64,000 nt of DNA from Pseudanabaena sp. BC1403. Lineage in GTDB: Bacteria; Cyanobacteriota; Cyanobacteriia; Pseudanabaenales; Pseudanabaenaceae. Made by a program: the position numbers and the translations under genes. How positions within the stretch are numbered: position 1 is the stretch's first letter; every line of letters starts with the position of its first letter. The notes beneath the pieces were generated by a model. That model was given only the letters and a program-made list of their open reading frames with translations, made no database searches and was not told the DNA's origin. Below, in pieces: positions 1-64,000 of the stretch. The stretch covers positions 62,001 to 126,000 of the forward strand of contig NZ_PDDM01000006.1 in the NCBI RefSeq assembly GCF_002914585.1. The letters run 5' to 3'.

Positions 1-2
1 CT

Positions 3-791
3 CCTGGTGTACCAAAGTCCACAACTGCTAATACTCTGAATGCGCCCTACAACGATCTCGAAGCTGTCAAGGCATTATTTGCGGCAAATCCTAATGAAAT
101 TTCTGGGGTGATCATTGAGCCAGTGGTCGGCAATGCTGGTTGTATTGCACCTAAGGAAGGATTCTTGCAAGGATTGAAAGATCTTTGTCATGCAAATGGT
201 GCACTACTAGTATTTGATGAAGTCATGACAGGATTCCGCGTCTCCTATGGTGGTGCACAGGCTCATTTCGGCGTTACCCCAGATCTAACTACTATGGGAA
301 AAGTCATCGGTGGTGGTTTGCCTGTGGGAGCCTATGGTGGTCGCAAAGATATTATGGCGATGGTTGCTCCTGCTGGTCCAATGTATCAGGCTGGAACGTT
401 ATCGGGTAATCCTTTAGCGATGACCGCAGGGATTAAAACTATGGAAATCCTCAAGCGGGCTGGCTCTTATGAGTACCTTGAACAAGTTACTAAGAAGCTG
501 GCGGAAGGAATGTTGGCGATCGCTCATGAAACTGGACATGCTGCTACGGGTAACATTGTTGGAGCGATGTTCGGGATGTTCTTCACTAGTCAGCAAGTTT
601 ATGACTATGAAGATGCCAAAACCAGTGACACAGTCAAGTTTGCGAAATTTCATCGTGGAATGCTAGAGCATGGTGTATATCTTGCACCTTCTCAGTTTGA
701 GGCAGGTTTTACATCACTTGCTCATACTGATGCTGATGTAGAAGCGACATTAGCCGCAACTCGTGCTGTATTGTCACAAATTGCCGTTTAA
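3..791 (+). CDS. hemL: glutamate-1-semialdehyde 2,1-aminomutase, 3' part
   Basis: This enzyme converts glutamate-1-semialdehyde to 5-aminolevulinate in the C5 route to haem, chlorophyll and bilins. It is a PLP enzyme of aminotransferase class III. The reading frame is open from the window edge, so the N-terminal 40% or so lies outside. Visible motifs are the [12 protein letters not shown] segment and [17 protein letters not shown], whose lysine binds PLP. Both sit in the expected order, and the C-terminus looks complete. It is followed by a strong hairpin terminator, so it appears to end its transcription unit. Identification rests on family motifs and is confident. Confidence 0.95.
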
Positions 792-797
792 AATAAC

Positions 798-834
798 TTT
801 GATGAGATGAGCAAAGCTCATCTCATCAAAAAAA
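798..834 (+). terminator. hemL terminator
   Basis: A 15-bp stem (TTTGATGAGATGAGC with its complement, loop AAA) starts 7 nt after the hemL stop codon. It ends in an A-rich tract on + and a matching T run on the other strand, so it could also act in reverse. Confidence 0.8.
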
Positions 835-976
835 GTTCATGTTGTAACAGCTTTCGCAAAAAGTCATTTACAATGTTGATTAGTTATTTCTAGGCTGATT
901 CGCTTAAGCACATTTGGCAAGCTAGACAGTCTAGAACATCAAAGCAAAGCATTGAACTTTCTCCTACACAAACCCG

Positions 977-1603
977 ATGCTGACAGAAAACTCAACTGCT
1001 AGTACTAAATCTAACAATGGTAATTACAACGGCTCCCCTGCGCCTTTACCAAGAGCCGACTACTACATGAGCTTACACAAAGAGCTAGACCATCTTGAAG
1101 AAATGGTGCTGGAAAGTGGTCCTCGCGTGATGGGGCATACCGTCATCGACGAAGAAAAACTATGTCAGCAGATCGATCGCGTAAGGCTCTCTGTTCCTGA
1201 ATCGATCGCTAAAGCTGAAGAGATTCTCCTCTACAAACAAGACCTAGTTACCGAGGCTCAACAATACGCTGAAGATTTAATTAAATCTGCTGAGTTAAGG
1301 GCAAGTCAGCTATTAGAAGAATCGGCGATTATTCGCCAAGCAGAGCAAGAGGCAAGTCAAATCCGCCGCGAACTGCAAGAAGAATGCGAACAAGTGCGAT
1401 CGCAAACTCTCAATGAAGTCAATCAAATGCGCCGTCAAGCTCAAAAGGATCTTGACTTGTTGCATCAGAGAGTGACGGGCGAAGTCCAAGATATGCAGCG
1501 CGGCGCAGATGAATATAGCGATCGCGTATTAGGCAATCTTGAGACGCAGCTAATTGACATGATCAAAATCGTCCAAAATGGGCGAAAAGAATTGCGCCTC
1601 TAA
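977..1603 (+). CDS. coiled-coil protein, DivIVA / ATP synthase b-like
   Basis: A 208-residue protein with a short low-complexity N-terminus (about residues 1-25), a conserved-looking segment around LHKELDHLEEMVLESGPRVMG, then a long charged helix (about residues 60-190) rich in E, Q, R and A. The helix resembles the coiled coils of DivIVA-like or F-type ATPase b subunits, and automatic pipelines often give such cyanobacterial proteins one of those names. There is no transmembrane segment, so a real ATPase b subunit is unlikely. It is followed by its own terminator. Function is unknown; a scaffold or septum role is only a guess from the coiled coil. Confidence 0.75.
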   Translation: MLTENSTASTKSNNGNYNGSPAPLPRADYYMSLHKELDHLEEMVLESGPRVMGHTVIDEEKLCQQIDRVRLSVPESIAKAEEILLYKQDLVTEAQQYAEDLIKSAELRASQLLEESAIIRQAEQEASQIRRELQEECEQVRSQTLNEVNQMRRQAQKDLDLLHQRVTGEVQDMQRGADEYSDRVLGNLETQLIDMIKIVQNGRKELRL

Positions 1604-1610
1604 ACCTAAT

Positions 1611-1662
1611 ATCTATCAAAAGAAAAACACCCCCATTCGGGGGTGTTTTTCTTTTGATAGAT
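1611..1662 (+). terminator. rho-independent terminator
   Basis: A near-perfect 52-bp palindrome begins 7 nt after the coiled-coil gene. It has a CACCCCC/GGGGGTG core, an ATTC loop and a TTTTTCTTTT run after the stem. The outer arms ATCTATCAAAAG and CTTTTGATAGAT extend the stem. Confidence 0.9.
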
Positions 1663-1750
1663 ATTTATGATCGCGCTATTACATTGATTGAGGTTCATGG
1701 TAAGTTAAGTTTAGTTAAGAAATTATTTTGAACATCAGGCTCTTTGCTAT

Positions 1751-3637
1751 ATGAAATCCTCTTGGAGAACTGCACTGCTGTGGTTACTGCCCATAGCGAT
1801 AATAGGCTTTTTTGGATGGCAGACATTAATTGCCCGTCCCGCACCTAGCCGCCCCACTGTAAATGCGGCAAATACCCGAATCGCCTATGGAAGATTCCTT
1901 GAATATCTCGATGAACATCGGGTACGCAAGGTTGATATTTTTGATGGTGGTCGCACGGCGGTAATCGTAGCAAGTGATCCCCAAATTGAGGGCAAAGAGC
2001 AACGCGCTAGAGTTGACCTGCCTCTATACGCTCCTGAGTTGATGGAAAAACTCAACGAAGGCGGCGTAGATCTTGCCATTTATCCTCCTAGCAACAATGG
2101 AGCAATCTGGGGCTTTATTAGTAATTTAATTTTCCCAGTTGCTCTAATCGCAGGTTTGTTTTTCTTATTCCGTCGTTCCAATCAAATGGGCGGACCTGGT
2201 CAAGCGATGGATTTTGGTAAATCCAAGGCACGTTTCGCGATGGATGCCCAAACTGGCGTAATGTTTGACGATGTCGCTGGTATCGAAGAAGCCAAAGAAG
2301 AGCTGCAAGAAGTTGTGACTTTCTTGAAGAAACCAGAGCGATTTACCGCTGTTGGCGCAAAGATTCCAAAGGGCGTGTTGTTAATTGGGCCTCCAGGGAC
2401 TGGCAAAACTTTGCTGGCTAAAGCGATCGCTGGAGAAGCTGGCGTTCCTTTTTTCTCCGTATCTGGTTCTGAGTTTGTCGAAATGTTTGTTGGTGTCGGT
2501 GCATCCCGCGTCCGAGACTTATTTAAAAAAGCCAAAGAGAACGCTCCTTGTATCATCTTCATTGATGAAATCGATGCCGTAGGTCGTCAACGTGGCGCAG
2601 GTATCGGTGGTGGTAACGACGAACGCGAACAAACGCTCAACCAAATCCTCACTGAAATGGATGGGTTTGAAGGTAACTCAGGCGTAATCGTCATTGCGGC
2701 AACTAACCGTGCTGATGTGCTTGACTCAGCATTATTACGTCCAGGTCGTTTCGATCGCCAAATCGGAGTTGATCCACCTGATATCAAAGGTCGTTTGCAA
2801 GTTCTAAATGTTCATGCTCGCGACAAAAAGATCAGTCCTGAAGTATCGCTTGAAGCGATCGCCCGTCGCACCCCTGGTTTTGCAGGTGCGGATCTGGCTA
2901 ACTTGCTTAACGAAGCTGCAATTCTTACTGCTCGCCGTCGCAAGGATGCGATGACCATGGCAGAAATTGATGATGCTGTCGATCGCGTTATTGCTGGTCT
3001 AGAAGGTAAGGCTTTAGTCGATAGCCGTAACAAACGCTTGATTGCTTATCACGAAGTTGGTCATGCGATCGTTGGTACATTGCTAAAGGATCATGATCCT
3101 GTCCAAAAAGTTACTCTCATTCCTAGAGGTCAAGCGGCAGGTTTGACATGGTTCACCCCCGATGAAGAGCAAACTCTAGTTTCTCGCAGTCAAATCCTTG
3201 CTCGGATCACGGCTGCTCTTGGTGGACGTGCTGCTGAAGAAGCAGTATTTGGCGCTGCGGAAGTTACTACTGGTGCAGGTGGAGATTTGCAACAAGTCGG
3301 TGGCATGGCGCGTCAGATGGTGACTCGTTACGGTATGTCGAATATTGGTCAACTTGCCCTCGAAGGTCAAAGCTCTGAGGTGTTCCTCGGACGTAGCATG
3401 GGCGGCGGTTCTCAATATTCTGAAGATATTTCCGCAAAAATCGATCAGCAAGTTCGTGAAATTGTCCAGAAGTGCTATCAGTCTGCGATTCAGATTGTGT
3501 ACGAAAATCGCGCAGCGATTGATCGCGTTGTTGATCTTCTAGTTGAGAATGAAACTCTCGACGGTGATGAATTCCGTCGCATTGTTTCTGAGTACACATC
3601 TCTTCCTGTAAAAGAACGTTTTGTTCCTCAAATTTAG
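1751..3637 (+). CDS. ftsH: ATP-dependent zinc metalloprotease FtsH
   Basis: A membrane-bound AAA+ protease of 628 residues, the normal family length. Order: N-terminal TM (about 8-25), lumenal/periplasmic domain, second TM (about 118-140), AAA domain with Walker A GPPGTGKT (213-220), Walker B IIFIDEID and [11 protein letters not shown], then the M41 protease with zinc motif HEVGH (434-438). The sequence looks like the thylakoid FtsH2 type, which removes photodamaged D1 during photosystem II repair. That subtype assignment is from memory of the family, not from a tree. It is monocistronic, with a repeat element directly downstream. Confidence 0.95.
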
Positions 3638-3641
3638 AATA

Positions 3642-3757
3642 TAGCAATCCAAGCTTTGCTTAGGACATAAAACCCAAATTAATAAAAGCGGAGCTTTACT
3701 CCGACTTTATTAATTTGGGTTTTGATTTGTCCTAGCTATCTCTTACATTGCTATATA
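3642..3757. repeat. family A palindromic element, copy 1
   Basis: An element of about 115 bp with inverted ends (ATATAGCAATCC... / ...ACATTGCTATAT). Inside are the conserved flanks TAGGACATAAAACCC and GGGTTTTGATTTGTCCTA. The core hairpin, AAATTAATAAAAGCGGAG with its complement, differs from the cores of the other copies at 16013, 16172 and 58085. It lies immediately downstream of ftsH and may double as its terminator. Confidence 0.8.
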
Positions 3758-3766
3758 TTCTGCTGA

Positions 3767-3868
3767 TACCAAAAAAAAACAAAATGGCTACGCCATTTTG
3801 TTTTTTTCAACCCTTACTGGGTTTGGTTTTTAATTCACGAAAGTGTTGTCACACTTTTGTGAATTGGC
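3767..3868. repeat. family E two-hairpin element, copy 1
   Basis: First hairpin AAACAAAATGGC-TAC-GCCATTTTGTTT, then the linker CCCTTACTGGGTTTGGTTTTT, then second hairpin TTCACGAAAGTGTTGTCACACTTTTGTGAA. The same arrangement occurs on the other strand at 18965-19070. A scrambled partial copy using both hairpin types lies at 3943-4017. Confidence 0.75.
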
Positions 3869-4463
3869 ATGAAATGTATATCAGGATATAAAGCCACAAA
3901 TGGAGTAGCGGCGCTAATCTATTTGTGGCTTTGATTTTGTCCTAATACCAATTCACAGAAGTGTTGTCATACCAAAGCACAAAGTGGCGTAGCCATTTTG
4001 TGTTTTGGTATTGCATAAATTGCTATAGCTATCTCAATTAAAAGCGCGATAAAAAATTACCGTTATTGATATTGTGTAAAGACTTGCGCAAAGCCATCAT
4101 TTACAGACCAATTGCAGATGACATTATCCAAACCACACAGCGTTTGCTAGCGACTAAAAGCCTATTAAGAGATCACTCTGGTGCTACTCAGAAGTTACAG
4201 GTAACTTTCGGTTGCTTATTGGTCGAACCAGCGAATCGTATTCATTGAGCCTAGAAATCAGTTTACAAGCCTGTTCTTAAAAAATCAGTAGTCCTCCTTA
4301 TGAAACTAATTCTGGGATTTGCTGGGATTTTGCTGAAATCAAGCTTTCAACAAACCTAATTTTTATAATGAGAATTGCTGTTAAAAAATAATAGGGCTTT
4401 GTCTATTCCTCGTTTTGTGTTAGCTTAAATAGACTCAATCTCTAAGGGGTACAGTAGGTTAAA
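3869..4463. other. non-coding gap with repeat debris
   Basis: A 595-bp stretch without a convincing gene. It holds an A-like fragment at about 3890-3940 (AAAGCCACAAAT...ATTTGTGGCTTT around a GC-rich centre), the partial E copy at 3943-4017, and a lone family B end (TTTATAATGAGAATTGC) near 4363-4379. A 60-codon open frame at 4066-4248 has no recognisable homology. The last 80 bp presumably carries the promoter for the small gene at 4464. Confidence 0.6.
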
Positions 4464-4679
4464 ATGGCTAAGCGCCGCAATCAGAAAAAAGAAAAAGCTC
4501 TTCGCAACCAAGCGTATGCGCGTAAGTTTCGTAAGCGCACCCCTATGGGTCGCTTTGGACGTAGAAGACCAATGGGCAGCTATAACGATCCTGAAGATTC
4601 TGAATCCAATGGAGCAGCCGATACTGGTGCTGCCGATACTGGCGCTGCTGATACTGGCACTGGTGGCAATAAATTCTAA
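4464..4679 (+). CDS. small basic protein with acidic repeat tail
   Basis: A 71-residue protein. Residues 1-38 are strongly basic (MAKRRNQKKEK..., then KFRKRTPMGRFGRRRP), which suggests nucleic-acid or ribosome binding. The tail is acidic and repetitive, with three AADTG units encoded by near-identical 15-bp repeats (about 4614-4660). Small proteins starting MAKRRN are common in cyanobacteria and have no assigned function that I know of. It lies 39 bp upstream of tsaB on the same strand and may be cotranscribed with it. Confidence 0.7.
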   Translation: MAKRRNQKKEKALRNQAYARKFRKRTPMGRFGRRRPMGSYNDPEDSESNGAADTGAADTGAADTGTGGNKF

Positions 4680-4718
4680 TTTGAATTCTGGTTATTATAT
4701 TCCAGCATTCTACAGATC

Positions 4719-5171
4719 ATGACCACAAGTTTTGCCCTTGCTTTACATACAACGACTACCAAATTAGAGCTTGCGATCGCTGAACTTAACCCAAATTCTG
4801 ATCGCAATCCTCAAATCTATAGCATTCACAAGCAGCAGTCATGGGAACTAGGCAGAGAACTATCTCTACAGTTACATGACTGCTTAGGTTTGTTTGTGGG
4901 TGACCGCGCATGGACTGATTTTGCTTTTTTAGCGATCGCCACAGGTATCGGTAGTTTCACTGGCACAAGGATTGGCATTGTTGTTGCAAGGACAATTGGC
5001 GAGCAATTAAATATCCCTGTATATGGGATTGATTGCCCGACAATTGTGTCTAGATCACAGCAGTCTACTCCAAACTTATCTCTGAGCGAAAGCTTGTTAG
5101 CGATCGCTCACGATCAATGGCAAGCACGAATTTATCCTAGTTGGCAAGATGCTTTGCCAATCTATGAATAA
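4719..5171 (+). CDS. tsaB: tRNA threonylcarbamoyladenosine protein TsaB
   Basis: TsaB is the non-catalytic partner of TsaD in making t6A37 on ANN-decoding tRNAs. The N-terminal ASKHA-type strand (FALALHTTTTKLELAIAE) and the diagnostic GIGSFTGTRIGI segment are present. At 150 residues it is shorter than most bacterial TsaB proteins (about 200-230): the C-terminal half is reduced, ending soon after AIAHDQWQARIYPSW. No frameshift is evident and a terminator follows directly, so it looks like a naturally short form. Confidence 0.85.
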   Translation: MTTSFALALHTTTTKLELAIAELNPNSDRNPQIYSIHKQQSWELGRELSLQLHDCLGLFVGDRAWTDFAFLAIATGIGSFTGTRIGIVVARTIGEQLNIPVYGIDCPTIVSRSQQSTPNLSLSESLLAIAHDQWQARIYPSWQDALPIYE

Positions 5172-5207
5172 AAAGCAGAAGGGACGCTATGCGTCCCTTC
5201 TGCTTTT
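5171..5207 (+). terminator. tsaB terminator
   Basis: A 17-bp stem AAAAGCAGAAGGGACGC with loop TAT, directly at the tsaB stop codon and ending in TTTT. Confidence 0.85.
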
Positions 5208-5355
5208 ACGTATCTCAAAGTGATAGAATAGCAGTGCTAAAAGTACATAAAATTTGAATTTTCTTAACTAGCGATCGCTCGTTAGAACTAGAGGGGAACC
5301 ATTTTATTACCTAAGCAAAACCCACTTAAGACGGTAGTTATTCCCAGCTTGACCT

Positions 5356-5616
5356 ATGCTTCAAGACGCGATCGCCATTCGTCATTATCAAAAGATTACC
5401 GACTCTCTAGTCGAAATGTCAGAACGTGGTTATCGTTCAACCGACGAAATGAGACTTTTTTTAGACGGTTATCTCTCGGCTCTGCGCTTTACTAATGCTG
5501 TAGAAGTCCATCATATTCACCGTCTTGAAGAAGAGGTAATCCGATTTCTATATGATTCCTCCAACTTTGCATCTCCTTATGAGTTTGAGTTAGAGGTTGA
5601 ACGGGGTGAAAGATAA
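5356..5616 (+). CDS. conserved cyanobacterial small protein (DUF6761-like)
   Basis: An 86-residue, probably all-helical soluble protein beginning MLQDAIAIRHYQKITDSLVEM. It resembles a conserved small cyanobacterial family that I associate with DUF6761; the DUF number is from memory. Its 3' end overlaps the 3' end of the convergent rsmG by 40 bp. Function unknown. Confidence 0.7.
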   Translation: MLQDAIAIRHYQKITDSLVEMSERGYRSTDEMRLFLDGYLSALRFTNAVEVHHIHRLEEEVIRFLYDSSNFASPYEFELEVERGER

Positions 5617-6269
5617 ACGCTATGGCGAATGCCTGCTGTAAGCGGAGTTTGAAAGCGATCTTGCTTAACGACTTGTAGCCCTTGTTGCTCACAAAATATA
5701 TCTAGATGTTCACTCTCTTCGGGTAACCATTGACCACGATAGAGTACTGCTGTGCCGCTTTTTTTGAGAAACGGTAATGCATAATCAGCACAAATATCTG
5801 GTTTGCCTACAGCTCTTACAATGGCTAAGTCATACTTTTTTTTATAATCTGAAAGCCTATTAATATCTTCGCTACGTCCTGCTAGGGCGATCGCATTAGA
5901 TAATTGCAAAGTTTGAATTGTTTCTTCGACAAAGGCAACCTTTTTTTGTTTGCTATCTAGCAAGGTGAATTGCCATGAAGGCTTGGCGATCGCGATCGGT
6001 AAGCCAGGAAATCCTGCCCCTGTTCCAATATCAATTACCTTAATATTTTCAAGATCCCAAAAAGCTAATACACCACGTAAAGAATCCCATAAATGCTTTT
6101 CCCAAAAATCATCGGCAGCTGTAATCCGAGTCAGATTTTGTTTGCTATTGCCTTCCAGAACAAGTTCGTAAAGCTTTTCAAATTGATCGATTTGATCAGG
6201 GTTAGGCGACCATTTAAGGGTAGATTGCCAATGCTGGAATAGGTGGGAAAAGTGGGGCATAAAAAACAT
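5577..6269 (-). CDS. rsmG: 16S rRNA (guanine527-N7)-methyltransferase RsmG
   Basis: An SAM-dependent methyltransferase acting on G527 of 16S rRNA. The SAM-binding glycine loop VIDIGTGAGFPG is at residues 79-90 and the LLDSKQKKVAF strand follows. Length 230 is normal for RsmG/GidB. Two in-frame ATGs (6269 and 6260) are possible starts; neither has a clear Shine-Dalgarno. The gene ends inside the convergent small gene ending at 5616. Confidence 0.93.
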   Translation of the reverse strand: MFFMPHFSHLFQHWQSTLKWSPNPDQIDQFEKLYELVLEGNSKQNLTRITAADDFWEKHLWDSLRGVLAFWDLENIKVIDIGTGAGFPGLPIAIAKPSWQFTLLDSKQKKVAFVEETIQTLQLSNAIALAGRSEDINRLSDYKKKYDLAIVRAVGKPDICADYALPFLKKSGTAVLYRGQWLPEESEHLDIFCEQQGLQVVKQDRFQTPLTAGIRHSVYLSPRSTSNSNS

Positions 6270-6494
6270 TAAGTAGAAATAGCGCCAAGCGCGATCTCTA
6301 CTTTACTAGCGATTGCGAGATCTCTCATTCGATGTTTGTTGAATTTCGACATTATGACGATAAGATCAAAGAAACATTAAGATTCATGTAGCATTGCTAA
6401 GCGATGATAGATGAAGAGCTTCGTGCAGGGCTATCACTCATAGGCTGCTACCGATATAACAAAAAAATATAAAAATATAAGAGGATGAAAACTC

Positions 6495-6740
6495 ATGTCC
6501 GAAGAAACTAAAGTGCGTACTGCTTTTACAAAAGATGAGCGCGGCATCTTAAATAATTGGGCGATCGAACCCAAGATGTATTTTGATGACAAAGTTGAGA
6601 AGAAGGGTGAACAAAAAGGCGAAGATCGAAGGGAAGAGCCTTTGGGTACTGCAAAACTCCTAAATGGACGATTACCAATGATTGGGATTACCTTAATTGT
6701 TTTGGCAATTATTGGGATTACCTTAATCGCCATTGCATAG
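6495..6740 (+). CDS. Psb34 / Ssl1498-family HLIP-like protein
   Basis: An 81-residue protein with the motif ERGILNNWAIEPKMYFDD followed by GRLPMIGITLIVLAIIGITLI, one hydrophobic helix near the C-terminus. This layout matches the Ssl1498 family of Hlip-like proteins; Psb34 in that group is a photosystem II assembly factor in the thylakoid membrane. The helix contains a duplicated IIGITLI unit encoded by a perfect 17-bp direct repeat (6681-6697 and 6711-6727). Family membership is recognised by motif only. Confidence 0.7.
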   Translation: MSEETKVRTAFTKDERGILNNWAIEPKMYFDDKVEKKGEQKGEDRREEPLGTAKLLNGRLPMIGITLIVLAIIGITLIAIA

Positions 6741-6824
6741 GTGGCTACTGGTAAAGAATTTTTACAAATTATCGGGTTCTAAAAATGGGGGAAAGCTTGG
6801 CTTTGCCCCTGTAATTATAGTGTT

Positions 6825-7325
6825 ATGACAACTCCGCAAGATCCAATTCAGTTCTTAACCCTTGAAGAAGCCCATGCCGTAAACGGTGCGATGCTTTCAA
6901 CTATGGAAAAATTTATGACCCGCATCACCATTTCTGCAATGCGGCTCATTACCAAAATTGCTCAGGAATTGAATATTCACGCTGAAGAGATCAGAGCTAG
7001 CCAAATCGTGCAATGGATTGAGCATGATTCCCAGATTCGTAAAGAGCAAGGTGAAGATGCTGCATTTTTAAAATGGACTTCACCGCATCCTGATTTAGAT
7101 TTTGAAGACACTCGTCAGGATGAAGTTACACCTGCCAATCTCTCTAGTCATGAGAAATTTCTCACGCGCATGGTCATTTCGGCGATGTCAGCATTAGTTG
7201 CGATCGCGAAAGATTGCGGCTCGCATATAGAAGATTTGACCGTAGCACAAATAATTTCTTGGGTGGAACGTGATGCCAAAGTTAAGCGCGAACAAGGTGT
7301 CGAAGCTGCATTTTTGTCTTGGTAG
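6825..7325 (+). CDS. tandem-duplicated helical protein, unknown function
   Basis: A 166-residue soluble protein made of two homologous halves. Each contains EKFMTRITISAMRLITKIA or EKFLTRMVISAMSALVAIA, then a QIVQWIEHDSQIRKEQG or QIISWVERDAKVKREQG segment, and ends in AAFLKW or AAFLSW. Repeat 1 is about residues 15-84 and repeat 2 about 100-166. I do not recognise the family. It lies downstream of the psb34-like gene on the same strand (84-bp gap). Confidence 0.7.
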   Translation: MTTPQDPIQFLTLEEAHAVNGAMLSTMEKFMTRITISAMRLITKIAQELNIHAEEIRASQIVQWIEHDSQIRKEQGEDAAFLKWTSPHPDLDFEDTRQDEVTPANLSSHEKFLTRMVISAMSALVAIAKDCGSHIEDLTVAQIISWVERDAKVKREQGVEAAFLSW

Positions 7326-7371
7326 TATGAGAAGAGTCGAAGCTTTCACTAAAGATTTACAGAATTAGGGT

Positions 7372-7866
7372 TTACAGATCGCTAGGATTGAGTTTTTCAT
7401 ATTTCTCAAAAGGCTGATGAATCCAAGGATTGTCCGCCAAAAAATCCACATAATAGTCGGGCTTAGCGATCGAGCATTCTTTGAACCATAGAACCGCCGA
7501 TCTCACTTCAGTAATTGCAAATTCTTCATGCTGTTGCAACCATTCCAAGATCCTCGCTAGAGTCACACCTGAATCGACTAAATCATCCACTAGCAAAATC
7601 CTTTTGCCAAGTGTCGCCGTAGTCATGGTGATATTACTAGCGATCGTCAAGTTGCCTCTTTCCTGAAAATCTTTGCCACCATAGGAAGAAGTCGAGAGAA
7701 TGGCGAGGGGTTTGTCGTAAATCCGCGAAAGTACATCACCAATACGTAAGCCGCCCCTAGCAAGACAAAGAATTTGATCGAATTCCCATTGGGATTGATG
7801 AATTTGGGCTGCCAATCTCTCGATGTTGGCGTGATATTCTTCCCATGAAACGTAAAGATCTGACAT
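7372..7866 (-). CDS. purine-type phosphoribosyltransferase
   Basis: A 164-residue type I phosphoribosyltransferase. The PRPP loop ILLVDDLVDSGVTL covers residues 90-103, and the CLARGGLRIGDVLS strand-loop lies at 34-47. Similar proteins are annotated as xanthine/hypoxanthine phosphoribosyltransferases (Gpt-like) in purine salvage; the substrate cannot be read from the sequence. Transcribed divergently from flv3. Confidence 0.85.
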   Translation of the reverse strand: MSDLYVSWEEYHANIERLAAQIHQSQWEFDQILCLARGGLRIGDVLSRIYDKPLAILSTSSYGGKDFQERGNLTIASNITMTTATLGKRILLVDDLVDSGVTLARILEWLQQHEEFAITEVRSAVLWFKECSIAKPDYYVDFLADNPWIHQPFEKYEKLNPSDL

Positions 7867-8038
7867 AGTAGGAGAGTTGGGTTGTAGCCCAGAAATTAAG
7901 TGGCGTTAATTCGTAAAACCACCTAATTTTTGGTTTTTAGTAGGTTACTTATAGTATCAATTAGTACAATCAATTGGACTTGTCGAAAAGTAAGCATTAG
8001 ACTGGAGATAGTTGAAAATCAGATAGGGAGACAAGATC

Positions 8039-9787
8039 GTGGTAGATGCTGTTGAGAGTCCTTCTATTGTAAATGTTGCAGAGAAGTCGATTGAACGCCG
8101 ACTCACTATCCAAGTTGCCGAAATTGCGGCTGACACGACCACAATCCGATCGCTTGATTGGGATCGCGATCGCTTTGATATCGAGTTTGGTTTGCAAAAT
8201 GGTACTACTTATAACTCTTTTATCATTCGTGGCGAAAAACTTGCGTTAGTCGATACATCCCACGCCAAGTTTCGTGAACTATATCTCAAAACTCTCCAAG
8301 GTCTAATTGATCCTGCACAGATTGATTATTTGGTAATTAGCCATACAGAGCCAGACCACAGTGGCTTAGTAAAGGAAATATTGTCCTTAGCCCCCAATGT
8401 CACTGTGGTGGCGACCAAAGTGGCTTTGCAGTTTCTGGGTGAGCTGATCAATCAGCCGTTTAAGCAACAAGTTGTCAAAAATGGCGATCAAGTTGATCTG
8501 GGCAATGGTCATATTTTGCAATTTGTGAATGCACCAAATCTGCATTGGCCAGACACAATGATGACCTTTGATCTTGGCACATCAATTTTGTATACCTGCG
8601 ATATTTTTGGAATGCATTATTGCAGTGATGCTGTTTACGATGAGGATTTAAAAAGAATTACGCCAGACTATCGCTTTTATTACGAATGCTTGATGGCTCC
8701 CAATGCGCGATCGGTAATTTCGGCGATGAAGCGGATGGATGATTTACCGCAAGCGGAAATCGTCGCAAATGGTCATGGGCCTTTGCTGCGCTATAACATC
8801 AAAGAACTGACCGAAAACTATCGCCAATGGAGCCAAGCACAAACTAAGGGCGAAACTAATGTAGTAGTTTGCTATGTGTCCGACTATGGCTATTGCGATC
8901 GCCTATCGCAGGCAATCGCCCGTGGTATTGCCAAAACTGGTGTGGCTGTGGAAATGGCAGATCTCAAAGCGATCGATTTACAGGAATTGCGTGAACTGGT
9001 CGGTCATGCGGCAGGTTTAGTCGTCTGCACACCGCCAGCAGCCAATAGTCATGTGGAAACGGCGATCGGCGCAATTCTTGCCGCAGCTAGTGAGAAGCAA
9101 GTAATTGGTCTGTATGAACCGCATGGAGATCAAGATTCCTCTATCGATTTGTTAAATAACAGATTTAAAGATTTGGGCGTTGTCACCGCGTTTCCAGCGA
9201 TTCGGGTTCGCGAAAATCCGAACGAGGCAATCTACCAAACCTGTGATGAAGCAGGTACTGACTTGGGGCAAATGCTAACTCGTAAGCAAAACATCAAACA
9301 ACTAAAAGCGATCGATGCCGATCTTGATAAAGCTTTAGGACGTTTAGCAGGTGGTTTGTATATTATCTCAGCCGCCAAAGGTGGTGCTCGCAGTGCGATG
9401 TTAGCTTCTTGGGTGGCTCAAGCCAGTTTCAAACCTCTCGGCTTTACCGTTGCCGTCGCAAAGGATCGGGCGATCGAGTCGTTTATGCAAGTAGGCGATC
9501 GCTTTGTGTTAAACGTTCTCGAAGATGGTAATTATTCCAAACTGATGCAGCATTTTCTAAAACGATTTGCTCCAGGGGCAGATCGCTTTGAAGGTGTCAA
9601 AACCCAATTATCGTCATTTGGCGCACCAATCCTCACTGATGCCCTAGCATTTATGGAATGTGAAGTGATAAGTCGGATGGAATGCAGCGATCACTGGATC
9701 ATCTATGCGATCGCTGAGGAAGGCAGGGTTTCTAAACCTGAGTCTCTCACCGCCGCCCACCACCGTAAAGTTGGTAACCATTACTAA
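8039..9787 (+). CDS. flv3: flavodiiron protein Flv3-type
   Basis: A 582-residue cyanobacterial flavodiiron protein. It has a metallo-beta-lactamase-like diiron domain, a flavodoxin domain (from about 270) and a C-terminal flavin reductase domain (from about 430). The diiron ligands are all canonical: H102, E104, D106, H107 (HTEPDH), H169, D188 and H246. That favours Flv3 or Flv2 over Flv1 or Flv4, and the N-terminal RSLDWDRDRFDIEFGLQNG region matches Flv3 as I remember it. Flv3 with Flv1 reduces O2 to water behind photosystem I. The start is GTG with GGGAG upstream. No flv1 partner is in the window. Confidence 0.85.
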   Translation: MVDAVESPSIVNVAEKSIERRLTIQVAEIAADTTTIRSLDWDRDRFDIEFGLQNGTTYNSFIIRGEKLALVDTSHAKFRELYLKTLQGLIDPAQIDYLVISHTEPDHSGLVKEILSLAPNVTVVATKVALQFLGELINQPFKQQVVKNGDQVDLGNGHILQFVNAPNLHWPDTMMTFDLGTSILYTCDIFGMHYCSDAVYDEDLKRITPDYRFYYECLMAPNARSVISAMKRMDDLPQAEIVANGHGPLLRYNIKELTENYRQWSQAQTKGETNVVVCYVSDYGYCDRLSQAIARGIAKTGVAVEMADLKAIDLQELRELVGHAAGLVVCTPPAANSHVETAIGAILAAASEKQVIGLYEPHGDQDSSIDLLNNRFKDLGVVTAFPAIRVRENPNEAIYQTCDEAGTDLGQMLTRKQNIKQLKAIDADLDKALGRLAGGLYIISAAKGGARSAMLASWVAQASFKPLGFTVAVAKDRAIESFMQVGDRFVLNVLEDGNYSKLMQHFLKRFAPGADRFEGVKTQLSSFGAPILTDALAFMECEVISRMECSDHWIIYAIAEEGRVSKPESLTAAHHRKVGNHY

Positions 9788-9817
9788 AAAAAGAGGGCGC
9801 TTCGCGCCCTCTTTTTT
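9786..9817. terminator. bidirectional terminator flv3/uppS
   Basis: Stem AGAGGGCGC-TTC-GCGCCCTCT flanked by A and T runs. It sits between convergent flv3 and uppS and touches the uppS stop codon. Confidence 0.85.
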
Positions 9818-10559
9818 ATACTTTACCAAATCGGCGATCTCGTTCTTGATAGTCAACCAGCGCTCGGTGAAATTCACTGCGATTGAAGTCTGGCCAAAGC
9901 GTATGGGTAAAATACATCTCCGTGTATGCCATTTGCCAGAGCAGAAAATTACTCAAGCGCATTTCGCCACTAGTGCGAATCAATAGATCAGGGTTATGAT
10001 TTCCTGCCGTATAGAGATGTTGCTCAAAGAGATTTTCATCAATATTTTCAGGATTAACTTCACCAGCCAAAGTTGCTTCCGCAATTTGGCGACATACCTT
10101 CACAATTTCGCGTCGGCTTCCATAGTTGATCGCTACCGTAAAGTGAATCGCCTGATTATTTGCCGTCGCAGTTTGCGATCGCTCAATCTCATTTCGCAAA
10201 GATTTTGACAAAGAATCTAGATCACCTACAAAGGAAATGCGTACTCCTTCTCGACACATTTCCTCCAATTCACGGCGCAACATCCGCTCAAATAAAACCA
10301 TCAAGAAATCAACTTCTTGCGCGGGGCGGCTCCAATTTTCCGTAGAAAAAGCATAGACCGTTAATGCCGCAATTCCCCAATCTTTACAGCAGCGCAATAA
10401 ATCCTTCAGAGCATCTACACCCTGTCGATGTCCCGCAATTCTTGGCATACCCTTTTGCTTTGCCCAACGTCCGTTACCGTCCATAATTACGGCTACATGT
10501 TTGGGCAAGCGTTGGTGATCGAGGTCTAGTGGCAAAGTTTGTAATAGCTTAGCAGTCAT
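9816..10559 (-). CDS. uppS: isoprenyl transferase (undecaprenyl diphosphate synthase)
   Basis: A cis-prenyltransferase making the C55 lipid carrier for peptidoglycan and glycans. The catalytic [14 protein letters not shown] is near the N-terminus (D27), and the [15 protein letters not shown] substrate-binding motif is near the C-terminus. I place the start at the ATG whose bases overlap the cdaA stop (ATGA), which implies translational coupling; the frame stays open upstream to 10619. It is the last gene of the lysA-cdaA-uppS operon. Confidence 0.93.
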
Positions 10560-11443
10560 TTCTTTTCTGACGATTTTCGACTTACCATATTTTTGAGAAT
10601 TGAGTTTGACCAGAGCCAATTAAAGCGTGGTACTGTTCTTCCTAAAGAAGTTGGACGATAATTACCAAGTTTAGTTTCTAATATTTCTCGCAGACGACTA
10701 CTGGAAATCGGACGATCTAAGATGCCATTTTCCGCGATCGCGATCGAGCCTGTTTCTTCGGAAACGACAATACAAAAGCAATTTCTAACGCGATCAGTAA
10801 TTCCCATTGCAGCACGGTGTCTAGTTCCAATTTCCCGCGAGGCGGCTCGTTCAGAAATTGGCAAAATCACACCAGCCGCCAGAATCCGATCTTCTCGAAT
10901 TAGGATAGCTCCATCATGTAAAAGCGTCGAAGTTTGAAATATTGTATGCAATAGCTCTTTCGATAATAAGGCGTTAAGTCTCACCCCTGGTACTGAAAAA
11001 TCGCGATCGTCAATGGGTTCACCCGTCTCAATAATCATCAATGCCCCTGTACGGTTTTGTGATAGTTCAATCACAGCATCATTAATCTCTTCAATTACTG
11101 AGTCAACCTCAACAGGTGATCTCCGATTTGTTGGCGGTTGAATTAACGAAAGTAGATCTCCACGTCCCAGCCGTTCTAGAAATCGCCGCAGCTCTGGCTG
11201 CAAAATCACTGCCATCGCCACGGCTGCACCAATCAATAATTTATCTAGGACAAAATTGAGCAATCGCATACCAAGGCGATCGCTCAATACGCTAGCAATT
11301 AGCAAAAAGATGATCCCCCTCACCATCAATAACGTGCGGCGATCATTGCTGAGAGACAGCATGAGGTAGATCAATCCTAATACCGCAAGGATATCGATCG
11401 CCCTCATAATGAATGCAATTGAGTTGATATTAAACCACTGCAT
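10556..11443 (-). CDS. cdaA: diadenylate cyclase CdaA
   Basis: Makes the second messenger c-di-AMP at the membrane. Residues 13-30, 38-55 and 64-83 form three N-terminal helices. The DAC domain follows, with the diagnostic DGA (177-179) and GTRHRAA (206-212). Length 295 is typical. It lies between lysA (32-bp gap) and uppS (4-nt overlap); I remember this arrangement as common in cyanobacteria. c-di-AMP usually controls osmotic and potassium balance. Confidence 0.93.
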
Positions 11444-11475
11444 TCATCGTCCTCTCATTCACAACTGAAATACAA

Positions 11476-12894
11476 CTACTTCCGTAATCTCTCTGGCAGA
11501 CAATCTTGACGTAATAGATCCTCACGAGTTTCTCGTTTGATAATTAAACTGGATTCCCCAGTCCCCACAACGACCGCCGCAGGTTTTGGCAACCGATTGT
11601 AATTCGATGCCATGCTGTAATTGTATGCTCCCGTTCCGAATACAACGAGAATATCGCCAGATTTAGTCTCAGGCAGTTGAATATCTTTAATTAAAATATC
11701 ACCTGATTCGCAATGCTTACCTGCGATCGTCACAGTTTGAGACAAGGATGCACTCATGTGATTTGCCACCACAGCGCGATATTTCGATTGATAGGTAATT
11801 GGACGCGGATTGTCAGACATGCCACCGTCAACGGTGATGTAGGTGCGAATATCAGGAACAGTTTTGCTGCCACCAATGGTATAGGCTGTCACACAGGTGG
11901 AACCGACTAGCGATCGCCCTGGTTCACAAAGCAGCTTGGGTAATGGTAAACCTGATGCAATAAATGCATCAGTTACACCAGCACTTACTGTTTGTACCCA
12001 ATCTTCAATGCTAGGTGGATCGTCTGATTCCACGTAGCGAATCCCCAGACCACCGCCAATATTTAGCTCTGAAAACTTCAAACCATATTTTTCAATCGCA
12101 AGTTTAAACCATTGCACCATCACACCGCCAATATCTTGGTGTGGTTGTAGTTCAAAAATTTGTGAACCAATATGAGCATGGATACCAATGCAGTTAAGGC
12201 TAGACGCACTAACAAAAGCAAATACTGCTTCGATTTCATTGGGGTCAAAACCAAATTTACTATCAATATGTCCAGTCTGAATATATTCATGGGTATGACA
12301 TTCAATCCCTGGGGTCAGGCGCAACATGATGCGTGGTGCAATAAAACTCACTGCAAGGGATTGCTCTTTGGCAAGGAGATCCAAAGTTTGTAGCTCATGC
12401 CAGTTATCAACTACGATCGTGCAACCAGACTCTAGGGCATAGCTCAGTTCATCGGCAGATTTATTATTGCCATGAAAATAAATCAAACTTGGCGAAACAC
12501 CTGCCCGAAGAGCCGTCAAGATTTCACCTGCCGATACGACATCGATCCCCAGCCCTTCAGAGCCAACGATCGCACAAACAGCCAGACAGCTCCAAGCTTT
12601 GGAAGCATATAAAACCTGTGACTGTCCTTGATAATGCTTAGCAAAGGCATCCCGATATTGCTGACAAGCAGTTCTGAGGCTGACTTCATCCAAAATATAT
12701 AGTGGTGAACCATATTGCCGCACTAAATCCACCACATCACAACCACCAATTTCGAGATGATCGCTAGAATTAACTACAGCAGTTAATGGTAGAAGTTGTT
12801 GATTTGGCGACAAGCTATTTAGATTCGAAGCATTACTTTTTAGGGGATTCGCCACAACAGTCTCTTGTTTTAGACTGGTTAAAACACTAGTCAT
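11476..12894 (-). CDS. lysA: diaminopimelate decarboxylase
   Basis: The last step of lysine synthesis, a PLP enzyme with an alanine-racemase-like TIM barrel. The PLP lysine is K99 in VLYASKAW. Further motifs are GIHAHIGSQ, the phosphate-binding ELNIGGGLGI, and CEPGRSLVG. Residues 1-45 are a non-conserved extension. First gene of the lysA-cdaA-uppS operon. Confidence 0.95.
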   Translation of the reverse strand: MTSVLTSLKQETVVANPLKSNASNLNSLSPNQQLLPLTAVVNSSDHLEIGGCDVVDLVRQYGSPLYILDEVSLRTACQQYRDAFAKHYQGQSQVLYASKAWSCLAVCAIVGSEGLGIDVVSAGEILTALRAGVSPSLIYFHGNNKSADELSYALESGCTIVVDNWHELQTLDLLAKEQSLAVSFIAPRIMLRLTPGIECHTHEYIQTGHIDSKFGFDPNEIEAVFAFVSASSLNCIGIHAHIGSQIFELQPHQDIGGVMVQWFKLAIEKYGLKFSELNIGGGLGIRYVESDDPPSIEDWVQTVSAGVTDAFIASGLPLPKLLCEPGRSLVGSTCVTAYTIGGSKTVPDIRTYITVDGGMSDNPRPITYQSKYRAVVANHMSASLSQTVTIAGKHCESGDILIKDIQLPETKSGDILVVFGTGAYNYSMASNYNRLPKPAAVVVGTGESSLIIKRETREDLLRQDCLPERLRK

Positions 12895-12973
12895 GAAGCA
12901 CCAATAATTTTTTGTAAAACTTTTCTAATATCTATTATAAAAAATAGCGGCAATTTTATTTGTCGCTATTTTT

Positions 12974-13018
12974 ATTAAAGACAAAGATAGTTGCAAAGAA
13001 ACTATCTTTGCCTTTAAT
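12974..13018 (-). terminator. terminator after the CCB-like gene
   Basis: Hairpin GACAAAGATAGTT / AACTATCTTTG with loop, overlapping the last codons of the minus-strand gene ending at 13014. A run of T follows on the minus strand. Confidence 0.65.
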
Positions 13019-13535
13019 AATCTATTTTTTCTAGGTTTAGAGATCTTTGCAATTCTTCGATTTCATCTTTGTGAGCGCGAACCTTAAGTCTTGTTTCAGG
13101 TAAAAGTTGCAGGCTAACTTTGCGCTCGCGCGGTGTACCCCGCCAATAAAACACACCAGCGATCGGTGACAAGAGCGTCAACCACAACCAAAGATTTTCT
13201 AGCTCAGGGATTAAAATACCTAAAACTACCCCCAAACAAATTAAACCAACTGCCGCTAGTATTGTCAGAAATATTGCCAAAAAAAGACTTGGTTTGACTT
13301 GACCTGAGAGATTGGCAACATCCCGTTCTGGATCAATCTCAACTACTTTGTAAGCTCTTTGTTGAAAATGATCGCGAACTTGCTTCAATAGGTGATCGTC
13401 CGTAAGGTTTTCTACAGCAAACAATGCATCAGTTGTGCGATCGCGGATTGAACCACGCAAAAAAGAAATTAACCCATAAAACAACAGGATTGTTAAGAAC
13501 AGGGTGGAATATATTGTCGGAATAGTTGCAGGCAT
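13014..13535 (-). CDS. cofactor assembly of complex C subunit B (CCB2/CCB4-like)
   Basis: A 173-residue membrane protein. It has one N-terminal TM (about 8-24), a soluble stretch with RDRTTDALF and DHFQQRAYKVVEIDPERDVANLSG, a TM pair (about 82-126), and a charged C-terminus. This architecture fits the cyanobacterial CCB2/CCB4 family that attaches haem ci to cytochrome b6 in the b6f complex. Assignment is from overall pattern and moderately sure. Confidence 0.7.
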   Translation of the reverse strand: MPATIPTIYSTLFLTILLFYGLISFLRGSIRDRTTDALFAVENLTDDHLLKQVRDHFQQRAYKVVEIDPERDVANLSGQVKPSLFLAIFLTILAAVGLICLGVVLGILIPELENLWLWLTLLSPIAGVFYWRGTPRERKVSLQLLPETRLKVRAHKDEIEELQRSLNLEKIDY

Positions 13536-13585
13536 TCGATCTGAGATGTTATTGGCTTTAGATACAGTCTAATAATCACTTATTA

Positions 13586-13696
13586 TAGGTAGACATAATT
13601 AAATATAAAACTCTAAAACCTGTTTCACCCGCTGCGCGGGCGAAACAGATTTGGGTTTTGTTTTTTAATTATGCCAATTATGCCAATGTACTTACT
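13586..13696. repeat. family D element, copy 1
   Basis: Outer marks TAGGTAGACATAATTAAA and TTTTTTAATTATGCC...TGTACTTA surround the hairpin CCTGTTTCACCCGC-TGC-GCGGGCGAAACAG. The same outer marks enclose unrelated stems at 45819-45900 and 48648-48716. It lies between the divergent CCB-like gene and the BY-kinase gene. Confidence 0.7.
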
Positions 13697-13788
13697 CAAA
13701 TTTTTTAATTTGATATATTATCTTGATTTTGATATAAACATTAACGATTAAGGGCGTAAAGATTAAAGCTACTTAGGTAAAAACAACG

Positions 13789-16008
13789 ATGACTGAATAT
13801 CCTAAAGCTACCTATGTAGGCAAGTATGTCGATGACTCATTTAAACTTGCCAAATTCCTCAGAGTACTCCGCAAGCGCTGGATCGTCATCGTAGCTGTCT
13901 CGGTCACCGTATTTGCTGGAAACACTTACTACACATTTACCAGAACTCCGCAATATCGCTCAAGTGCTTCACTCTTAGTCAACTCAACGATCGCTGTATC
14001 AGATATCCAACTCCCAGGCTTGCCCACTAGCTCTACGGTTAATCTTGGTACAGAAATCGCTATTCTGAAAAGTCGGCCTTTGATTGAAATAGCCGTCTCC
14101 AAGATGCAGCAATCCCCTTCATCTGCTTACAAAGATCTAGATGCATTGACAATCATGAGCGGATTAGACATCCGTCCTGAAAAAGACACGATGGTTTTGC
14201 GTCTTACTTATACAGATAGTAATCCCAAACGAGCGCAGGGAGTTTTAAACGCATTAGCTCAAACCTATGTCGAATATAGCTTAAAAGATCGCCGTACTAA
14301 ATCCAGTACTGCGATTAAATTTATTCAAGACAAACTTCCCCAAGTCAAGCAACAACTGGATAAGTCAGCTCTAGCAGTTACCCAATTTCGTAAGACCTAT
14401 AACATCGTCGATCCTGACACTTATGCCGCCTCTGTCTATAAAATGCGTGAGGCTCTAGAAAATCAAGCTCAAGACTTACAAATCAAAATTGCCCAAGTCC
14501 AACAGCAATATGAAGTTCTTAGTCGTCAAGTTGGTAAATCTCCAGAAGCTGCGATCGGCGGTGCGATTTTGCAACAAGATGCTCCTTACCAATCCTTGGT
14601 TAAGCAATTCCAAGAAGTTGAAACTAACTACTTTTTAGAGCGAACTCGATTTCGAGGTGATCACCCTAGTGTTATTGCCCTTAAAGATCGTCGTGATGAA
14701 CTCTATCGGCTACTGGAGACTCGCGCTCAGTCAGTAGTAGGCGTTAGAGGCAATACAGCAAATATTACCAATGAACCTAATAGCGCGATTCAACAAAACC
14801 TGGCCTCTCAGTTATTTGATGCTCAAACTACCCTTGCTGTGAGTCAAGCTCAACTAGAAAGCATCCGCAATGCCCAGACAGAAGTATCTACGGCTTTTTC
14901 TAAGATTCCCCAGATTCAACAAAAGTATGTGGAAATTCAAAGACAACTTGCCCTTGATAGCTCTACCTATAATAAGCTCAGCGAAAAACTAGAAGAATTA
15001 AGGATTTCTGAAGCTCAAGAGATTTCATCGTGGAAGGTTTTGGAGCCACCACTTATTCCCATCAGACCATCTTCTCCAGATATCGAGAGAAGTTTGATTA
15101 CTGGAGCAATTTCTGGCTTAGTACTAGGTGTCCTATTTGCCCTGTTACTCAACCGCTTAGATCAGCGGATTCGTGAGGTCGGAGAAGTTAGAGAAATAAT
15201 TGATATTCCTTTACTTGCCTCAATTCCGATAACAGAAACAGCCTCTTTGTCGGCAATCAACAGTCAAGGTCTATTGCCCACTAGCAGCTACTATGCTTTT
15301 AAAGAGGCGCTAGGTTCTCTCGCATTAAATTTGCGCTACTTGGGTACAGACAACATGATGAAAGTAATTGCTTTCACCTCATCTGTACCTTCTGAAGGCA
15401 AGAGTACATTGACTTATAATCTTGCCATCATTCTATCGGCTCTAGGATACAGAACTCTTTTAGTTGATGCAGATATGCGAAAGCCAACCGTTCATAAGTT
15501 GGCTGGGCTGAGCAATAAAGTTGGTTTGTCTACGGCTTTAGCAACCCCTAGTCCTTGGCAAGATCTGATTCAGGCAGGAGATGATGATGATCGTTTGCAC
15601 ATTTTAACTTCAGGCTCTCTTCCTCCCAACCCAATGCTATTGCTTGAGTCAAATAAAATGGCAGCCCTACTACAAGAATGGCGACAAGAGTACGATTATG
15701 TATTAGTTGACACTCCACCTGTAATTGGCATAACTGACGCTCAGTGTTTGACCTCTAAGGTTGACACCTTCATTTTGGTGGCTGCGATTAATCGCTCTAC
15801 AAGAAGTGGAATTTCCCGAGCTTTAGAGATTTTATCAACAGCTAGGGCTAATGTTTCTGGATTGTTGATTAATATGATTGGCTCCTCTGACAGCGAATAT
15901 CACTATGGATACTATGATCGTTATTATCTAAATCCTTCAGAAACTGTCGAAGAAGAACCTGATTCGGAAGAGGATTCAGAAGTTGAAGCAATAGAAAGTC
16001 CCTCATAA
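13789..16008 (+). CDS. polysaccharide co-polymerase with BY-kinase domain (Wzc-like)
   Basis: A 739-residue fusion for exopolysaccharide chain-length control. Order: cytoplasmic start, TM1 (about 32-50), Wzz/GNVR periplasmic coiled-coil region, TM2 (about 440-458), then a tyrosine kinase. The kinase has Walker A SSVPSEGKST (about 530), Walker A' LLVDADMRKP (about 560) and Walker B VLVDTPPV (about 637). A tyrosine cluster (YHYGYYDRYY, about 704-713) near the C-terminus is the expected autophosphorylation site, followed by an acidic tail. No other wz genes are adjacent. Confidence 0.92.
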   Translation: MTEYPKATYVGKYVDDSFKLAKFLRVLRKRWIVIVAVSVTVFAGNTYYTFTRTPQYRSSASLLVNSTIAVSDIQLPGLPTSSTVNLGTEIAILKSRPLIEIAVSKMQQSPSSAYKDLDALTIMSGLDIRPEKDTMVLRLTYTDSNPKRAQGVLNALAQTYVEYSLKDRRTKSSTAIKFIQDKLPQVKQQLDKSALAVTQFRKTYNIVDPDTYAASVYKMREALENQAQDLQIKIAQVQQQYEVLSRQVGKSPEAAIGGAILQQDAPYQSLVKQFQEVETNYFLERTRFRGDHPSVIALKDRRDELYRLLETRAQSVVGVRGNTANITNEPNSAIQQNLASQLFDAQTTLAVSQAQLESIRNAQTEVSTAFSKIPQIQQKYVEIQRQLALDSSTYNKLSEKLEELRISEAQEISSWKVLEPPLIPIRPSSPDIERSLITGAISGLVLGVLFALLLNRLDQRIREVGEVREIIDIPLLASIPITETASLSAINSQGLLPTSSYYAFKEALGSLALNLRYLGTDNMMKVIAFTSSVPSEGKSTLTYNLAIILSALGYRTLLVDADMRKPTVHKLAGLSNKVGLSTALATPSPWQDLIQAGDDDDRLHILTSGSLPPNPMLLLESNKMAALLQEWRQEYDYVLVDTPPVIGITDAQCLTSKVDTFILVAAINRSTRSGISRALEILSTARANVSGLLINMIGSSDSEYHYGYYDRYYLNPSETVEEEPDSEEDSEVEAIESPS

Positions 16009-16012
16009 AGGC

Positions 16013-16126
16013 ATAGCAATCTAAGAGATAGCTAGGACAAATCAAAACCCCAATTAATCAAGGCGGAGCTTTGCTCCACCTTGATTAATTGGGGTTTTAT
16101 GTCCTAAGAAAAGCTTACATTGCTAT
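16013..16126. repeat. family A element, copy 2
   Basis: Ends ATAGCAATCTAAGAG and TACATTGCTATA. Flanks TAGGACAAATCAAAACCCC and GGGGTTTTATGTCCTAAG. Core stem AATTAATCAAGGCGGAGC-TTT-GCTCCACCTTGATTAATT with one G-T mismatch. It follows the BY-kinase stop codon. Confidence 0.85.
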
Positions 16127-16171
16127 AGAACCTACACCTACTACCTTCCCATCGAAAAAATAGGTGTTGTA

Positions 16172-16304
16172 TAGCAAAACTTACATTGCTATTGTTACAG
16201 TCACTTGTCTTAGGACAAATCAAAACCCAAGAATTGATTGGCGGTGTTTCTCGCCGCCAATCAATTCTTGGGTTTTATGTGCTAGTACACATAGCGACAG
16301 TTAT
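16172..16304. repeat. family A element, copy 3
   Basis: Flanks TAGGACAAATCAAAACCC and GGGTTTTATGTGCTAG as in copy 2, but the core is AAGAATTGATTGGCGGTG with its complement around TTTCT. It is about 45 bp from copy 2. Confidence 0.8.
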
Positions 16305-17177
16305 ATAAAGAGAAAAATAAGTGGTGCGCAGCAAACAAAACATCGATTGTGACGCAAATCAGTTAACGACAGATTTACGACACAATCGATGTTTATAGGA
16401 GGACTTAATCAGACTAAGGACATGATTTACAGCATTTTTCGCTTAACACCGAACCAACAGTTTTTTGAATGTATTGCTTTGTAAAACTTTTAAAAACTTT
16501 ATTATGGTTTATTTAATCAGAAATTGATGTATATATTATTTCTCATAATAATCAGCCTCAGAAAAGCCAGATAAAACTGTTATGGTGCTAATATATTCTA
16601 AGCCTGAGATTCATATCTGGTTAATACCATTACCCTAAGTTTTAATCAGATTCTAGAGAATTAAATACCCTTACTGAGTTGGATTTTTAATTCTCTAATT
16701 TACCTCTCTAAGTGGCGTTAAAGTTTTGTGAATTAGGATAACTCAGTCTTTCTAAATCTAAACGTATTGCATTTGTCATTTTTTTCAAAAAGTCTTACTC
16801 AATATAGCAATCTAGTATGTATAGCGTTTTTGTAAATGAGTACCCAATCATTTACAAAATAAAAAAATCACATTAAGGGGCGGGAGTTTGTACTTTGCCA
16901 TAGGCAAAATGCAAACAGCTATAGGAAGTGTAATTTAGTGTGAGCTTCCTACAAATATTACAATCTATTAATAATTGGCAACTCTAATTATGAAAATCAG
17001 CTTTGGCAAAAGCTAAACTTTGGTTGGCTTTTACCAAAACCGATTTAGTTTTTGCTGTGCCGAAGGCACAGCAAAAACTAAATCGTATCCACAAGGTGAA
17101 TTACCAATGAATAATTTTAAATTGCCATATATCAAATAAAAGTGTTAGATTTTGAAAACAGCAGTCAGCCTTAAGTT
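16305..17177. other. repeat-rich non-coding gap
   Basis: No gene is seen in this 873-bp stretch. It holds a separated inverted repeat AACATCGATTGTG / CACAATCGATGTT (about 16339-16392), a decayed family E piece at about 16664-16735 (CCCTTACTGAGTTGGATTTTTAATTCTC...GTGAATTAGGAT), and a decayed family B copy at about 16978-17103. The last still folds as CGATTTAGTTTTTGCTGTGCC-GAA with its complement. The AT-rich region before 17178 may hold the kinase promoter. Confidence 0.6.
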
Positions 17178-18881
17178 ATGCAAAAAAATACAAATTTCGT
17201 TTTAGTAGTTGATGACGAGATTGAGATTCAAAGACTCTTTAAGCAACGTTTTAGAAAAAGAATTTTATCTAAAGAACTAGATTTTGTATTTGCTTCAAAT
17301 GGAATAGAAGCTTTAGAAATCCTGAAAGAAACAAAACATATCTCGATGATTCTTACTGATATTAGGATGCCTAAGATGGATGGGCTATCCTTAATTTCAA
17401 AATTAATAGAAATTGATCAAAATATAAAAGCAGTAGTGGTTTCAGCCTATGGAGATATGCAAAATATTCGGATGGCGATGAATTGCGGAGCTTTTGATTT
17501 TGTTACCAAACCCATTGATTTTGAAGATTTAGAAATAACAATTGATAGAACATTTGCTTTTGTTTCTCATTTGCGGGAGCAACAAAAACAACTTGAGGAA
17601 ACTCTTGCGCAGGTGAGGGTGCTAGAAATGAAGGAAATAGCTTTAGCTCATGATAAAGATTTGGCAGAAGCAGCAAATCGCGCGAAGAGTGCTTTTTTAG
17701 CCAATATGAGCCATGAAATTCGTACCCCGATGAATGGAGTAATTGGAATGACGGATTTATTGTCAACCACCAATTTGACAGAAGAACAGAGAGATTATGT
17801 AAAAATCATTCGTGATAGTGGTGATTCTCTTTTAACTATTATTAATGACATTCTTGATTTCTCTAAAATTGAATCAGGAATGCTCAAGATAGAAAGCCGA
17901 TCGCTGGTTCTAGAAGATATCATCAGGTCTGTCTATGAACTTTTGAGTAAACAAGCAAATGATAAAAGTCTTAATATTCAATATTCGATACATCCTGATA
18001 TCCCTCAGAATTTATTCGGTGATGCGGCAAGAATACGACAAGTTTTAATCAATCTTTTAGGTAATGCGATTAAATTTACTCTGCAAGGCAATGTTGCGAT
18101 CGCGATCGAGCCTCGGCCGATCGAAAATTGCAATGAATTATGCGAATTAGTCTTTGCAGTTGAAGATACGGGTATTGGTATTGAAGTTAATCAGTTAAAT
18201 TTATTGTTTCAACCATTCACACAAGCTGATTCTTCCATCAGTCGTCAGTATGGAGGAACAGGATTAGGGCTTGCCATTAGTAAGCGTTTAGTTGAGTTAA
18301 TGGGAGGGACTATTTGGGTCGAGAGTTTGGGGCGAATTGGGGGGAATCCTCCTGATAGTTGGACATTGGATTCTGAAGCTATCCATCAACAAGGATCAGT
18401 ATTCTACTTTACTCTTATGCTGAGAACAGCACCTACAGAATCCGATCATTCTTCAATATCTAGCACCACTCAACCAATTTTATCTCCTGTAGCTCAAGCA
18501 ACTACTCCATCAAGCAGTTTACAAGTTCTTATCGCTGAAGATAATCTCGTTAATCAGAGGGTGCTACAACTATTCTTGGAAACACTAGGTTATATCCCAA
18601 CGATCGCAAACAATGGGTTAGAAGCTTTAGAGGCAATGAAAACTCAAACGTATGATGTAATTTTTATGGACATGCAAATGCCGAAAATGGATGGAATTAC
18701 GGCTACTAAACAGATTCGTCAAGATTGCGGCCAACAGCCTTGGATTGTGGCTTTAACTGCTAATGCTTTGCCAGAAGATCGCCAATTATGCATAGATGCA
18801 GGTATGAATGACTTTATTACTAAGCCAATTCAGATTGAGAATATTGTGAATATTTTTAATAGATATAACAATCCTAAATAG
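17178..18881 (+). CDS. hybrid histidine kinase with REC at both ends
   Basis: A 567-residue soluble two-component protein with no TM segment. Order: N-terminal receiver (phospho-acceptor D61 in LTDIRMPK), a short coiled coil (about 130-165), HisKA with H179 in the H-box [10 protein letters not shown], HATPase with [16 protein letters not shown] and GGTGLGLAI, then a C-terminal receiver with D498 in [10 protein letters not shown]. Input probably comes through the first receiver from another kinase. Its gaps on both sides are non-coding and repeat-rich, so the partner is not evident. Confidence 0.92.
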
Positions 18882-19300
18882 TTTCTAGAAGAACTTTTAG
18901 CCAATAAGTTGGAGTCCTCGGCTAAAAGCTCAAGTCTACTAAAGCAGACTAAATAATACTTCTAAGCACCCCGTTGACAAAAGTGCTTTCACACTTTTGT
19001 CATATTAAAAAAACAAACCCAGTAAGGTTGTAAAGACACAAAATGGCGTAGCCATTTTGTGTCTTGGTATAAGTCCTGAGTTTGAGAAAGAGCGATCGCT
19101 AACAAAAATAACGAATGGGAAATATTGCCTCAAAATCACAGTTGCAATCTTGCTCTGTTATCGGTAGCATAGGGGATAATAAAAAATGTAATAAAACGCA
19201 ACAAACAAATATATTTTTGCAATATATTTGAGTTTGTCAGTTGACAAACTCAAAATGCATACATGATTAAAGATAGGAAATTTGAGTAAGGAGTGAAACA
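18882..19300. other. intergenic repeats before crtR
   Basis: This 419-bp gap holds a copy of a pattern with GGCTAAAAGCTCAAG and AGTCTACT...AGCAGACT (18895-18955), also seen at 58840-58945. It also holds family E copy 2 (18965-19070). A 13-bp inverted repeat GAGTTTGTCA / TGACAAACTC lies at about 19229-19251, 50 bp before the crtR start, and could be a regulator site. Confidence 0.6.
18965..19070. repeat. family E two-hairpin element, copy 2
   Basis: Inverted relative to copy 1 at 3767. It reads TTGACAAAAGTGC-TTTC-ACACTTTTGTCA, then AACAAACCCAGTAAGGTTG, then GACACAAAATGGC-GTA-GCCATTTTGTGTC. Both hairpin stems differ slightly from copy 1 with compensating changes (GACAC/GTGTC against AAAC/GTTT). 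Confidence 0.75.
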
Positions 19301-20185
19301 ATGCAGCAGCAGGGCAAACCCCTAACTGTTCCAATCGGTGTGATGGGTGCAGCACAGGGATTTAATCCGACGATACTACTGCTACTGGGTTCGATCATTT
19401 TAGGAACTGCATCGACAACAGGGTATTGGGTATGGGGCTGGGCGCACTGGCTCGTATTTGTTTGTAATTTTTCGGCTCTCTATGTATTAGGGACAGTAAT
19501 TCATGATGCTTGCCATAATGTTGCTCACCCCAATCGCATCGTTAATGCTGCGATCGGGCATATTGCCGCAATCTTGCAAGGATTTGTGTTTCCCGTATTT
19601 ACTCGCGTCCACATGCAGCACCACGCCCATGTGAATGATGAAGAAGATGACCCAGACCACTTCGTTTCCACAGGTGGCCCATTGTGGTTGATAGCAGCTC
19701 GCTTTTTCTATCACGAAGTTTTCTTTTTCCAGCGTCGGCTATGGAGAAAATACGAGCTTTTAGAATGGGCAATTAGCAGGTTGATTGTAGTAGTCACATT
19801 GTTTGTGGGCTATCATTACGGGTTTCTTGGATACATGATGAACTTCTGGTTTGTGCCAGCAGCCGTTATGGGACTTTTGTTAGGCTTATTCTTTGACTAT
19901 TTGCCCCATCGTCCTTTTGTTGAGCGATCGCGCTGGAAGAATGCCAGAGTTTACCCAGGACGATTTTTAAATATCTTGCTATTAGGTCAGAACTATCACT
20001 TAGTTCATCATCTTTGGCCAAATGTGCCTTGGTATTATTACGAAAAGACCTATTATCAAATGAAACCTTTGCTCGATGCTAATGGCTCACCTCAGACATT
20101 AGGAATTTTCAAGATGCCTGATCTAGCTGGTTTTATATACGATGTTTTCTTAGGTATTCGTTTTCACGGTCATAAACACAAATAA
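19301..20185 (+). CDS. crtR: beta-carotene hydroxylase CrtR
   Basis: A membrane di-iron hydroxylase of the fatty-acid-desaturase type that adds 3-hydroxyls to beta-carotene (and makes zeaxanthin). Histidine boxes are HDACHN, HMQHHAH and HLVHHLWP in the right order. Length 294 fits cyanobacterial CrtR, and hydrophobic stretches lie between the boxes. The start has GGAG upstream. It ends in a strong terminator. Confidence 0.92.
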   Translation: MQQQGKPLTVPIGVMGAAQGFNPTILLLLGSIILGTASTTGYWVWGWAHWLVFVCNFSALYVLGTVIHDACHNVAHPNRIVNAAIGHIAAILQGFVFPVFTRVHMQHHAHVNDEEDDPDHFVSTGGPLWLIAARFFYHEVFFFQRRLWRKYELLEWAISRLIVVVTLFVGYHYGFLGYMMNFWFVPAAVMGLLLGLFFDYLPHRPFVERSRWKNARVYPGRFLNILLLGQNYHLVHHLWPNVPWYYYEKTYYQMKPLLDANGSPQTLGIFKMPDLAGFIYDVFLGIRFHGHKHK

Positions 20186-20268
20186 AAAAGGGAGCGCTAA
20201 GCGCTCCCTTTTTTATTTAGAAACCCTAAAAAGTAAAGGCGGCGCTTAGCCGCCTTTACTTTTTAGGG
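20181..20268. terminator. two hairpin terminators between crtR and the DUF760 gene
   Basis: First stem GGGAGCGC-TAA-GCGCTCCC with A and T runs (20181-20218), serving crtR. Second stem CCCTAAAAAGTAAAGGCGGC-GCTTA with its complement (20224-20268), just downstream of the minus-strand gene ending at 20276. Confidence 0.8.
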
Positions 20269-20275
20269 GCAATAG

Positions 20276-20575
20276 CTATAGTGTTTCTAATGAATGATCT
20301 AGCTGCATTCTCGTTTCCATTTGCCGAATGAAATAACCTGTCATCATCGCTGAGCCTATTAGTCCAGCTAAATTTTCGCGATCAGTGGTGATGCTGACGT
20401 TGAAATGCTGTGGTGGCAATATGCCCAGCAAGTTTTGAATATTTTGGTTGATAATTTGTTGCGCTTCAGGGGTGACGGACTGAGCAACTGTGGCTAAGGT
20501 TTCAGGCGATTGATTTTTGAGATAATCGAGTAAAAGGTTGCTGCTGCTGGAGTTAAGTTCGCCTAGGTTAAACAT
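20276..20575 (-). CDS. DUF760-family protein
   Basis: A 99-residue protein containing SPETLATVAQSVTPEAQQII, NLLGILPPQHFNVSITTDRE and LIGSAMMTGYFIRQMETRM, the pattern of the plastid/cyanobacterial DUF760 family. Probably helical and soluble. Its molecular function is not known to me from the sequence. Confidence 0.8.
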   Translation of the reverse strand: MFNLGELNSSSSNLLLDYLKNQSPETLATVAQSVTPEAQQIINQNIQNLLGILPPQHFNVSITTDRENLAGLIGSAMMTGYFIRQMETRMQLDHSLETL

Positions 20576-20715
20576 ATGTAGGTTCCTCGAATCTTGGATT
20601 CGCTAAGAATATCTACATATATTCTTACTGATGCAATCGCTAAGTTTTGAGTAGGAAAACCGTATTTCAACCGAATAGAGAAGTACAAGAGCCTTGGTTA
20701 TCAAAGCTCTCGTAC

Positions 20716-21087
20716 TTAAAAATCGTCGTCATAGCTGCCGCTACTACTGCTAGCTGCTTCATTGTCTTTGCGAGAGCCAAGTAGATCTAGCCGATCCACT
20801 CGAATTACTGGTTTTTGGCGCTCATCACCAGTAGTTCGATCATTCCAACGATCAAATTTAAGCGATCCTGATATGCCAATTAAGCTTCCTTTTCTGACAA
20901 AGTTTTTGGCAACTTCGGCAGTTTTGTCCCACATTTCTAAGTCAAACCAATCGGGTGGATCATCGCGATTGCTGGTATTTCGATTAACAGCGATCGTGAA
21001 GTTGCAAACCACTTTGCCAGACTCAAAGTATTTAACTTCAGGATCACGTCCTGCGCGTCCAACTAGGTGAACTTTGTTTAAGGTCAT
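20716..21087 (-). CDS. ssb: single-stranded DNA-binding protein
   Basis: A 123-residue OB-fold SSB. It has MTLNKVHLVGRAGRDPEVKYFESG, NFTIAVNR and WFDLEMWDKTAEVAKNFVRKG in order, a short serine-rich linker and an acidic DDDF tip for partner recruitment. Cyanobacteria often have two short SSB proteins; this may be either. Confidence 0.92.
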   Translation of the reverse strand: MTLNKVHLVGRAGRDPEVKYFESGKVVCNFTIAVNRNTSNRDDPPDWFDLEMWDKTAEVAKNFVRKGSLIGISGSLKFDRWNDRTTGDERQKPVIRVDRLDLLGSRKDNEAASSSSGSYDDDF

Positions 21088-21135
21088 AGGACTATTATCA
21101 AAAAAGATTTAGACATCTGTATTTTATCTGTTTTT

Positions 21136-21196
21136 TAGCAAAACCCAAAAAGGAGATACGTCACTTCGTGACGTATCTCCTTTTTGGGTTTTGCTA
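21136..21196. terminator. terminator of the SPOR-domain gene
   Basis: A perfect 28-bp stem TAGCAAAACCCAAAAAGGAG... with loop CTTCG. It covers the stop codon of the minus-strand gene ending at 21194. It resembles the other large intergenic palindromes here and may have an element origin. Confidence 0.7.
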
Positions 21197-22900
21197 AGGA
21201 TTGATAGACTCAATTCTTGCGGATAAACCTTGTTGCGCGAGGCGAGAAACTTGGACTTCAGCGATACGGCGATCGCTATAGGCTCCAATCTGCACCACTA
21301 AATAACCATTAAGTCTAGACGCAAAGGAATTTGGCACAAGCTGCCGTACTTGGGCAACGGCATTTGCCGAGGATACAGGCACAACCACACGATAGCGTGG
21401 TGAGTTTGGGGGCTTAAAACTGGTATTAGCGAGAGGAGCGATTTGGATCGGTTGATTGACAGGTTCACCGCTGGGTGGACGCGATCGCACAGGCGGCAAA
21501 CTAGTACTAATTTCAGAATTAGCGGGGATCGGGGAGCTAAAGCTCTTGGGCGTAATTCTGATGATCACAGAAGTAACAGGCTCATACCAGAAAGGATTAT
21601 TTGCTTGATTTCCTTGGTTTAATTGATTGTTTGGATTAAGACTATTGCTTTGATTTGAAGAGTTCGTTCTAACCAATGCTGGTGGAGTATCAAGATTAGG
21701 CGAAAGATTCATGGGCTGACTGCTGGCAATCTGTTGTTCTAGTTGTTGATTGATATTGGCAAAGCGATCGCTTTTCGGCGTATTGATTGGCGTATTGATT
21801 GGCGAAGCCTTACTTACAGCCACAGCTTTTGTAGTTGCCGCATTTGCCGAAGGATTATTAGCAAATAGATTAGATGGCGGCCGCACACCCGACAATTGTA
21901 AATTTCCCTTCACTCTTTTACTATCCAATTGATTGCCATTCACAGCAACAGCATTACGGCTGACATTCTGCAAATCAAATGTGCCATTTCCCTGAAAAGT
22001 ATTGTTGCCCTCATCATTAGGTTTGCCCAAATCTGGCATCGCCATATCAGAAATAGTTAAGCCGTAATTGCGATTATTGACGATCGCATTGCCACGCAAA
22101 ACTGGTTTAGCATTAGCTTGAATTAAGATTCCATTTTGATTTTGCGTAAAAGTATTTTCCGTAATTTGCGGCGCTGCCTCTTGGCGAATACTCATGCCAA
22201 AAGTAGTTTGCTGAAAGAGATTGCCACGAATATCTGGACTAGCCTCACCCTCGATCGCTAAGCCACTTGTGCCATTCCGAAAAAATTGATTTGTCGAAAT
22301 GATCGCAGTTGATTTGCCTGTGATTAAGCCGCCATCTTGCTTATTATCCAGAAAAGTATTATTAGCGATCGCAGGACTAGCGTTCTCAATCCATAGTCCA
22401 TAGCCTCTGGGATTAGGATTGGTCACAGTCACGCCTCGCAGTTCGGCGCGATCGCCAACAGAGATCGCCACATTTTGAGGAAATCCTGATCCTGTCCGCA
22501 AGGTTCCGCCGCCCAAAATGACGATATCTTTGCCTTTATTAGCTTCATTGCCTCGCAAAGTTACATCCGATCGCAATCGTAAGGGAAACTGCTCACCCGT
22601 AGCGCTGCTGTAGGTTCCATAGGCGAGCTGAATAATCTGTCCAGCCTGAGCGCGGCTAATGGCGTAGGTGATTGTCTTAAAAGGGTTGGTGTTGCTACCT
22701 TGATCAGCGCGATCGCTACCTGTTTGAGGATTTACATAGATAATATTTTGCTGGGTCGTTAATGAGCTTTGAGTTGTTTGTGATTGCGCGATCGCTGGGG
22801 TGGCGATCGCTATGCTGGGAGAAAAGATTGCGATCGGAAGCAAATAAATAAGGTTTTGAAAAATAAAGCCTTGAAATGTCTTACAGATGCTCATTTTCAT
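21194..22900 (-). CDS. secreted beta-helix (DUF1565) protein with SPOR domain
   Basis: About 568 residues from the preferred ATG (the frame is open to 22996). A signal peptide (hydrophobic core about 12-35, ending ATPAIAQSQ) precedes a DUF1565/pectate-lyase-like parallel beta-helix that starts YVNPQTGSDRADQGS and carries repeated N-x-F-x-x-N-x-x-G-L rungs (about 60-330). A low-complexity N/S/P region follows, then a C-terminal SPOR fold (LVVQIGAYSDRRIAEVQVSRLAQQG). SPOR binds denuded septal peptidoglycan, so it is likely periplasmic or at the cell wall. Substrate unknown. Confidence 0.82.
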   Translation of the reverse strand: MKMSICKTFQGFIFQNLIYLLPIAIFSPSIAIATPAIAQSQTTQSSLTTQQNIIYVNPQTGSDRADQGSNTNPFKTITYAISRAQAGQIIQLAYGTYSSATGEQFPLRLRSDVTLRGNEANKGKDIVILGGGTLRTGSGFPQNVAISVGDRAELRGVTVTNPNPRGYGLWIENASPAIANNTFLDNKQDGGLITGKSTAIISTNQFFRNGTSGLAIEGEASPDIRGNLFQQTTFGMSIRQEAAPQITENTFTQNQNGILIQANAKPVLRGNAIVNNRNYGLTISDMAMPDLGKPNDEGNNTFQGNGTFDLQNVSRNAVAVNGNQLDSKRVKGNLQLSGVRPPSNLFANNPSANAATTKAVAVSKASPINTPINTPKSDRFANINQQLEQQIASSQPMNLSPNLDTPPALVRTNSSNQSNSLNPNNQLNQGNQANNPFWYEPVTSVIIRITPKSFSSPIPANSEISTSLPPVRSRPPSGEPVNQPIQIAPLANTSFKPPNSPRYRVVVPVSSANAVAQVRQLVPNSFASRLNGYLVVQIGAYSDRRIAEVQVSRLAQQGLSARIESINP

Positions 22901-23047
22901 GTACGAATTGCTTCCCTTAAATTTGCTGAAGTTGCTGAACAGGATAGTTGGCAGAGTGACTAGAAATATTAAATCTAGATTAAATTTAAAACCCAAGTCT
23001 TAAGAATCATAAACTACCCTAAGTTCAAAACTATGGCAAGAGCAACA

Positions 23048-23196
23048 AGTCAAAGGCAGTAATTCTCATTATAAAAATCGGCTTTTTGAAAGCACGCCGT
23101 AGGCGTGTTTTCAAAAAGCCGATTTTGGTTTTGCCAGCGCCTTTGGCACTGGCAAAACCAAAATCGGCTTCATAATGAGAATTGTTGAGTCAAAGG
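23048..23196. mobile_element. family B MITE-like element with 9-bp target duplication
   Basis: The 131-bp element at 23057-23187 is flanked by AGTCAAAGG on both sides (23048-23056 and 23188-23196). Its ends are inverted: CAGTAATTCTCATTAT against CAACAATTCTCATTAT read on the other strand. Inside are two hairpins separated by AAAATCGG/CCGATTTT blocks, so the whole can fold as a three-way junction. No coding capacity, so a transposase must act in trans. Confidence 0.85.
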
Positions 23197-23233
23197 ATAA
23201 AGACGACGCAAAGCGTCGTCTTTATCCTTTGAC
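23189..23233 (-). terminator. terminator of the permease operon
   Basis: Stem GTCAAAGGATAAAGACGACGC-AAA and its complement, overlapping the last codons of the permease gene. Its distal arm coincides with the family B target duplication. Confidence 0.75.
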
Positions 23234-24070
23234 TCCGATACTAGCTTCGGTAGGAATGATGTAGCGTTGCAAAAATACAAACACGATAAATACTGGAAGC
23301 ATCGAAATTGCTGAGCCTGCGGCGATTAAACGCCAATCCTCAGAAAAAGCGCTAGCAAGACTGGCAATCCCGCGCGGTAATGTGTAAAGCTCAGCTTTAT
23401 CAACGATCGCTAATGGCCATAAAAAATCACCCCACATCGCCACAAAGGTAAATACAGCAAGAGTTGTGAGGGCAGGACGTGCCGCAGGCAACATAATGTG
23501 CCACCAAATCCCTAAGCTAGAGCAGCCATCCATTCGTGCCGCCTCTTCCATCTCCTTAGGGACGCTTTGAAAGGCTTGACGAAGTAGAAATATGCCAAAA
23601 GCAGAAATTACATAGGGAAAAATCAAGCCAGCGTATGTGTTCTTGAGATTTAGCTGAACTGCCAAGATATACAAGGGAATCATCGTGATTTGAAACGGAA
23701 TCATCGTTGTACCGACGATCGCCCAAAAAATCGGATCACGTCCTTTAAACTCTAGTCTGGCAAGAGGAAAGGCGGCGAGAGAGCAAAATAGCAAATTTAA
23801 AATGACGGTGATACTAGAGACAAAAAAGCTATTCCAGAGATAAAGATCGAAACGGGAATTTTTCCAGACCTTGATAAAGTTATCAAAGGTAGGTTGGGCA
23901 GGTAATAGCTGTGGTACAGATTGGAAAATATTTTCGTTAGGCGATTTAAAAGCAGTACTGATCAGCCAGAGTAGAGGAAACACCGTTAAAGTTGCGATCG
24001 CAATTAAAAGCATAAATTGCGGAATATTTTTAAGGAGATTGAATGATGATTTTGGATTTTTCTTATTCAT
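23222..24070 (-). CDS. carbohydrate ABC transporter permease, MalG type
   Basis: A 282-residue inner-membrane permease with six predicted TM helices and the EAA loop MEEAARMDGCSSLGIWWHI, which couples to the ATPase. N-terminal FPLLWLISTAFKSPNE is typical of the MalG/UgpE family. The ATG at 24070 is preferred over the upstream TTG. Its partner permease is at 25478-26395, separated by a cupin and a beta-lactamase. No binding protein or ATPase lies here, so these are supplied from elsewhere. Substrate cannot be told. Confidence 0.9.
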   Translation of the reverse strand: MNKKNPKSSFNLLKNIPQFMLLIAIATLTVFPLLWLISTAFKSPNENIFQSVPQLLPAQPTFDNFIKVWKNSRFDLYLWNSFFVSSITVILNLLFCSLAAFPLARLEFKGRDPIFWAIVGTTMIPFQITMIPLYILAVQLNLKNTYAGLIFPYVISAFGIFLLRQAFQSVPKEMEEAARMDGCSSLGIWWHIMLPAARPALTTLAVFTFVAMWGDFLWPLAIVDKAELYTLPRGIASLASAFSEDWRLIAAGSAISMLPVFIVFVFLQRYIIPTEASIGVKG

Positions 24071-24100
24071 GATTAAGGGCAATGTGATTTCATAGTATTT

Positions 24101-24137
24101 CTAGAGAAGAGCCGCGCTTTGCGCGGCTCTTCTCTAG
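24101..24137. repeat. perfect 37-bp hairpin inside the operon
   Basis: CTAGAGAAGAGCCGCGC-TTT and complement between the beta-lactamase and the MalG-type gene. It overlaps the beta-lactamase stop and could be an attenuator or a terminator that isolates the last gene. Confidence 0.7.
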
Positions 24138-24982
24138 TCAACGAGTTGTAAATCTTTCAAAGTATCAAACAAAATCTTTTTGCGAATAGGAATCATGTCA
24201 AACTTTGGATCTTGATTTGTCATATTCAAAGCATAGAAATAGACATTGTCACCTTTTTCAACATAGCCAACGTACCAACCAATATTTTGTAATCCATCAA
24301 CATTAGTACCCCAGCCAGTCTTCCCTCTAAGTGTGTAATTATCTTGACGCTCAATGATCATGATGTCTTTAACCGTTTTGATCACCGCAGAAGAGAAGGG
24401 TAAATCTTCTTTATAAAGTTTGACTAAAAACTTAATCTGCTCCTCAGGTGAAATTCTTAGCTTACCTTTCAACCAAAAAGTATCAATTTTATCTTCTATA
24501 TCTTGATTGCCATAACCAGCAGCTTGAATATACTTGGTCATTCTTTCCTTGCCAATACGCCGCGCTAAGTCTTGATAAAACCAGACTACCGATCTCGTAA
24601 ATGCAGTTCGCATGGTTTGGTCTTGATTCCAAGCTAGAAAGGACTGATTACTAACACCATCCCAAGGAATTACGGTATTTTCATCAGCGATCGCTTTAGT
24701 TTCTAGGGCAACCAGTGAGTTAAAAATCTTAAATGTGGAGGCAGGAATAAAGCGTTTTTGACAGTGGTTTGAGTTGTAGCGAATATAGCGATCTCGTTTT
24801 AAATCATATAAAATAAAACAACCCTCAGATTTTGCTTCTTGGAAGTTCTTCCCAAGATTTCTAGAGAATTGTGATTGAAATATAAGATTAGTTTTGGGCG
24901 AAGTGTTTCGAGAGTCTTGAGCCAAAACTGATGGGGCGATCGCTAAAGAAAGCCCTAACATGAATGCAAAAGTTTTAAGCAT
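24134..24982 (-). CDS. class D (OXA-type) beta-lactamase
   Basis: A serine beta-lactamase/penicillin-recognising protein of 282 residues. It has a signal peptide (about 1-21, cleavage near VLAQ) and all class D signatures: STFK at 82-85 (nucleophile S82, carboxylatable K85), SVV at 131-133, YGN at 157-159 and KTG at 221-223. It is intact, so probably periplasmic and active, but the spectrum is unknown. The start ATG lies 8 nt inside the cupin gene, implying coupled translation. Its setting between two sugar permease genes is unusual for a beta-lactamase. Confidence 0.9.
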   Translation of the reverse strand: MLKTFAFMLGLSLAIAPSVLAQDSRNTSPKTNLIFQSQFSRNLGKNFQEAKSEGCFILYDLKRDRYIRYNSNHCQKRFIPASTFKIFNSLVALETKAIADENTVIPWDGVSNQSFLAWNQDQTMRTAFTRSVVWFYQDLARRIGKERMTKYIQAAGYGNQDIEDKIDTFWLKGKLRISPEEQIKFLVKLYKEDLPFSSAVIKTVKDIMIIERQDNYTLRGKTGWGTNVDGLQNIGWYVGYVEKGDNVYFYALNMTNQDPKFDMIPIRKKILFDTLKDLQLVD

Positions 24983-25451
24983 CAGCAATATTTCCCCAAT
25001 CTACAATTTGACGTTTCTGATGAATACGGAAATTACTTTTTTGCTGTCTTGGATATTTAGACACATCAAAGTCTAAACGTTCTCCACCCATCAAATATAC
25101 CAAATCTTCTTCAAAGGGATTTCGCATTCCGTGCGGCAGGGACGGGGCAGTAAATCCCATAAAATCACCTGTGCCAACTTCAATTTCGTGATCGCCAATT
25201 TCGGCAATTCCGCGACCAGAGATAATGTAAATAAATTCCTCTTCATACTCATGAAAATGAAACTCAGTTGTTTCTTTGCCAGACTCAACTCTTACTAAAT
25301 GAACACCCAAGTTTTTCATACCCAAAGTGTCACTGAGAAACTTTGTATTTCTAATAACATTGGAATTGAGGAAATGAATATTTGCAGTTTCAGGCAAATT
25401 TTTAATATCATTTGCAGTTAGTAAATGGGGGGAAGTGTTGTTGGTATCCAT
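24975..25451 (-). CDS. cupin-domain protein
   Basis: A 158-residue single-domain cupin. Motif 1 TTEFHFHEYEEEFIYIISGRG gives the H-x-H-x(4)-E metal set, and motif 2 is GDFMGFTAPSLPHGMRNP. No signal peptide, so cytoplasmic. It could be a sugar-phosphate isomerase-like or sensor cupin; the reaction cannot be read. It ends 8 nt inside the beta-lactamase gene and begins 26 bp after the MalF-type permease gene. Confidence 0.85.
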   Translation of the reverse strand: MDTNNTSPHLLTANDIKNLPETANIHFLNSNVIRNTKFLSDTLGMKNLGVHLVRVESGKETTEFHFHEYEEEFIYIISGRGIAEIGDHEIEVGTGDFMGFTAPSLPHGMRNPFEEDLVYLMGGERLDFDVSKYPRQQKSNFRIHQKRQIVDWGNIADA

Positions 25452-25477
25452 AGATTTGAAATTGTTGGTCTGTTCTT

Positions 25478-26395
25478 CTAAGAAATTGTTTGTGCTGGAT
25501 TAATAAATTTGAAAGTTAGAATCGAAATAATAAAAATAATTAGAAACAAAAATACTCCGATCGCAGAAGCATATCCCATTTCTAAACTTGTAAAACCTTT
25601 ATCATACAAATAATAAACTACGGTTTTTGTACTATTGGCGGGGCCACCCTGAGACATGATATAAACCTCTTCAAAGACCTTCATTGCCCCAATCGAAGAA
25701 ATTACAGCTACGAGAATAATATAAGGACGCATTAACGGAATTGTGATATCCCAATGCTTTTGCCAACCATCAGAACCGTCAATTGCCGCCGCCTCATATA
25801 AATCTGCGGGAATCGCCTGTAAACCTGCCAGATAAATCACCATATAGTAACCAACGCCACGCCAAATTACGACCGCAATGATTGCAAAGATGGCAGTTTT
25901 AGGATCAGTTAACCAAGGGATTTTGACGGATTGCCAAGAGATGATGGATAGAAAATAATTTAAGAGCCCATTCTCTGCGTAGACCCATTTCCAAGCAATT
26001 CCTGCAACCACAACCGAAACAATGACAGGGAAATAATAAACAGCTCGAAAAAATTTAATACTACGTAATTTTTGATTCACTAATATCGCTAAAGCAAGCG
26101 GCAAAATTACGAGACTAGGAACGGCAAAAACGAGATAGGTTAAAGTATTACCTAATGTCTTCCAAAAAGTTTGATCTTTCCAGAGATTTAGATAATTCTT
26201 CCATCCAATAAATTCAGGACTACCAACAAAATCATAATTGGTAAAACTTAAATATATTGCTTGGAATACAGGTAAAAAAGAAGTCAAGCAAAGAAATGCG
26301 ATCGCAGGCAACAGAAATAGATATGGAGTCCAAGAAAATTTCTTGCCAAAATTTTGCTTTTTGATTTTGAAATTGAGCTTGGCATTGGGCTGCAT
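25478..26395 (-). CDS. carbohydrate ABC transporter permease, MalF type
   Basis: A 305-residue inner-membrane permease with six predicted TM helices. The N-terminal WTPYLFLLPAIAFLCLTSFLPVFQAIYLSF is typical of the MalF/UgpA family, and the EAA loop is YEAAAIDGSDGWQKHWDI. The ATG at 26395 is preferred over the upstream TTG. It heads the permease-cupin-bla-permease operon. Confidence 0.9.
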   Translation of the reverse strand: MQPNAKLNFKIKKQNFGKKFSWTPYLFLLPAIAFLCLTSFLPVFQAIYLSFTNYDFVGSPEFIGWKNYLNLWKDQTFWKTLGNTLTYLVFAVPSLVILPLALAILVNQKLRSIKFFRAVYYFPVIVSVVVAGIAWKWVYAENGLLNYFLSIISWQSVKIPWLTDPKTAIFAIIAVVIWRGVGYYMVIYLAGLQAIPADLYEAAAIDGSDGWQKHWDITIPLMRPYIILVAVISSIGAMKVFEEVYIMSQGGPANSTKTVVYYLYDKGFTSLEMGYASAIGVFLFLIIFIISILTFKFINPAQTIS

Positions 26396-26431
26396 AGAAA
26401 ATCTCAAAAGTTATGAGCAGTAAAGGTTTTA

Positions 26432-26500
26432 CGATTTAATAAAGAACCAATTTTTTGTGGCGCGGCAAAGCCGCGCCACAAAAAATTGGTTCTTTATTTT
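26432..26500. repeat. family G element, copy 1
   Basis: CGATTTAATAAAGAACCAA...TTGGTTCTTTATTTT around the stem TTTTTTGTGGCGCGGC-AAA with its complement. The same ends enclose an unrelated stem at 45178-45275. It lies between two minus-strand genes and may end the 112-residue protein's transcript. Confidence 0.7.
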
Positions 26501-26527
26501 ATTCCAAAATGATTGCCTATCGCCTTA

Positions 26528-26866
26528 TCATTCTGCTTTTTGATAGCCACGCTCAGTTAACCATGTATTCAATGCCTCTTCATCAGTTTGAGTATCTTCT
26601 TCAACCACTGTAAGCAATTTAGCTTTGCTTTCTTCATCAGCTTTCTGCTCAATTACCTTAGCTTGAGGAGGTTGAGGATAAAGCTCTACACCAAGTACTT
26701 GATAAATTTGCCATTTTTGTGCGATCGGCAAAGTCTTTATCACATTCAGCAGGGCATCAAAGGATACTTGAGTTGCGATCGGGATTAGCTCAGATTCATC
26801 AAATTTCTGAAACTGTTGAGATTGCTTAGTGTGCCCTGCAATGCTTGGTACTTTTTTGCTTTGCAT
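26528..26866 (-). CDS. hypothetical protein, 112 residues
   Basis: A soluble, acidic protein. Residues 20-65 (DESELIPIATQVSFDALLNVIKTLPIAQKWQIYQVLG) look helical, and the C-terminus ends ALNTWLTERGYQKAE, reminiscent of short antitoxin-like or regulatory proteins. No toxin gene lies next to it. Family not recognised. Divergent from gcvP. Confidence 0.55.
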   Translation of the reverse strand: MQSKKVPSIAGHTKQSQQFQKFDESELIPIATQVSFDALLNVIKTLPIAQKWQIYQVLGVELYPQPPQAKVIEQKADEESKAKLLTVVEEDTQTDEEALNTWLTERGYQKAE

Positions 26867-27011
26867 AACTGCCTCTTGGTGAGCCTAATTATTTAGATTA
26901 TAGCTATACTCTTTTGGGGCATGGATATAACTAATCTTGGTTATGCTTAACACTCTGTAATGAATTTGTAATAGCATAGGGCTTAACTCTACACAATAAC
27001 CAATAACCCCT

Positions 27012-30000
27012 ATGTTGGAACCTTCTCTAGCCGTGATAACTCAAGACTCGACCATTGCAGAAACCACCGAAACACCATCATTGAAGGTTCCAGATCTTTC
27101 TTTAGCTAAAACAAATCAAGACTATATTGGCGAGACTCTTAGCGATGATGACTTCGCGCCAACCGATAGTTTTGTTAGCCGTCACATTGGCGCAAGTTCT
27201 TTAGAAATTCAGCAAATGCTTACAGCGATTGGCTGTGATTCTATCGATGAGATGATTGCCAAGACTGTGCCTGATGCTATCAGAATTAAGCAGCCATTGC
27301 AGCTAGGGGAAGCAAGAGGAGAATATGAACTATTGCAAGAACTGAAGGCGATCGCTTCCAAAAATCAAGTATGGCGATCCTATATTGGTACTGGCTATTA
27401 CAACTGCATTACGCCGCCAATTATTCAGCGTAATATTTTGGAAAACCCTGGTTGGTATACCCAGTACACACCTTATCAAGCCGAGATTGCTCAAGGAAGA
27501 TTGGAAGCTCTGCTTAATTTCCAAACCATGATTATCGATTTAACGGGTTTAGAAATTGCTAATGCTTCTCTCTTAGATGAAGGAACTGCCGCCGCCGAGG
27601 CGATGACAATGGCAGCAGGACTAGCTAAGAACAAGGGTAGTAAATTCTTTGTTTCCGCCGATTGTCATCCACAGACGATCGCAGTGGTTAAAACCCGTGC
27701 AATTCCTTTGGGAATAGAAGTAGTTATTGCTAAACACGATCAGTTTGAATTTGATAAACAATATTTTGGGGCTTTATTTCAATATCCCGCTAGCGATGGC
27801 GCGATCTATGATTACAGTAAATGTATTACTCAAATTCACGCGCATGGCGGTTTGGCGATCGTGGCAGCGGATTTATTAGCACTAACATTGATTAAGGCTC
27901 CTGCTGAGCTTGGTGCGGATATTGCGATCGGCAGTGCTCAAAGATTTGGAGTTCCCTTTGGCTATGGCGGACCTCATGCTGCTTACATGGCAACCAAGGA
28001 AGCCTACAAACGTCAAATGCCAGGACGCATGATTGGAGTTTCTAAAGATGTGCATGGTCGTCCTGCTCTACGTTTGGCACTACAAACTCGCGAGCAGCAT
28101 ATCCGCCGAGACAAGGCAACCAGTAACATTTGCACTGCTCAAGTATTGCTAGCAATCATGGCGAGTATGTACGCGGTTTACCACGGTGCAGAAGGCTTAC
28201 AGCGAATTGCTAAGCGTGTCAATCTGTTAACTGCAACCCTTGCCCAATCCCTAGAGAAGTTAGGTCATACTGTTTCCCATCAAGCCTTTTTCGATACGAT
28301 TCGGGTTGAGTTAAATGGAATCTCTAGCGATGAAATCAGAACTAGAGCCGCTGCTAAACAGATTAATTTGCGTTACTTCGCCGATGGTGCGATCGCAATT
28401 AGCCTCGATGAAACCGTCTCTAAGCAAGATTTACTAGATCTAATGGCTATATTTTCTGGAGATCAATTAGGAATTACGAATTACGAATTACGAGTTCCTG
28501 AGGATCAATTCCCAATTCGTAATTCCCAATTCGTAATTCCCAATTCCCTAATTCGTAATTCTCCCTACCTCACCCATCCCGTATTCAATTCCTACCATTC
28601 CGAATCAGAACTACTTCGCTATATTTATCGTCTGCAATCAAAAGACTTATCGCTAACTACATCCATGATCCCTCTGGGTTCCTGCACGATGAAGTTGAAC
28701 GCAACTTCAGAAATGCTGCCAGTTACTTGGGCAGAATTTGGTAATATCCATCCATTCGCGCCTTTAGAGCAAACTCAAGGCTATCAAGTTCTATTTAAAC
28801 AGCTAGAAAATTGGCTAGCTGAAATCACAGGCTTTGCGGGTGTATCGCTCCAGCCCAATGCAGGCTCACAAGGTGAATATGCAGGTTTGTTAACAATTCG
28901 CGAATACCACCAACATCGCGGTCAAACTAATCGTCATATTTGCTTGATTCCGACTTCAGCACATGGCACAAATCCCGCTAGTGCAGTCATGGCTGGAATG
29001 AAAGTCGTCACGGTGAACTGTGACAATGAAGGGAATATTGATATTGATGACTTAAAGTCTAAAGCCGAAAAGTATCAGCATGAACTTGCCGCGCTAATGG
29101 TCACCTATCCTTCTACTCACGGAGTATTTGAAGAAGCAATTAAGGATATTTGCGACACCATTCACTATTACGGTGGACAGGTGTATATGGATGGTGCAAA
29201 TATGAATGCTCAAGTTGGTCTCTGTCGCCCAGGGGATATTGGTGCAGATGTATGCCATTTAAACTTGCACAAGACCTTCTGTATTCCTCATGGCGGTGGA
29301 GGACCTGGGATGGGACCAATTTGTGTTGCTCCTCAGCTAGTTCCATTTCTGCCTAAACATCCTTTTAACGGAGAGCCAGAGCAAACCACAATTTCGGCAG
29401 CTCCTTGGGGTAGTGCTAGTATTCTCACAATTTCATGGGTGTATATTGCGCTGATGGGAGCGAAGGGTTTAAAACTTGCTACTGAAGTCGCGATCTTGAA
29501 TGCTAACTATATGGCTCAACGGCTTGCACCACATTATCCAATTCTCTACACGGGCAAAAATGGCTTAGTTGCCCATGAATGCATTATTGATTTACATGAT
29601 TGCAAAGCGATCGCAGGGATCGAGGTGGATGATGTTGCTAAGCGGCTTATGGATTATGGATTTCATGCTCCCACGATGTCTTGGCCAGTTGCAGGAACAA
29701 TGATGATCGAGCCAACGGAAAGTGAATCGAAAGCGGAACTCGATCGCTTCTGTGATGCGATGATTTCTATCAAAGAAGAAGTCAATGCGATCGCTGCTGG
29801 AGATATGGATAAACTCGATAATCCGCTAAAAAATGCTCCTCACACTGCTGAGACGCTTCTTGCTGATTTGTGGAACCATCCCTATACACGCAATCAAGCT
29901 GCTTATCCTGCGCCTTGGCTCAAGGATCATAAGTTCTGGACAAGTGTTGGACGCATTGATAATGCATTTGGAGATCGCAATTTTGTATGTTCTTGTTTAC

Positions 30001-30020
30001 CGATAGAAGCTTACGAATAG
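27012..30020 (+). CDS. gcvP: glycine dehydrogenase (decarboxylating), P-protein
   Basis: The PLP-dependent P-protein of the glycine cleavage system, important for photorespiratory glycine. The 1002-residue fused form carries both halves, with the PLP lysine K754 in [18 protein letters not shown] and the glycine-rich loop after it. Residues about 487-517 are an in-frame insertion encoded by a palindromic AATTACGAATT-type repeat (28470-28562). It falls between the two halves, before [15 protein letters not shown]. No glycine riboswitch is visible upstream. Monocistronic. Confidence 0.95.
28470..28562. repeat. palindromic AATTACGAATT repeat inside gcvP
   Basis: Left arm has three tandem GAATTAC units (28470-28494). 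The right arm (28508-28562) has AATTCGTAATTCCC units in the opposite sense. Translated in frame it gives [13 protein letters not shown] and then [17 protein letters not shown]. Such NYELR/NSQF strings are typical of cyanobacterial intergenic repeats rather than protein domains. Confidence 0.9.
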
Positions 30021-30078
30021 CCTAAACCAAAACAAGAATTGCGGTGCTTCGCGCCGCAATTCTTGTTTTGGTTTAGGC
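30020..30078. terminator. bidirectional terminator gcvP/cpeR
   Basis: A 27-bp stem GCCTAAACCAAAACAAGAAT... with one mismatch around TTCG, between the convergent gcvP and cpeR stop codons. Confidence 0.75.
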
Positions 30079-30438
30079 TTGATCATCAAATCTAGTCCGA
30101 AAATTTCCATACTTAATCCAATATTGCTTAAGTTGGTGATGAGGAGTATGCAAACTAGCTTTGGAACGATAGAGTAGTACTTGACGGTGATCGCCCATCC
30201 AAATCTTACCGACAGGCTCGACAGATATTACAGTTCCACCCAAAGCAGAAACACACTCTCCAAACCGCTCAACAGCACTATAGTCAACACTTTCAAACAC
30301 AAAGAAATTACCCGAACAAATTAAATGCCGGCTGCGAATCCAGCATTGCATTTTCTTTTGCGCTTCTGGTGGCAGCATTTTGGCTTCATTTGACTCTAAT
30401 TGGATTTCAGGAAGTTTGTAAGACAGTTGGGACTTCAT
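30073..30438 (-). CDS. cpeR: phycoerythrin activator CpeR
   Basis: A 121-residue protein with the block KKMQCWIRSRHLICSGNFFV and, later, EPVGKIWMGDHRQVLLYRSK and QYWIKYGNFRTRF. This matches CpeR as I remember it, the activator needed for cpeBA expression in Fremyella, where it is the last gene of cpeCDESTR. Here too it follows cpeT, overlapping it by about 32 nt. I take the ATG at 30438; the frame is open to 30462. It lacks any DNA-binding motif I can see, as is known for the family. Confidence 0.8.
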   Translation of the reverse strand: MKSQLSYKLPEIQLESNEAKMLPPEAQKKMQCWIRSRHLICSGNFFVFESVDYSAVERFGECVSALGGTVISVEPVGKIWMGDHRQVLLYRSKASLHTPHHQLKQYWIKYGNFRTRFDDQA

Positions 30439-31030
30439 TGGCAAAGCTCTCCCTTTTTTCAAATCTTAATGGACCAGTAGTGGAACCCCAAACTTGCTTG
30501 TGGGTATTAATATCTAAGCCTTTATCAAGACTTAACCAAGTTGTTTCCGTAACTTCGACATAGCTATCGAGATAGGTTTGACAGCCATTCTTCTCAATGA
30601 AGCAACTATTCCCCTCAACTCCGCCGATAAAGCGATCGCCATCTCGTTTAAATACCATTGAGCAGTTATAGCGTCGCTCAATTGCATCAGTTGAGATAGT
30701 TTTGAGAATATCTAAATTGCGCCCTGAGCCTGCATAAAACATGGCATTTTTGAGGCTGAAGTTTTCGATATAGATATGATCATCGCGCTCGACTAGGCGA
30801 TGCACACCTTGCCGATAGGGAGTCCAGAGGTCATAGTCATATACCTGTTCGGAATAAAGACCTATTCCTGAGAAGAACTCAAATGGTAAGGGACGAAAAA
30901 AGATATGAATATGGGCGTAATCTTTTGGGCTAGCCGATGCTTGCTGATAATTGCTAAAGTCACCTGCCATCCATTGCGCAAGGATAAGCAAATCACTAGA
31001 GATCGCTTCAGATTTATCTATCAGATTCAT
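30407..31030 (-). CDS. cpeT: chromophore lyase CpcT/CpeT family
   Basis: A 207-residue T-type bilin lyase or chaperone. It has ILAQWMAGDFSNYQQA, HIHIFFRPLPFEFFSGIGLYSEQ, YRQGVHRL and CSMVFKRDGDRFIGGVEGNSC in the family order. T-type lyases attach or deliver bilin for the Cys-155-type site of phycobiliprotein beta subunits. The position between cpeS and cpeR in a cpeC-led cluster favours CpeT over CpcT; the sequence alone does not settle it. Confidence 0.85.
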   Translation of the reverse strand: MNLIDKSEAISSDLLILAQWMAGDFSNYQQASASPKDYAHIHIFFRPLPFEFFSGIGLYSEQVYDYDLWTPYRQGVHRLVERDDHIYIENFSLKNAMFYAGSGRNLDILKTISTDAIERRYNCSMVFKRDGDRFIGGVEGNSCFIEKNGCQTYLDSYVEVTETTWLSLDKGLDINTHKQVWGSTTGPLRFEKRESFANEVPTVLQTS

Positions 31031-31053
31031 AAATATTTATTAATCTTTTGATT

Positions 31054-31195
31054 TTAGAAACTATTTAAGAATTACTTTCTGGCGCTAAAAGCTCTATGAG
31101 ATTCCCCTCAATCACCCTTTGTAGAGAGCGAAGCTATTAAATTCTCCCCCTTCTACCAAAAAGAGGGTCTGGGGGGATCGAAAGCAATTCTTACA
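31054..31195. mobile_element. family F MITE-like element, decayed copy
   Basis: Left end TTTAGAAACTATTTAAGAATT then ACTTTCTGGCGCTAAAAGCTC, an interior CCCCTCAATCACCC...GAGGGTCTGGGGGGATC pair, and a truncated right end (CAATTCTTA). A better preserved copy is at 60152-60302. It lies between cpeS and cpeT. A separate hairpin (AATTGCGTTGGGTGCGC and complement, about 31334-31370) follows. Confidence 0.75.
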
Positions 31196-31423
31196 GCAGT
31201 GTTCGAGCAAACGCGCCACAAAAAGTGTCACAGGGAGAAGCCCTGTAATGCGCTTTATATTCTATTTGTGGTGGACTTGAAAGCAAATTGCAGTAAATAG
31301 ATTCTTAGGTATTGCTGCAAAGTAATTTTTGAGTAATTGCGTTGGGTGCGCAAAACGCCCAACGCACAATTACATTGCATAAATACCCGACTTCAAAATC
31401 GACAATACATTGCAAGATCTATT

Positions 31424-31957
31424 CTAATTTTTGGGTGTTTGACGAATTTCTGAAGAGAAGGAAGCAGTGATCACACCAGTGCCTGTATTAGTTTTAATCA
31501 ATGACACCCGACAACGCAGATTTGGATTAACAAACCAGATTTTTTCCTCAGCGGCGGCGCGATCGTAGGACGTGATTAACACAAATGTTCCATCATCGGT
31601 GAAACTATATTCACCAATGGCAGGCATTTCTTCAGCATATCCACGTTCGCGGAGGAGTTTGCCGCAATTTGGGCGATCGCTATCAGGAATTGGGATCAAA
31701 ACGCAATTACCTTTAACCGCTTCGCTATCTTCCCAATCAGATTGCCCTTCCCAAGCCATCCGAAAAGGTGATACAGCGGTTTGCGGATCGACATCATTAG
31801 CTTTGCAAAGTTCAATCACTTCTGGCGCATCAATTGAGAGAGAAGTAATATCAATCTCAGATTGGACGGCTTCAAAATGTCCGAAGGCTAAATGATGAGC
31901 GCTGCGTTGCGATCGCCAATTGCCGATCGAATTGCATACAAATTCTTGAATGTCCAT
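31424..31957 (-). CDS. cpeS: phycobiliprotein lyase CpeS/CpcS family
   Basis: A 177-residue S-type lyase, a lipocalin-like barrel that attaches bilins to Cys-82/84 of phycobiliproteins. It starts MDIQEFVCNSIGNWRSQRSAHHLAF, the standard S-type opening, and has the MAWEGQSDWE and YSFTDDGTFVLITSYDRA strands. Its ATG overlaps the stop of the upstream CpcD-domain gene by one base, so translation is coupled. Confidence 0.88.
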   Translation of the reverse strand: MDIQEFVCNSIGNWRSQRSAHHLAFGHFEAVQSEIDITSLSIDAPEVIELCKANDVDPQTAVSPFRMAWEGQSDWEDSEAVKGNCVLIPIPDSDRPNCGKLLRERGYAEEMPAIGEYSFTDDGTFVLITSYDRAAAEEKIWFVNPNLRCRVSLIKTNTGTGVITASFSSEIRQTPKN

Positions 31958-32838
31958 TAACTTTTTGGCTGCTTTGGCGCTCTGGGTGATTTGGTGTCAC
32001 TTTTGGGTTTATTAAAACCATGTCCTGATTTACTCGAGTTTCTGGGCGCTTTTACCTTTGCCAAGGGTGCGCTTGGTTCTTGAGATTCAGTTTTAGGAGG
32101 TGTTGGTGAAGTTTCTTCAGATATAGTCTTGAGGCTTGTCTCTGGAATAATTGCACTGATTGACTCAACAACAATTTCTGGCTCAGATTTTAAAACTTGC
32201 TCAGATACTGTAATTGTTTCAGCTATTGAGATTGGGGCTTGAGCTTGAGAGATACTATCTTGTTTACTAGATCCATGACTGGCTTTAGTAGTCGCTTTCG
32301 TCTTTTTGGAGCTAGTCGTTGATTCAGAGGTGTTTTTTTTCTTCTTGGGAGTAACTACCTGTGATGGTGCTGAGATAGTTTCTGAACTAGCTTCAGAAAC
32401 CTCTTTAGAATTAATCTCTGAGATGGTCTGAGAAGTAGGTTCAGGAAAGGCTCCTGACGTTATTTCATCAACCTCAACAGCTCCATTTTCTAGAGTCTCA
32501 GCAATAGGCTGTTCAACAGATTTTTTAGGTGATTTTTTAGGTGAGATCTCATGATGAACTGCAAGAATGGGTTCATTGATTTGCTCAGAAGCAGTATCTT
32601 CAGGATTGACCTTTAATACTTCAAGCTGAGGATGAATAGATACATTAATAATCTTGCCACCAAGTCGCTGGATTGTTTGTAGCTTTCTAGAAAGGGAACT
32701 GTAGGGAACAATAACTGTATGAGTTGTAGCGCCTTGAAGTCTTTCTGTGAAATTGCCACCTGTAAATTCAATCAAGAAGCGGCGACTGTTGTAAGCACCA
32801 AAGTTTGTGCTAGCAGTATTAATGTCTAAACTTTTCAT
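31957..32838 (-). CDS. CpcD-domain protein with long disordered tail
   Basis: A 293-residue protein in the position where Fremyella carries cpeE. Residues about 16-75 form a CpcD-like linker domain (RRFLIEFTGGNFTERLQ, VIVPYSSLSRKLQTIQRLGGKIINVSI). From about residue 80 to the end it is low complexity: acidic S/E/T/P stretches with a basic KKKK-S/T patch near 165-190 and a basic C-terminus (about 255-293). There is no Pfam00427-type rod-linker domain. I know no described linker with this architecture. A phycoerythrin rod cap or a scaffold for the lyases are both possible. Coupled to cpeS. Confidence 0.75.
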   Translation of the reverse strand: MKSLDINTASTNFGAYNSRRFLIEFTGGNFTERLQGATTHTVIVPYSSLSRKLQTIQRLGGKIINVSIHPQLEVLKVNPEDTASEQINEPILAVHHEISPKKSPKKSVEQPIAETLENGAVEVDEITSGAFPEPTSQTISEINSKEVSEASSETISAPSQVVTPKKKKNTSESTTSSKKTKATTKASHGSSKQDSISQAQAPISIAETITVSEQVLKSEPEIVVESISAIIPETSLKTISEETSPTPPKTESQEPSAPLAKVKAPRNSSKSGHGFNKPKSDTKSPRAPKQPKS

Positions 32839-33205
32839 GTCAAACTCATCCTAGCGATCATAAAAATGCGATCGCGCATCAAAAATATTTTATCTAAACA
32901 ATCCATATTAACGCGATCTGCAACTAAAAGGCTGGAACCTTTATTTTCCGTATTGAGTTGATCGATTTTTGGGATTCTGAATAGTTCATACAGCCTAAAA
33001 TCAATAGCTCACAAATAGTTACACATCTCGTTATATTAATTACTCTGTAAAGATGTCTCTGAGGATAAGCTCTTTAAATCAGCAGTATTAAAAGAAAGAT
33101 TACTTAACAATCTTTCTTTTAATACTGTGTCAGCTGCGTACCAATCAACATAGCAAGAATTGCTTAGAGGGCTAGAAGGTGCACCTCTTTACAATCAGCC
33201 TGCAA
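32839..33205. other. gap between cpeD and the CpcD-domain gene
   Basis: A 367-bp gap inside the phycoerythrin cluster. It has a strong hairpin CAGTATTAAAAGAAAGATT with its complement (33083-33128) downstream of cpeD, which may end or attenuate the linker transcript. The remainder, including an AT-rich stretch before 32838, could hold a second promoter. Confidence 0.6.
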
Positions 33206-33955
33206 TTAAACAATTTCAGTAATGCTAACGATCTTCCCAGAAGTGCGGTTAATCCGTTGGATTTGGGGAGTCATCTTGCTTGCCGAAACGGTGTACTCGA
33301 TGGAGCTGACGCGACGACGAGTATCGAATTTTGAACCAGATACCAAAATCTTGAAGCGTTTCTCTGTGCCAGAACCGATGACGGTCGATGTCGAAGGCTT
33401 AATGACACTGGTGCTGTTGGTAGCGACAGCATATACAAGCTGTGAGGCTTGGACAGAGCTATCAACTTGAGCTGCGCCGCGATCGAGTGCAAACATGCGA
33501 TTGTAGCCAATTTGCTTGGCATTACTGGCGCTGCTTGTACCGCGATTGTAAGGTACAACGTTTTCACCAAAGGCTGTTTGATACTCATCACTATCGACAT
33601 AGGAGTCGATTTCTGCGTCATAGCCTTCAGCTACGGCTCGAACGATATGCGCCGAAACTTCAGTCTGATCTTGAGGAGCACGACCCAAAAGATGCATAAA
33701 GTTAAGTTCCACAAAACGATATGGAGCACAGGATGTGAAGTAGCGATCGCGATAAAAATCAGATTTTGCAACTGCGCGTACAAATTCACGCACGGTGATC
33801 GAGCGATCGGTGAGCTTAGACTCTGCTGAGGTCAAGCGCTCACTTTCCATAACATGCGGATTGCCCAAAACTTGTTTATAAACTGCACGAATAACAGTTT
33901 GGACATCTTCCAAGCTGCTATTTGGCCACAATTCGATAGCTGTTAAAGTTGCCAT
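33206..33955 (-). CDS. cpeD: phycoerythrin rod linker CpeD
   Basis: A 249-residue rod linker. Residues about 10-150 are a PBS linker polypeptide domain (TVIRAVYKQVLGNPHVMESERL, ELNFMHLLGRAPQD, YDAEIDSYVDSDEY, FGENVVPY). The CpcD domain follows at the C-terminus (KRFKILVSGSKFD...TPQIQRINRTSGKIVSITEIV). It places phycoerythrin hexamers in the outer rod. The second position after cpeC and the length fit CpeD; CpeE is the alternative. Confidence 0.85.
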   Translation of the reverse strand: MATLTAIELWPNSSLEDVQTVIRAVYKQVLGNPHVMESERLTSAESKLTDRSITVREFVRAVAKSDFYRDRYFTSCAPYRFVELNFMHLLGRAPQDQTEVSAHIVRAVAEGYDAEIDSYVDSDEYQTAFGENVVPYNRGTSSASNAKQIGYNRMFALDRGAAQVDSSVQASQLVYAVATNSTSVIKPSTSTVIGSGTEKRFKILVSGSKFDTRRRVSSIEYTVSASKMTPQIQRINRTSGKIVSITEIV

Positions 33956-34045
33956 AAATCTCCTTTTAAATAAGTTGATATTAGGATTCAGAATTAGTGA
34001 GGCAAAGCATCGCTAATCCTTCTAAAAAAAGTTTTTAATCAAATG

Positions 34046-34078
34046 TTGAATAGTTAACGCATTACATTAACTATTCAA
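34046..34078. promoter_or_regulatory. hairpin between cpeC and cpeD
   Basis: Perfect 12-bp stem TTGAATAGTTAA/TTAACTATTCAA with a 9-nt loop, 10 bp downstream of the cpeC stop. It has no U run, so it may stabilise the cpeC transcript or act as a processing site. Confidence 0.5.
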
Positions 34079-34088
34079 TGAAGAACAA

Positions 34089-34949
34089 TTACACAGCAGT
34101 GATGCTGGCAATTACGCCGCCTTGTTGGTGGATGCGTTGGTATTCTTGAGAAAGTTGGTCGAAAGCCACCAAATAAACTTTGTTGCTACGACGGAACTTG
34201 GAAATGCTATTGACAGACTTAGCACGGTAGCCAGTGACTTCAATACGGTAAACCTTGCTGTTAGGAGTACCAAATGAACCACGACGGGTCAAAGGTGCAT
34301 CAGCAGGATTACGGAAGGTTGCGCCATTGCCAGAAGGTGAAATGACAGCAGTAGCAGTGGGGTTGATCACCAATGAATTAAGCTTGGGTGTAATCCCTGA
34401 CAGATCGCCCTTGAGGCTGCTGCTAGCCGCGCCGCGCACCAATTCAAAAGTATGCGTAAACTGCACCATACTCTGACAAGCTTCGGTCTTATAGCCACGG
34501 ATATAAGGAACGAAGTTTTCGCCAAAGGTATTTTGGTACTCATCGCTATCAATGTAGGTGTCGATATCAGCAGCAAATCCTTTGGTGTCAAGAGTTGTGC
34601 TGTGTCCGCGCATTTCTTCGAGGTCTAGTGGTGGACGACCTAGTAGATGGCGGAAGTTAAGCTCGATCGCACGATAGCGTGGGCAGTTTGAGAAGAAGCG
34701 TGTCATGTATAGATCAGATTTGGCGACGGCTCTGACAAATTCACGGACACTCAATTCACCGCGCTTGAATTGGGATTCAGGAACGGTGAGTCTTTCGCTC
34801 TCCATTACATAGGCATTGCCCAATACTTGACGATAGACAGCAAGAATGATCGTTTCGGTTTCTCCTGAAGATTGACCGAGTACCGATTCAATAGGAGGAG
34901 TTTCATCAAACAGGCTGACACCCAAGCGTGAAGCTGGTCCAAAAGGCAT
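34089..34949 (-). CDS. cpeC: phycoerythrin rod linker CpeC
   Basis: A 286-residue linker joining the first phycoerythrin hexamer to the rod. It opens MPFGPASRLGVSLFDETPP, as I recall for CpeC. It has the PBS linker domain (VYRQVLGNAYVMESERL, IELNFRHLLGRPPLDLEEM, FGENFVPYIRGY) and a C-terminal CpcD domain (KVYRIEVTGYRAK...YQRIHQQGGVIASITAV). First gene of the cpe linker/lyase cluster, with candidate regulatory repeats upstream. Confidence 0.92.
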   Translation of the reverse strand: MPFGPASRLGVSLFDETPPIESVLGQSSGETETIILAVYRQVLGNAYVMESERLTVPESQFKRGELSVREFVRAVAKSDLYMTRFFSNCPRYRAIELNFRHLLGRPPLDLEEMRGHSTTLDTKGFAADIDTYIDSDEYQNTFGENFVPYIRGYKTEACQSMVQFTHTFELVRGAASSSLKGDLSGITPKLNSLVINPTATAVISPSGNGATFRNPADAPLTRRGSFGTPNSKVYRIEVTGYRAKSVNSISKFRRSNKVYLVAFDQLSQEYQRIHQQGGVIASITAV

Positions 34950-35056
34950 TACACAATATCTCCTGATTTAACGAAAGGATTTAATAAAAGTGTTTATGAA
35001 TTGGGCATTTCAGAAGCTATCCTAAGCAAATAATGCTTACTTGAGCCTCTAAATGG

Positions 35057-35125
35057 TTAAGGTTACTAGCGTAGTAATTTATACGCTTCGTTATAATCGA
35101 TTTTCGTATAAGTCCGTAACCTTAA
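35057..35125. promoter_or_regulatory. nested inverted repeats upstream of cpeC
   Basis: Outer pair TTAAGGTTAC (35057-35066) and GTAACCTTAA (35116-35125) are perfect 10-bp inverted repeats. The inner pair TATACG (35080-35085) and CGTATA (35105-35110) is nested inside. The block lies 108-176 bp before the cpeC start, in the expected control region. Confidence 0.5.
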
Positions 35126-35154
35126 TTATCAAGATTTGTGAATTTTGATCGGTT

Positions 35155-35172
35155 TTGCACAAGATTTACACA
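35155..35172. promoter_or_regulatory. L-box-like direct repeat upstream of cpeC
   Basis: TTGCACA (35155-35161), four bases, TTACACA (35166-35172). The L box bound by the chromatic-acclimation regulator RcaC in Fremyella is TTGCACA-N4-TTGCACA, so this matches 13 of 14 fixed positions with exact spacing. It is about 206 bp upstream of cpeC and reads on the strand opposite to cpeC. Confidence 0.55.
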
Positions 35173-35233
35173 ATCAAGTTTATTCAAACAAGGAAGAGTT
35201 GTTGCTGTGCAACGACTCTTCCTTGTTTGAATA

Positions 35234-35384
35234 AATAGGTAGCTACTCCCTTCCCAGCCAAAGATTAGCGTTGCGGCGCTTCGCGCCGCAACGCTAATCT
35301 TTGGCAAGTTAAATATAAGCATCCAAAAACCTGCACCTCTCGCTACGCAGGAGGTGCAGGTTTTTGGATGCTTAGCTACCTATT
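35234..35384. repeat. two-hairpin element with family C and D features
   Basis: Ends AATAGGTAGCTA (35234-35245) and TAGCTACCTATT (35373-35384) are perfect inverted repeats. Inside are CTCCCTTCCCAG and the stem CCAAAGATTAGCGTTGCGGC with its complement, then the stem GCATCCAAAAACCTGCACCTC with its complement. The right end reaches into the stop codon of the HEAT-repeat gene. A further hairpin AAACAAGGAAGAGT... lies just upstream at about 35185-35232. Confidence 0.75.
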
Positions 35385-36051
35385 TAGGTAAGCCTGCTTC
35401 TAAGGCTGCTGCGACTACATAGTGGTTTTCGTCTTTTTGGAGCTTAGCAAGTAGTGGCTTGGCTCTGAGATTAGAAGAGAGACTGAGGGTGGTAGCGGCT
35501 CGCCAGCGATCGCGCCAAAACTCGGCACTAGCTAATTCGGTCAGTAAATCTAAGGCATCGGATTCATATGGGCTTTTTAGCAGACTACCTAAAGCTAAAA
35601 TCGCCGTTTCTTTGACGGTTGGAGTCGGATCGAGCAGGGCTAGATTAATGGTGTTCAGCAAGATATCTGGGCGATCGCTATCCATCAAAATCGCCAGAAT
35701 CGTTTGACGGGTGAGCCAGTTTTGATTACGTTCAAATAAATTTTGGAGAAATGGTATTGAGCGATCGCCAAATTCAAACAGCGTATTTGCAATCTCGGAG
35801 ATCACGTTGTCATCCTTCTCTTGCTCTAATAGACTAATCAAAACTTGAAACGACTGTTCGGTGCGATGATTGCCTAAACCCATTACCGCAAAGCGCCGAC
35901 ATAAAAAATCAGTACTAATAGTTAGTCCTTGCAAAAATGGCACAACTTCGTCAGATGGGGCTTGTGACAACTCGTCAAGGGCTAACTTGCGATCATAAAT
36001 CGAACCACTGCGAAATAACAACTCTAGTTGAGCCAAGCGATCGCTATCCAT
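35380..36051 (-). CDS. HEAT-repeat protein of the PBS-lyase type
   Basis: A 223-residue all-helical protein built of HEAT-like repeats (RRFAVMGLGNHRTEQSFQVLISLLE, VKETAILALGSLLK, RWRAATTLSLSSNLRAKPLL). This repeat type occurs in bilin lyases and chaperones such as CpcE/F, CpeY/Z and NblB. Being next to the cpe cluster hints at a phycobiliprotein role, but similar proteins also occur in strains without phycoerythrin. It overlaps the upstream gene by 8 nt. Confidence 0.75.
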   Translation of the reverse strand: MDSDRLAQLELLFRSGSIYDRKLALDELSQAPSDEVVPFLQGLTISTDFLCRRFAVMGLGNHRTEQSFQVLISLLEQEKDDNVISEIANTLFEFGDRSIPFLQNLFERNQNWLTRQTILAILMDSDRPDILLNTINLALLDPTPTVKETAILALGSLLKSPYESDALDLLTELASAEFWRDRWRAATTLSLSSNLRAKPLLAKLQKDENHYVVAAALEAGLPK

Positions 36052-36505
36052 AAGTTAAATCCTTTAGTTCTACCTTAAAAATCTCATCAACGGGTTTCGA
36101 TGCGATCGTCGATTCCCAAGAAATACCCTGCAAAAAGGTAGCCCCCACTGATGTCTCAACAACATCTACACCCCAATCACCAGTCTGCAAAGCGTCTGGT
36201 GAGTCACTGGTGGGAGGCGTGGTTTTGACACCGCCTAAGACTAAAATTTCTGGCAAAGATTGACGATCTAGCCCTTGACGGATACGTTGGTCGGCAAGAG
36301 CCTGAGCACAAAATTCGCCAATTTGCTTGGGCGAATTTTGGTCGTGATCGAACAAAATTTCGACAGTCCAATGGGGATGATTAACTAATCGCGTCTGGCA
36401 AGATGGGCGATCGCCTAAACCAAGCCGAAATACTTCAGCAAACTCTTCACGGCTAAGGGCTGGTGCTATGTTGGTTGAAACATCAAAGTTGTGGGAGAGC
36501 AGCAT
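36044..36505 (-). CDS. hypothetical protein coupled to the HEAT gene
   Basis: A soluble protein of 153 residues from the preferred ATG (a TTG at 36541 would add 12). Visible segments are EEFAEVFRLGLGDRPSC, HPHWTVEILFDHDQN and WGVDVVETSVGATFLQGISWE. I do not recognise the family. Its 8-nt overlap with the HEAT gene suggests a functional pair. Confidence 0.65.
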   Translation of the reverse strand: MLLSHNFDVSTNIAPALSREEFAEVFRLGLGDRPSCQTRLVNHPHWTVEILFDHDQNSPKQIGEFCAQALADQRIRQGLDRQSLPEILVLGGVKTTPPTSDSPDALQTGDWGVDVVETSVGATFLQGISWESTIASKPVDEIFKVELKDLTYG

Positions 36506-36562
36506 TCGCCCTTTAGCTGAATTACTCAAGATAGTCCTCAAGGTTTTTAGTGTAGCTATTGC

Positions 36563-36660
36563 CTATTTTACTTCCTTCCCAGTCAAGAAATAGCAGTGCG
36601 TGGCAAAGCCCCGCACTGCTATTTCTTGGTTTTGTATGTCTATTTCGGGAGTAGGGCAGA
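36563..36660. repeat. family C element, copy
   Basis: CTTCCTTCCCAGTCAAGAAA and TTTCTTGGTTTTGTATGTCTATTTCGGGAGTAGG surround the stem ATAGCAGTGCGTGGC-AAA-GCCCCGCACTGCTAT. Near-identical outer sequence with a changed stem is at 48541-48641. Confidence 0.75.
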
Positions 36661-36663
36661 ATC

Positions 36664-36716
36664 AAAACCAAAAGAATAGTTGTGGCGCTTTGCGCCACAA
36701 CTATTCTTTTGGTTTT
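36664..36716 (-). terminator. cobL terminator
   Basis: A perfect 25-bp stem (AAAACCAAAAGAATAGTTGT... with loop TTT) ending in a T run, 13 bp downstream of the cobL stop codon. Confidence 0.8.
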
Positions 36717-36728
36717 AAAGAGTAATAG

Positions 36729-37940
36729 TCAAGGCTTAATTGTCTTCCATTGGGTTACAGGTCTCATTGGTTTCCAGCCAAGAAAAGAGCCGATCGCTTC
36801 AGCACGACTAATCGAAATTTGGGTCAGCATCCCACCATATTTTTGTTGCCATTGAAATAATTTTTGTTCGCCCTCAAGGGTGACTACGTTAGCAACTAAG
36901 CGACCCTGCGATCGCAACTTTTCCCAGCAAGTCTCGAACAAATCGGGAACAGTCGCACCACCACCGATAAAGATTGCGTCAGGAGTGGGTAAACCTTGCA
37001 GCACTTCAGGAGCATTCCCTTCGATAATTTTGAGATTGGGAGTACCAAGAGCGATCGCGTTTTCAGCAATGAAATGGGTACGAGATTTTTCGATCGCGAT
37101 CGCTTGGCAACGGGGATGACTTCGCATCCATTCAATCCCAATGGAACCACAACCAGCCCCCACATCCCAAAGCAATTCTCCAGCATTTGGGGCAAGAGTG
37201 GATAGCGTAATCGCTCTAACTTCCCGCTTAGTTAACTGTCCATCATGACAAAAAGCATCATCGGAAAGCCCTACCATCCGCGATAAAATTCTGGCTTCAG
37301 GATTGGGAATACATTCCACTGCGATCGCATTAAGATCGACAAATTCAGGAAAGCTTTGATATTGATTAGCAATCGTAGAAATAATTCGCTCTTTAGTTCC
37401 GTTTAGATGTTCTAAGACATTAATTTTGCTATTCCCGAAATGGCGATAGCAGAGCATATTTGCCACAATCTGCGGCGTTTCTTTTCCCGAACTCAGAATC
37501 AGCAGTTTAGCATTTGGATAAATATAAGACTGTAAAAGTGAAGCAGGACGACCGCACAGACTCAAGGTTTCTACTTCATTCAATGACCATCCTAATCGCG
37601 CACAAATCAAACTAAAAGTGGAAGGTGATGGAATAATCGAAATTTCTTCTATGGGAATTCTTTTTAATAAAGTAGTACCAATTCCAAACCAGAGCGGATC
37701 GCCACTGGCTAAGACACATACTAATTTGCCGCGATAATTGATGGTTTTCTGAATTGTTTCTTCGATCGGAGATGTCCAAACTAATCGCGATCGCTGATCT
37801 TCGGGAAGCATCGCTAAATGGCGATCGCCACCGACTAAAATTTCGGCGCTATCAATTAGCGATCGGGTGGCTGAGCTAAGTCCTGACAGTCCATCTTCAC
37901 CAATACCAATTAATTTGAGCCATTTTTTATTACAAGTCAT
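36729..37940 (-). CDS. cobL: precorrin-6Y C5,15-methyltransferase (decarboxylating), CbiE-CbiT fusion
   Basis: A corrin-ring methylase of 403 residues made of two parts. The N-terminal CbiE tetrapyrrole methylase has IGIGEDGLSGLS and VLASGDPLWFGIGT (about 1-200). The C-terminal CbiT Rossmann methyltransferase/decarboxylase has ELLWDVGAGCGSIGIEW and DAIFIGGGATVPDL (about 215-400). It is transcribed away from the riboswitch-led hupE-cobW-cobG set. Confidence 0.92.
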   Translation of the reverse strand: MTCNKKWLKLIGIGEDGLSGLSSATRSLIDSAEILVGGDRHLAMLPEDQRSRLVWTSPIEETIQKTINYRGKLVCVLASGDPLWFGIGTTLLKRIPIEEISIIPSPSTFSLICARLGWSLNEVETLSLCGRPASLLQSYIYPNAKLLILSSGKETPQIVANMLCYRHFGNSKINVLEHLNGTKERIISTIANQYQSFPEFVDLNAIAVECIPNPEARILSRMVGLSDDAFCHDGQLTKREVRAITLSTLAPNAGELLWDVGAGCGSIGIEWMRSHPRCQAIAIEKSRTHFIAENAIALGTPNLKIIEGNAPEVLQGLPTPDAIFIGGGATVPDLFETCWEKLRSQGRLVANVVTLEGEQKLFQWQQKYGGMLTQISISRAEAIGSFLGWKPMRPVTQWKTIKP

Positions 37941-38218
37941 TGAGTTTGAATTAATTGAAGGAAGATAATTGATATTTTTTTTGCAGAATCATAAATGTAA
38001 GGATAGACAGCAATGCGACTTCATTAATACTACTAAATCATGGGTTTCCATAAAAAAAAGTACCGTAGCCGCACCCACAAATTGCAGAAGGTTTCCATAA
38101 AAAAATCTCAAATATCTAGATCAAAAACAACAACAAAACATTCCTCATCCTGCGAAGCTTTGTAAATCTATGAGTATTTGTAAACAAAAAACTACGAATT
38201 ATTGTAGAGTCAGAAAGC

Positions 38219-38388
38219 TGTTCTAGTTTTAACGGGGATCAGCCGTTAAAAAAGTGAAATTAAGTAGATAATTTGTATTTGCTTAGTTTTAAAAATGGGG
38301 AAAGTTTGGTGAAAGTCCAACGCTGTACCGCAACTGTAAAAGTAGTCAAATTCTAAGCTGCTTAAAGTCAGGATGCCCGCTAGAACTA
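38219..38388 (+). promoter_or_regulatory. cobalamin (AdoCbl) riboswitch
   Basis: The conserved core reads GGGGAAAGTTTGGTGAAAGT, then CCAACGCTGTACCGCAACTG, and ends in the B12 box AAAGTCAGGATGCCCGC (about 38366-38382). Left and right limits are estimated. It lies just upstream of hupE, so it should repress the hupE-cobW-cobG unit when cobalamin is abundant. Confidence 0.9.
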
Positions 38389-38420
38389 GTTGCATTGTCT
38401 ATATCTGCGAGTTACAGAAT

Positions 38421-39095
38421 ATGAATTTATCGAAGCTTTTTGCATCAATCCAGTCTAAGGCGATCGCAATCTCGATCGGTTTTAGTCTCTTGGTTGTGGC
38501 TAGTCCCGCCTCAGCACACCACGCCATGGACGGCAAAATGCCCAGCACCTTTTTTGAAGGTTTGCTATCGGGCTTAGCCCACCCCGTGATTGGATTTGAT
38601 CACCTTGCATTTATTGTTGCAGTTGGCTTATTTGCTGCACTTAAGCCCCAAGGTATTCTGATTCCAATTTCCTTCGTTTTATCGGCAATGCTCGGTACAG
38701 GAATTCATTTATTAGGTGTAACCTTACCAGTAGTGGAATTGGTCGTATCTGCATCAATTTTGTTGTTTGGGGTTTTGATGGCACTCAAGAATAGCCCTAA
38801 CGTTTTGATGATGGTTGCGCTCTCCATAGTCGCAGGTTTATTTCACGGCTACGCATACGGCGAAGCGATTTTTGGCGCTCAAACCACAGCTTTAGTAGCT
38901 TATCTGTGTGGATTTACTGTAATTCAGTTAGTCATTTCAGGCGCAGCATTTTTTGTTGGTCAAAAAGTCCTGAAGGGCGATTTTGCTCAGGTTGCTCCTA
39001 ACTTGAGATCGGCTGGATTGGTAATTTGTGGAATTGGTGGAGCATTCCTAGCTTCCAATATTTCATCTCTTATTCTTCCAGCCCCTAAGGGTTAG
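38421..39095 (+). CDS. hupE: HupE/UreJ-family metal transporter, probably cobalt
   Basis: A 224-residue membrane protein with a signal-like N-terminus (VVASPASAHH) and about six to seven TM helices. The family metal motif HPVIGFDHLAF starts at residue 54, and HGYAYGEAI is the second conserved block. HupE proteins carry Ni or Co. The B12 riboswitch and cob gene neighbours point to cobalt import. The ATG at 38421 is chosen because the upstream frame overlaps the riboswitch. Confidence 0.88.
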   Translation: MNLSKLFASIQSKAIAISIGFSLLVVASPASAHHAMDGKMPSTFFEGLLSGLAHPVIGFDHLAFIVAVGLFAALKPQGILIPISFVLSAMLGTGIHLLGVTLPVVELVVSASILLFGVLMALKNSPNVLMMVALSIVAGLFHGYAYGEAIFGAQTTALVAYLCGFTVIQLVISGAAFFVGQKVLKGDFAQVAPNLRSAGLVICGIGGAFLASNISSLILPAPKG

Positions 39096-39111
39096 AGAAG
39101 TTTTTCCTTGA

Positions 39112-39149
39112 CAAAAGTAGGGGCAATTCATGAATTGCCCCTACTTTTG
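39112..39149. repeat. perfect 38-bp palindrome between hupE and cobW
   Basis: CAAAAGTAGGGGCAATTCA and its exact reverse complement, with no loop. This GGGGCAATTCATGAATTGCCCC palindrome is of a type I recognise as dispersed in cyanobacterial genomes. Confidence 0.85.
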
Positions 39150-39197
39150 ATTCCCTACTTACAAAAGAGGGAGCTTTTAAATTTTTTAGAGAAAATT

Positions 39198-40238
39198 ATG
39201 GCAGCAAAAATACCTGTAACTGTGATTACTGGATTCTTGGGCAGTGGTAAAACTACCCTCATAAGAGAACTGTTACAAAATAATCAAGGACGGCGCATTG
39301 CTGTACTTGTAAATGAATTTGGCGAGATTGGCATTGATGGCGATTTACTTCGTTCTTGTCGTGTGTGCGATGAAGATGGCAAGGAAATCACCCCAAATAT
39401 TGTGGAATTGACCAACGGCTGTCTTTGCTGCACCGTGCAGGAGGAGTTTCTGCCAACCATGCAAGAATTATTGAAAAGACGCGATCGCATTGATTGCATC
39501 CTCATCGAAACCTCTGGTTTGGCTTTACCCAAGCCCTTAATTCAAGCCTTCCGTTGGCAAGAAATTCGCAATGGAGCAACTGTTGATGGCGTAATCGCAG
39601 TCGTAGATTGCGAAGCAGTAGCTAGTGGAAGATTAGTAACTGATATTGATGCGTTAAATTCTCAGCGTCTGGAAGATCCTAATCTCGATCATGAGACTCC
39701 GATTGAAGAACTATTTGAAGATCAGTTAGCCTGTGCGGATTTAGTTTTATTAACTAAAACAGATTTGGTCGATGCTGAAGCCCAGAACAAAGTACATTCA
39801 TGGCTCAAACAAGAATTGCGTGATGGGGTTAAGGTTATTGCTTGTGATGAAGGCAAAGTTAGCTCTGAAATTCTGTTGGGTTTCAATGCGGCTGTTGAAG
39901 ATGATCTTGATGCGCGTCCTAGTCATCACGATACTGAAGAAGAGCATGAGCATGATGATGATATTAATTCAATTAATATTGTTACAGATCAAGCTTTTGA
40001 GCCAACTCAGTTACTCGCCTCTCTCAAACAAGTGATCGCCGATCAAGAAATCTATCGCATCAAGGGTTTTGTAAACGTGCCGAATAAACCGATGCGCATG
40101 GTCTTACAAGGCGTAGGCGATCGCCTTGAAACTTCCTACGATCGCCTATGGACAAGTGATGAAACTCGCCAAACCCGCTTAGTATTCATCGGTCAAGCCT
40201 TAGAGCGATCGCAAATTGAAGCGGCGCTAAGTTTATAG
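39198..40238 (+). CDS. cobW: CobW-family GTPase (COG0523)
   Basis: A 346-residue G3E GTPase metallochaperone. Walker A GFLGSGKTT is at residues 12-20, followed by EFGEIGIDGDLL, the metal-binding GCLCC, and the guanine motif LLTKTDL. A His/Asp/Glu-rich stretch (HHDTEEEHEHDDD, about 243-255) likely binds metal, and the C-terminal CobW_C domain follows. Its place between hupE and cobG under a B12 riboswitch supports a cobalt-delivery role. Start is the ATG at 39198; the upstream open frame is repeat sequence. Confidence 0.9.
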   Translation: MAAKIPVTVITGFLGSGKTTLIRELLQNNQGRRIAVLVNEFGEIGIDGDLLRSCRVCDEDGKEITPNIVELTNGCLCCTVQEEFLPTMQELLKRRDRIDCILIETSGLALPKPLIQAFRWQEIRNGATVDGVIAVVDCEAVASGRLVTDIDALNSQRLEDPNLDHETPIEELFEDQLACADLVLLTKTDLVDAEAQNKVHSWLKQELRDGVKVIACDEGKVSSEILLGFNAAVEDDLDARPSHHDTEEEHEHDDDINSINIVTDQAFEPTQLLASLKQVIADQEIYRIKGFVNVPNKPMRMVLQGVGDRLETSYDRLWTSDETRQTRLVFIGQALERSQIEAALSL

Positions 40239-40240
40239 AC

Positions 40241-40271
40241 ATTGTGAAGGCGCGTTGCGCCTTCACAATGT
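40241..40271 (+). promoter_or_regulatory. hairpin between cobW and cobG
   Basis: CATTGTGAAGGCGCG-TTG-CGCCTTCACAATG, immediately after the cobW stop. It overlaps the likely start region of cobG, so it may limit cobG translation or end part of the transcripts. A T-rich tract follows. Confidence 0.6.
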
Positions 40272-41727
40272 GATTATTTTTTTGGAATTTTCTCAATTGC
40301 AATCTACTACAGCTATTTGTCCCAGTCTCTTTAATGCTGCCACTGCCCAAGATGGCATTCTTTCGCGTATCCGTTTACCTGCGGGGCTGATTAGCTCTAC
40401 ACAATGCGAGGCACTTGTACAAGTTGTTAATCAATTTGGTAATGGCGAAATCCAAATTACTAACCGTGCGAATCTGCAAATCCGCACCAGTCACGCCCTG
40501 AGTTTGGAAATTCTCCAAGATCTGCAAGACTATGGGCTTGCATCCAGTGAGTCCAGCACTGACGGCTTGAGGAATATAATGGCTAGCCCTACCGCAGGCA
40601 TTGATCCTCTTGCCAAAATCAATACAATTCCCTTTGTCAAACAATGGAATCTTTATTTAGTAAAGCATCCAGAATTAGGAATCCTATCTAATAAATTTAG
40701 TATCTGCTTTGATGGTGGCGAAACGATTAGCGTAGGCGATCGCCCTAATGATATCTGTTTTAAAGCCGTAGAAATTAATGGCGAGATTTACTTTAGCCTG
40801 CATTTAGGAATAGGCGATCGCGGTGATTCTCCATCGGCAGTAGGTAGATTAATTCACTCTAAACAGACTTTAGAGGTTCTTACCGCATTAACCGAAGTTT
40901 ATCGCGTCTATACGGAACAAAAATTAAATCAAACCCATTCTTGCGCTCGTCCTCCTCGATCAAGAGAAATGATCGGGGCTTGGGGTGTAGAAAATTATTT
41001 GCAGCTTGTTGAAGAGAATTTGGGCTATTCATTAAAGCCTTTACCTCTATGCTCTCTCCCGCAAGAACGGAGTACAAGATTCGAGTATAAACATTTGGGT
41101 ATTCATGCTCAAAGCCAATCAGGACTCGCTTATATTGGTGTGGCGATTCCATTGGGAAGATTAACTGCAATTCAATTTCAAGGATTAGGAGATTTGGCGA
41201 GACAATATGGTGGCGGCGCTCTGCGGTTAACTCCTTGGCAAAACATTCTGATTACAGATATTGCGGAGGCTCAAGTTGAACAGCTAACGCGAGAAATTAA
41301 TGGCTTGGGCTTATCTATTTCTGCCAATCATCCCTATGCTGCGATCGCAGCTTGTTCTGGTTACATGGGCTGTAAAGCAGCTCATACGAATACACAAGTG
41401 GATGCTAAACAAGTTGCCGTTTATTTGGAAAGCTGCATCCAACTTGATCACCCAATTAATATCCATTTTTCAGGATGTGATAAGTCTTGTGCTCAGCACC
41501 ATCCAAGTGATATTGCTTTGGTGGGAATTCAAGGAAAAGAAAAAAAGTGTCCCGAAGCTTACAGAGTTTATGTTGGCGATGGAAATACTAATTTTGGCAA
41601 AGAACTATATACAGAATACTCTGCCCAAGATATCCCCAATCTAATCGCACAATTATTAAAGACCTATCAAAATAATCGTCGCGATCATACACAGACCTTT
41701 CGAGAATTTGTCAATCAACAATCATAA
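40270..41727 (+). CDS. cobG: precorrin-3B synthase CobG
   Basis: An oxygen-dependent enzyme of aerobic corrin synthesis, related to sulfite/nitrite reductases. Two ferredoxin-like halves are visible, with the siroheme/4Fe-4S cysteine sets CSGYMGC and SGCDKSC near the C-terminus. There is no ATG at the N-terminus: candidates are TTG 40255, GTG 40270 and TTG 40282, all in or next to a hairpin. I choose GTG 40270 without strong evidence. Last gene of the riboswitch-led unit. Confidence 0.85.
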   Translation: MIIFLEFSQLQSTTAICPSLFNAATAQDGILSRIRLPAGLISSTQCEALVQVVNQFGNGEIQITNRANLQIRTSHALSLEILQDLQDYGLASSESSTDGLRNIMASPTAGIDPLAKINTIPFVKQWNLYLVKHPELGILSNKFSICFDGGETISVGDRPNDICFKAVEINGEIYFSLHLGIGDRGDSPSAVGRLIHSKQTLEVLTALTEVYRVYTEQKLNQTHSCARPPRSREMIGAWGVENYLQLVEENLGYSLKPLPLCSLPQERSTRFEYKHLGIHAQSQSGLAYIGVAIPLGRLTAIQFQGLGDLARQYGGGALRLTPWQNILITDIAEAQVEQLTREINGLGLSISANHPYAAIAACSGYMGCKAAHTNTQVDAKQVAVYLESCIQLDHPINIHFSGCDKSCAQHHPSDIALVGIQGKEKKCPEAYRVYVGDGNTNFGKELYTEYSAQDIPNLIAQLLKTYQNNRRDHTQTFREFVNQQS

Positions 41728-41733
41728 AAAACA

Positions 41734-41860
41734 GCAATTCTCATTATAAAAATCGGTTGTTTGAAAGCCCGCCGTTGGCGGGCTTTCAAACAACCGATTT
41801 TAGTGTTTCCAGCGCCGAAGGCGCTGGAAACACCAAAATCGGTTGCATAATGAGAATTGC
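41734..41860. mobile_element. family B MITE-like element
   Basis: Inverted ends GCAATTCTCATTAT. First hairpin TTGTTTGAAAGCCCGCC-GTT-GGCGGGCTTTCAAACAA, second GTTTCCAGCGCC-GAA-GGCGCTGGAAAC. It is nearly identical to the copy at 48204 except at the hairpin tips. It sits 6 bp from the cobG stop. A target duplication is not clear because both flanks are A-rich. Confidence 0.8.
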
Positions 41861-41899
41861 AAACAAAAAAGGCGGCGCATTGCGCCGCCTTTTTTGTTT
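41861..41899. terminator. gyrB terminator
   Basis: AAACAAAAAAGGCGGCGCA / TGCGCCGCCTTTTTTGTTT, a perfect stem, 10 bp after the minus-strand gyrB stop codon. Confidence 0.85.
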
Positions 41900-41909
41900 G
41901 CATATCAAA

Positions 41910-43865
<1,956 letters not shown>

Positions 43866-44072
43866 TTATGTCGTTTGCAAGAGGTTTTTAAGAAAAGTCT
43901 TTGATATTAAGAAAAACTTTGTAGACGCTCTTGATAGTGTTTTTAGGATGTGTTTTGAGCAAAGACTCAAAAACACTCTGCCATTATAGCTTAAAAGCCT
44001 TACAGATATATCAAAACCATCTCAGATCAAGTTTTTACATGCCTTATGCAAATACAAAAAAGCAAAAAAAAT

Positions 44073-44112
44073 AAAAAAATAGAGGAGGTGCTTTGCGCCT
44101 CCTCTATTTTTT
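44073..44112 (-). terminator. terminator after the chimeric DUF4189 gene
   Basis: AAAAAAATAGAGGAGGTGC-TTT-GCGCCTCCTCTATTTTTTT, about 20 bp downstream of the minus-strand stop codon. Confidence 0.8.
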
Positions 44113-44131
44113 TGGAATTAAAGACTTTACT

Positions 44132-44446
44132 TTAGCGATCAGTACAAGCCCAAACAGCGAGCTCACAACTACCATTACCGCAACTTGCTAGAGCGTTGGC
44201 TTGAGCTAAGTCTTTGTCAACGTTCCAAGCCCAGCCTAAGTAGCCGCCGCCTTTGGCGACAGCGCCACAAGCATTTGCAAACCAAACTTGGACATCACAG
44301 CTACTACCGCAATTGGCAAGTGCTGCATTTTCTGCTTCTGCTATAGCTCCTAACGCTTCAAAAACGAGGTGATTTAATTCTTTTAACCTCGTTTTGCAGA
44401 TATACATCCTAGTTTGTTTATGAGCCACCGTTATTTTTGGAGGCAT
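44132..44446 (-). CDS. gyrB-DUF4189 chimeric gene
   Basis: A 104-residue product. Residues about 8-30 (KQTRMYICKTRLKELNHLVFE) match GyrB's [21 protein letters not shown] region in the same frame. From about residue 31 it matches the DUF4189 fold of the neighbour (CGSSCDVQVWFANACGAVAKGGGYLGWAW...CELAVWACTDR). The signal peptide and first DUF4189 part are lost. The likely history is that a gyrB fragment replaced the 5' end. Without a signal peptide it is probably a pseudogene or a relocated cytosolic protein. Confidence 0.75.
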   Translation of the reverse strand: MPPKITVAHKQTRMYICKTRLKELNHLVFEALGAIAEAENAALANCGSSCDVQVWFANACGAVAKGGGYLGWAWNVDKDLAQANALASCGNGSCELAVWACTDR

Positions 44447-44461
44447 GTCCTAGTCAAAAAA

Positions 44462-44818
44462 CTAATGATCAGTACAAGCCCACACTTGAATAGCGCAGCT
44501 ACTATCGCCACAGTAACCAAGGGCATTGTCTTTAGCAGTCGCTTCGTCACCAGCAGCAGCCCAGCCAAAATAGCCACCACCTTTCGCTACAGCAGCACAA
44601 CCATTGCTAAATGTAACTACTTCTGTACAACTGCCCTCACAGGCGGAAAGTGCATAAGCTTTTGCATCTTCTCCATTATCAAAGTTATAAGCCCAACCAT
44701 AAGCCCCACCAGGTCCAGTGGCGACAGCACCATATTTGCCCCCTGCGATCGCAGCTCCAGCACCAACACCTTCAATTAAAAGAAAAGCTGCTGCAATAAA
44801 TCCTAGATATTTTTTCAT
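44462..44818 (-). CDS. secreted DUF4189 protein
   Basis: A 118-residue intact member. Signal peptide about 1-25 (FIAAAFLLIEGVGAGAAIAGG), then the DUF4189 domain with GGAYGWAYNFDN, paired cysteines CEGSC and CGDSSC, CAAVAKGGGYFGWA and a terminal WACTDH. The domain is small, disulfide-rich and exported; its function is unknown. The downstream chimeric paralogue is 15 bp away on the same strand. Confidence 0.85.
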   Translation of the reverse strand: MKKYLGFIAAAFLLIEGVGAGAAIAGGKYGAVATGPGGAYGWAYNFDNGEDAKAYALSACEGSCTEVVTFSNGCAAVAKGGGYFGWAAAGDEATAKDNALGYCGDSSCAIQVWACTDH

Positions 44819-45336
44819 TTGTTCTCCAATTTGCGGGTAAGTTTTCTACCAATTTGATGCTTTCGTTTAAATAAGCCGACTATTCCCATGCCCTTGTAAA
44901 TTGTACCCATTAAAAAAAGATTTCTTTTCACTTTAAAAAATTTTTTCAAATGGTTACATTCGAGAAGCCCTGCAATGGATTTTGTGTTTTTACTTGTGAT
45001 GGATTGGACAGTAAATTACGGCAAAGTTTATTTTTTTATCGAAAATTGCTGTTATTACTATACTTTTGTCGTAATTTTCGAGGAAATTACGACAAAAATT
45101 TTTGAAAGTGTTGCAACACAACACTTTCAAAAATTTTTTTGGTTTGAGTTTGAGTTCAAAGCGCTGTAAAGAATCTGCGATTTAATAAAGTACCAAATAT
45201 AAAACCAGAATTCAGTGGGGCAGCGAATCCGCCCCACTGAATTCTGGAAAATCTAGATTGGCACTTTATTTTTTCGCAAGTCCCTAACATAGCAATTGCG
45301 ATATATCAGGATTTGAATTCTGGTAAGATTACCTAT
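44819..45336. other. repeat-rich gap before ruvC
   Basis: No gene is seen. The gap contains inverted repeats GTCGTAATTTTCGAGGAAATTACGAC (about 45068-45093), a family H copy (about 45095-45172: stem TTTTTGAAAGTGTTG and complement, then GTTCAAAGCGCTGTAA) and family G copy 2 (45178-45275: CGATTTAATAAAGTACCAA, stem CCAGAATTCAGTGGGGC with complement, GGCACTTTATTTT). The open frame at 44975 is made of these repeats. Confidence 0.65.
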
Positions 45337-45804
45337 ATGAAAATTTTAGGAATCGACCCAGGATTAGCAATAGTTGGATTTGGTTTAATTGAGGTTGAAA
45401 AACCTGCTTCACCAAAACTATTAGAATTTGGCACAATCGTCACCCCCAAACACACACCAATTGGCGATCGCCTTAAGACTATTTATGAAGATATGCATAC
45501 TCTAATCGAGCAGTTTCAACCACAAGTGGTGGGAATGGAGAAGCTATTTTTTTATCGGATGGGAAACTTAGTTAATGTGGCTCAGGCTAGGGGCGTGATT
45601 GTATTAGTTCTCAACCAACACAATATTGAACCGATTGAGTTTTCACCTCCGCAAATCAAGCAAGCGTTGACGGGGCACGGTAATGCAGATAAAAGCGATG
45701 TACAGGAAGCCGTGAAACGAGAACTCAGTCTCGATGCAATTCCGCGTCCTGATGACGCTGCGGATGCGATCGCAGCGGCGCTCACTTGTTGGCTAATTGC
45801 GTAA
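45337..45804 (+). CDS. ruvC: Holliday junction resolvase RuvC
   Basis: A dimeric endonuclease cutting Holliday junctions, 155 residues. Acidic catalytic residues are visible: D7 in LGIDPGL, E68 in VGMEKLFF and the aspartates of [13 protein letters not shown] near the C-terminus. The ATG at 45337 gives the standard MKILGIDPG opening. Monocistronic, with a family D hairpin as terminator. Confidence 0.95.
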
Positions 45805-45818
45805 TCAAGGAAAAAGGA

Positions 45819-45900
45819 AAAAACAAAGCTAAAACCTGTACCTCCTGATGCGCAGGAGGTACAGGTTTTAGCTTTGTTTTTTTAATTATGCCGAGGTACT
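45819..45900. repeat. family D element / ruvC terminator
   Basis: A perfect stem AAAACAAAGCTAAAACCTGT... with the tip CTCCTG-ATG-CGCAGGAG, then TTTTTTTAATTATGCCGAGGTACT as in the copies at 13586 and 48648. Confidence 0.75.
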
Positions 45901-45927
45901 AATGTTTAGAGAACTAAGAGCATAACC

Positions 45928-47343
45928 CTAATCGTATTTGCGGGGAGTATACACTCGTATGCGATCGCCCCATGCCAAAGTCTTGGTTTTGCTAGAACCA
46001 ATAATAATCACAGTTTGCATATCCGCAAGTTCGGGTGTGAGTTCCGCTAACGTAATCACCTGCACATTCTCTCCTTTGCGCCCCATCCTATGACCTAAAA
46101 TCACAGGCGTATCAGGCGATCGCCATTGTAATAAAATCTCTTTAGCCATAGGGAGTTGCCATCTACGCTGAGAGGAAATCGGATTGTAAATCGCGATCGC
46201 AAAATCTGCTTGGGCGGCGGCGGTTAACCTCTGCTCGATAACTTCCCAAGGTTTGAGAATATCCGAAAGAGATATCGTACAGAAATCATGCCCGATGGGA
46301 GCACCAATCGCAGCGGCGGCAGCTTGAGCAGCGGATATTCCTGGGGCAACATGAATATCGATTTGATTCCATTTAGGATTGGATTCATGATCTAACACTT
46401 CAAATACGGCAGCAGCCATGCCATAAATCCCAGGGTCACCAGAGGAGACGATCACAACTGATTTACCCTCAGTCGCCAGATTCAGGGCAAGACGGGCACG
46501 ATCTAATTCCACACGATTATCGGAAGCATGGATAGTCTTTCCCTTCGTAAATTCTTTTACCAAATTGATATAGGTTTTATAACCAACAAAATCCGTTGCA
46601 TCTTCCAGAATTGCTTTGACTTCAGGAGACATCCATTTTGCCGCACCTGGCCCCGTGCCAATAATTGAGAGCTTGCCAGTGATACTCTGATTTAGGATCG
46701 GATCGGTTTGATAAATTAAATAAGTGGAACTTAATTTCGAGGCGATCGCTTCCAATGAAATTTTATCGGAAATCACTTCAATTCTATGGGTAGCATGATC
46801 TGCAAAGGGAAGATTACTTTCGCTTAACCAAAGTGCATCTCCAATTAGTTGTACTGATTTGCCAGCCAATAAATCCGCTAAAAATGTCTTCGCTTGTTGA
46901 TCATTATTTAGCAGTCGATAGCCTAATGGAGGGGCTAACAATGCAGTTTGAAATCTTAAGTCGCCTGTGGTGGTTATCGCCGCTTGGACTTGCAATTCTT
47001 TTGCGATCGCCCTAGCGAGATCGTTTGCTCCATTCAGACCACCCAATAGCGGAACTACGGCACTACCATCTTCCGCGATCGCAATTACAGGTGGTTCAGC
47101 GCGTTTGTCTGAGAGTAGGGGCGCTAGCGATCGGATGAGGATACCTGCGGCACAGATGCCAATAATCGGATGTCCTTGGCTAAATAATTCGCTGACGATT
47201 TCGCTGAATTTGTCGTATTGGCGATCGGCAGTTTGAGTACGCGATGCCAATCCATAAATAAGAGACTCAGGAATTATGGTTTGGATCTGTCTTGCGATCG
47301 CAATACTTTTCTCTCCTAAAATGATGATGGCAAGAGGTTTCAT
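45928..47343 (-). CDS. cobJ: precorrin-3B C17-methyltransferase with N-terminal CbiG domain
   Basis: A 471-residue fusion. Residues about 1-225 are CbiG-like (KPLAIIILGEKSIAIARQIQ, IGICAAGILIRSLAPLL, VVPLLGGLNGANDLARAIA). From about 232 it is a tetrapyrrole methylase with GTGPGAAKWMSPEV and VVIVSSGDPGIYGMA, the CobJ/CbiH ring-contraction enzyme. The ATG at 47343 gives MKPLAIIILG; the open frame reaches 47388. It stands alone, 4 kb from the riboswitch-led cob genes. Confidence 0.9.
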   Translation of the reverse strand: MKPLAIIILGEKSIAIARQIQTIIPESLIYGLASRTQTADRQYDKFSEIVSELFSQGHPIIGICAAGILIRSLAPLLSDKRAEPPVIAIAEDGSAVVPLLGGLNGANDLARAIAKELQVQAAITTTGDLRFQTALLAPPLGYRLLNNDQQAKTFLADLLAGKSVQLIGDALWLSESNLPFADHATHRIEVISDKISLEAIASKLSSTYLIYQTDPILNQSITGKLSIIGTGPGAAKWMSPEVKAILEDATDFVGYKTYINLVKEFTKGKTIHASDNRVELDRARLALNLATEGKSVVIVSSGDPGIYGMAAAVFEVLDHESNPKWNQIDIHVAPGISAAQAAAAAIGAPIGHDFCTISLSDILKPWEVIEQRLTAAAQADFAIAIYNPISSQRRWQLPMAKEILLQWRSPDTPVILGHRMGRKGENVQVITLAELTPELADMQTVIIIGSSKTKTLAWGDRIRVYTPRKYD

Positions 47344-47375
47344 GGTTTGTGGCGTACATATTAGCAACCAATTAT

Positions 47376-47414
47376 AAAGGCAAAGCACATGCTAAGCTGG
47401 CGCTTTGCCTTTTT
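47376..47414 (-). terminator. terminator of the UPF0016 pair
   Basis: AAAGGCAAAGC ... GCTTTGCCTTTTT with a 14-nt loop, 9 bp downstream of the minus-strand stop codon. Confidence 0.65.
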
Positions 47415-47422
47415 GGGTTAAG

Positions 47423-47698
47423 TTAGTCGCCATCATTCATAAGCAGGCGCATTGCCATAATCGCAAACAACAACGCTGCGATCGCCTTGAGCAATTTTGT
47501 TGGTAAAAGCACAGAAATACTGTCGCCAAGAAATACCCCAATTGAGCTAGCTACTAATAGGGCGGCAGCTGAGCCAATAAAAACAAATCTTGGAGCTGTT
47601 GAGCTACCACTTAAGCTCAAGGTTGCTAATTGACTTTTATCGCCTAACTCAGACAAAAAAATCGTACCAAAGCTGAGAAATAATAATTGCCAGTCCAT
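47423..47698 (-). CDS. UPF0016/GDT1 half-protein, second gene of pair
   Basis: A 91-residue membrane protein with three TM helices and one copy of the exchanger motif, ELGDKSQ (in FLSELGDKSQLATL). Full-length UPF0016 Mn2+/Ca2+ exporters carry two copies in one chain, so this is a half-size subunit. It starts 5 bp after the upstream half-protein, so the two likely form a heteromer, as described for the hemi manganese exchangers Hmx1/Hmx2 of Synechocystis. Confidence 0.85.
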   Translation of the reverse strand: MDWQLLFLSFGTIFLSELGDKSQLATLSLSGSSTAPRFVFIGSAAALLVASSIGVFLGDSISVLLPTKLLKAIAALLFAIMAMRLLMNDGD

Positions 47699-47703
47699 AT
47701 TTT

Positions 47704-48069
47704 TTAAGCGATCGCTTCCCACAATAAACTAAGTGACAGAATCAGAAAACTCAAGCCAGCAAGGGTGTTTAACAAACTTGGCGAGAAGGTTTTAGCTAGC
47801 CATTTACCTGCGATTACGCCTAATAAGCTAGTTGAAACTAAGGCGATCGCGGCTCCAGCAAATACTATCCAAGGCTGATGTGACTGCGCCGAAATCACTA
47901 AAACACTTAGTTGGGTTTTGTCTCCAACTTCAGCAAGAAATACGGTGATAAAAGTTGTCGTAATAATTTGCCAGTGTTCAGATTTGATCTGAGATTTTAC
48001 TGGTGATGTCGTTATTACTTGAGCTTGCTCAAGCTCTTGGTTGTTCAATTCAGGCTTTGCAGACATCAT
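47704..48069 (-). CDS. UPF0016/GDT1 half-protein, first gene of pair
   Basis: A 121-residue membrane protein with a hydrophilic N-terminus (about 1-30), three TM helices and the motif EVGDKTQ (in FLAEVGDKTQLSVL). It is the partner of the downstream half-protein with the ELGDKSQ motif. Role by family: Mn2+ (or Ca2+) export or delivery to the periplasm or thylakoid. Confidence 0.85.
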   Translation of the reverse strand: MMSAKPELNNQELEQAQVITTSPVKSQIKSEHWQIITTTFITVFLAEVGDKTQLSVLVISAQSHQPWIVFAGAAIALVSTSLLGVIAGKWLAKTFSPSLLNTLAGLSFLILSLSLLWEAIA

Positions 48070-48134
48070 TTATGAGCGTTATTCAATCTTTTCATAATCC
48101 TTTCATAGTCTACGCTATAAACCAAACCAAACCC

Positions 48135-48173
48135 ATATTTTTTGTAAAAGCGAATCGCTTTTACAAAAAATAT
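48135..48173. repeat. perfect 39-bp hairpin
   Basis: ATATTTTTTGTAAAAGCGA and complement with a one-base centre, between the UPF0016 promoter region and the IS relic. Confidence 0.6.
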
Positions 48174-48180
48174 AATTATT

Positions 48181-48390
48181 TAACCCAAGTTGCGACCTAT
48201 GGTTAGCAGTTCTCATTATAAAAATCGGTTGTTTGAAAGCCCGCCAAAGGCGGGCTTTCAAACAACCGATTTTGGTGTTTCCAGCGCCTTCGGCGCTGGA
48301 AACACCAAAATCGGTTTCATAATGAGAATTGCTGACCTATGGTAAGAAGAGAAAAATGCTGCTACAAATGACAATTGTCGAGTAGCAGCA
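48181..48390. mobile_element. IS982-type remnant interrupted by a family B element
   Basis: TAACCCAAGTTGCGACCTATGGT (48181-48203) and, after the insertion, GGTAAGAAGAGAAAAATGCTGC... to GAGTAGCAGC (48341-48389) align with the IS982-related relic at 52525-52980 read on the minus strand. Only about 70 bp of the relic remain. Confidence 0.7.
48194..48343. mobile_element. family B MITE-like element with 10-bp target duplication
   Basis: Element at 48204-48333 (130 bp), flanked by GACCTATGGT at 48194-48203 and 48334-48343. Ends TAGCAGTTCTCATTAT and AGCAATTCTCATTAT (inverted). Hairpins with tips GCCCGCC-AAA-GGCGGGC and GCGCC-TTC-GGCGC. The uninterrupted site is present at 52946-52975 on the other strand. 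Confidence 0.9.
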
Positions 48391-48540
48391 AGAAAAATGA
48401 ATAATGAAATTATAGCGATTTATTTCCTATGTGACGACATTGTGCACGCGACGACATTTTGCGCACAATAAATCATCAATGCGATATACAGCAACAGATG
48501 AGTGATGCCGAAGTAATGAACACAGCCATAATTGCAGTTC

Positions 48541-48716
48541 TGTATTTACTCCTTTCCCAGTCAAGAAATAGCGGTGCGGGGATTCGCCCCGCACCGCTAT
48601 TTCTTGGTTTTATATGTCTATTTCTTCGGTGGGAAGGGAGTAAGTGGAAATTAAAAAAAAAGAGAGAGTACCGCCCGTGTAGCGGACGGTACTCTCTCTT
48701 TTTTAATTATGCTGAA
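48541..48716. repeat. family C and family D elements in tandem
   Basis: 48541-48641 is family C: TACTCCTTTCCCAGTCAAG, stem AAATAGCGGTGCGGGG-ATTC with complement, then GGTGGGAAGGGAGTA. 48648-48716 is family D: AATTAAAAAAAAAGAGAGAG, stem GTACCGCCCG-TGTAG with complement, then TTTTTTAATTATGCTGAACTACC. The preceding 48391-48540 shows nothing recognisable. Confidence 0.75.
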
Positions 48717-48738
48717 CTACCTAATTCACCTAAACAAG

Positions 48739-49935
48739 CTAAGTATTGAGCATCTTTGTGTAAAGATCTTGAGTAGCCACAGCGATATTGTCCCAAGAGT
48801 TTTCTTCTGCATATTCTAAAGAATTTTTAACCAATTTACTCTTCAATACGATGTTTTCATCTAATTTCAAAATCTCCCAAGCTAGTTCTCTTGGGGATTC
48901 TGGAGATACTAAAAGCAGACATCGCTTATTTTGATTCAGTTCAAGGAAAGCAGGAATTCTACTTGCAATAACTGGTTTACCAGAACTTAAAGCCCAAGTT
49001 ATCGCTCCTGAAGCTGATAAGAGAGATGAAGGTAAATAAGGAGCCAGAAATATGTCTGTAGCTTTGCTATACAATTTGAAAGTCTCAAAATCAACGTATC
49101 CAGTGATTACTACTCTGTCAACTAGTTCCAAATTATTAATTAACTCTAAGATTTTATCCAAAAATCCATCTTTTTTTTCATAGGGGTGCGTACCTCCAAG
49201 AATAACTAATTTATAGTTATTAGGAAGGTACTTTAACGTACTTATAGCAGTAACGTAGCCTTTATTTTCTGATATGAAGCCAAATATGGACAAAAGTTTA
49301 GTATCGCTTGAAAAATTAAGAATTGACCTATAGTCAAGTTCAGTTAACGATTCACGTATTTCCCTTAAAGAAGAAGAAACTCCGTGGCTTACTAAGTGTA
49401 CCGATTTAGCACTAAAACCACTTTCGAGAAGATTTAATCTCGATCTGGTTGTGTGAGAAATTGCAATAAACCTACTTGCATTACCAAAAAATGGACTAAT
49501 CTTCGTACTCCATTTCCATGTTTGGAATGCATTACTTAATATCCTTAAAGACCTCTCTAATTCACCTATATCATTGCGGTCTAGTTTTTGAACAAAAATA
49601 GGATCTGCGTGAAAAGTAACAATTACTCTACTGTTATTTTCCTTTAAATGACTTAGCATCTCGCTAAAGATATCGATAGATTTATATAGGGGATAAGAAC
49701 CATTAAAGAAAGCGTGCTCATGCTGTATATGAACTATATCAAATTCTCTGGCTTTTTCACAAAAAAGCTTAAAAAAATCTCTAATTTCTTTTAATGATAG
49801 ATGTTGAATTTCCTCTCTTTTGATTGGATAAATTTCACTGTCAACATCTTTGCTATTTAAGGAATTTACTAGATGGTTTGTATAAGCGGAAATCCCACAA
49901 ACTTCTTTCCATGTACTTAAATGAATTGCTCTCAT
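48739..49935 (-). CDS. glycosyltransferase family 4
   Basis: A 398-residue GT-B fold enzyme. N-terminal acceptor domain begins MRAIHLSTWKEVCGISAYT and includes FDIVHIQHEHAFF. The C-terminal donor domain has GFISENKGY, KLVILGGTHPYE, VVITGYVDFETF and the late APYLPSSLLSASGAITWALSSGKP block in place of the usual E-x7-E. Substrate unknown. The gene is AT-rich and lacks HIP1 sites, unlike the flanking core genes, which suggests acquisition. Confidence 0.85.
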   Translation of the reverse strand: MRAIHLSTWKEVCGISAYTNHLVNSLNSKDVDSEIYPIKREEIQHLSLKEIRDFFKLFCEKAREFDIVHIQHEHAFFNGSYPLYKSIDIFSEMLSHLKENNSRVIVTFHADPIFVQKLDRNDIGELERSLRILSNAFQTWKWSTKISPFFGNASRFIAISHTTRSRLNLLESGFSAKSVHLVSHGVSSSLREIRESLTELDYRSILNFSSDTKLLSIFGFISENKGYVTAISTLKYLPNNYKLVILGGTHPYEKKDGFLDKILELINNLELVDRVVITGYVDFETFKLYSKATDIFLAPYLPSSLLSASGAITWALSSGKPVIASRIPAFLELNQNKRCLLLVSPESPRELAWEILKLDENIVLKSKLVKNSLEYAEENSWDNIAVATQDLYTKMLNT

Positions 49936-51141
49936 TAATTTAATGCAAATAGACTTTATATAAGTAGATAGACATAATTAAAAGCCATAATCAAAACCTT
50001 TAGTATGTTTGTAATCTAACATCAGTTCTGGTTAAGCTTACAAATTTTACAAGTCCAGAAACAAAAGCCTTGCTAAGCAAAGCTTTTGTTTCTGGACTTT
50101 GAGAGAGGGTTTGCTACGCAAACCCTCTCTCAAAGTCCGTTTGAAACTGTCCCGAGCTGTCGTTAATCTAGGCTTCGGGCTTTTGGGTATTATATTTAAT
50201 TTCACATAGCTGCTTATTGTGAAAAAATGAGACTAAGTATTCGTATCGATATTGATTATCCCCATATTAAGGTATTGGAAACCTAATTTCGGTTTAGATT
50301 AAGTGAATCAGACCCCGATGTCGTGAGGGTCTAAAGGTGATTCTTAAACATCCCCGCAAGGGATTGGAACTGTATAACCTAATGTGAAGGAAGCTGGTAG
50401 ACCTATTAGACTAATCAGGATGACTGCGATCGCTAAAGCGGCTAAACTGTTATTCAAGGATTTAGTTGATATACTTCATTAAATTAAAAGGTAATTTTCA
50501 TATCATTGAAAATTACCTTTTAAAAATTCAAATAACCTATCTAGAGTGAAGTCGCATCTCAAGAAAAACCCATGATAATTTTTTTGAAGATATCCAAAAT
50601 AACCACCAAAATTACCGCTAAAATACAAGTATGTTAGATTTATGATGATGTAGAGTTTATGATTCATAAAAATCACAAGCTCTCAGGTAACCACTATCTA
50701 GATACTCACAAGCATCAACTAGCATTCACCTTTAACTTATTGAGAAACTTAAAATCAAGGATTTTGATGGGGGCATATATAACTGATATAGGAGATTGGA
50801 TGCTACTTATAGCATCTGGGAAAGCTATAAGTAGCTGGGCAGAATTACAACCAAGACCAAAACCTATAGCGCAACCTGCGCTTTCATTACAGGTTTTAGG
50901 ATTTTATATTTAGTTGAGCTTAGCCACTTCGTTCACTATAGTCCTCATCCATAAGCAAATTGCTAGGAATTCCCCACGGGCTTTATGATATCGCAATCCT
51001 TCTGCAAAGCGCTGGATTTCAATACCCTATATTGACTGGAGTTCTTTTAGCAAGAGCATCCTTCTACCTTCAATCAATATGTATTCCACATTCTACTAAC
51101 TTCAATTCTTAAAGTTGATTGAACTATTCTAATCTGCACTT
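49936..51141. other. gap inside the glycosyltransferase island
   Basis: A 1.2-kb stretch without a convincing gene. It holds a double hairpin at 50051-50147 (AGTCCAGAAACAAAAGC and complement, then CTTTGAGAGAGGGTTTGC and complement), a palindrome AAAAGGTAATTTTCA...TGAAAATTACCTTTT (50488-50522), and a lone CATCCCCGCAAGGGATTGGAAC resembling a CRISPR repeat tail. An 84-codon frame at 50659 has no recognisable homology. Confidence 0.5.
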
Positions 51142-52419
51142 ATGAAAGCATTGTTTGTATTTGATCGTCCCTTGTATCCTTTGAGAGGTGGGGCTGAGTC
51201 TAGAGCTTTTGATCATCTTCATTATTTAGAGTCCAGAAATATAGAATATGACTTATTTTTGATAGATAAATACTTCAACTATAATCAATGGAATAAAGAC
51301 AGTATAGAGATGCTATTAGATCAGAGGCGCGTCAATAAAGTCTTTTTGCATCAGGTACTGGGCAAAAGCTCTTTTGATGCTGCTTATCATAAACTGCTAT
51401 CAAAATTCTATAAATATATAAATAAGGAACCGAGTGTATTATCTTTAATTCATTTTCTACCATTCATGAGAAGAAATTTTAGAAGTATCGTTAGGAATAA
51501 TAGATATGATTTTATATTTTTCAACCATACTTACATCTCCAATGCTTTAGTGAGTGGTTTTTCTATTCCTTGTAAAACATATATAGATATCCACGATATA
51601 CATTCTAATCTAATACAAGAATCTCTTGATTTGAAAAAACTTTATAGTAAGGTAAGCTATTCTGGTTCGCTAAGAGCTTTGACTAGAAATAAAGTTAGAG
51701 ATTTTGATTATCACACAAGCTTCAGTCAAGAATTGAAAGTACTTAGAAAGTTTAACAAGGTCATCACTATTTCAAATGAAGAACTTAACATATTAAAGCA
51801 AGACGAATCGCTTTCATCAAATTCTATTTTGATTCCAAAAATTAATTTTTCAAACAATACAATAAGTACTTATGCTAAAAGCTATAATAACAGCCTAGAA
51901 GGGGGGATTAATCAAAAATTCAAGCTGCTATTTTTTGGTTCCCAATACGATCCTAACGTGCATGGAATCTCAAGCTTTTATTATAACGTTATTCCCTATT
52001 TAAATCATCAAGTAGAAATATTAGTAGCAGGTGGCGTTTCCTCATACTTTCTCAACAAGAAACATCCTCAATTAAGAGTACTGGGATTTGTAGACAACAT
52101 ATCAGATTTATATAAGTCTGCTGATGCTGTCATAGTACCTATATTTTATGGTAGCGGAGTCTCAATAAAAGCAATTGAGGCTTTAAGTTATGGAAAACCA
52201 GTCATATCGACATTAAAAGGAGTCCGTGGATTGTCATTAGAGTACGGAAAAGATGTATTAATTGCTGAAGATATACATGCTTTTATTCCTTTAATTGAGA
52301 AACTGAGATTGAACTCTAACTTATATAATTCATTAAGTGATAACGCTCTTAAGTACATTCAGAAATACCACTCTGAAGAAATAGTTTATAGTAAAATGGA
52401 TAGTATATTTCTTAGTTAG
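51142..52419 (+). CDS. glycosyltransferase family 4-like
   Basis: A 425-residue GT-B protein. The start MKALFVFDRPLYPLRGGAESR has the glycine-rich nucleotide-facing loop. A long basic middle (about 75-240) precedes KLLFFGSQYDPNVHG, EILVAGGVSS, RVLGFVDNISDLYKSADAVIVP and FYGSGVSIKAIEALSYGKPVI with the donor E-x7-G pattern. It resembles enzymes of surface polysaccharide loci. AT-rich, no HIP1, many AGA/ATA codons: probably acquired. Confidence 0.85.
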   Translation: MKALFVFDRPLYPLRGGAESRAFDHLHYLESRNIEYDLFLIDKYFNYNQWNKDSIEMLLDQRRVNKVFLHQVLGKSSFDAAYHKLLSKFYKYINKEPSVLSLIHFLPFMRRNFRSIVRNNRYDFIFFNHTYISNALVSGFSIPCKTYIDIHDIHSNLIQESLDLKKLYSKVSYSGSLRALTRNKVRDFDYHTSFSQELKVLRKFNKVITISNEELNILKQDESLSSNSILIPKINFSNNTISTYAKSYNNSLEGGINQKFKLLFFGSQYDPNVHGISSFYYNVIPYLNHQVEILVAGGVSSYFLNKKHPQLRVLGFVDNISDLYKSADAVIVPIFYGSGVSIKAIEALSYGKPVISTLKGVRGLSLEYGKDVLIAEDIHAFIPLIEKLRLNSNLYNSLSDNALKYIQKYHSEEIVYSKMDSIFLS

Positions 52420-52524
52420 TTTATTGATACTTATATATCATTGATATTGATATCAACAGAATCGTATATTACGGCAAACCTAGGATATTTTTTTAAACCG
52501 TAGTAGATAGTTTCATTCTTTTTG

Positions 52525-52980
52525 TTAATTAACCGAAGTTACACCCCATAGATTAACGCTAAGAGCAAGAACAAAGAGCATGACTTTAAGCTCAAAACCT
52601 TTTGAAGTAACAGCATGAATAGATTTAGGTAAAAGCTGGGATATCAAACTACTAGTGGTTTCGACTACTTTACGCTTATGGTGCTGGAGAAACTGAACAT
52701 AGCTAGGTACAGGTCGTTTTGAATTGCTTTTTCGCATAGCTGAGAGCTTAATATTCTCAGATTCAAACAACAAATCCTCAATTTTATAATCGTTGTAAGC
52801 CTTGTCTGCATAAACTACACTGCCTTCAGGTAAAGCAAATGAAAATACCCTCAACCTCTTAACATCGGCAAATGAGCCTGAAGTTAGAAAAAACTCTACA
52901 GGTTCCGCTGCTACTCGGATTTTGTCCTTTTTAGCAGCATTTTTTTCTTCTTACCATAGGTCGCAGCTTGGGTTAGTTAC
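52525..52980 (-). pseudogene. IS982-family transposase remnant
   Basis: The reading frame gives AAEPVEFFLTSGSFADVKRL, then VYADKAYNDYKIEDLLFE, HHKRKVVETTSSLISQLLPKSIHAVTSKGFELK and a hydrophobic end: the C-terminal half of an IS982-type DDE transposase. No ATG is present (TTG at 52854). The frame breaks at an A-run near 52950, and upstream only about 25 bp more (TAACCCAAGCTGCGACC) are shared with the relic at 48181. The N-terminal half is missing. Confidence 0.8.
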
Positions 52981-52994
52981 TGAACTAGATTTGA

Positions 52995-53029
52995 AAAGCA
53001 AGGGCTGAGCAATGCTCAGCCCTTACTTA
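52995..53029 (-). terminator. dacB terminator
   Basis: AAAAGCAAGGGCTGAGC-AAT-GCTCAGCCCTTACTT, reaching the minus-strand dacB stop codon. Confidence 0.75.
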
Positions 53030-54343
53030 TTTGGCGATTTCGTTGCGATCGCTATCTTGCCAATGTGTTTCTGCAAAACTAGCGATTGGTAATTTGGGTA
53101 AACCCCATTTAGCGACTAAAGTTTGTAATACGCGATCCTGCGATCGGTGAAAAGCATCAATATCGCCTTCACCACGATTAACGATCGCAAACCAAATTGC
53201 ACCATGTTCTTGGGTTTGGACAACCCCTGATAAAGAGCTGACATCTGAGAGCGTTCCAGTTTTGACGATTGCTCCTTTCGGGATTTTACGTCCTTCGATC
53301 GTGCCGCAGTTGCATTGACTACTTGGGAAGAGATCCGCAAGGGTTAAACCCTCGATTTGGGCGCGATTATGAATCGCCATCAAGATCGCCACTGATGCAC
53401 GAGGGGAAATTTGATTGGCTTGCCCCAAGCCAGAGCCGTTAATTAACCTTATTTCTGAAATTGGTATCCCTGTCGCATTAGCTGCGATCGCAGCAACTTG
53501 TTTGCCTCCACCCATTTGCGAGGCAAGAGTTTCTGCCATCTCATTATTGCTAAAGGTATTCATGCGCTTCAGAATTTGCCAAAGCGGTAACGATGCATGG
53601 CGAATCAGTAAGTTCCTAGTGGAAATATTTGCTACAGCAAGATTTGGCACAATTCGCACATTGCCAAGAATCACTAGTTGCGGTTTGGGCGTTCCTGCGG
53701 GCATCGTCGCATATTGCTCAGCAACTTCCCCCTGCCATTGGCTGCTATCAAAGGCTAAACGGAGAAAGTTTGCCGATTCTTGTAGGTCAGGCTCAAAGTT
53801 CATGGAGAACCGACCTGTAATGATCAAATTGCCTTGAATCCGCTTAATACCTAGTTGATTAAGTTTATTGCCAAGCCCGATCGCCTCTTCCCACACAAAA
53901 AATGGATCGCCACTGCCTTCAATAATCAGATCACCTTTGAGTGTATCGCCTGTAAGCTTACCTGTGGTGCTGATATTGGTAATAAAGCGATAGTTTGATC
54001 CCCAAGTTTGCAATGCTGCCAAGGTGGTGACATTTTTGGTGAGCGAAGCCGAGGGTAATGGGCGGCTCGATAGACGGCCAGCAGCGATCGCACCGTCGTG
54101 GGACTGAATCCATACACCTTGATCAGGGCTATTTACCCCCATCTGTTTAATATCATTGAGCAGATTTGCGATCGCTTGCTTTGCGACAGGATCGGACTGA
54201 TTATTGGCGAGATCTTCTGAGGCTAGGACTGGGCGATTGGCATAGCTCATCACTGACCGAGGCACTGCGGCGACTTCACGACCATCGAGAGCTTGAGCCG
54301 AAACCGATAATAGCAAAGCGCCAACGAGACTCCACGTAGTCAT
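53027..54343 (-). CDS. dacB: D-alanyl-D-alanine carboxypeptidase/endopeptidase (PBP4 type)
   Basis: A periplasmic class C penicillin-binding protein, 438 residues, with a signal peptide (about 1-18, LLLSVSAQA). Active-site motifs: SLTK (S100-K103), SNN in FSNNEMAETLA, and KTGTLSDVSSLSG. It trims peptidoglycan stem peptides. Transcribed alone, with palindromes upstream. Confidence 0.92.
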   Translation of the reverse strand: MTTWSLVGALLLSVSAQALDGREVAAVPRSVMSYANRPVLASEDLANNQSDPVAKQAIANLLNDIKQMGVNSPDQGVWIQSHDGAIAAGRLSSRPLPSASLTKNVTTLAALQTWGSNYRFITNISTTGKLTGDTLKGDLIIEGSGDPFFVWEEAIGLGNKLNQLGIKRIQGNLIITGRFSMNFEPDLQESANFLRLAFDSSQWQGEVAEQYATMPAGTPKPQLVILGNVRIVPNLAVANISTRNLLIRHASLPLWQILKRMNTFSNNEMAETLASQMGGGKQVAAIAANATGIPISEIRLINGSGLGQANQISPRASVAILMAIHNRAQIEGLTLADLFPSSQCNCGTIEGRKIPKGAIVKTGTLSDVSSLSGVVQTQEHGAIWFAIVNRGEGDIDAFHRSQDRVLQTLVAKWGLPKLPIASFAETHWQDSDRNEIAK

Positions 54344-54356
54344 AAGGAAAACCGCA

Positions 54357-54482
54357 ACTAGAATGATTGTGCTTTATGTGGCAAAGCCACATAAAGCACA
54401 ATCATTCTAGTTCAGCAAACCTGATTATCAAAACCAATTTTTTGAAAGCCCACCGAAGGCGGGCTTTCAAAAAATTGGTTTT
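54357..54482. repeat. two large hairpins between dacB and gmk
   Basis: First 54357-54411: ACTAGAATGATTGTGCTTTA... and perfect complement around AAA. Second 54430-54482: AAAACCAATTTTTTGAAAGC...CACC-GAAG with complement, similar in design to the first arm of family B. The second probably terminates gmk. Confidence 0.75.
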
Positions 54483-54489
54483 AGTGATT

Positions 54490-55110
54490 TTAGCTAAACA
54501 TGGCGCTTTCAAGTTGCTGCAAAGCAATTTCTAGATCATCATTAATGATTGTGATATCAAACTCATTTGCCGCAGCTACTTCCAATTTGGCATGGTGTAA
54601 GCGCTTGATAATTTGTTCATTACTATCGGTACTGCGATCGCGCAAACGGCTTTCTAAAACTTCCATCGAAGGTGGGGCAATGAAAATTCGTTGAGCGCTA
54701 GGAAAAGACTGCGCCACTTGCCGCGCACCTTCTAGTTCGATTTCTAACAAGACTATTTGCCCCAAGGCGATCGCTTCATCAATTGCTTGGCGGGGCGTAC
54801 CGTAAAGATTTCCCGCATATTCTGCCCATTCCAGAAATTTGCCTGCATCGCGCTTTTGTTCAAATTCAGCCCGATCCCAAAAGAAATATTCGCGACCATG
54901 TTCTTCACCTGCACGGGGCGATCGGGTCGTTGCCGAAATTGAAAAGAGAATGCGATCGGGATGGCTCTCCAGAAGTCTTTGTAACAGAGTACCCTTACCG
55001 ACACCGCTTGGCCCCGTTACAACTATTAATTTACCGCTCAATTTATCTTGGCTCAACGTTTCGTAATTCCCTATAGAGATAGAGTTGATAGCACTTTGCC
55101 CGTTAACCAA
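54490..55110 (-). CDS. gmk: guanylate kinase
   Basis: Phosphorylates GMP to GDP. P-loop VVTGPSGVGKGTL at about residues 30-42, the GMP-binding SATTRSPRAGEEHGREYFF, and the lid region RLRDRSTDSNEQI. There is no ATG at the 5' end. The longest start is TTG 55110; another TTG lies nearer the P-loop, so the start is uncertain. It follows remA with a hairpin between them. Confidence 0.93.
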   Translation of the reverse strand: MVNGQSAINSISIGNYETLSQDKLSGKLIVVTGPSGVGKGTLLQRLLESHPDRILFSISATTRSPRAGEEHGREYFFWDRAEFEQKRDAGKFLEWAEYAGNLYGTPRQAIDEAIALGQIVLLEIELEGARQVAQSFPSAQRIFIAPPSMEVLESRLRDRSTDSNEQIIKRLHHAKLEVAAANEFDITIINDDLEIALQQLESAMFS

Positions 55111-55124
55111 ATGTCAAATTACAT

Positions 55125-55157
55125 TTAAAAATCCTTGCAAAGCAAGGATTTTTAAAT
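55125..55157 (-). terminator. remA terminator
   Basis: TTTAAAAATCCTTGC-AAA-GCAAGGATTTTTAAA, 5 bp downstream of the remA stop and just before gmk. Confidence 0.7.
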
Positions 55158-55161
55158 TGGT

Positions 55162-55422
55162 TTAATCTGTAGCGCCTTCTTTACTGACGACAAAACGATT
55201 AGCAACAGTTTCAGGTTGAATTGCAGATAGAACTACATGGCTAGAGTCGGTAACAATTACCGCTCTTGTGCGTCTACCATAGGTAGCATCAACTAACTTA
55301 CCATGTTCACGCGCATCACTAATGATACGCTTGATCGGAGCAGATTCGGGACTAACGATCGCTACAACTCGGTTTGCCGAAACAATGTTACCAAAGCCGA
55401 TGTTGATGAGCTTAATATCCAT
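55162..55422 (-). CDS. remA: RemA/DUF370 family regulator
   Basis: An 86-residue protein with [22 protein letters not shown], the basic loop [13 protein letters not shown] and [14 protein letters not shown]: the RemA (YlzA) family. In Bacillus it is a DNA-binding activator of matrix genes. In cyanobacteria the gene commonly precedes gmk, as here; its targets are not known to me. Confidence 0.88.
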
Positions 55423-55574
55423 AATTTTATCGATCTAAAATCGATTTAGAGTTGATGTAGCTTCATTTTTGTAGGTATTATCACATTATCCTACAAAAAT
55501 CCACTAGATGCGATATATTTTGTCACGTATAGCGAAACCTATCTTAATTAAGCAGATATACCCAGTGGATTACT

Positions 55575-55685
55575 ATGAGTAGCCACTCCCTTTACAGTGA
55601 ATGATCAGTGGTGCGCGACAAAGCCGTGCACCACTAATCATTCACTATAATAATGCCTACTTTTTGAGTGAGAAGGGAGTAGGCA
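55575..55685. repeat. family C element, copy
   Basis: TAGCCACTCCCTTTACAGTG, stem GAATGATCAGTGGTGCGCGAC-AAAG with near complement, then GAGAAGGGAGTAGGC. It lies in the gap between remA and trxB, directly upstream of trxB. Confidence 0.7.
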
Positions 55686-55718
55686 AAAGAAAGCTTAAAA
55701 CCCAAAAGGCAAATAATT

Positions 55719-56663
55719 ATGTCAGATATTAGAAATGTAGTGATTATTGGTTCAGGGCCCGCAGGCTATACTGCTGCGATTTATGCTGGGCGAGCTAACC
55801 TTAATCCACTTGTATTTGAGGGATTCCAGAAGGGAGGCATCCCTGGCGGACAATTGATGACGACGACGGAAGTAGAGAACTTCCCTGGGTTTCCCACGGG
55901 AGTAATGGGACCGCAGTTGATGAGCTATATCAAGGAACAAGCTATCAATTGCGGAGCGGAATTGATAATGGAAGATGTGACTTCTGTTGATTTCAGCGAT
56001 CGCCCTTTTACGATTAAATATTCATCTCACGAAGTCCAAACTCACAGCGTGATCATCGCCACAGGTGCAACTGCGAAAAGGCTCCATTTACCCAGTGAAC
56101 CGAAGTATTGGAATCGTGGAATTTCGGCATGTGCAGTATGTGATGGCGCTGCGCCAATCTTTCGTGGTGTGGAGTTAGCGGTAGTTGGTGGTGGTGATAC
56201 GGCTGCGGAAGAATCGATTTTCTTAACTAAATATGGTTCAAAAGTCCATTTGCTTGTGCGTGGCGATCGCATGAGAGCCAGTAAAATCATGCAAGATCGC
56301 GTATTGGCACATCCGAAAATTACGGTGCATTGGCAATCTATCCCGATTGATGTTTATGGTGAAGAGATTGTTAAAGGGGTAAAGCTTCGCCATGCTGTCA
56401 CTAATGAGGAGAGTGATTTAGCTGTTGGCGGACTCTTTTATGCGATCGGGCATAGTCCGAATACAGATTTATTTGTGGGACAGATAGAACTTGATGCGAC
56501 GGGTTATATCATCACAAAAGGAAAGTCAACAGCTACTAATATTGCAGGTGTCTATGCCTGTGGCGATGTCCAAGACCACGAATATCGCCAAGCAATTACT
56601 GCCGCAGGAACAGGATGCATGGCAGCACTCGAAGCAGAGCGATGGCTATCTGCACAAACCTAA
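55719..56663 (+). CDS. trxB: thioredoxin reductase (NTR type)
   Basis: A 314-residue flavoenzyme passing NADPH electrons to thioredoxin. FAD motif [10 protein letters not shown] (11-20), redox pair CAVC at 138-141, NADPH motif [11 protein letters not shown], and the C-terminal [20 protein letters not shown]. There is no fused thioredoxin domain, so it is not NTRC. Monocistronic. Confidence 0.93.
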
Positions 56664-56701
56664 AAGATAAAGGCGGCACGAAGTGCCGCCTTTATCTTTT
56701 A
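56661..56701. terminator. bidirectional terminator trxB/trpB
   Basis: A perfect stem TAAAAGATAAAGGCGGCAC-GAA and complement, covering both convergent stop codon regions. Confidence 0.85.
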
Positions 56702-57931
56702 GAGATGTAAATGCTGAATTACTGTGTTTACATCTTTGTCACCACGACCAGAGCAGTTGATGATAATGCGCTGATCGGCGGTTAGTTGTGGGCAGAGAGT
56801 TTCTAGATAGGCGATCGCATGGGATGTTTCCAAAGCGGGAATGATTCCTTCCAAACGCGAGAGTCTTTGAAATGCATCGAGAGCTTCTTGATCCGTGACG
56901 CTGTAATATTCAGCACGACCTAGATCCTTGAGATAGCTATGCTCTGGCCCGACACCTGGATAATCTAAGCCAGCACTGATGGAATGTGCTTCTTGGACTT
57001 GTCCTTCTGAATCTTGCAAGAGATAGCTCATTGCGCCATGTAATACACCAACGCGCCCAAGCGTTAAAGTTGCGGCATGGAACTCTGTATTTGTGCCTTT
57101 ACCTGCTGCTTCCACACCGATCAAGCGAACGCTTGGCTCTTCGACAAATTCATGGAATAGACCCATCGCATTGGAGCCACCACCAACACAAGCAAGCAAA
57201 ATATCTGGTAAACCGCCCCATTTCTCTTGACTCTGGCGACGACTCTCCTTACCAATCACGGCATGAAAATCTCGCACAATCATTGGGTAAGGATGGGGGC
57301 CAGCAACGGAGCCAAGAATATAATGGGTATCGACGACATTTGTTACCCAGTCGCGAATTGCTTCAGATGTAGCATCTTTGAGCGTACCAGTACCAGCCTC
57401 AACGGGACGCACCTCTGCACCCATGAGTTTCATCCGAAATACATTCAGCGATTGGCGTTCCATGTCCTGTACGCCCATATAAATCACACAATCTAGACCA
57501 AAGCGAGCGCAAACAGTTGCCGTAGCTACACCATGCTGTCCTGCACCTGTTTCGGCAATTACGCGCTTTTTGCCCATGCGGATAGCGAGGAGAACTTGAG
57601 CTAGGGCATTATTGATTTTGTGCGCACCCGTATGGTTGAGGTCTTCACGCTTTAGATAAATCTGAGCAGTTCCATAGTGCTGCGTCAATCTCTCCGCAAA
57701 ATATAGAGGGCTGGGTCTACCCACATAGTCTCGCAAATAGCCGTCTAGCTCGTTGTTAAAATCTGGATCGGTTTTGTAATGATAAAAGGCGGTTTCCAGT
57801 TCAGCAAGGGCGCTCATAAGGGTTTCGGGGACATATTTGCCCCCGAAAATACCAAACCGTCCTAATGAGTCGGGACGATTGACGAGTGTGGGTTGTGTAG
57901 TTGTTTTGGGTGCGATCGGCGTTGTGGTCAT
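56699..57931 (-). CDS. trpB: tryptophan synthase beta chain
   Basis: Condenses indole with serine. PLP lysine K104 in [11 protein letters not shown], the glycine-rich phosphate loop [12 protein letters not shown], and EDLNHTGAH. 410 residues is the usual length. trpA is not adjacent. Upstream is a non-coding region with families H and A. Confidence 0.95.
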
Positions 57932-58011
57932 TGCGGTGGGTCTTGACTGATTAGTTAGCTACTATTAAAACTTGCTTGGGGTGCTTATGGCACTGTATTT
58001 AGGATAACAAA

Positions 58012-58083
58012 TTTTGAAAGTGCCGCTTCGCGGCACTTTCAAAATTTTCACTGGGTTTTAAGTCAGCGCAAAGCGCTGTAACA
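58012..58083. repeat. family H element
   Basis: Stem TTTTGAAAGTGCCGC-TTC-GCGGCACTTTCAAAA, then TTTTCACTGGGTTTTAAGTC and AGCGCAAAGCGCTGTAA. The counterpart at 45095-45172 has the same design with a different stem. Confidence 0.65.
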
Positions 58084-58084
58084 T

Positions 58085-58203
58085 ATAGCTATAGCCACCT
58101 GTATCAGAACAAATCAAAACCCAAATAGTGTGAGGCGGCGCTTCGCGCCGCCTCACACTATTTGGGTTTTATGTCCTAACAAGAATGGCGACAGCTATAT
58201 ACC
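58085..58203. repeat. family A element, copy 4
   Basis: Flanks AGAACAAATCAAAACCC and GGGTTTTATGTCCTAAC. Core is a perfect stem AAATAGTGTGAGGCGGCGC-TTC-GCGCCGCCTCACACTATTT. Ends ATATAGCTATAGCCACC and GGCGACAGCTATATA. It is the GC-richest core of the four copies. Confidence 0.85.
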
Positions 58204-58221
58204 AAAAGATGAATCAGTTTC

Positions 58222-58833
58222 ATGAATCAAGAAGACATCCGATCGCTAGAAATTGCAAATTATCCTGTAGCAGGAGTTGACGAAGTTGGGAGGGGTTGTC
58301 TTTTTGGCGAAGTTGTGGCGGCCGCAGTGATTTTGCCAATTGATAAATTTGCTTCTTTAGAAGAGCTAGGCGTGACTGACAGCAAAAAGTTGTCACCCCA
58401 ACGTCGCGAAAAATTAGATCTGATCATTCGTGAAGTTGCGATCGCCTGTGAAATTGGCACAGCAACGGTTGATGAAATCGATGAAATGAATATTCTCGCA
58501 GCGAGTTTACTAGCGATGGAGAGGGCGATCGCAAAGCTAAGTCCTCAACCCAAGCATTGCCTCATTGATGGCAATCAACTTTTACGATTTAAGCTAATTA
58601 CGCCGATTCCGCAAACTACAGTGATTAAGGGGGATTCTCTATCAATTTCAATTGCGGCGGCAAGTATTGTCGCAAAGGTATGGCGCGATCGCAGGATAGT
58701 AGAACTAGCAGAAATATATACAGGCTATGATCTAGCCACAAATAAGGGCTATGGCACGCCTAAACATCGAGAAGCAATCGCGCAACTTGGCTATAGTGAT
58801 CTCCATCGTAAAACCTTTAAAATAAAATTATGA
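58222..58833 (+). CDS. rnhB: ribonuclease HII
   Basis: Cuts RNA in RNA-DNA hybrids and removes single ribonucleotides. VAGVDEVGRGCLFG gives the D-E catalytic pair near the N-terminus, followed by VTDSKKLSPQRRE, DGNQ and AAASIVAKVWRDR. 203 residues, complete. Confidence 0.95.
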   Translation: MNQEDIRSLEIANYPVAGVDEVGRGCLFGEVVAAAVILPIDKFASLEELGVTDSKKLSPQRREKLDLIIREVAIACEIGTATVDEIDEMNILAASLLAMERAIAKLSPQPKHCLIDGNQLLRFKLITPIPQTTVIKGDSLSISIAAASIVAKVWRDRRIVELAEIYTGYDLATNKGYGTPKHREAIAQLGYSDLHRKTFKIKL

Positions 58834-58986
58834 CTTACAAAGCCCTGCACTCAAGCACGGGCTAAAAGCTCAAACCCGTTGAAACGGGTTAATTAAAAGT
58901 ATTCTGTAGTCCACTTCAGTAGACTTGAGCTTTTAGCCAAGAACTTGAGTTCTTGGTTTATTCTTTATTTGATAGGAGTAGAGTCA
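58834..58986. other. repeat region between rnhB and the lipoprotein gene
   Basis: Contains CCCTGCACTCAAGCACGGGCTAAAAGCTC, the short stem AACCCGTTGAAACGGGTT, and GAGCTTTTAGCCAAGAACTTGAGTTCTTGG. The GGGCTAAAAGCTC and GAGCTTTTAGCC arms pair over about 70 bp. A related copy lies at 18895-18955. Confidence 0.65.
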
Positions 58987-60054
58987 ATGCGATCGCAACT
59001 ATGTATTCCATTTATCTTGCTTAATGTCATTGTTCAAGTCACTGCTTGCGCCCAACAGCCTGCTGTTAATGCAGGTATAGCCACGACTCAGGCAGAAACA
59101 ACTAAAAATCTACCTGAATCTCAAACAAAAGCAGCTACAAATGATCAACAAGCCGTGATAAAAGCAGATGCAACCGATGAGAGATCGTCAGCTAAGCAAG
59201 TATCTCTAATCACAGGTGTATACAATTCAGGCTCCAGATACATTACGATCGCAAAGCAGGGAAGCCGTATCTGTTATCAAGGTGTTTCTATGCCATCTGG
59301 GCGCTATGCTGTCACAGTTGGCGAGACTACTGGCTCCTTATCTGCGAAAAAGGATTATTTTGTTGCGGATGGCTGGAAAAAATATGGAAGAACTGTAACT
59401 TTAAGTCAGAATGGTGAGAATCTCTCGATATCGCTAGATGGTGGTTCTCCCTCTGAATATAATTTCTTTCAAAAAGATAGTGGAGAGAAATATTCTGAAT
59501 CACTAATGAATTGTTTGAATAGTACTGGCGAGTTTTTTGAAACCGAGCCTAATTATACTATCTCTACTTCAACTGGAAGTCAGTCAAAGAAAGAAACTGG
59601 GAATTTATTGACTTCAGAACAAAAGGCATTACTTCTGCAATTGCCAAGCCCAATTGTTGCGCCAAATTTTATTCCAGAAGGGTTTCGCTTAGTTTATGCC
59701 AAGGGAGAAGCGAACAAATATGCCAATGGTGATGACGACTCTGGTTACACGATCGCCTATCAAGGAGAAAACAATACCTGTATTAGTATCAGCTCCTCTA
59801 GCTCTGGCTCACGAGGATTGCAAAGAGCAAATGAAGTCCAGACGGAATTTGGCTCAGTGGTAGTTTATACAGATAATGCTCGTGACAGTAGCATCAGGAG
59901 TATTTCGAGCTTTTTAGTGCTGAAGGGAAATCCAGCACTCATCTCAGGTGGAAGTATTCCAGATAGTAGTGCAAATGGTGGGCTTAAGCGTTGTGAACCT
60001 GTAGGAATGGGAGTCTATTTGCAAGTGTTAAAGTCGCTAACATTGGTGAAATGA
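58987..60054 (+). CDS. putative lipoprotein, unknown function
   Basis: 355 residues from the ATG at 58987. The signal ends in VTAC, a plausible lipobox with the lipid cysteine near residue 21. A threonine/glutamine/alanine-rich linker follows (about 25-75), then ITGVYNSGSRYITIAKQGSRICYQGV and, after the linker at about 200, a second domain starting LPSPIVAPNFIPEGFRLVYAKGE. Neither domain is recognised. Probably anchored in a membrane and facing the periplasm. Confidence 0.7.
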   Translation: MRSQLCIPFILLNVIVQVTACAQQPAVNAGIATTQAETTKNLPESQTKAATNDQQAVIKADATDERSSAKQVSLITGVYNSGSRYITIAKQGSRICYQGVSMPSGRYAVTVGETTGSLSAKKDYFVADGWKKYGRTVTLSQNGENLSISLDGGSPSEYNFFQKDSGEKYSESLMNCLNSTGEFFETEPNYTISTSTGSQSKKETGNLLTSEQKALLLQLPSPIVAPNFIPEGFRLVYAKGEANKYANGDDDSGYTIAYQGENNTCISISSSSSGSRGLQRANEVQTEFGSVVVYTDNARDSSIRSISSFLVLKGNPALISGGSIPDSSANGGLKRCEPVGMGVYLQVLKSLTLVK

Positions 60055-60151
60055 TTGGATATGGCTTGCGCTACAGAATTCCTTAAGTTGCCTAATCACC
60101 ATGTTTATGCTATTTCTCATCTATAAAGCAATATTCTCTGAACGTTTTACG

Positions 60152-60302
60152 TTCTTAGAAACCATTTAGGAATTACTTTCTGCGGCTAAAGCTCCTAAGA
60201 GATCCCCCTCAATCCCCCTTAAAAAGGGGGAAGAAGAAAATTCTCCCCCCTTTTTAAGGGGGGCTGGGGGGGATCTAGACAATTCTTAAATAGTTTCTAA
60301 AA
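60152..60302. mobile_element. family F MITE-like element, well preserved
   Basis: About 150 bp with inverted ends TTAGAAACCATTTAGGAATT and, on the other strand, TTTAGAAACTATTTAAGAATT. Interior: GATCCCCCTCAATCCCCCTT, AAAAAGGGGG and its complement, then GGGGGGGATC. No coding capacity. It lies 25 bp upstream of the first possible sbcD start. Confidence 0.8.
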
Positions 60303-60344
60303 ATATTGCTTTATTAAGTTGTTCTGATGGGTAAAACCCAAAAT

Positions 60345-61511
60345 ATGCGTTTAATTCATACCTCTGATTGGCATTTGGGTAGAAAATTAAAGGGAGTCGA
60401 TCGCACTCCTGAGATTGCCTTAGCATTGGAAGAAATTCTCAAATATGCTCAGGAATTTGAAGTTGATGCCGTACTCGTAGCGGGGGATATTTTTGATGTG
60501 CCGAATCCTACGACTGAGTCAGAACGTATTGCCTATGAATTTTTTTATAAGCTTAATCAGTTAAGTATTCCTTCAGTTGCGATCGCAGGAAATCATGATT
60601 CGGCAAATCGGATTGATAGTCTCGCGCATTTACTATCTCTTGCAGGAGTGAGGGCTTTAGGTAGACCAAGAATTGCCGAAGAAGGGGGCGTGGTTAGTAT
60701 TGATACTGCTAATGGAAAGTTATGTGTTGGCGCAATGCCTTTTGCTTCAGAGCGGCGTTTATTAGCTGCCGAGGATATTTGGAACAAGGATGCTGTTGAG
60801 CAACGCAATGATTATAAAACCTTAGTAACCTATGTTTTGCAAGATCTGGCTACTGCATTTAAAACTGATGCCGTGAATGTGATGATGGCACATATGACCG
60901 TTGATGGCGCGAAGTTTACAGGCTCAGAGGCTGCCTTTTATAGCGGTGCTGTCTATAGCCTGTCTGGACAATCAATCCCTTCAGAATGTCAGTATGTAGG
61001 CTTAGGTCATATCCATCGTCCTCAACAGATTGCCAATGCTGCACCGACCTATTATGCAGGATCATTAATTCAAGTAGATTTTGGCGAAGTGGGTGAAGAG
61101 AAGGGCTTTAATTTGATTGAAGTGGAAGTGGGTAGACCTGCGAAAGTGCAATTTCAGCCCCTTGCTTGCCAAAAGCCACTTAAAAGAGTGGAATGTCATA
61201 TCGATCAGCTTGATGAGCAATTAGAATTGCATCGTGATTATGTTGGCTATTTGAAATTTGCGATCGCTGTCGATACGCCGCCCATCGGACTCGCGGATCG
61301 GGTGCGAAAAGTCTGTCCTCAAGCGGTAATGGTGGAGCCAAAGTTAATCGTGAATGAATCAGTACAGGTTCCAGAACCTAAAGATTATGATCGCTTTGAT
61401 GCGATCGCTGAGTTTCAAAAATTTTATAGCGATCGGGAAAAGAACTTGTCGCCTGATGTGATTAATGCATTTAAAGAGTTATATATGGAGTTGAGTGATG
61501 CGTCCAATTGA
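60345..61511 (+). CDS. sbcD: exonuclease subunit SbcD (Mre11-like)
   Basis: The nuclease subunit of SbcCD, which cuts DNA hairpins and processes ends. Metallophosphoesterase motifs: HTSDWHLGRKL, VLVAGDIFDVPNP, AIAGNHDSANR and GLGHIHRPQ. ATG 60345 gives MRLIHTSDWHLG; an ATG at 60327 would add six residues. The gene overlaps sbcC by 14 nt. SbcCD attacks long palindromes, so it is noteworthy in this palindrome-rich genome. Confidence 0.93.
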   Translation: MRLIHTSDWHLGRKLKGVDRTPEIALALEEILKYAQEFEVDAVLVAGDIFDVPNPTTESERIAYEFFYKLNQLSIPSVAIAGNHDSANRIDSLAHLLSLAGVRALGRPRIAEEGGVVSIDTANGKLCVGAMPFASERRLLAAEDIWNKDAVEQRNDYKTLVTYVLQDLATAFKTDAVNVMMAHMTVDGAKFTGSEAAFYSGAVYSLSGQSIPSECQYVGLGHIHRPQQIANAAPTYYAGSLIQVDFGEVGEEKGFNLIEVEVGRPAKVQFQPLACQKPLKRVECHIDQLDEQLELHRDYVGYLKFAIAVDTPPIGLADRVRKVCPQAVMVEPKLIVNESVQVPEPKDYDRFDAIAEFQKFYSDREKNLSPDVINAFKELYMELSDASN

Positions 61512-64000
61512 GTTAATTGTCGAAGGATTTACCAGTTTTCGCACTCGTCAAACACTAGATTTTTCTAGCCTCGATTTATTTGCGATTACAGGCGCTACGG
61601 GGGCGGGGAAAACTTCGCTATTGGATGCAATTACCTTTGCACTTTATGACAAAGTGGCTCAAAAGCCCAATTCATCGAGAGAACTAGTTAGCCAAGGGGC
61701 AACACAATTAAAAGTAGAATTTCGGTTTGTAATGCGGCAGACTGAATATAGAGTGGTGCGAACATGGCGCAATCGAGGTAAAACTGACATAAAGAACTTT
61801 CTGCTAGATGAATTAGTAGGAGAAGAATGGGAAAGATGTGCCACGCAAAAGGTGGAAGAAATCATTGGCATGGATTTCGAGACCTTTACCCGTGTAATCA
61901 TTTTGCCGCAAGGGCAGTTTGATGAATTTCTCAAGGGTGAAGCTGGCAAACGTCGCGAGATTTTGCGGCAATTGGCAGGATTTCAAATATTCGAGCAAAT
62001 GCGGAAAGAAGCAAGCGATCGCACTAGTCGTTTTAAAGCTGAGCGTGAAGGTTTAGATAAAGTCCTTGAAGGGATGCAAGCGCCAACTATTGAAGAGGTG
62101 AATGCTCAACAAACAGAATTAGAAAATCTTGAAGTTGCGATTCCTGAATTGGATATCAAAGCGAAAAATAGCCGCAAGCTGTTAGAATCCGAAGAAAGAT
62201 TGTTTACTCAAATTCAGCAATATAGCCAACTTTCAGTAAAATTAGAGCAGCTTCAGCAAGATGCTCCAAAAGTCCAAGATTTAGAAGTTAAATTCCGTAA
62301 TGCTCAGTTAGCTAACTCGATTGTAGGAACTTGGACAATTTTGCAAACTACTCGCAAGCGCGTAGAAAATGCGATCGCCGATCTGACAACTGCCAATAAA
62401 CAGTTAGAAATAGCTAAGTTTGATCTTGAAAAGCAACAACAAATTTTGGAGCAATCTCGCACCAACCAAATTGAAGCTCAAAGCCATATAGAATCTCAAG
62501 AACGTAGCCTTGCTCTAGCGGAAGCTCTGCATACGCAACAACAGCAATGCATTGCCGAGCTAGAACGTGCTCATAAGAATGCTCTAGAGCGATCGCAACA
62601 GCTTGAAAAAGCAACAAAGGCAACAAAACAAGCTGAACTAGAATTGCAGAATTCTACTCAGCAATTACAAAAAATTGCAACTGCGATCGCTAATTCCCAT
62701 AACGATCCTCAGCGTCTCGAAAGTCTGCGCCAAGTTGCCGAGCCGCTTGCTCAGCAGCAAATGTTGCAAGATGGGCTTGTGAAGCTAAAGCAAAAATCTA
62801 CACAATTACAAACGGAAAGCAGTAACCTCACGCAGCAATTAGAGAAATCGAAACAAACGATCTCGAAGGCTGAAAATGAATTTCAAACTGCAAATATCGC
62901 CCTGACAAAAGCCGAAGCTTCAAATTTACAAGCCTTACAAAGTAGTCATGTCAGTGCTTTGCGTGCTGAACTCCATGATGGTGACAACTGCCCCGTTTGT
63001 AATAATCTTTATGTTATAGAGGGATTGCCAGAGCTTCTCAAAATGGAACTAATCGATACAGATGTACTCAAAAAACAGCGAGATGTCAACGAGAGACAGT
63101 TAGCAAAACTGCGTGAAGACAGGGCAAAGCTGGAGGCGAATTTAGAGACATCGCAACTACAACTGCAAATCCAAACTCAGGAAATTGCAGAGTTAGAAAC
63201 TGAGGTTGCAAAATTCCAAGAACAGATCGATCGCATTCTCCAAACTGCATGGACAGCCGCAGATATTCTCCGCGATCGCCAAGAATTAGAGAGACAAGAA
63301 TTAGCCTATCAAAAACTGATTAACGAGCAAAAAGAAATTGCGATCGCTTGTCGCAATGCTGAAAGCAAGCTAAATATCAATCAAGAAAACCGACAATTAG
63401 CTCAAACAGAATTTCAAAAAGCTGAACAAGAGAGAGCGCATCGTCAATCCCAACTACAAGAAATTTCGCAACGGTTGCAAGAAATTACCGCAGGCAAAAG
63501 TTATGAGTCATTGCGTCAAAGTATCTTGCAAGCAAAATCTGAACTAAGCGATCGCCTCCAAGCTATCGAAAAATCCTATCAAAAAGCTCGTGAAAACTTT
63601 GTAAAACGCGAAGAAGCTGCCACAAAAGCTCAAGAAAATCATGATATCGCAATTGCTGAACGCACTCAACAAGAGACAAACTGGCTCAATGAACTACAAT
63701 CTATCAACTTTACTGAATCAGAATTTCTGGCTGCTCAAACTACGCGATCGCAAATGGAGTCATGGCAAAAAGAAATTGAAACCTATCAACGCCAAGAACA
63801 GGATTTAACTACTCGTCAGCAAATGTTTGCGGAGGCGATCGCAGATCAACATACTGATGAAATTGCGATCGCAAATCTTCGCGCAGATTTACAACAAATA
63901 GAACAGGATCTCCAACTAGCTAGTGAAAATCGTGCTTCGATCAAAGCATGGCTAGAACAAGCGCAGCAAAGGCGGCAGGAATCACAAGATTTAGAAGAGC
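61498..64000 (+). CDS. sbcC: exonuclease subunit SbcC (Rad50-like), 5' part
   Basis: The SMC-like ATPase of SbcCD, truncated by the window edge after about 834 codons. Visible: N-terminal ELIVEGFTSFRTRQTLDFSSL with P-loop GATGAGKTSLLDA, Q-loop RVIILPQGQFDEFLKG, a long coiled coil, the zinc hook CPVC starting at residue 498 (GDNCPVCNNL), and the returning coiled coil. The C-terminal ATPase half is missing. Its start lies within sbcD. Confidence 0.93.
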   Translation, partial: MRPIELIVEGFTSFRTRQTLDFSSLDLFAITGATGAGKTSLLDAITFALYDKVAQKPNSSRELVSQGATQLKVEFRFVMRQTEYRVVRTWRNRGKTDIKNFLLDELVGEEWERCATQKVEEIIGMDFETFTRVIILPQGQFDEFLKGEAGKRREILRQLAGFQIFEQMRKEASDRTSRFKAEREGLDKVLEGMQAPTIEEVNAQQTELENLEVAIPELDIKAKNSRKLLESEERLFTQIQQYSQLSVKLEQLQQDAPKVQDLEVKFRNAQLANSIVGTWTILQTTRKRVENAIADLTTANKQLEIAKFDLEKQQQILEQSRTNQIEAQSHIESQERSLALAEALHTQQQQCIAELERAHKNALERSQQLEKATKATKQAELELQNSTQQLQKIATAIANSHNDPQRLESLRQVAEPLAQQQMLQDGLVKLKQKSTQLQTESSNLTQQLEKSKQTISKAENEFQTANIALTKAEASNLQALQSSHVSALRAELHDGDNCPVCNNLYVIEGLPELLKMELIDTDVLKKQRDVNERQLAKLREDRAKLEANLETSQLQLQIQTQEIAELETEVAKFQEQIDRILQTAWTAADILRDRQELERQELAYQKLINEQKEIAIACRNAESKLNINQENRQLAQTEFQKAEQERAHRQSQLQEISQRLQEITAGKSYESLRQSILQAKSELSDRLQAIEKSYQKARENFVKREEAATKAQENHDIAIAERTQQETNWLNELQSINFTESEFLAAQTTRSQMESWQKEIETYQRQEQDLTTRQQMFAEAIADQHTDEIAIANLRADLQQIEQDLQLASENRASIKAWLEQAQQRRQESQDLEE

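Follow-up and report, generated by a model that had tools for sequence, protein, structure and literature searches.

A 131-bp MITE of Pseudanabaena bearing the ends of a Tn5-like insertion sequence found in congeners, and the inversion of its hairpin loops

A short non-coding repeat at position 48204 of the window (the 64-kb stretch of Pseudanabaena DNA analysed here) lies within an IS982 relic between two copies of one short sequence, which raises the question of what kind of element it is and which enzyme has moved it. The first-pass annotation had recognised a 130-bp element at 48204-48333 with target duplications of 9-10 bp. The element is present as described, but comparison of many copies sets its exact ends at (C/T)AGCA...TGCTG, giving 131 bp and an end at 48334; this copy starts with T, most other copies with C. 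Its direct repeats are real and perfect (9/9) with a length of 9 bp, the 10-mer GACCTATGGT resulting from the last base of the element being G and the left flank carrying a G by chance; the base left of the element is G in 10 of the 28 copies with perfect duplications. The second copy, at 23057-23187, has its own 9-mer, AGTCAAAGG, on both sides, as had been reported. No ORF of at least 70 aa overlaps the 48204 copy, in agreement with its earlier designation as a MITE devoid of coding capacity, and no Rfam match was found at the element. The alternative then offered, an excised structured-DNA element, found no support.

Table 1. Coordinates of the MITE copies, their duplications and hairpins, and the IS982 remnants in the window.
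Feature	Position	Strand	Basis or remark
MITE copy 1, 131 bp	48204..48334	+	imperfect terminal inverted repeats TAGCAGTTCTCATTAT / CAGCAATTCTCATTAT; among at least 55 full-size genomic copies
Copy 1, left 9-bp target duplication ACCTATGGT	48195..48203	.	sequence
Copy 1, right 9-bp target duplication ACCTATGGT	48335..48343	.	sequence
Hairpin 1 within copy 1; AAA loop between perfect 25-bp arms	48221..48273	+	right arm extends into hairpin 2
Hairpin 2 within copy 1; TTC loop between perfect 25-bp arms	48264..48316	+	sequence
MITE copy 2	23057..23187	+	orthologous empty sites in 7 congeners
Copy 2, left 9-bp target duplication AGTCAAAGG	23048..23056	.	sequence
Copy 2, right 9-bp target duplication AGTCAAAGG	23188..23196	.	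sequence
MITE copy 3	41732..41862	+	no clear target duplication (5/9)
Diverged, internally reduced MITE copy, 95 bp	4286..4380	+	TTAAAAAAT duplication at 4277-4285 and 4381-4389
Paralogous uninterrupted (empty) site, one ACCTATGGT, in IS982 relic end	52907..52975 (first-pass: 52925-52980)	-	alignment
Truncated IS982-family transposase remnant	52525..52854	-	matches NF033520 in the C-terminal part only (E 8e-15, under the curated cut-off)

The window genome (G000) is a draft assembly of 5.5 Mb in 88 contigs, in which a search with the element found 119 matches, including partial ones to the hairpins, and a pattern search for the element ends gave 118 ends. The loci tabulated comprise at least 55 copies of full size, 127-149 bp long, and a further six that measure 44-45 bp; the genome holds about 60 copies. 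Perfect 9-bp duplications stand at the exact ends of 28 of the 55 full-size copies, and 9-mers matching in at least 8 of 9 positions at those of 36, versus 9 of 2970 flank cross-pairings used as null; with 1-bp slack the 36 copies become 42 of 55. A clear duplication is missing in about a quarter of the copies, which is compatible with age. The duplications around the copies are not chance, and most copies do carry them, the count on which the first-pass annotation had staked its reading. The ends occur in 28 of the 58 genomes searched, chiefly within Pseudanabaena, and no phage carrier is indicated, since neither ends nor transposase were found in the viral contigs searched.

The uninterrupted IS982-related site on the minus strand of the window is identical to the joined flanks of the 48204 insertion at 61 of 69 bp (88%) and has a single copy of the target, which confirms the empty site that had been described. 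Being the end of a second IS982 relic, adjacent to the truncated IS982 transposase of Table 1, it is however paralogous and not the pre-insertion locus, and to call the element "caught in transposition" was an overstatement; the only strong whole-genome matches to the joined site are this empty site and the two flanks of the insertion. Orthologous empty sites, which are stronger evidence, came from a search of the joined flanks of several copies in 26 Pseudanabaena genomes. Alignments show the site of the 23057 copy uninterrupted in seven congeners (G019, G018, G008, G012, G022, G005 and G010); that of the copy at G000:C12:147212 is uninterrupted in several congeners, and that of G000:C4:144429 is uninterrupted in G019 and rearranged in G008. 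These sites place the insertions within one genus and, together with the genome-wide duplications, bear out the claim that the element moves as a unit.

The first-pass annotation could not name a parent transposase and had suggested looking for a full-length transposon with the same ends. Such a transposon was found in congeners, with no match in the window genome: an insertion sequence (IS) of 1418 bp in Pseudanabaena biceps O153 (G024) and in G020. Its ends are perfect CAGCAATTCTCATTAT repeats, it lies between 9-bp duplications and it encodes a 435-aa DDE transposase, which makes it a candidate parent. The copy at G024:C5:584-2001 has perfect 16-bp ends and GAGATTTAT on either side, and a copy in G020 (L334) is flanked by ACCATCGAC. 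MITE and IS are identical over 20 bp at one end and unrelated in their interiors. The element is thus short (131 bp), non-coding and multi-copy (at least 55 copies), has terminal inverted repeats (16-bp ends) and a target duplication of fixed length (9 bp), and shares ends and duplication length with an autonomous transposon. In Arthrospira, Leptolyngbya and Desulfoferrobacter, related IS have retained CAGCAATTCTCATT(A/T)T ends; several of their copies carry perfect 9-bp duplications. The transposase search gave 23 matches in G020. Other short non-coding elements with the same ends and different length and interior were noted (L092 in G056, L078 and L086), the first flanked by the 9-bp duplication GTTTGGGGA.

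The predicted structure of the transposase (model pLDDT 89) has an RNase H-like Tn5 fold, its best matches being all Tn5 transposase (Z 21.8, 354 residues aligned, rmsd 4.5 A), followed by piggyBac-type transposases (Z 12-15) and others at about 8 or less. D127, D216/D217 and E336 are invariant in an alignment of 26 transposase sequences and are probably the catalytic D, D, E residues. Tn5 makes a 9-bp target duplication. Fold, DDE residues and duplication length therefore liken the parent IS to Tn5/IS50 and the IS4 superfamily, although sequence identity to the Tn5/IS50 transposase is about 10%, the terminal sequence is another one, and the protein passes the cut-off of no curated family model. 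Matches to sequence models are mostly weak: the first transposase sequence falls below the curated cut-offs of Pfam PF01609 and PF13808, which at E<0.01 match 10 and 12 of the 26 members; NF033591 (NCBIfam IS4) has weak matches in 13 of 26 and NF033564 (ISAs1 family) matches one of 26 (E 0.025). A PDB sequence search found no relative. An ISNCY-labelled protein of Gloeothece verrucosa PCC 7822 (WP_013335080.1) is 46% identical over 98% of the transposase, a comparison at the protein level only; the ISNCY label collects unclassified IS and does not denote a defined family.

We are highly confident that the element is a MITE with the ends of the 1418-bp Tn5-like IS, most likely moved in trans by the transposase of the latter. 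Of this Tn5-like (IS4-superfamily) DDE element the MITE retains no more than about 16-20 bp at the ends, which enclose an interior of two hairpins of other origin. The IS, at present found in sister species only, would supply transposase in trans; this enzyme would bring both MITE ends together, excise the MITE and insert it at a target whose strands are cut 9 bases apart, thus generating the 9-bp duplication; this cut-and-paste chemistry is put forward by analogy with Tn5, from the predicted fold and the duplication length. Since the transposase search found no match in the window genome, a draft assembly of the kind in which multi-copy IS may be lost, the causal link rests on the matching of ends and duplications in other species, and mobilisation of the window genome's own copies by the Tn5-like transposase is the most likely reading of these sequences.

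The strong hairpins could suggest instead a single-strand element of the REP/RAYT or IS200/IS605 kind, moved by a tyrosine HUH transposase. Such elements are not known to make a target duplication, whereas here 9-bp duplications are the rule, the terminal inverted repeats are common to a DDE transposon, and the orthologous empty sites contradict this origin, which we consider very improbable. Even less credit is due to the notion that the duplications are coincidental, or that the element spread by recombination instead of transposition: some copies do lack duplications, but the excess over the null pairings and the precise single-copy empty sites in congeners leave it practically no room. A more serious contender is another, unseen transposase that recognises the same ends and is still encoded in the window genome. 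Near-identical copies suggest fairly recent activity, yet the 1418-bp IS has no match in this genome, and the likewise MITE-rich G005, G008, G012 and G019 also gave none in the transposase search. On the other hand, the same search reached relatives down to about 47-49% identity in other genomes and yielded none here, and MITE families commonly lose their autonomous copy. We regard this second enzyme as unlikely, and favour the Tn5-like transposase acting in trans.

As a MITE the element is of an ordinary kind, and this identification is well supported; what is newly defined is the MITE/IS pair. In place of an orphan repeat there is now a MITE together with the Tn5-fold IS whose ends it bears, a pair that makes transposition in trans testable. 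Among the papers searched, none names Pseudanabaena together with a MITE and a transposase. A 187-nt Microcystis MITE is likewise cyanobacterial and tied to an IS through its ends and duplication length, but has 9-nt, ISL3-like ends, 8-bp duplications and an ISL3 parent (PMC11448079). Nezha (Zhou et al. 2008, cited in PMC3733652 and PMC10969869) is another cyanobacterial MITE.

The two internal hairpins share the arm AACCGATTTT. Among 39 copies of 131 bp, stem mismatches average 0.56 and 0.69 per 25 bp, versus about 2.4 per 25 per arm between copies, and the C-to-T variant AAAATTGG is found in all three arms together. The loop of hairpin 2 reads GAA in 15 copies and TTC in 14; on a tree from which the loops were left out, its orientation changes 14 times versus 12.7 +- 1.6 after shuffling of the labels, and is therefore without phylogenetic signal. 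Once inserted, the interior would change as one arm corrects the other and as loops invert; template switching during replication would be the simplest cause. In the 44-45-bp forms (L033, L059, L144, L145, L150 and L132) a single AAAATCGGTT-like arm stands between the two ends. Duplications matching in at least 8 of 9 positions flank five of the six, and the site of one 45-bp copy (G000:C13:137269) is empty in G018 and G008. Both observations fit either deletion after insertion, probably between the outer AAAATCGGTT repeats, or transposition as a 45-bp unit; the interiors differ (CGG, TGG and CAG variants), which points to separate origins.

Loop inversion extends to hairpins outside the MITE. 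By the criteria used the window contains 29 hairpins, some within MITE copies, and intergenic long perfect hairpins with 3-nt loops inverted in congeners lie at 5171-5207, 9787-9817, 23187-23235, 50094-50138, 54356-54412, 56660-56702 and 58009-58047. The loop is inverted in at least one congener at 7 of 11 orthologous intergenic sets, a small, hand-picked sample from Pseudanabaena only (10 from a search with window hairpins and one beside the 23057 copy). At one further locus (L290, L291) the orthologous hairpin core is the exact reverse complement between G018 and G008. Template switching between inverted-repeat arms has been described to homogenise the arms and invert the spacer (PMC8604942, PMC8794818); homogenised arms and near-random loop orientation are as expected of this known process. 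That Pseudanabaena inverts and homogenises perfect hairpins unusually often, MITE and intergenic loops flipping between close relatives, is a proposition that we hold evenly balanced. If true, template-switch mutation in bacteria would have a natural reporter in the multi-copy MITE, whose flips record what looks like template switching. Selection on RNA or DNA structure, e.g. a terminator, could also keep the hairpins perfect, in line with arms that differ far less within than between copies, but loops that invert at orthologous hairpins, and a hairpin 2 loop whose two orientations occur at close to 50:50 irrespective of the tree, are not predicted by selection on pairing alone. Such selection in place of template switching seems to us rather doubtful, although the two may operate together.

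Copy 3 abuts a hairpin at 41858-41902 (region 41732-41902), one arm of which extends over the terminal bases of the MITE, and this end has perhaps been rewritten via template switching. By eye, degenerate or half copies with one or two hairpins and damaged ends are visible at 16980-17085 and 54415-54480 of the window.
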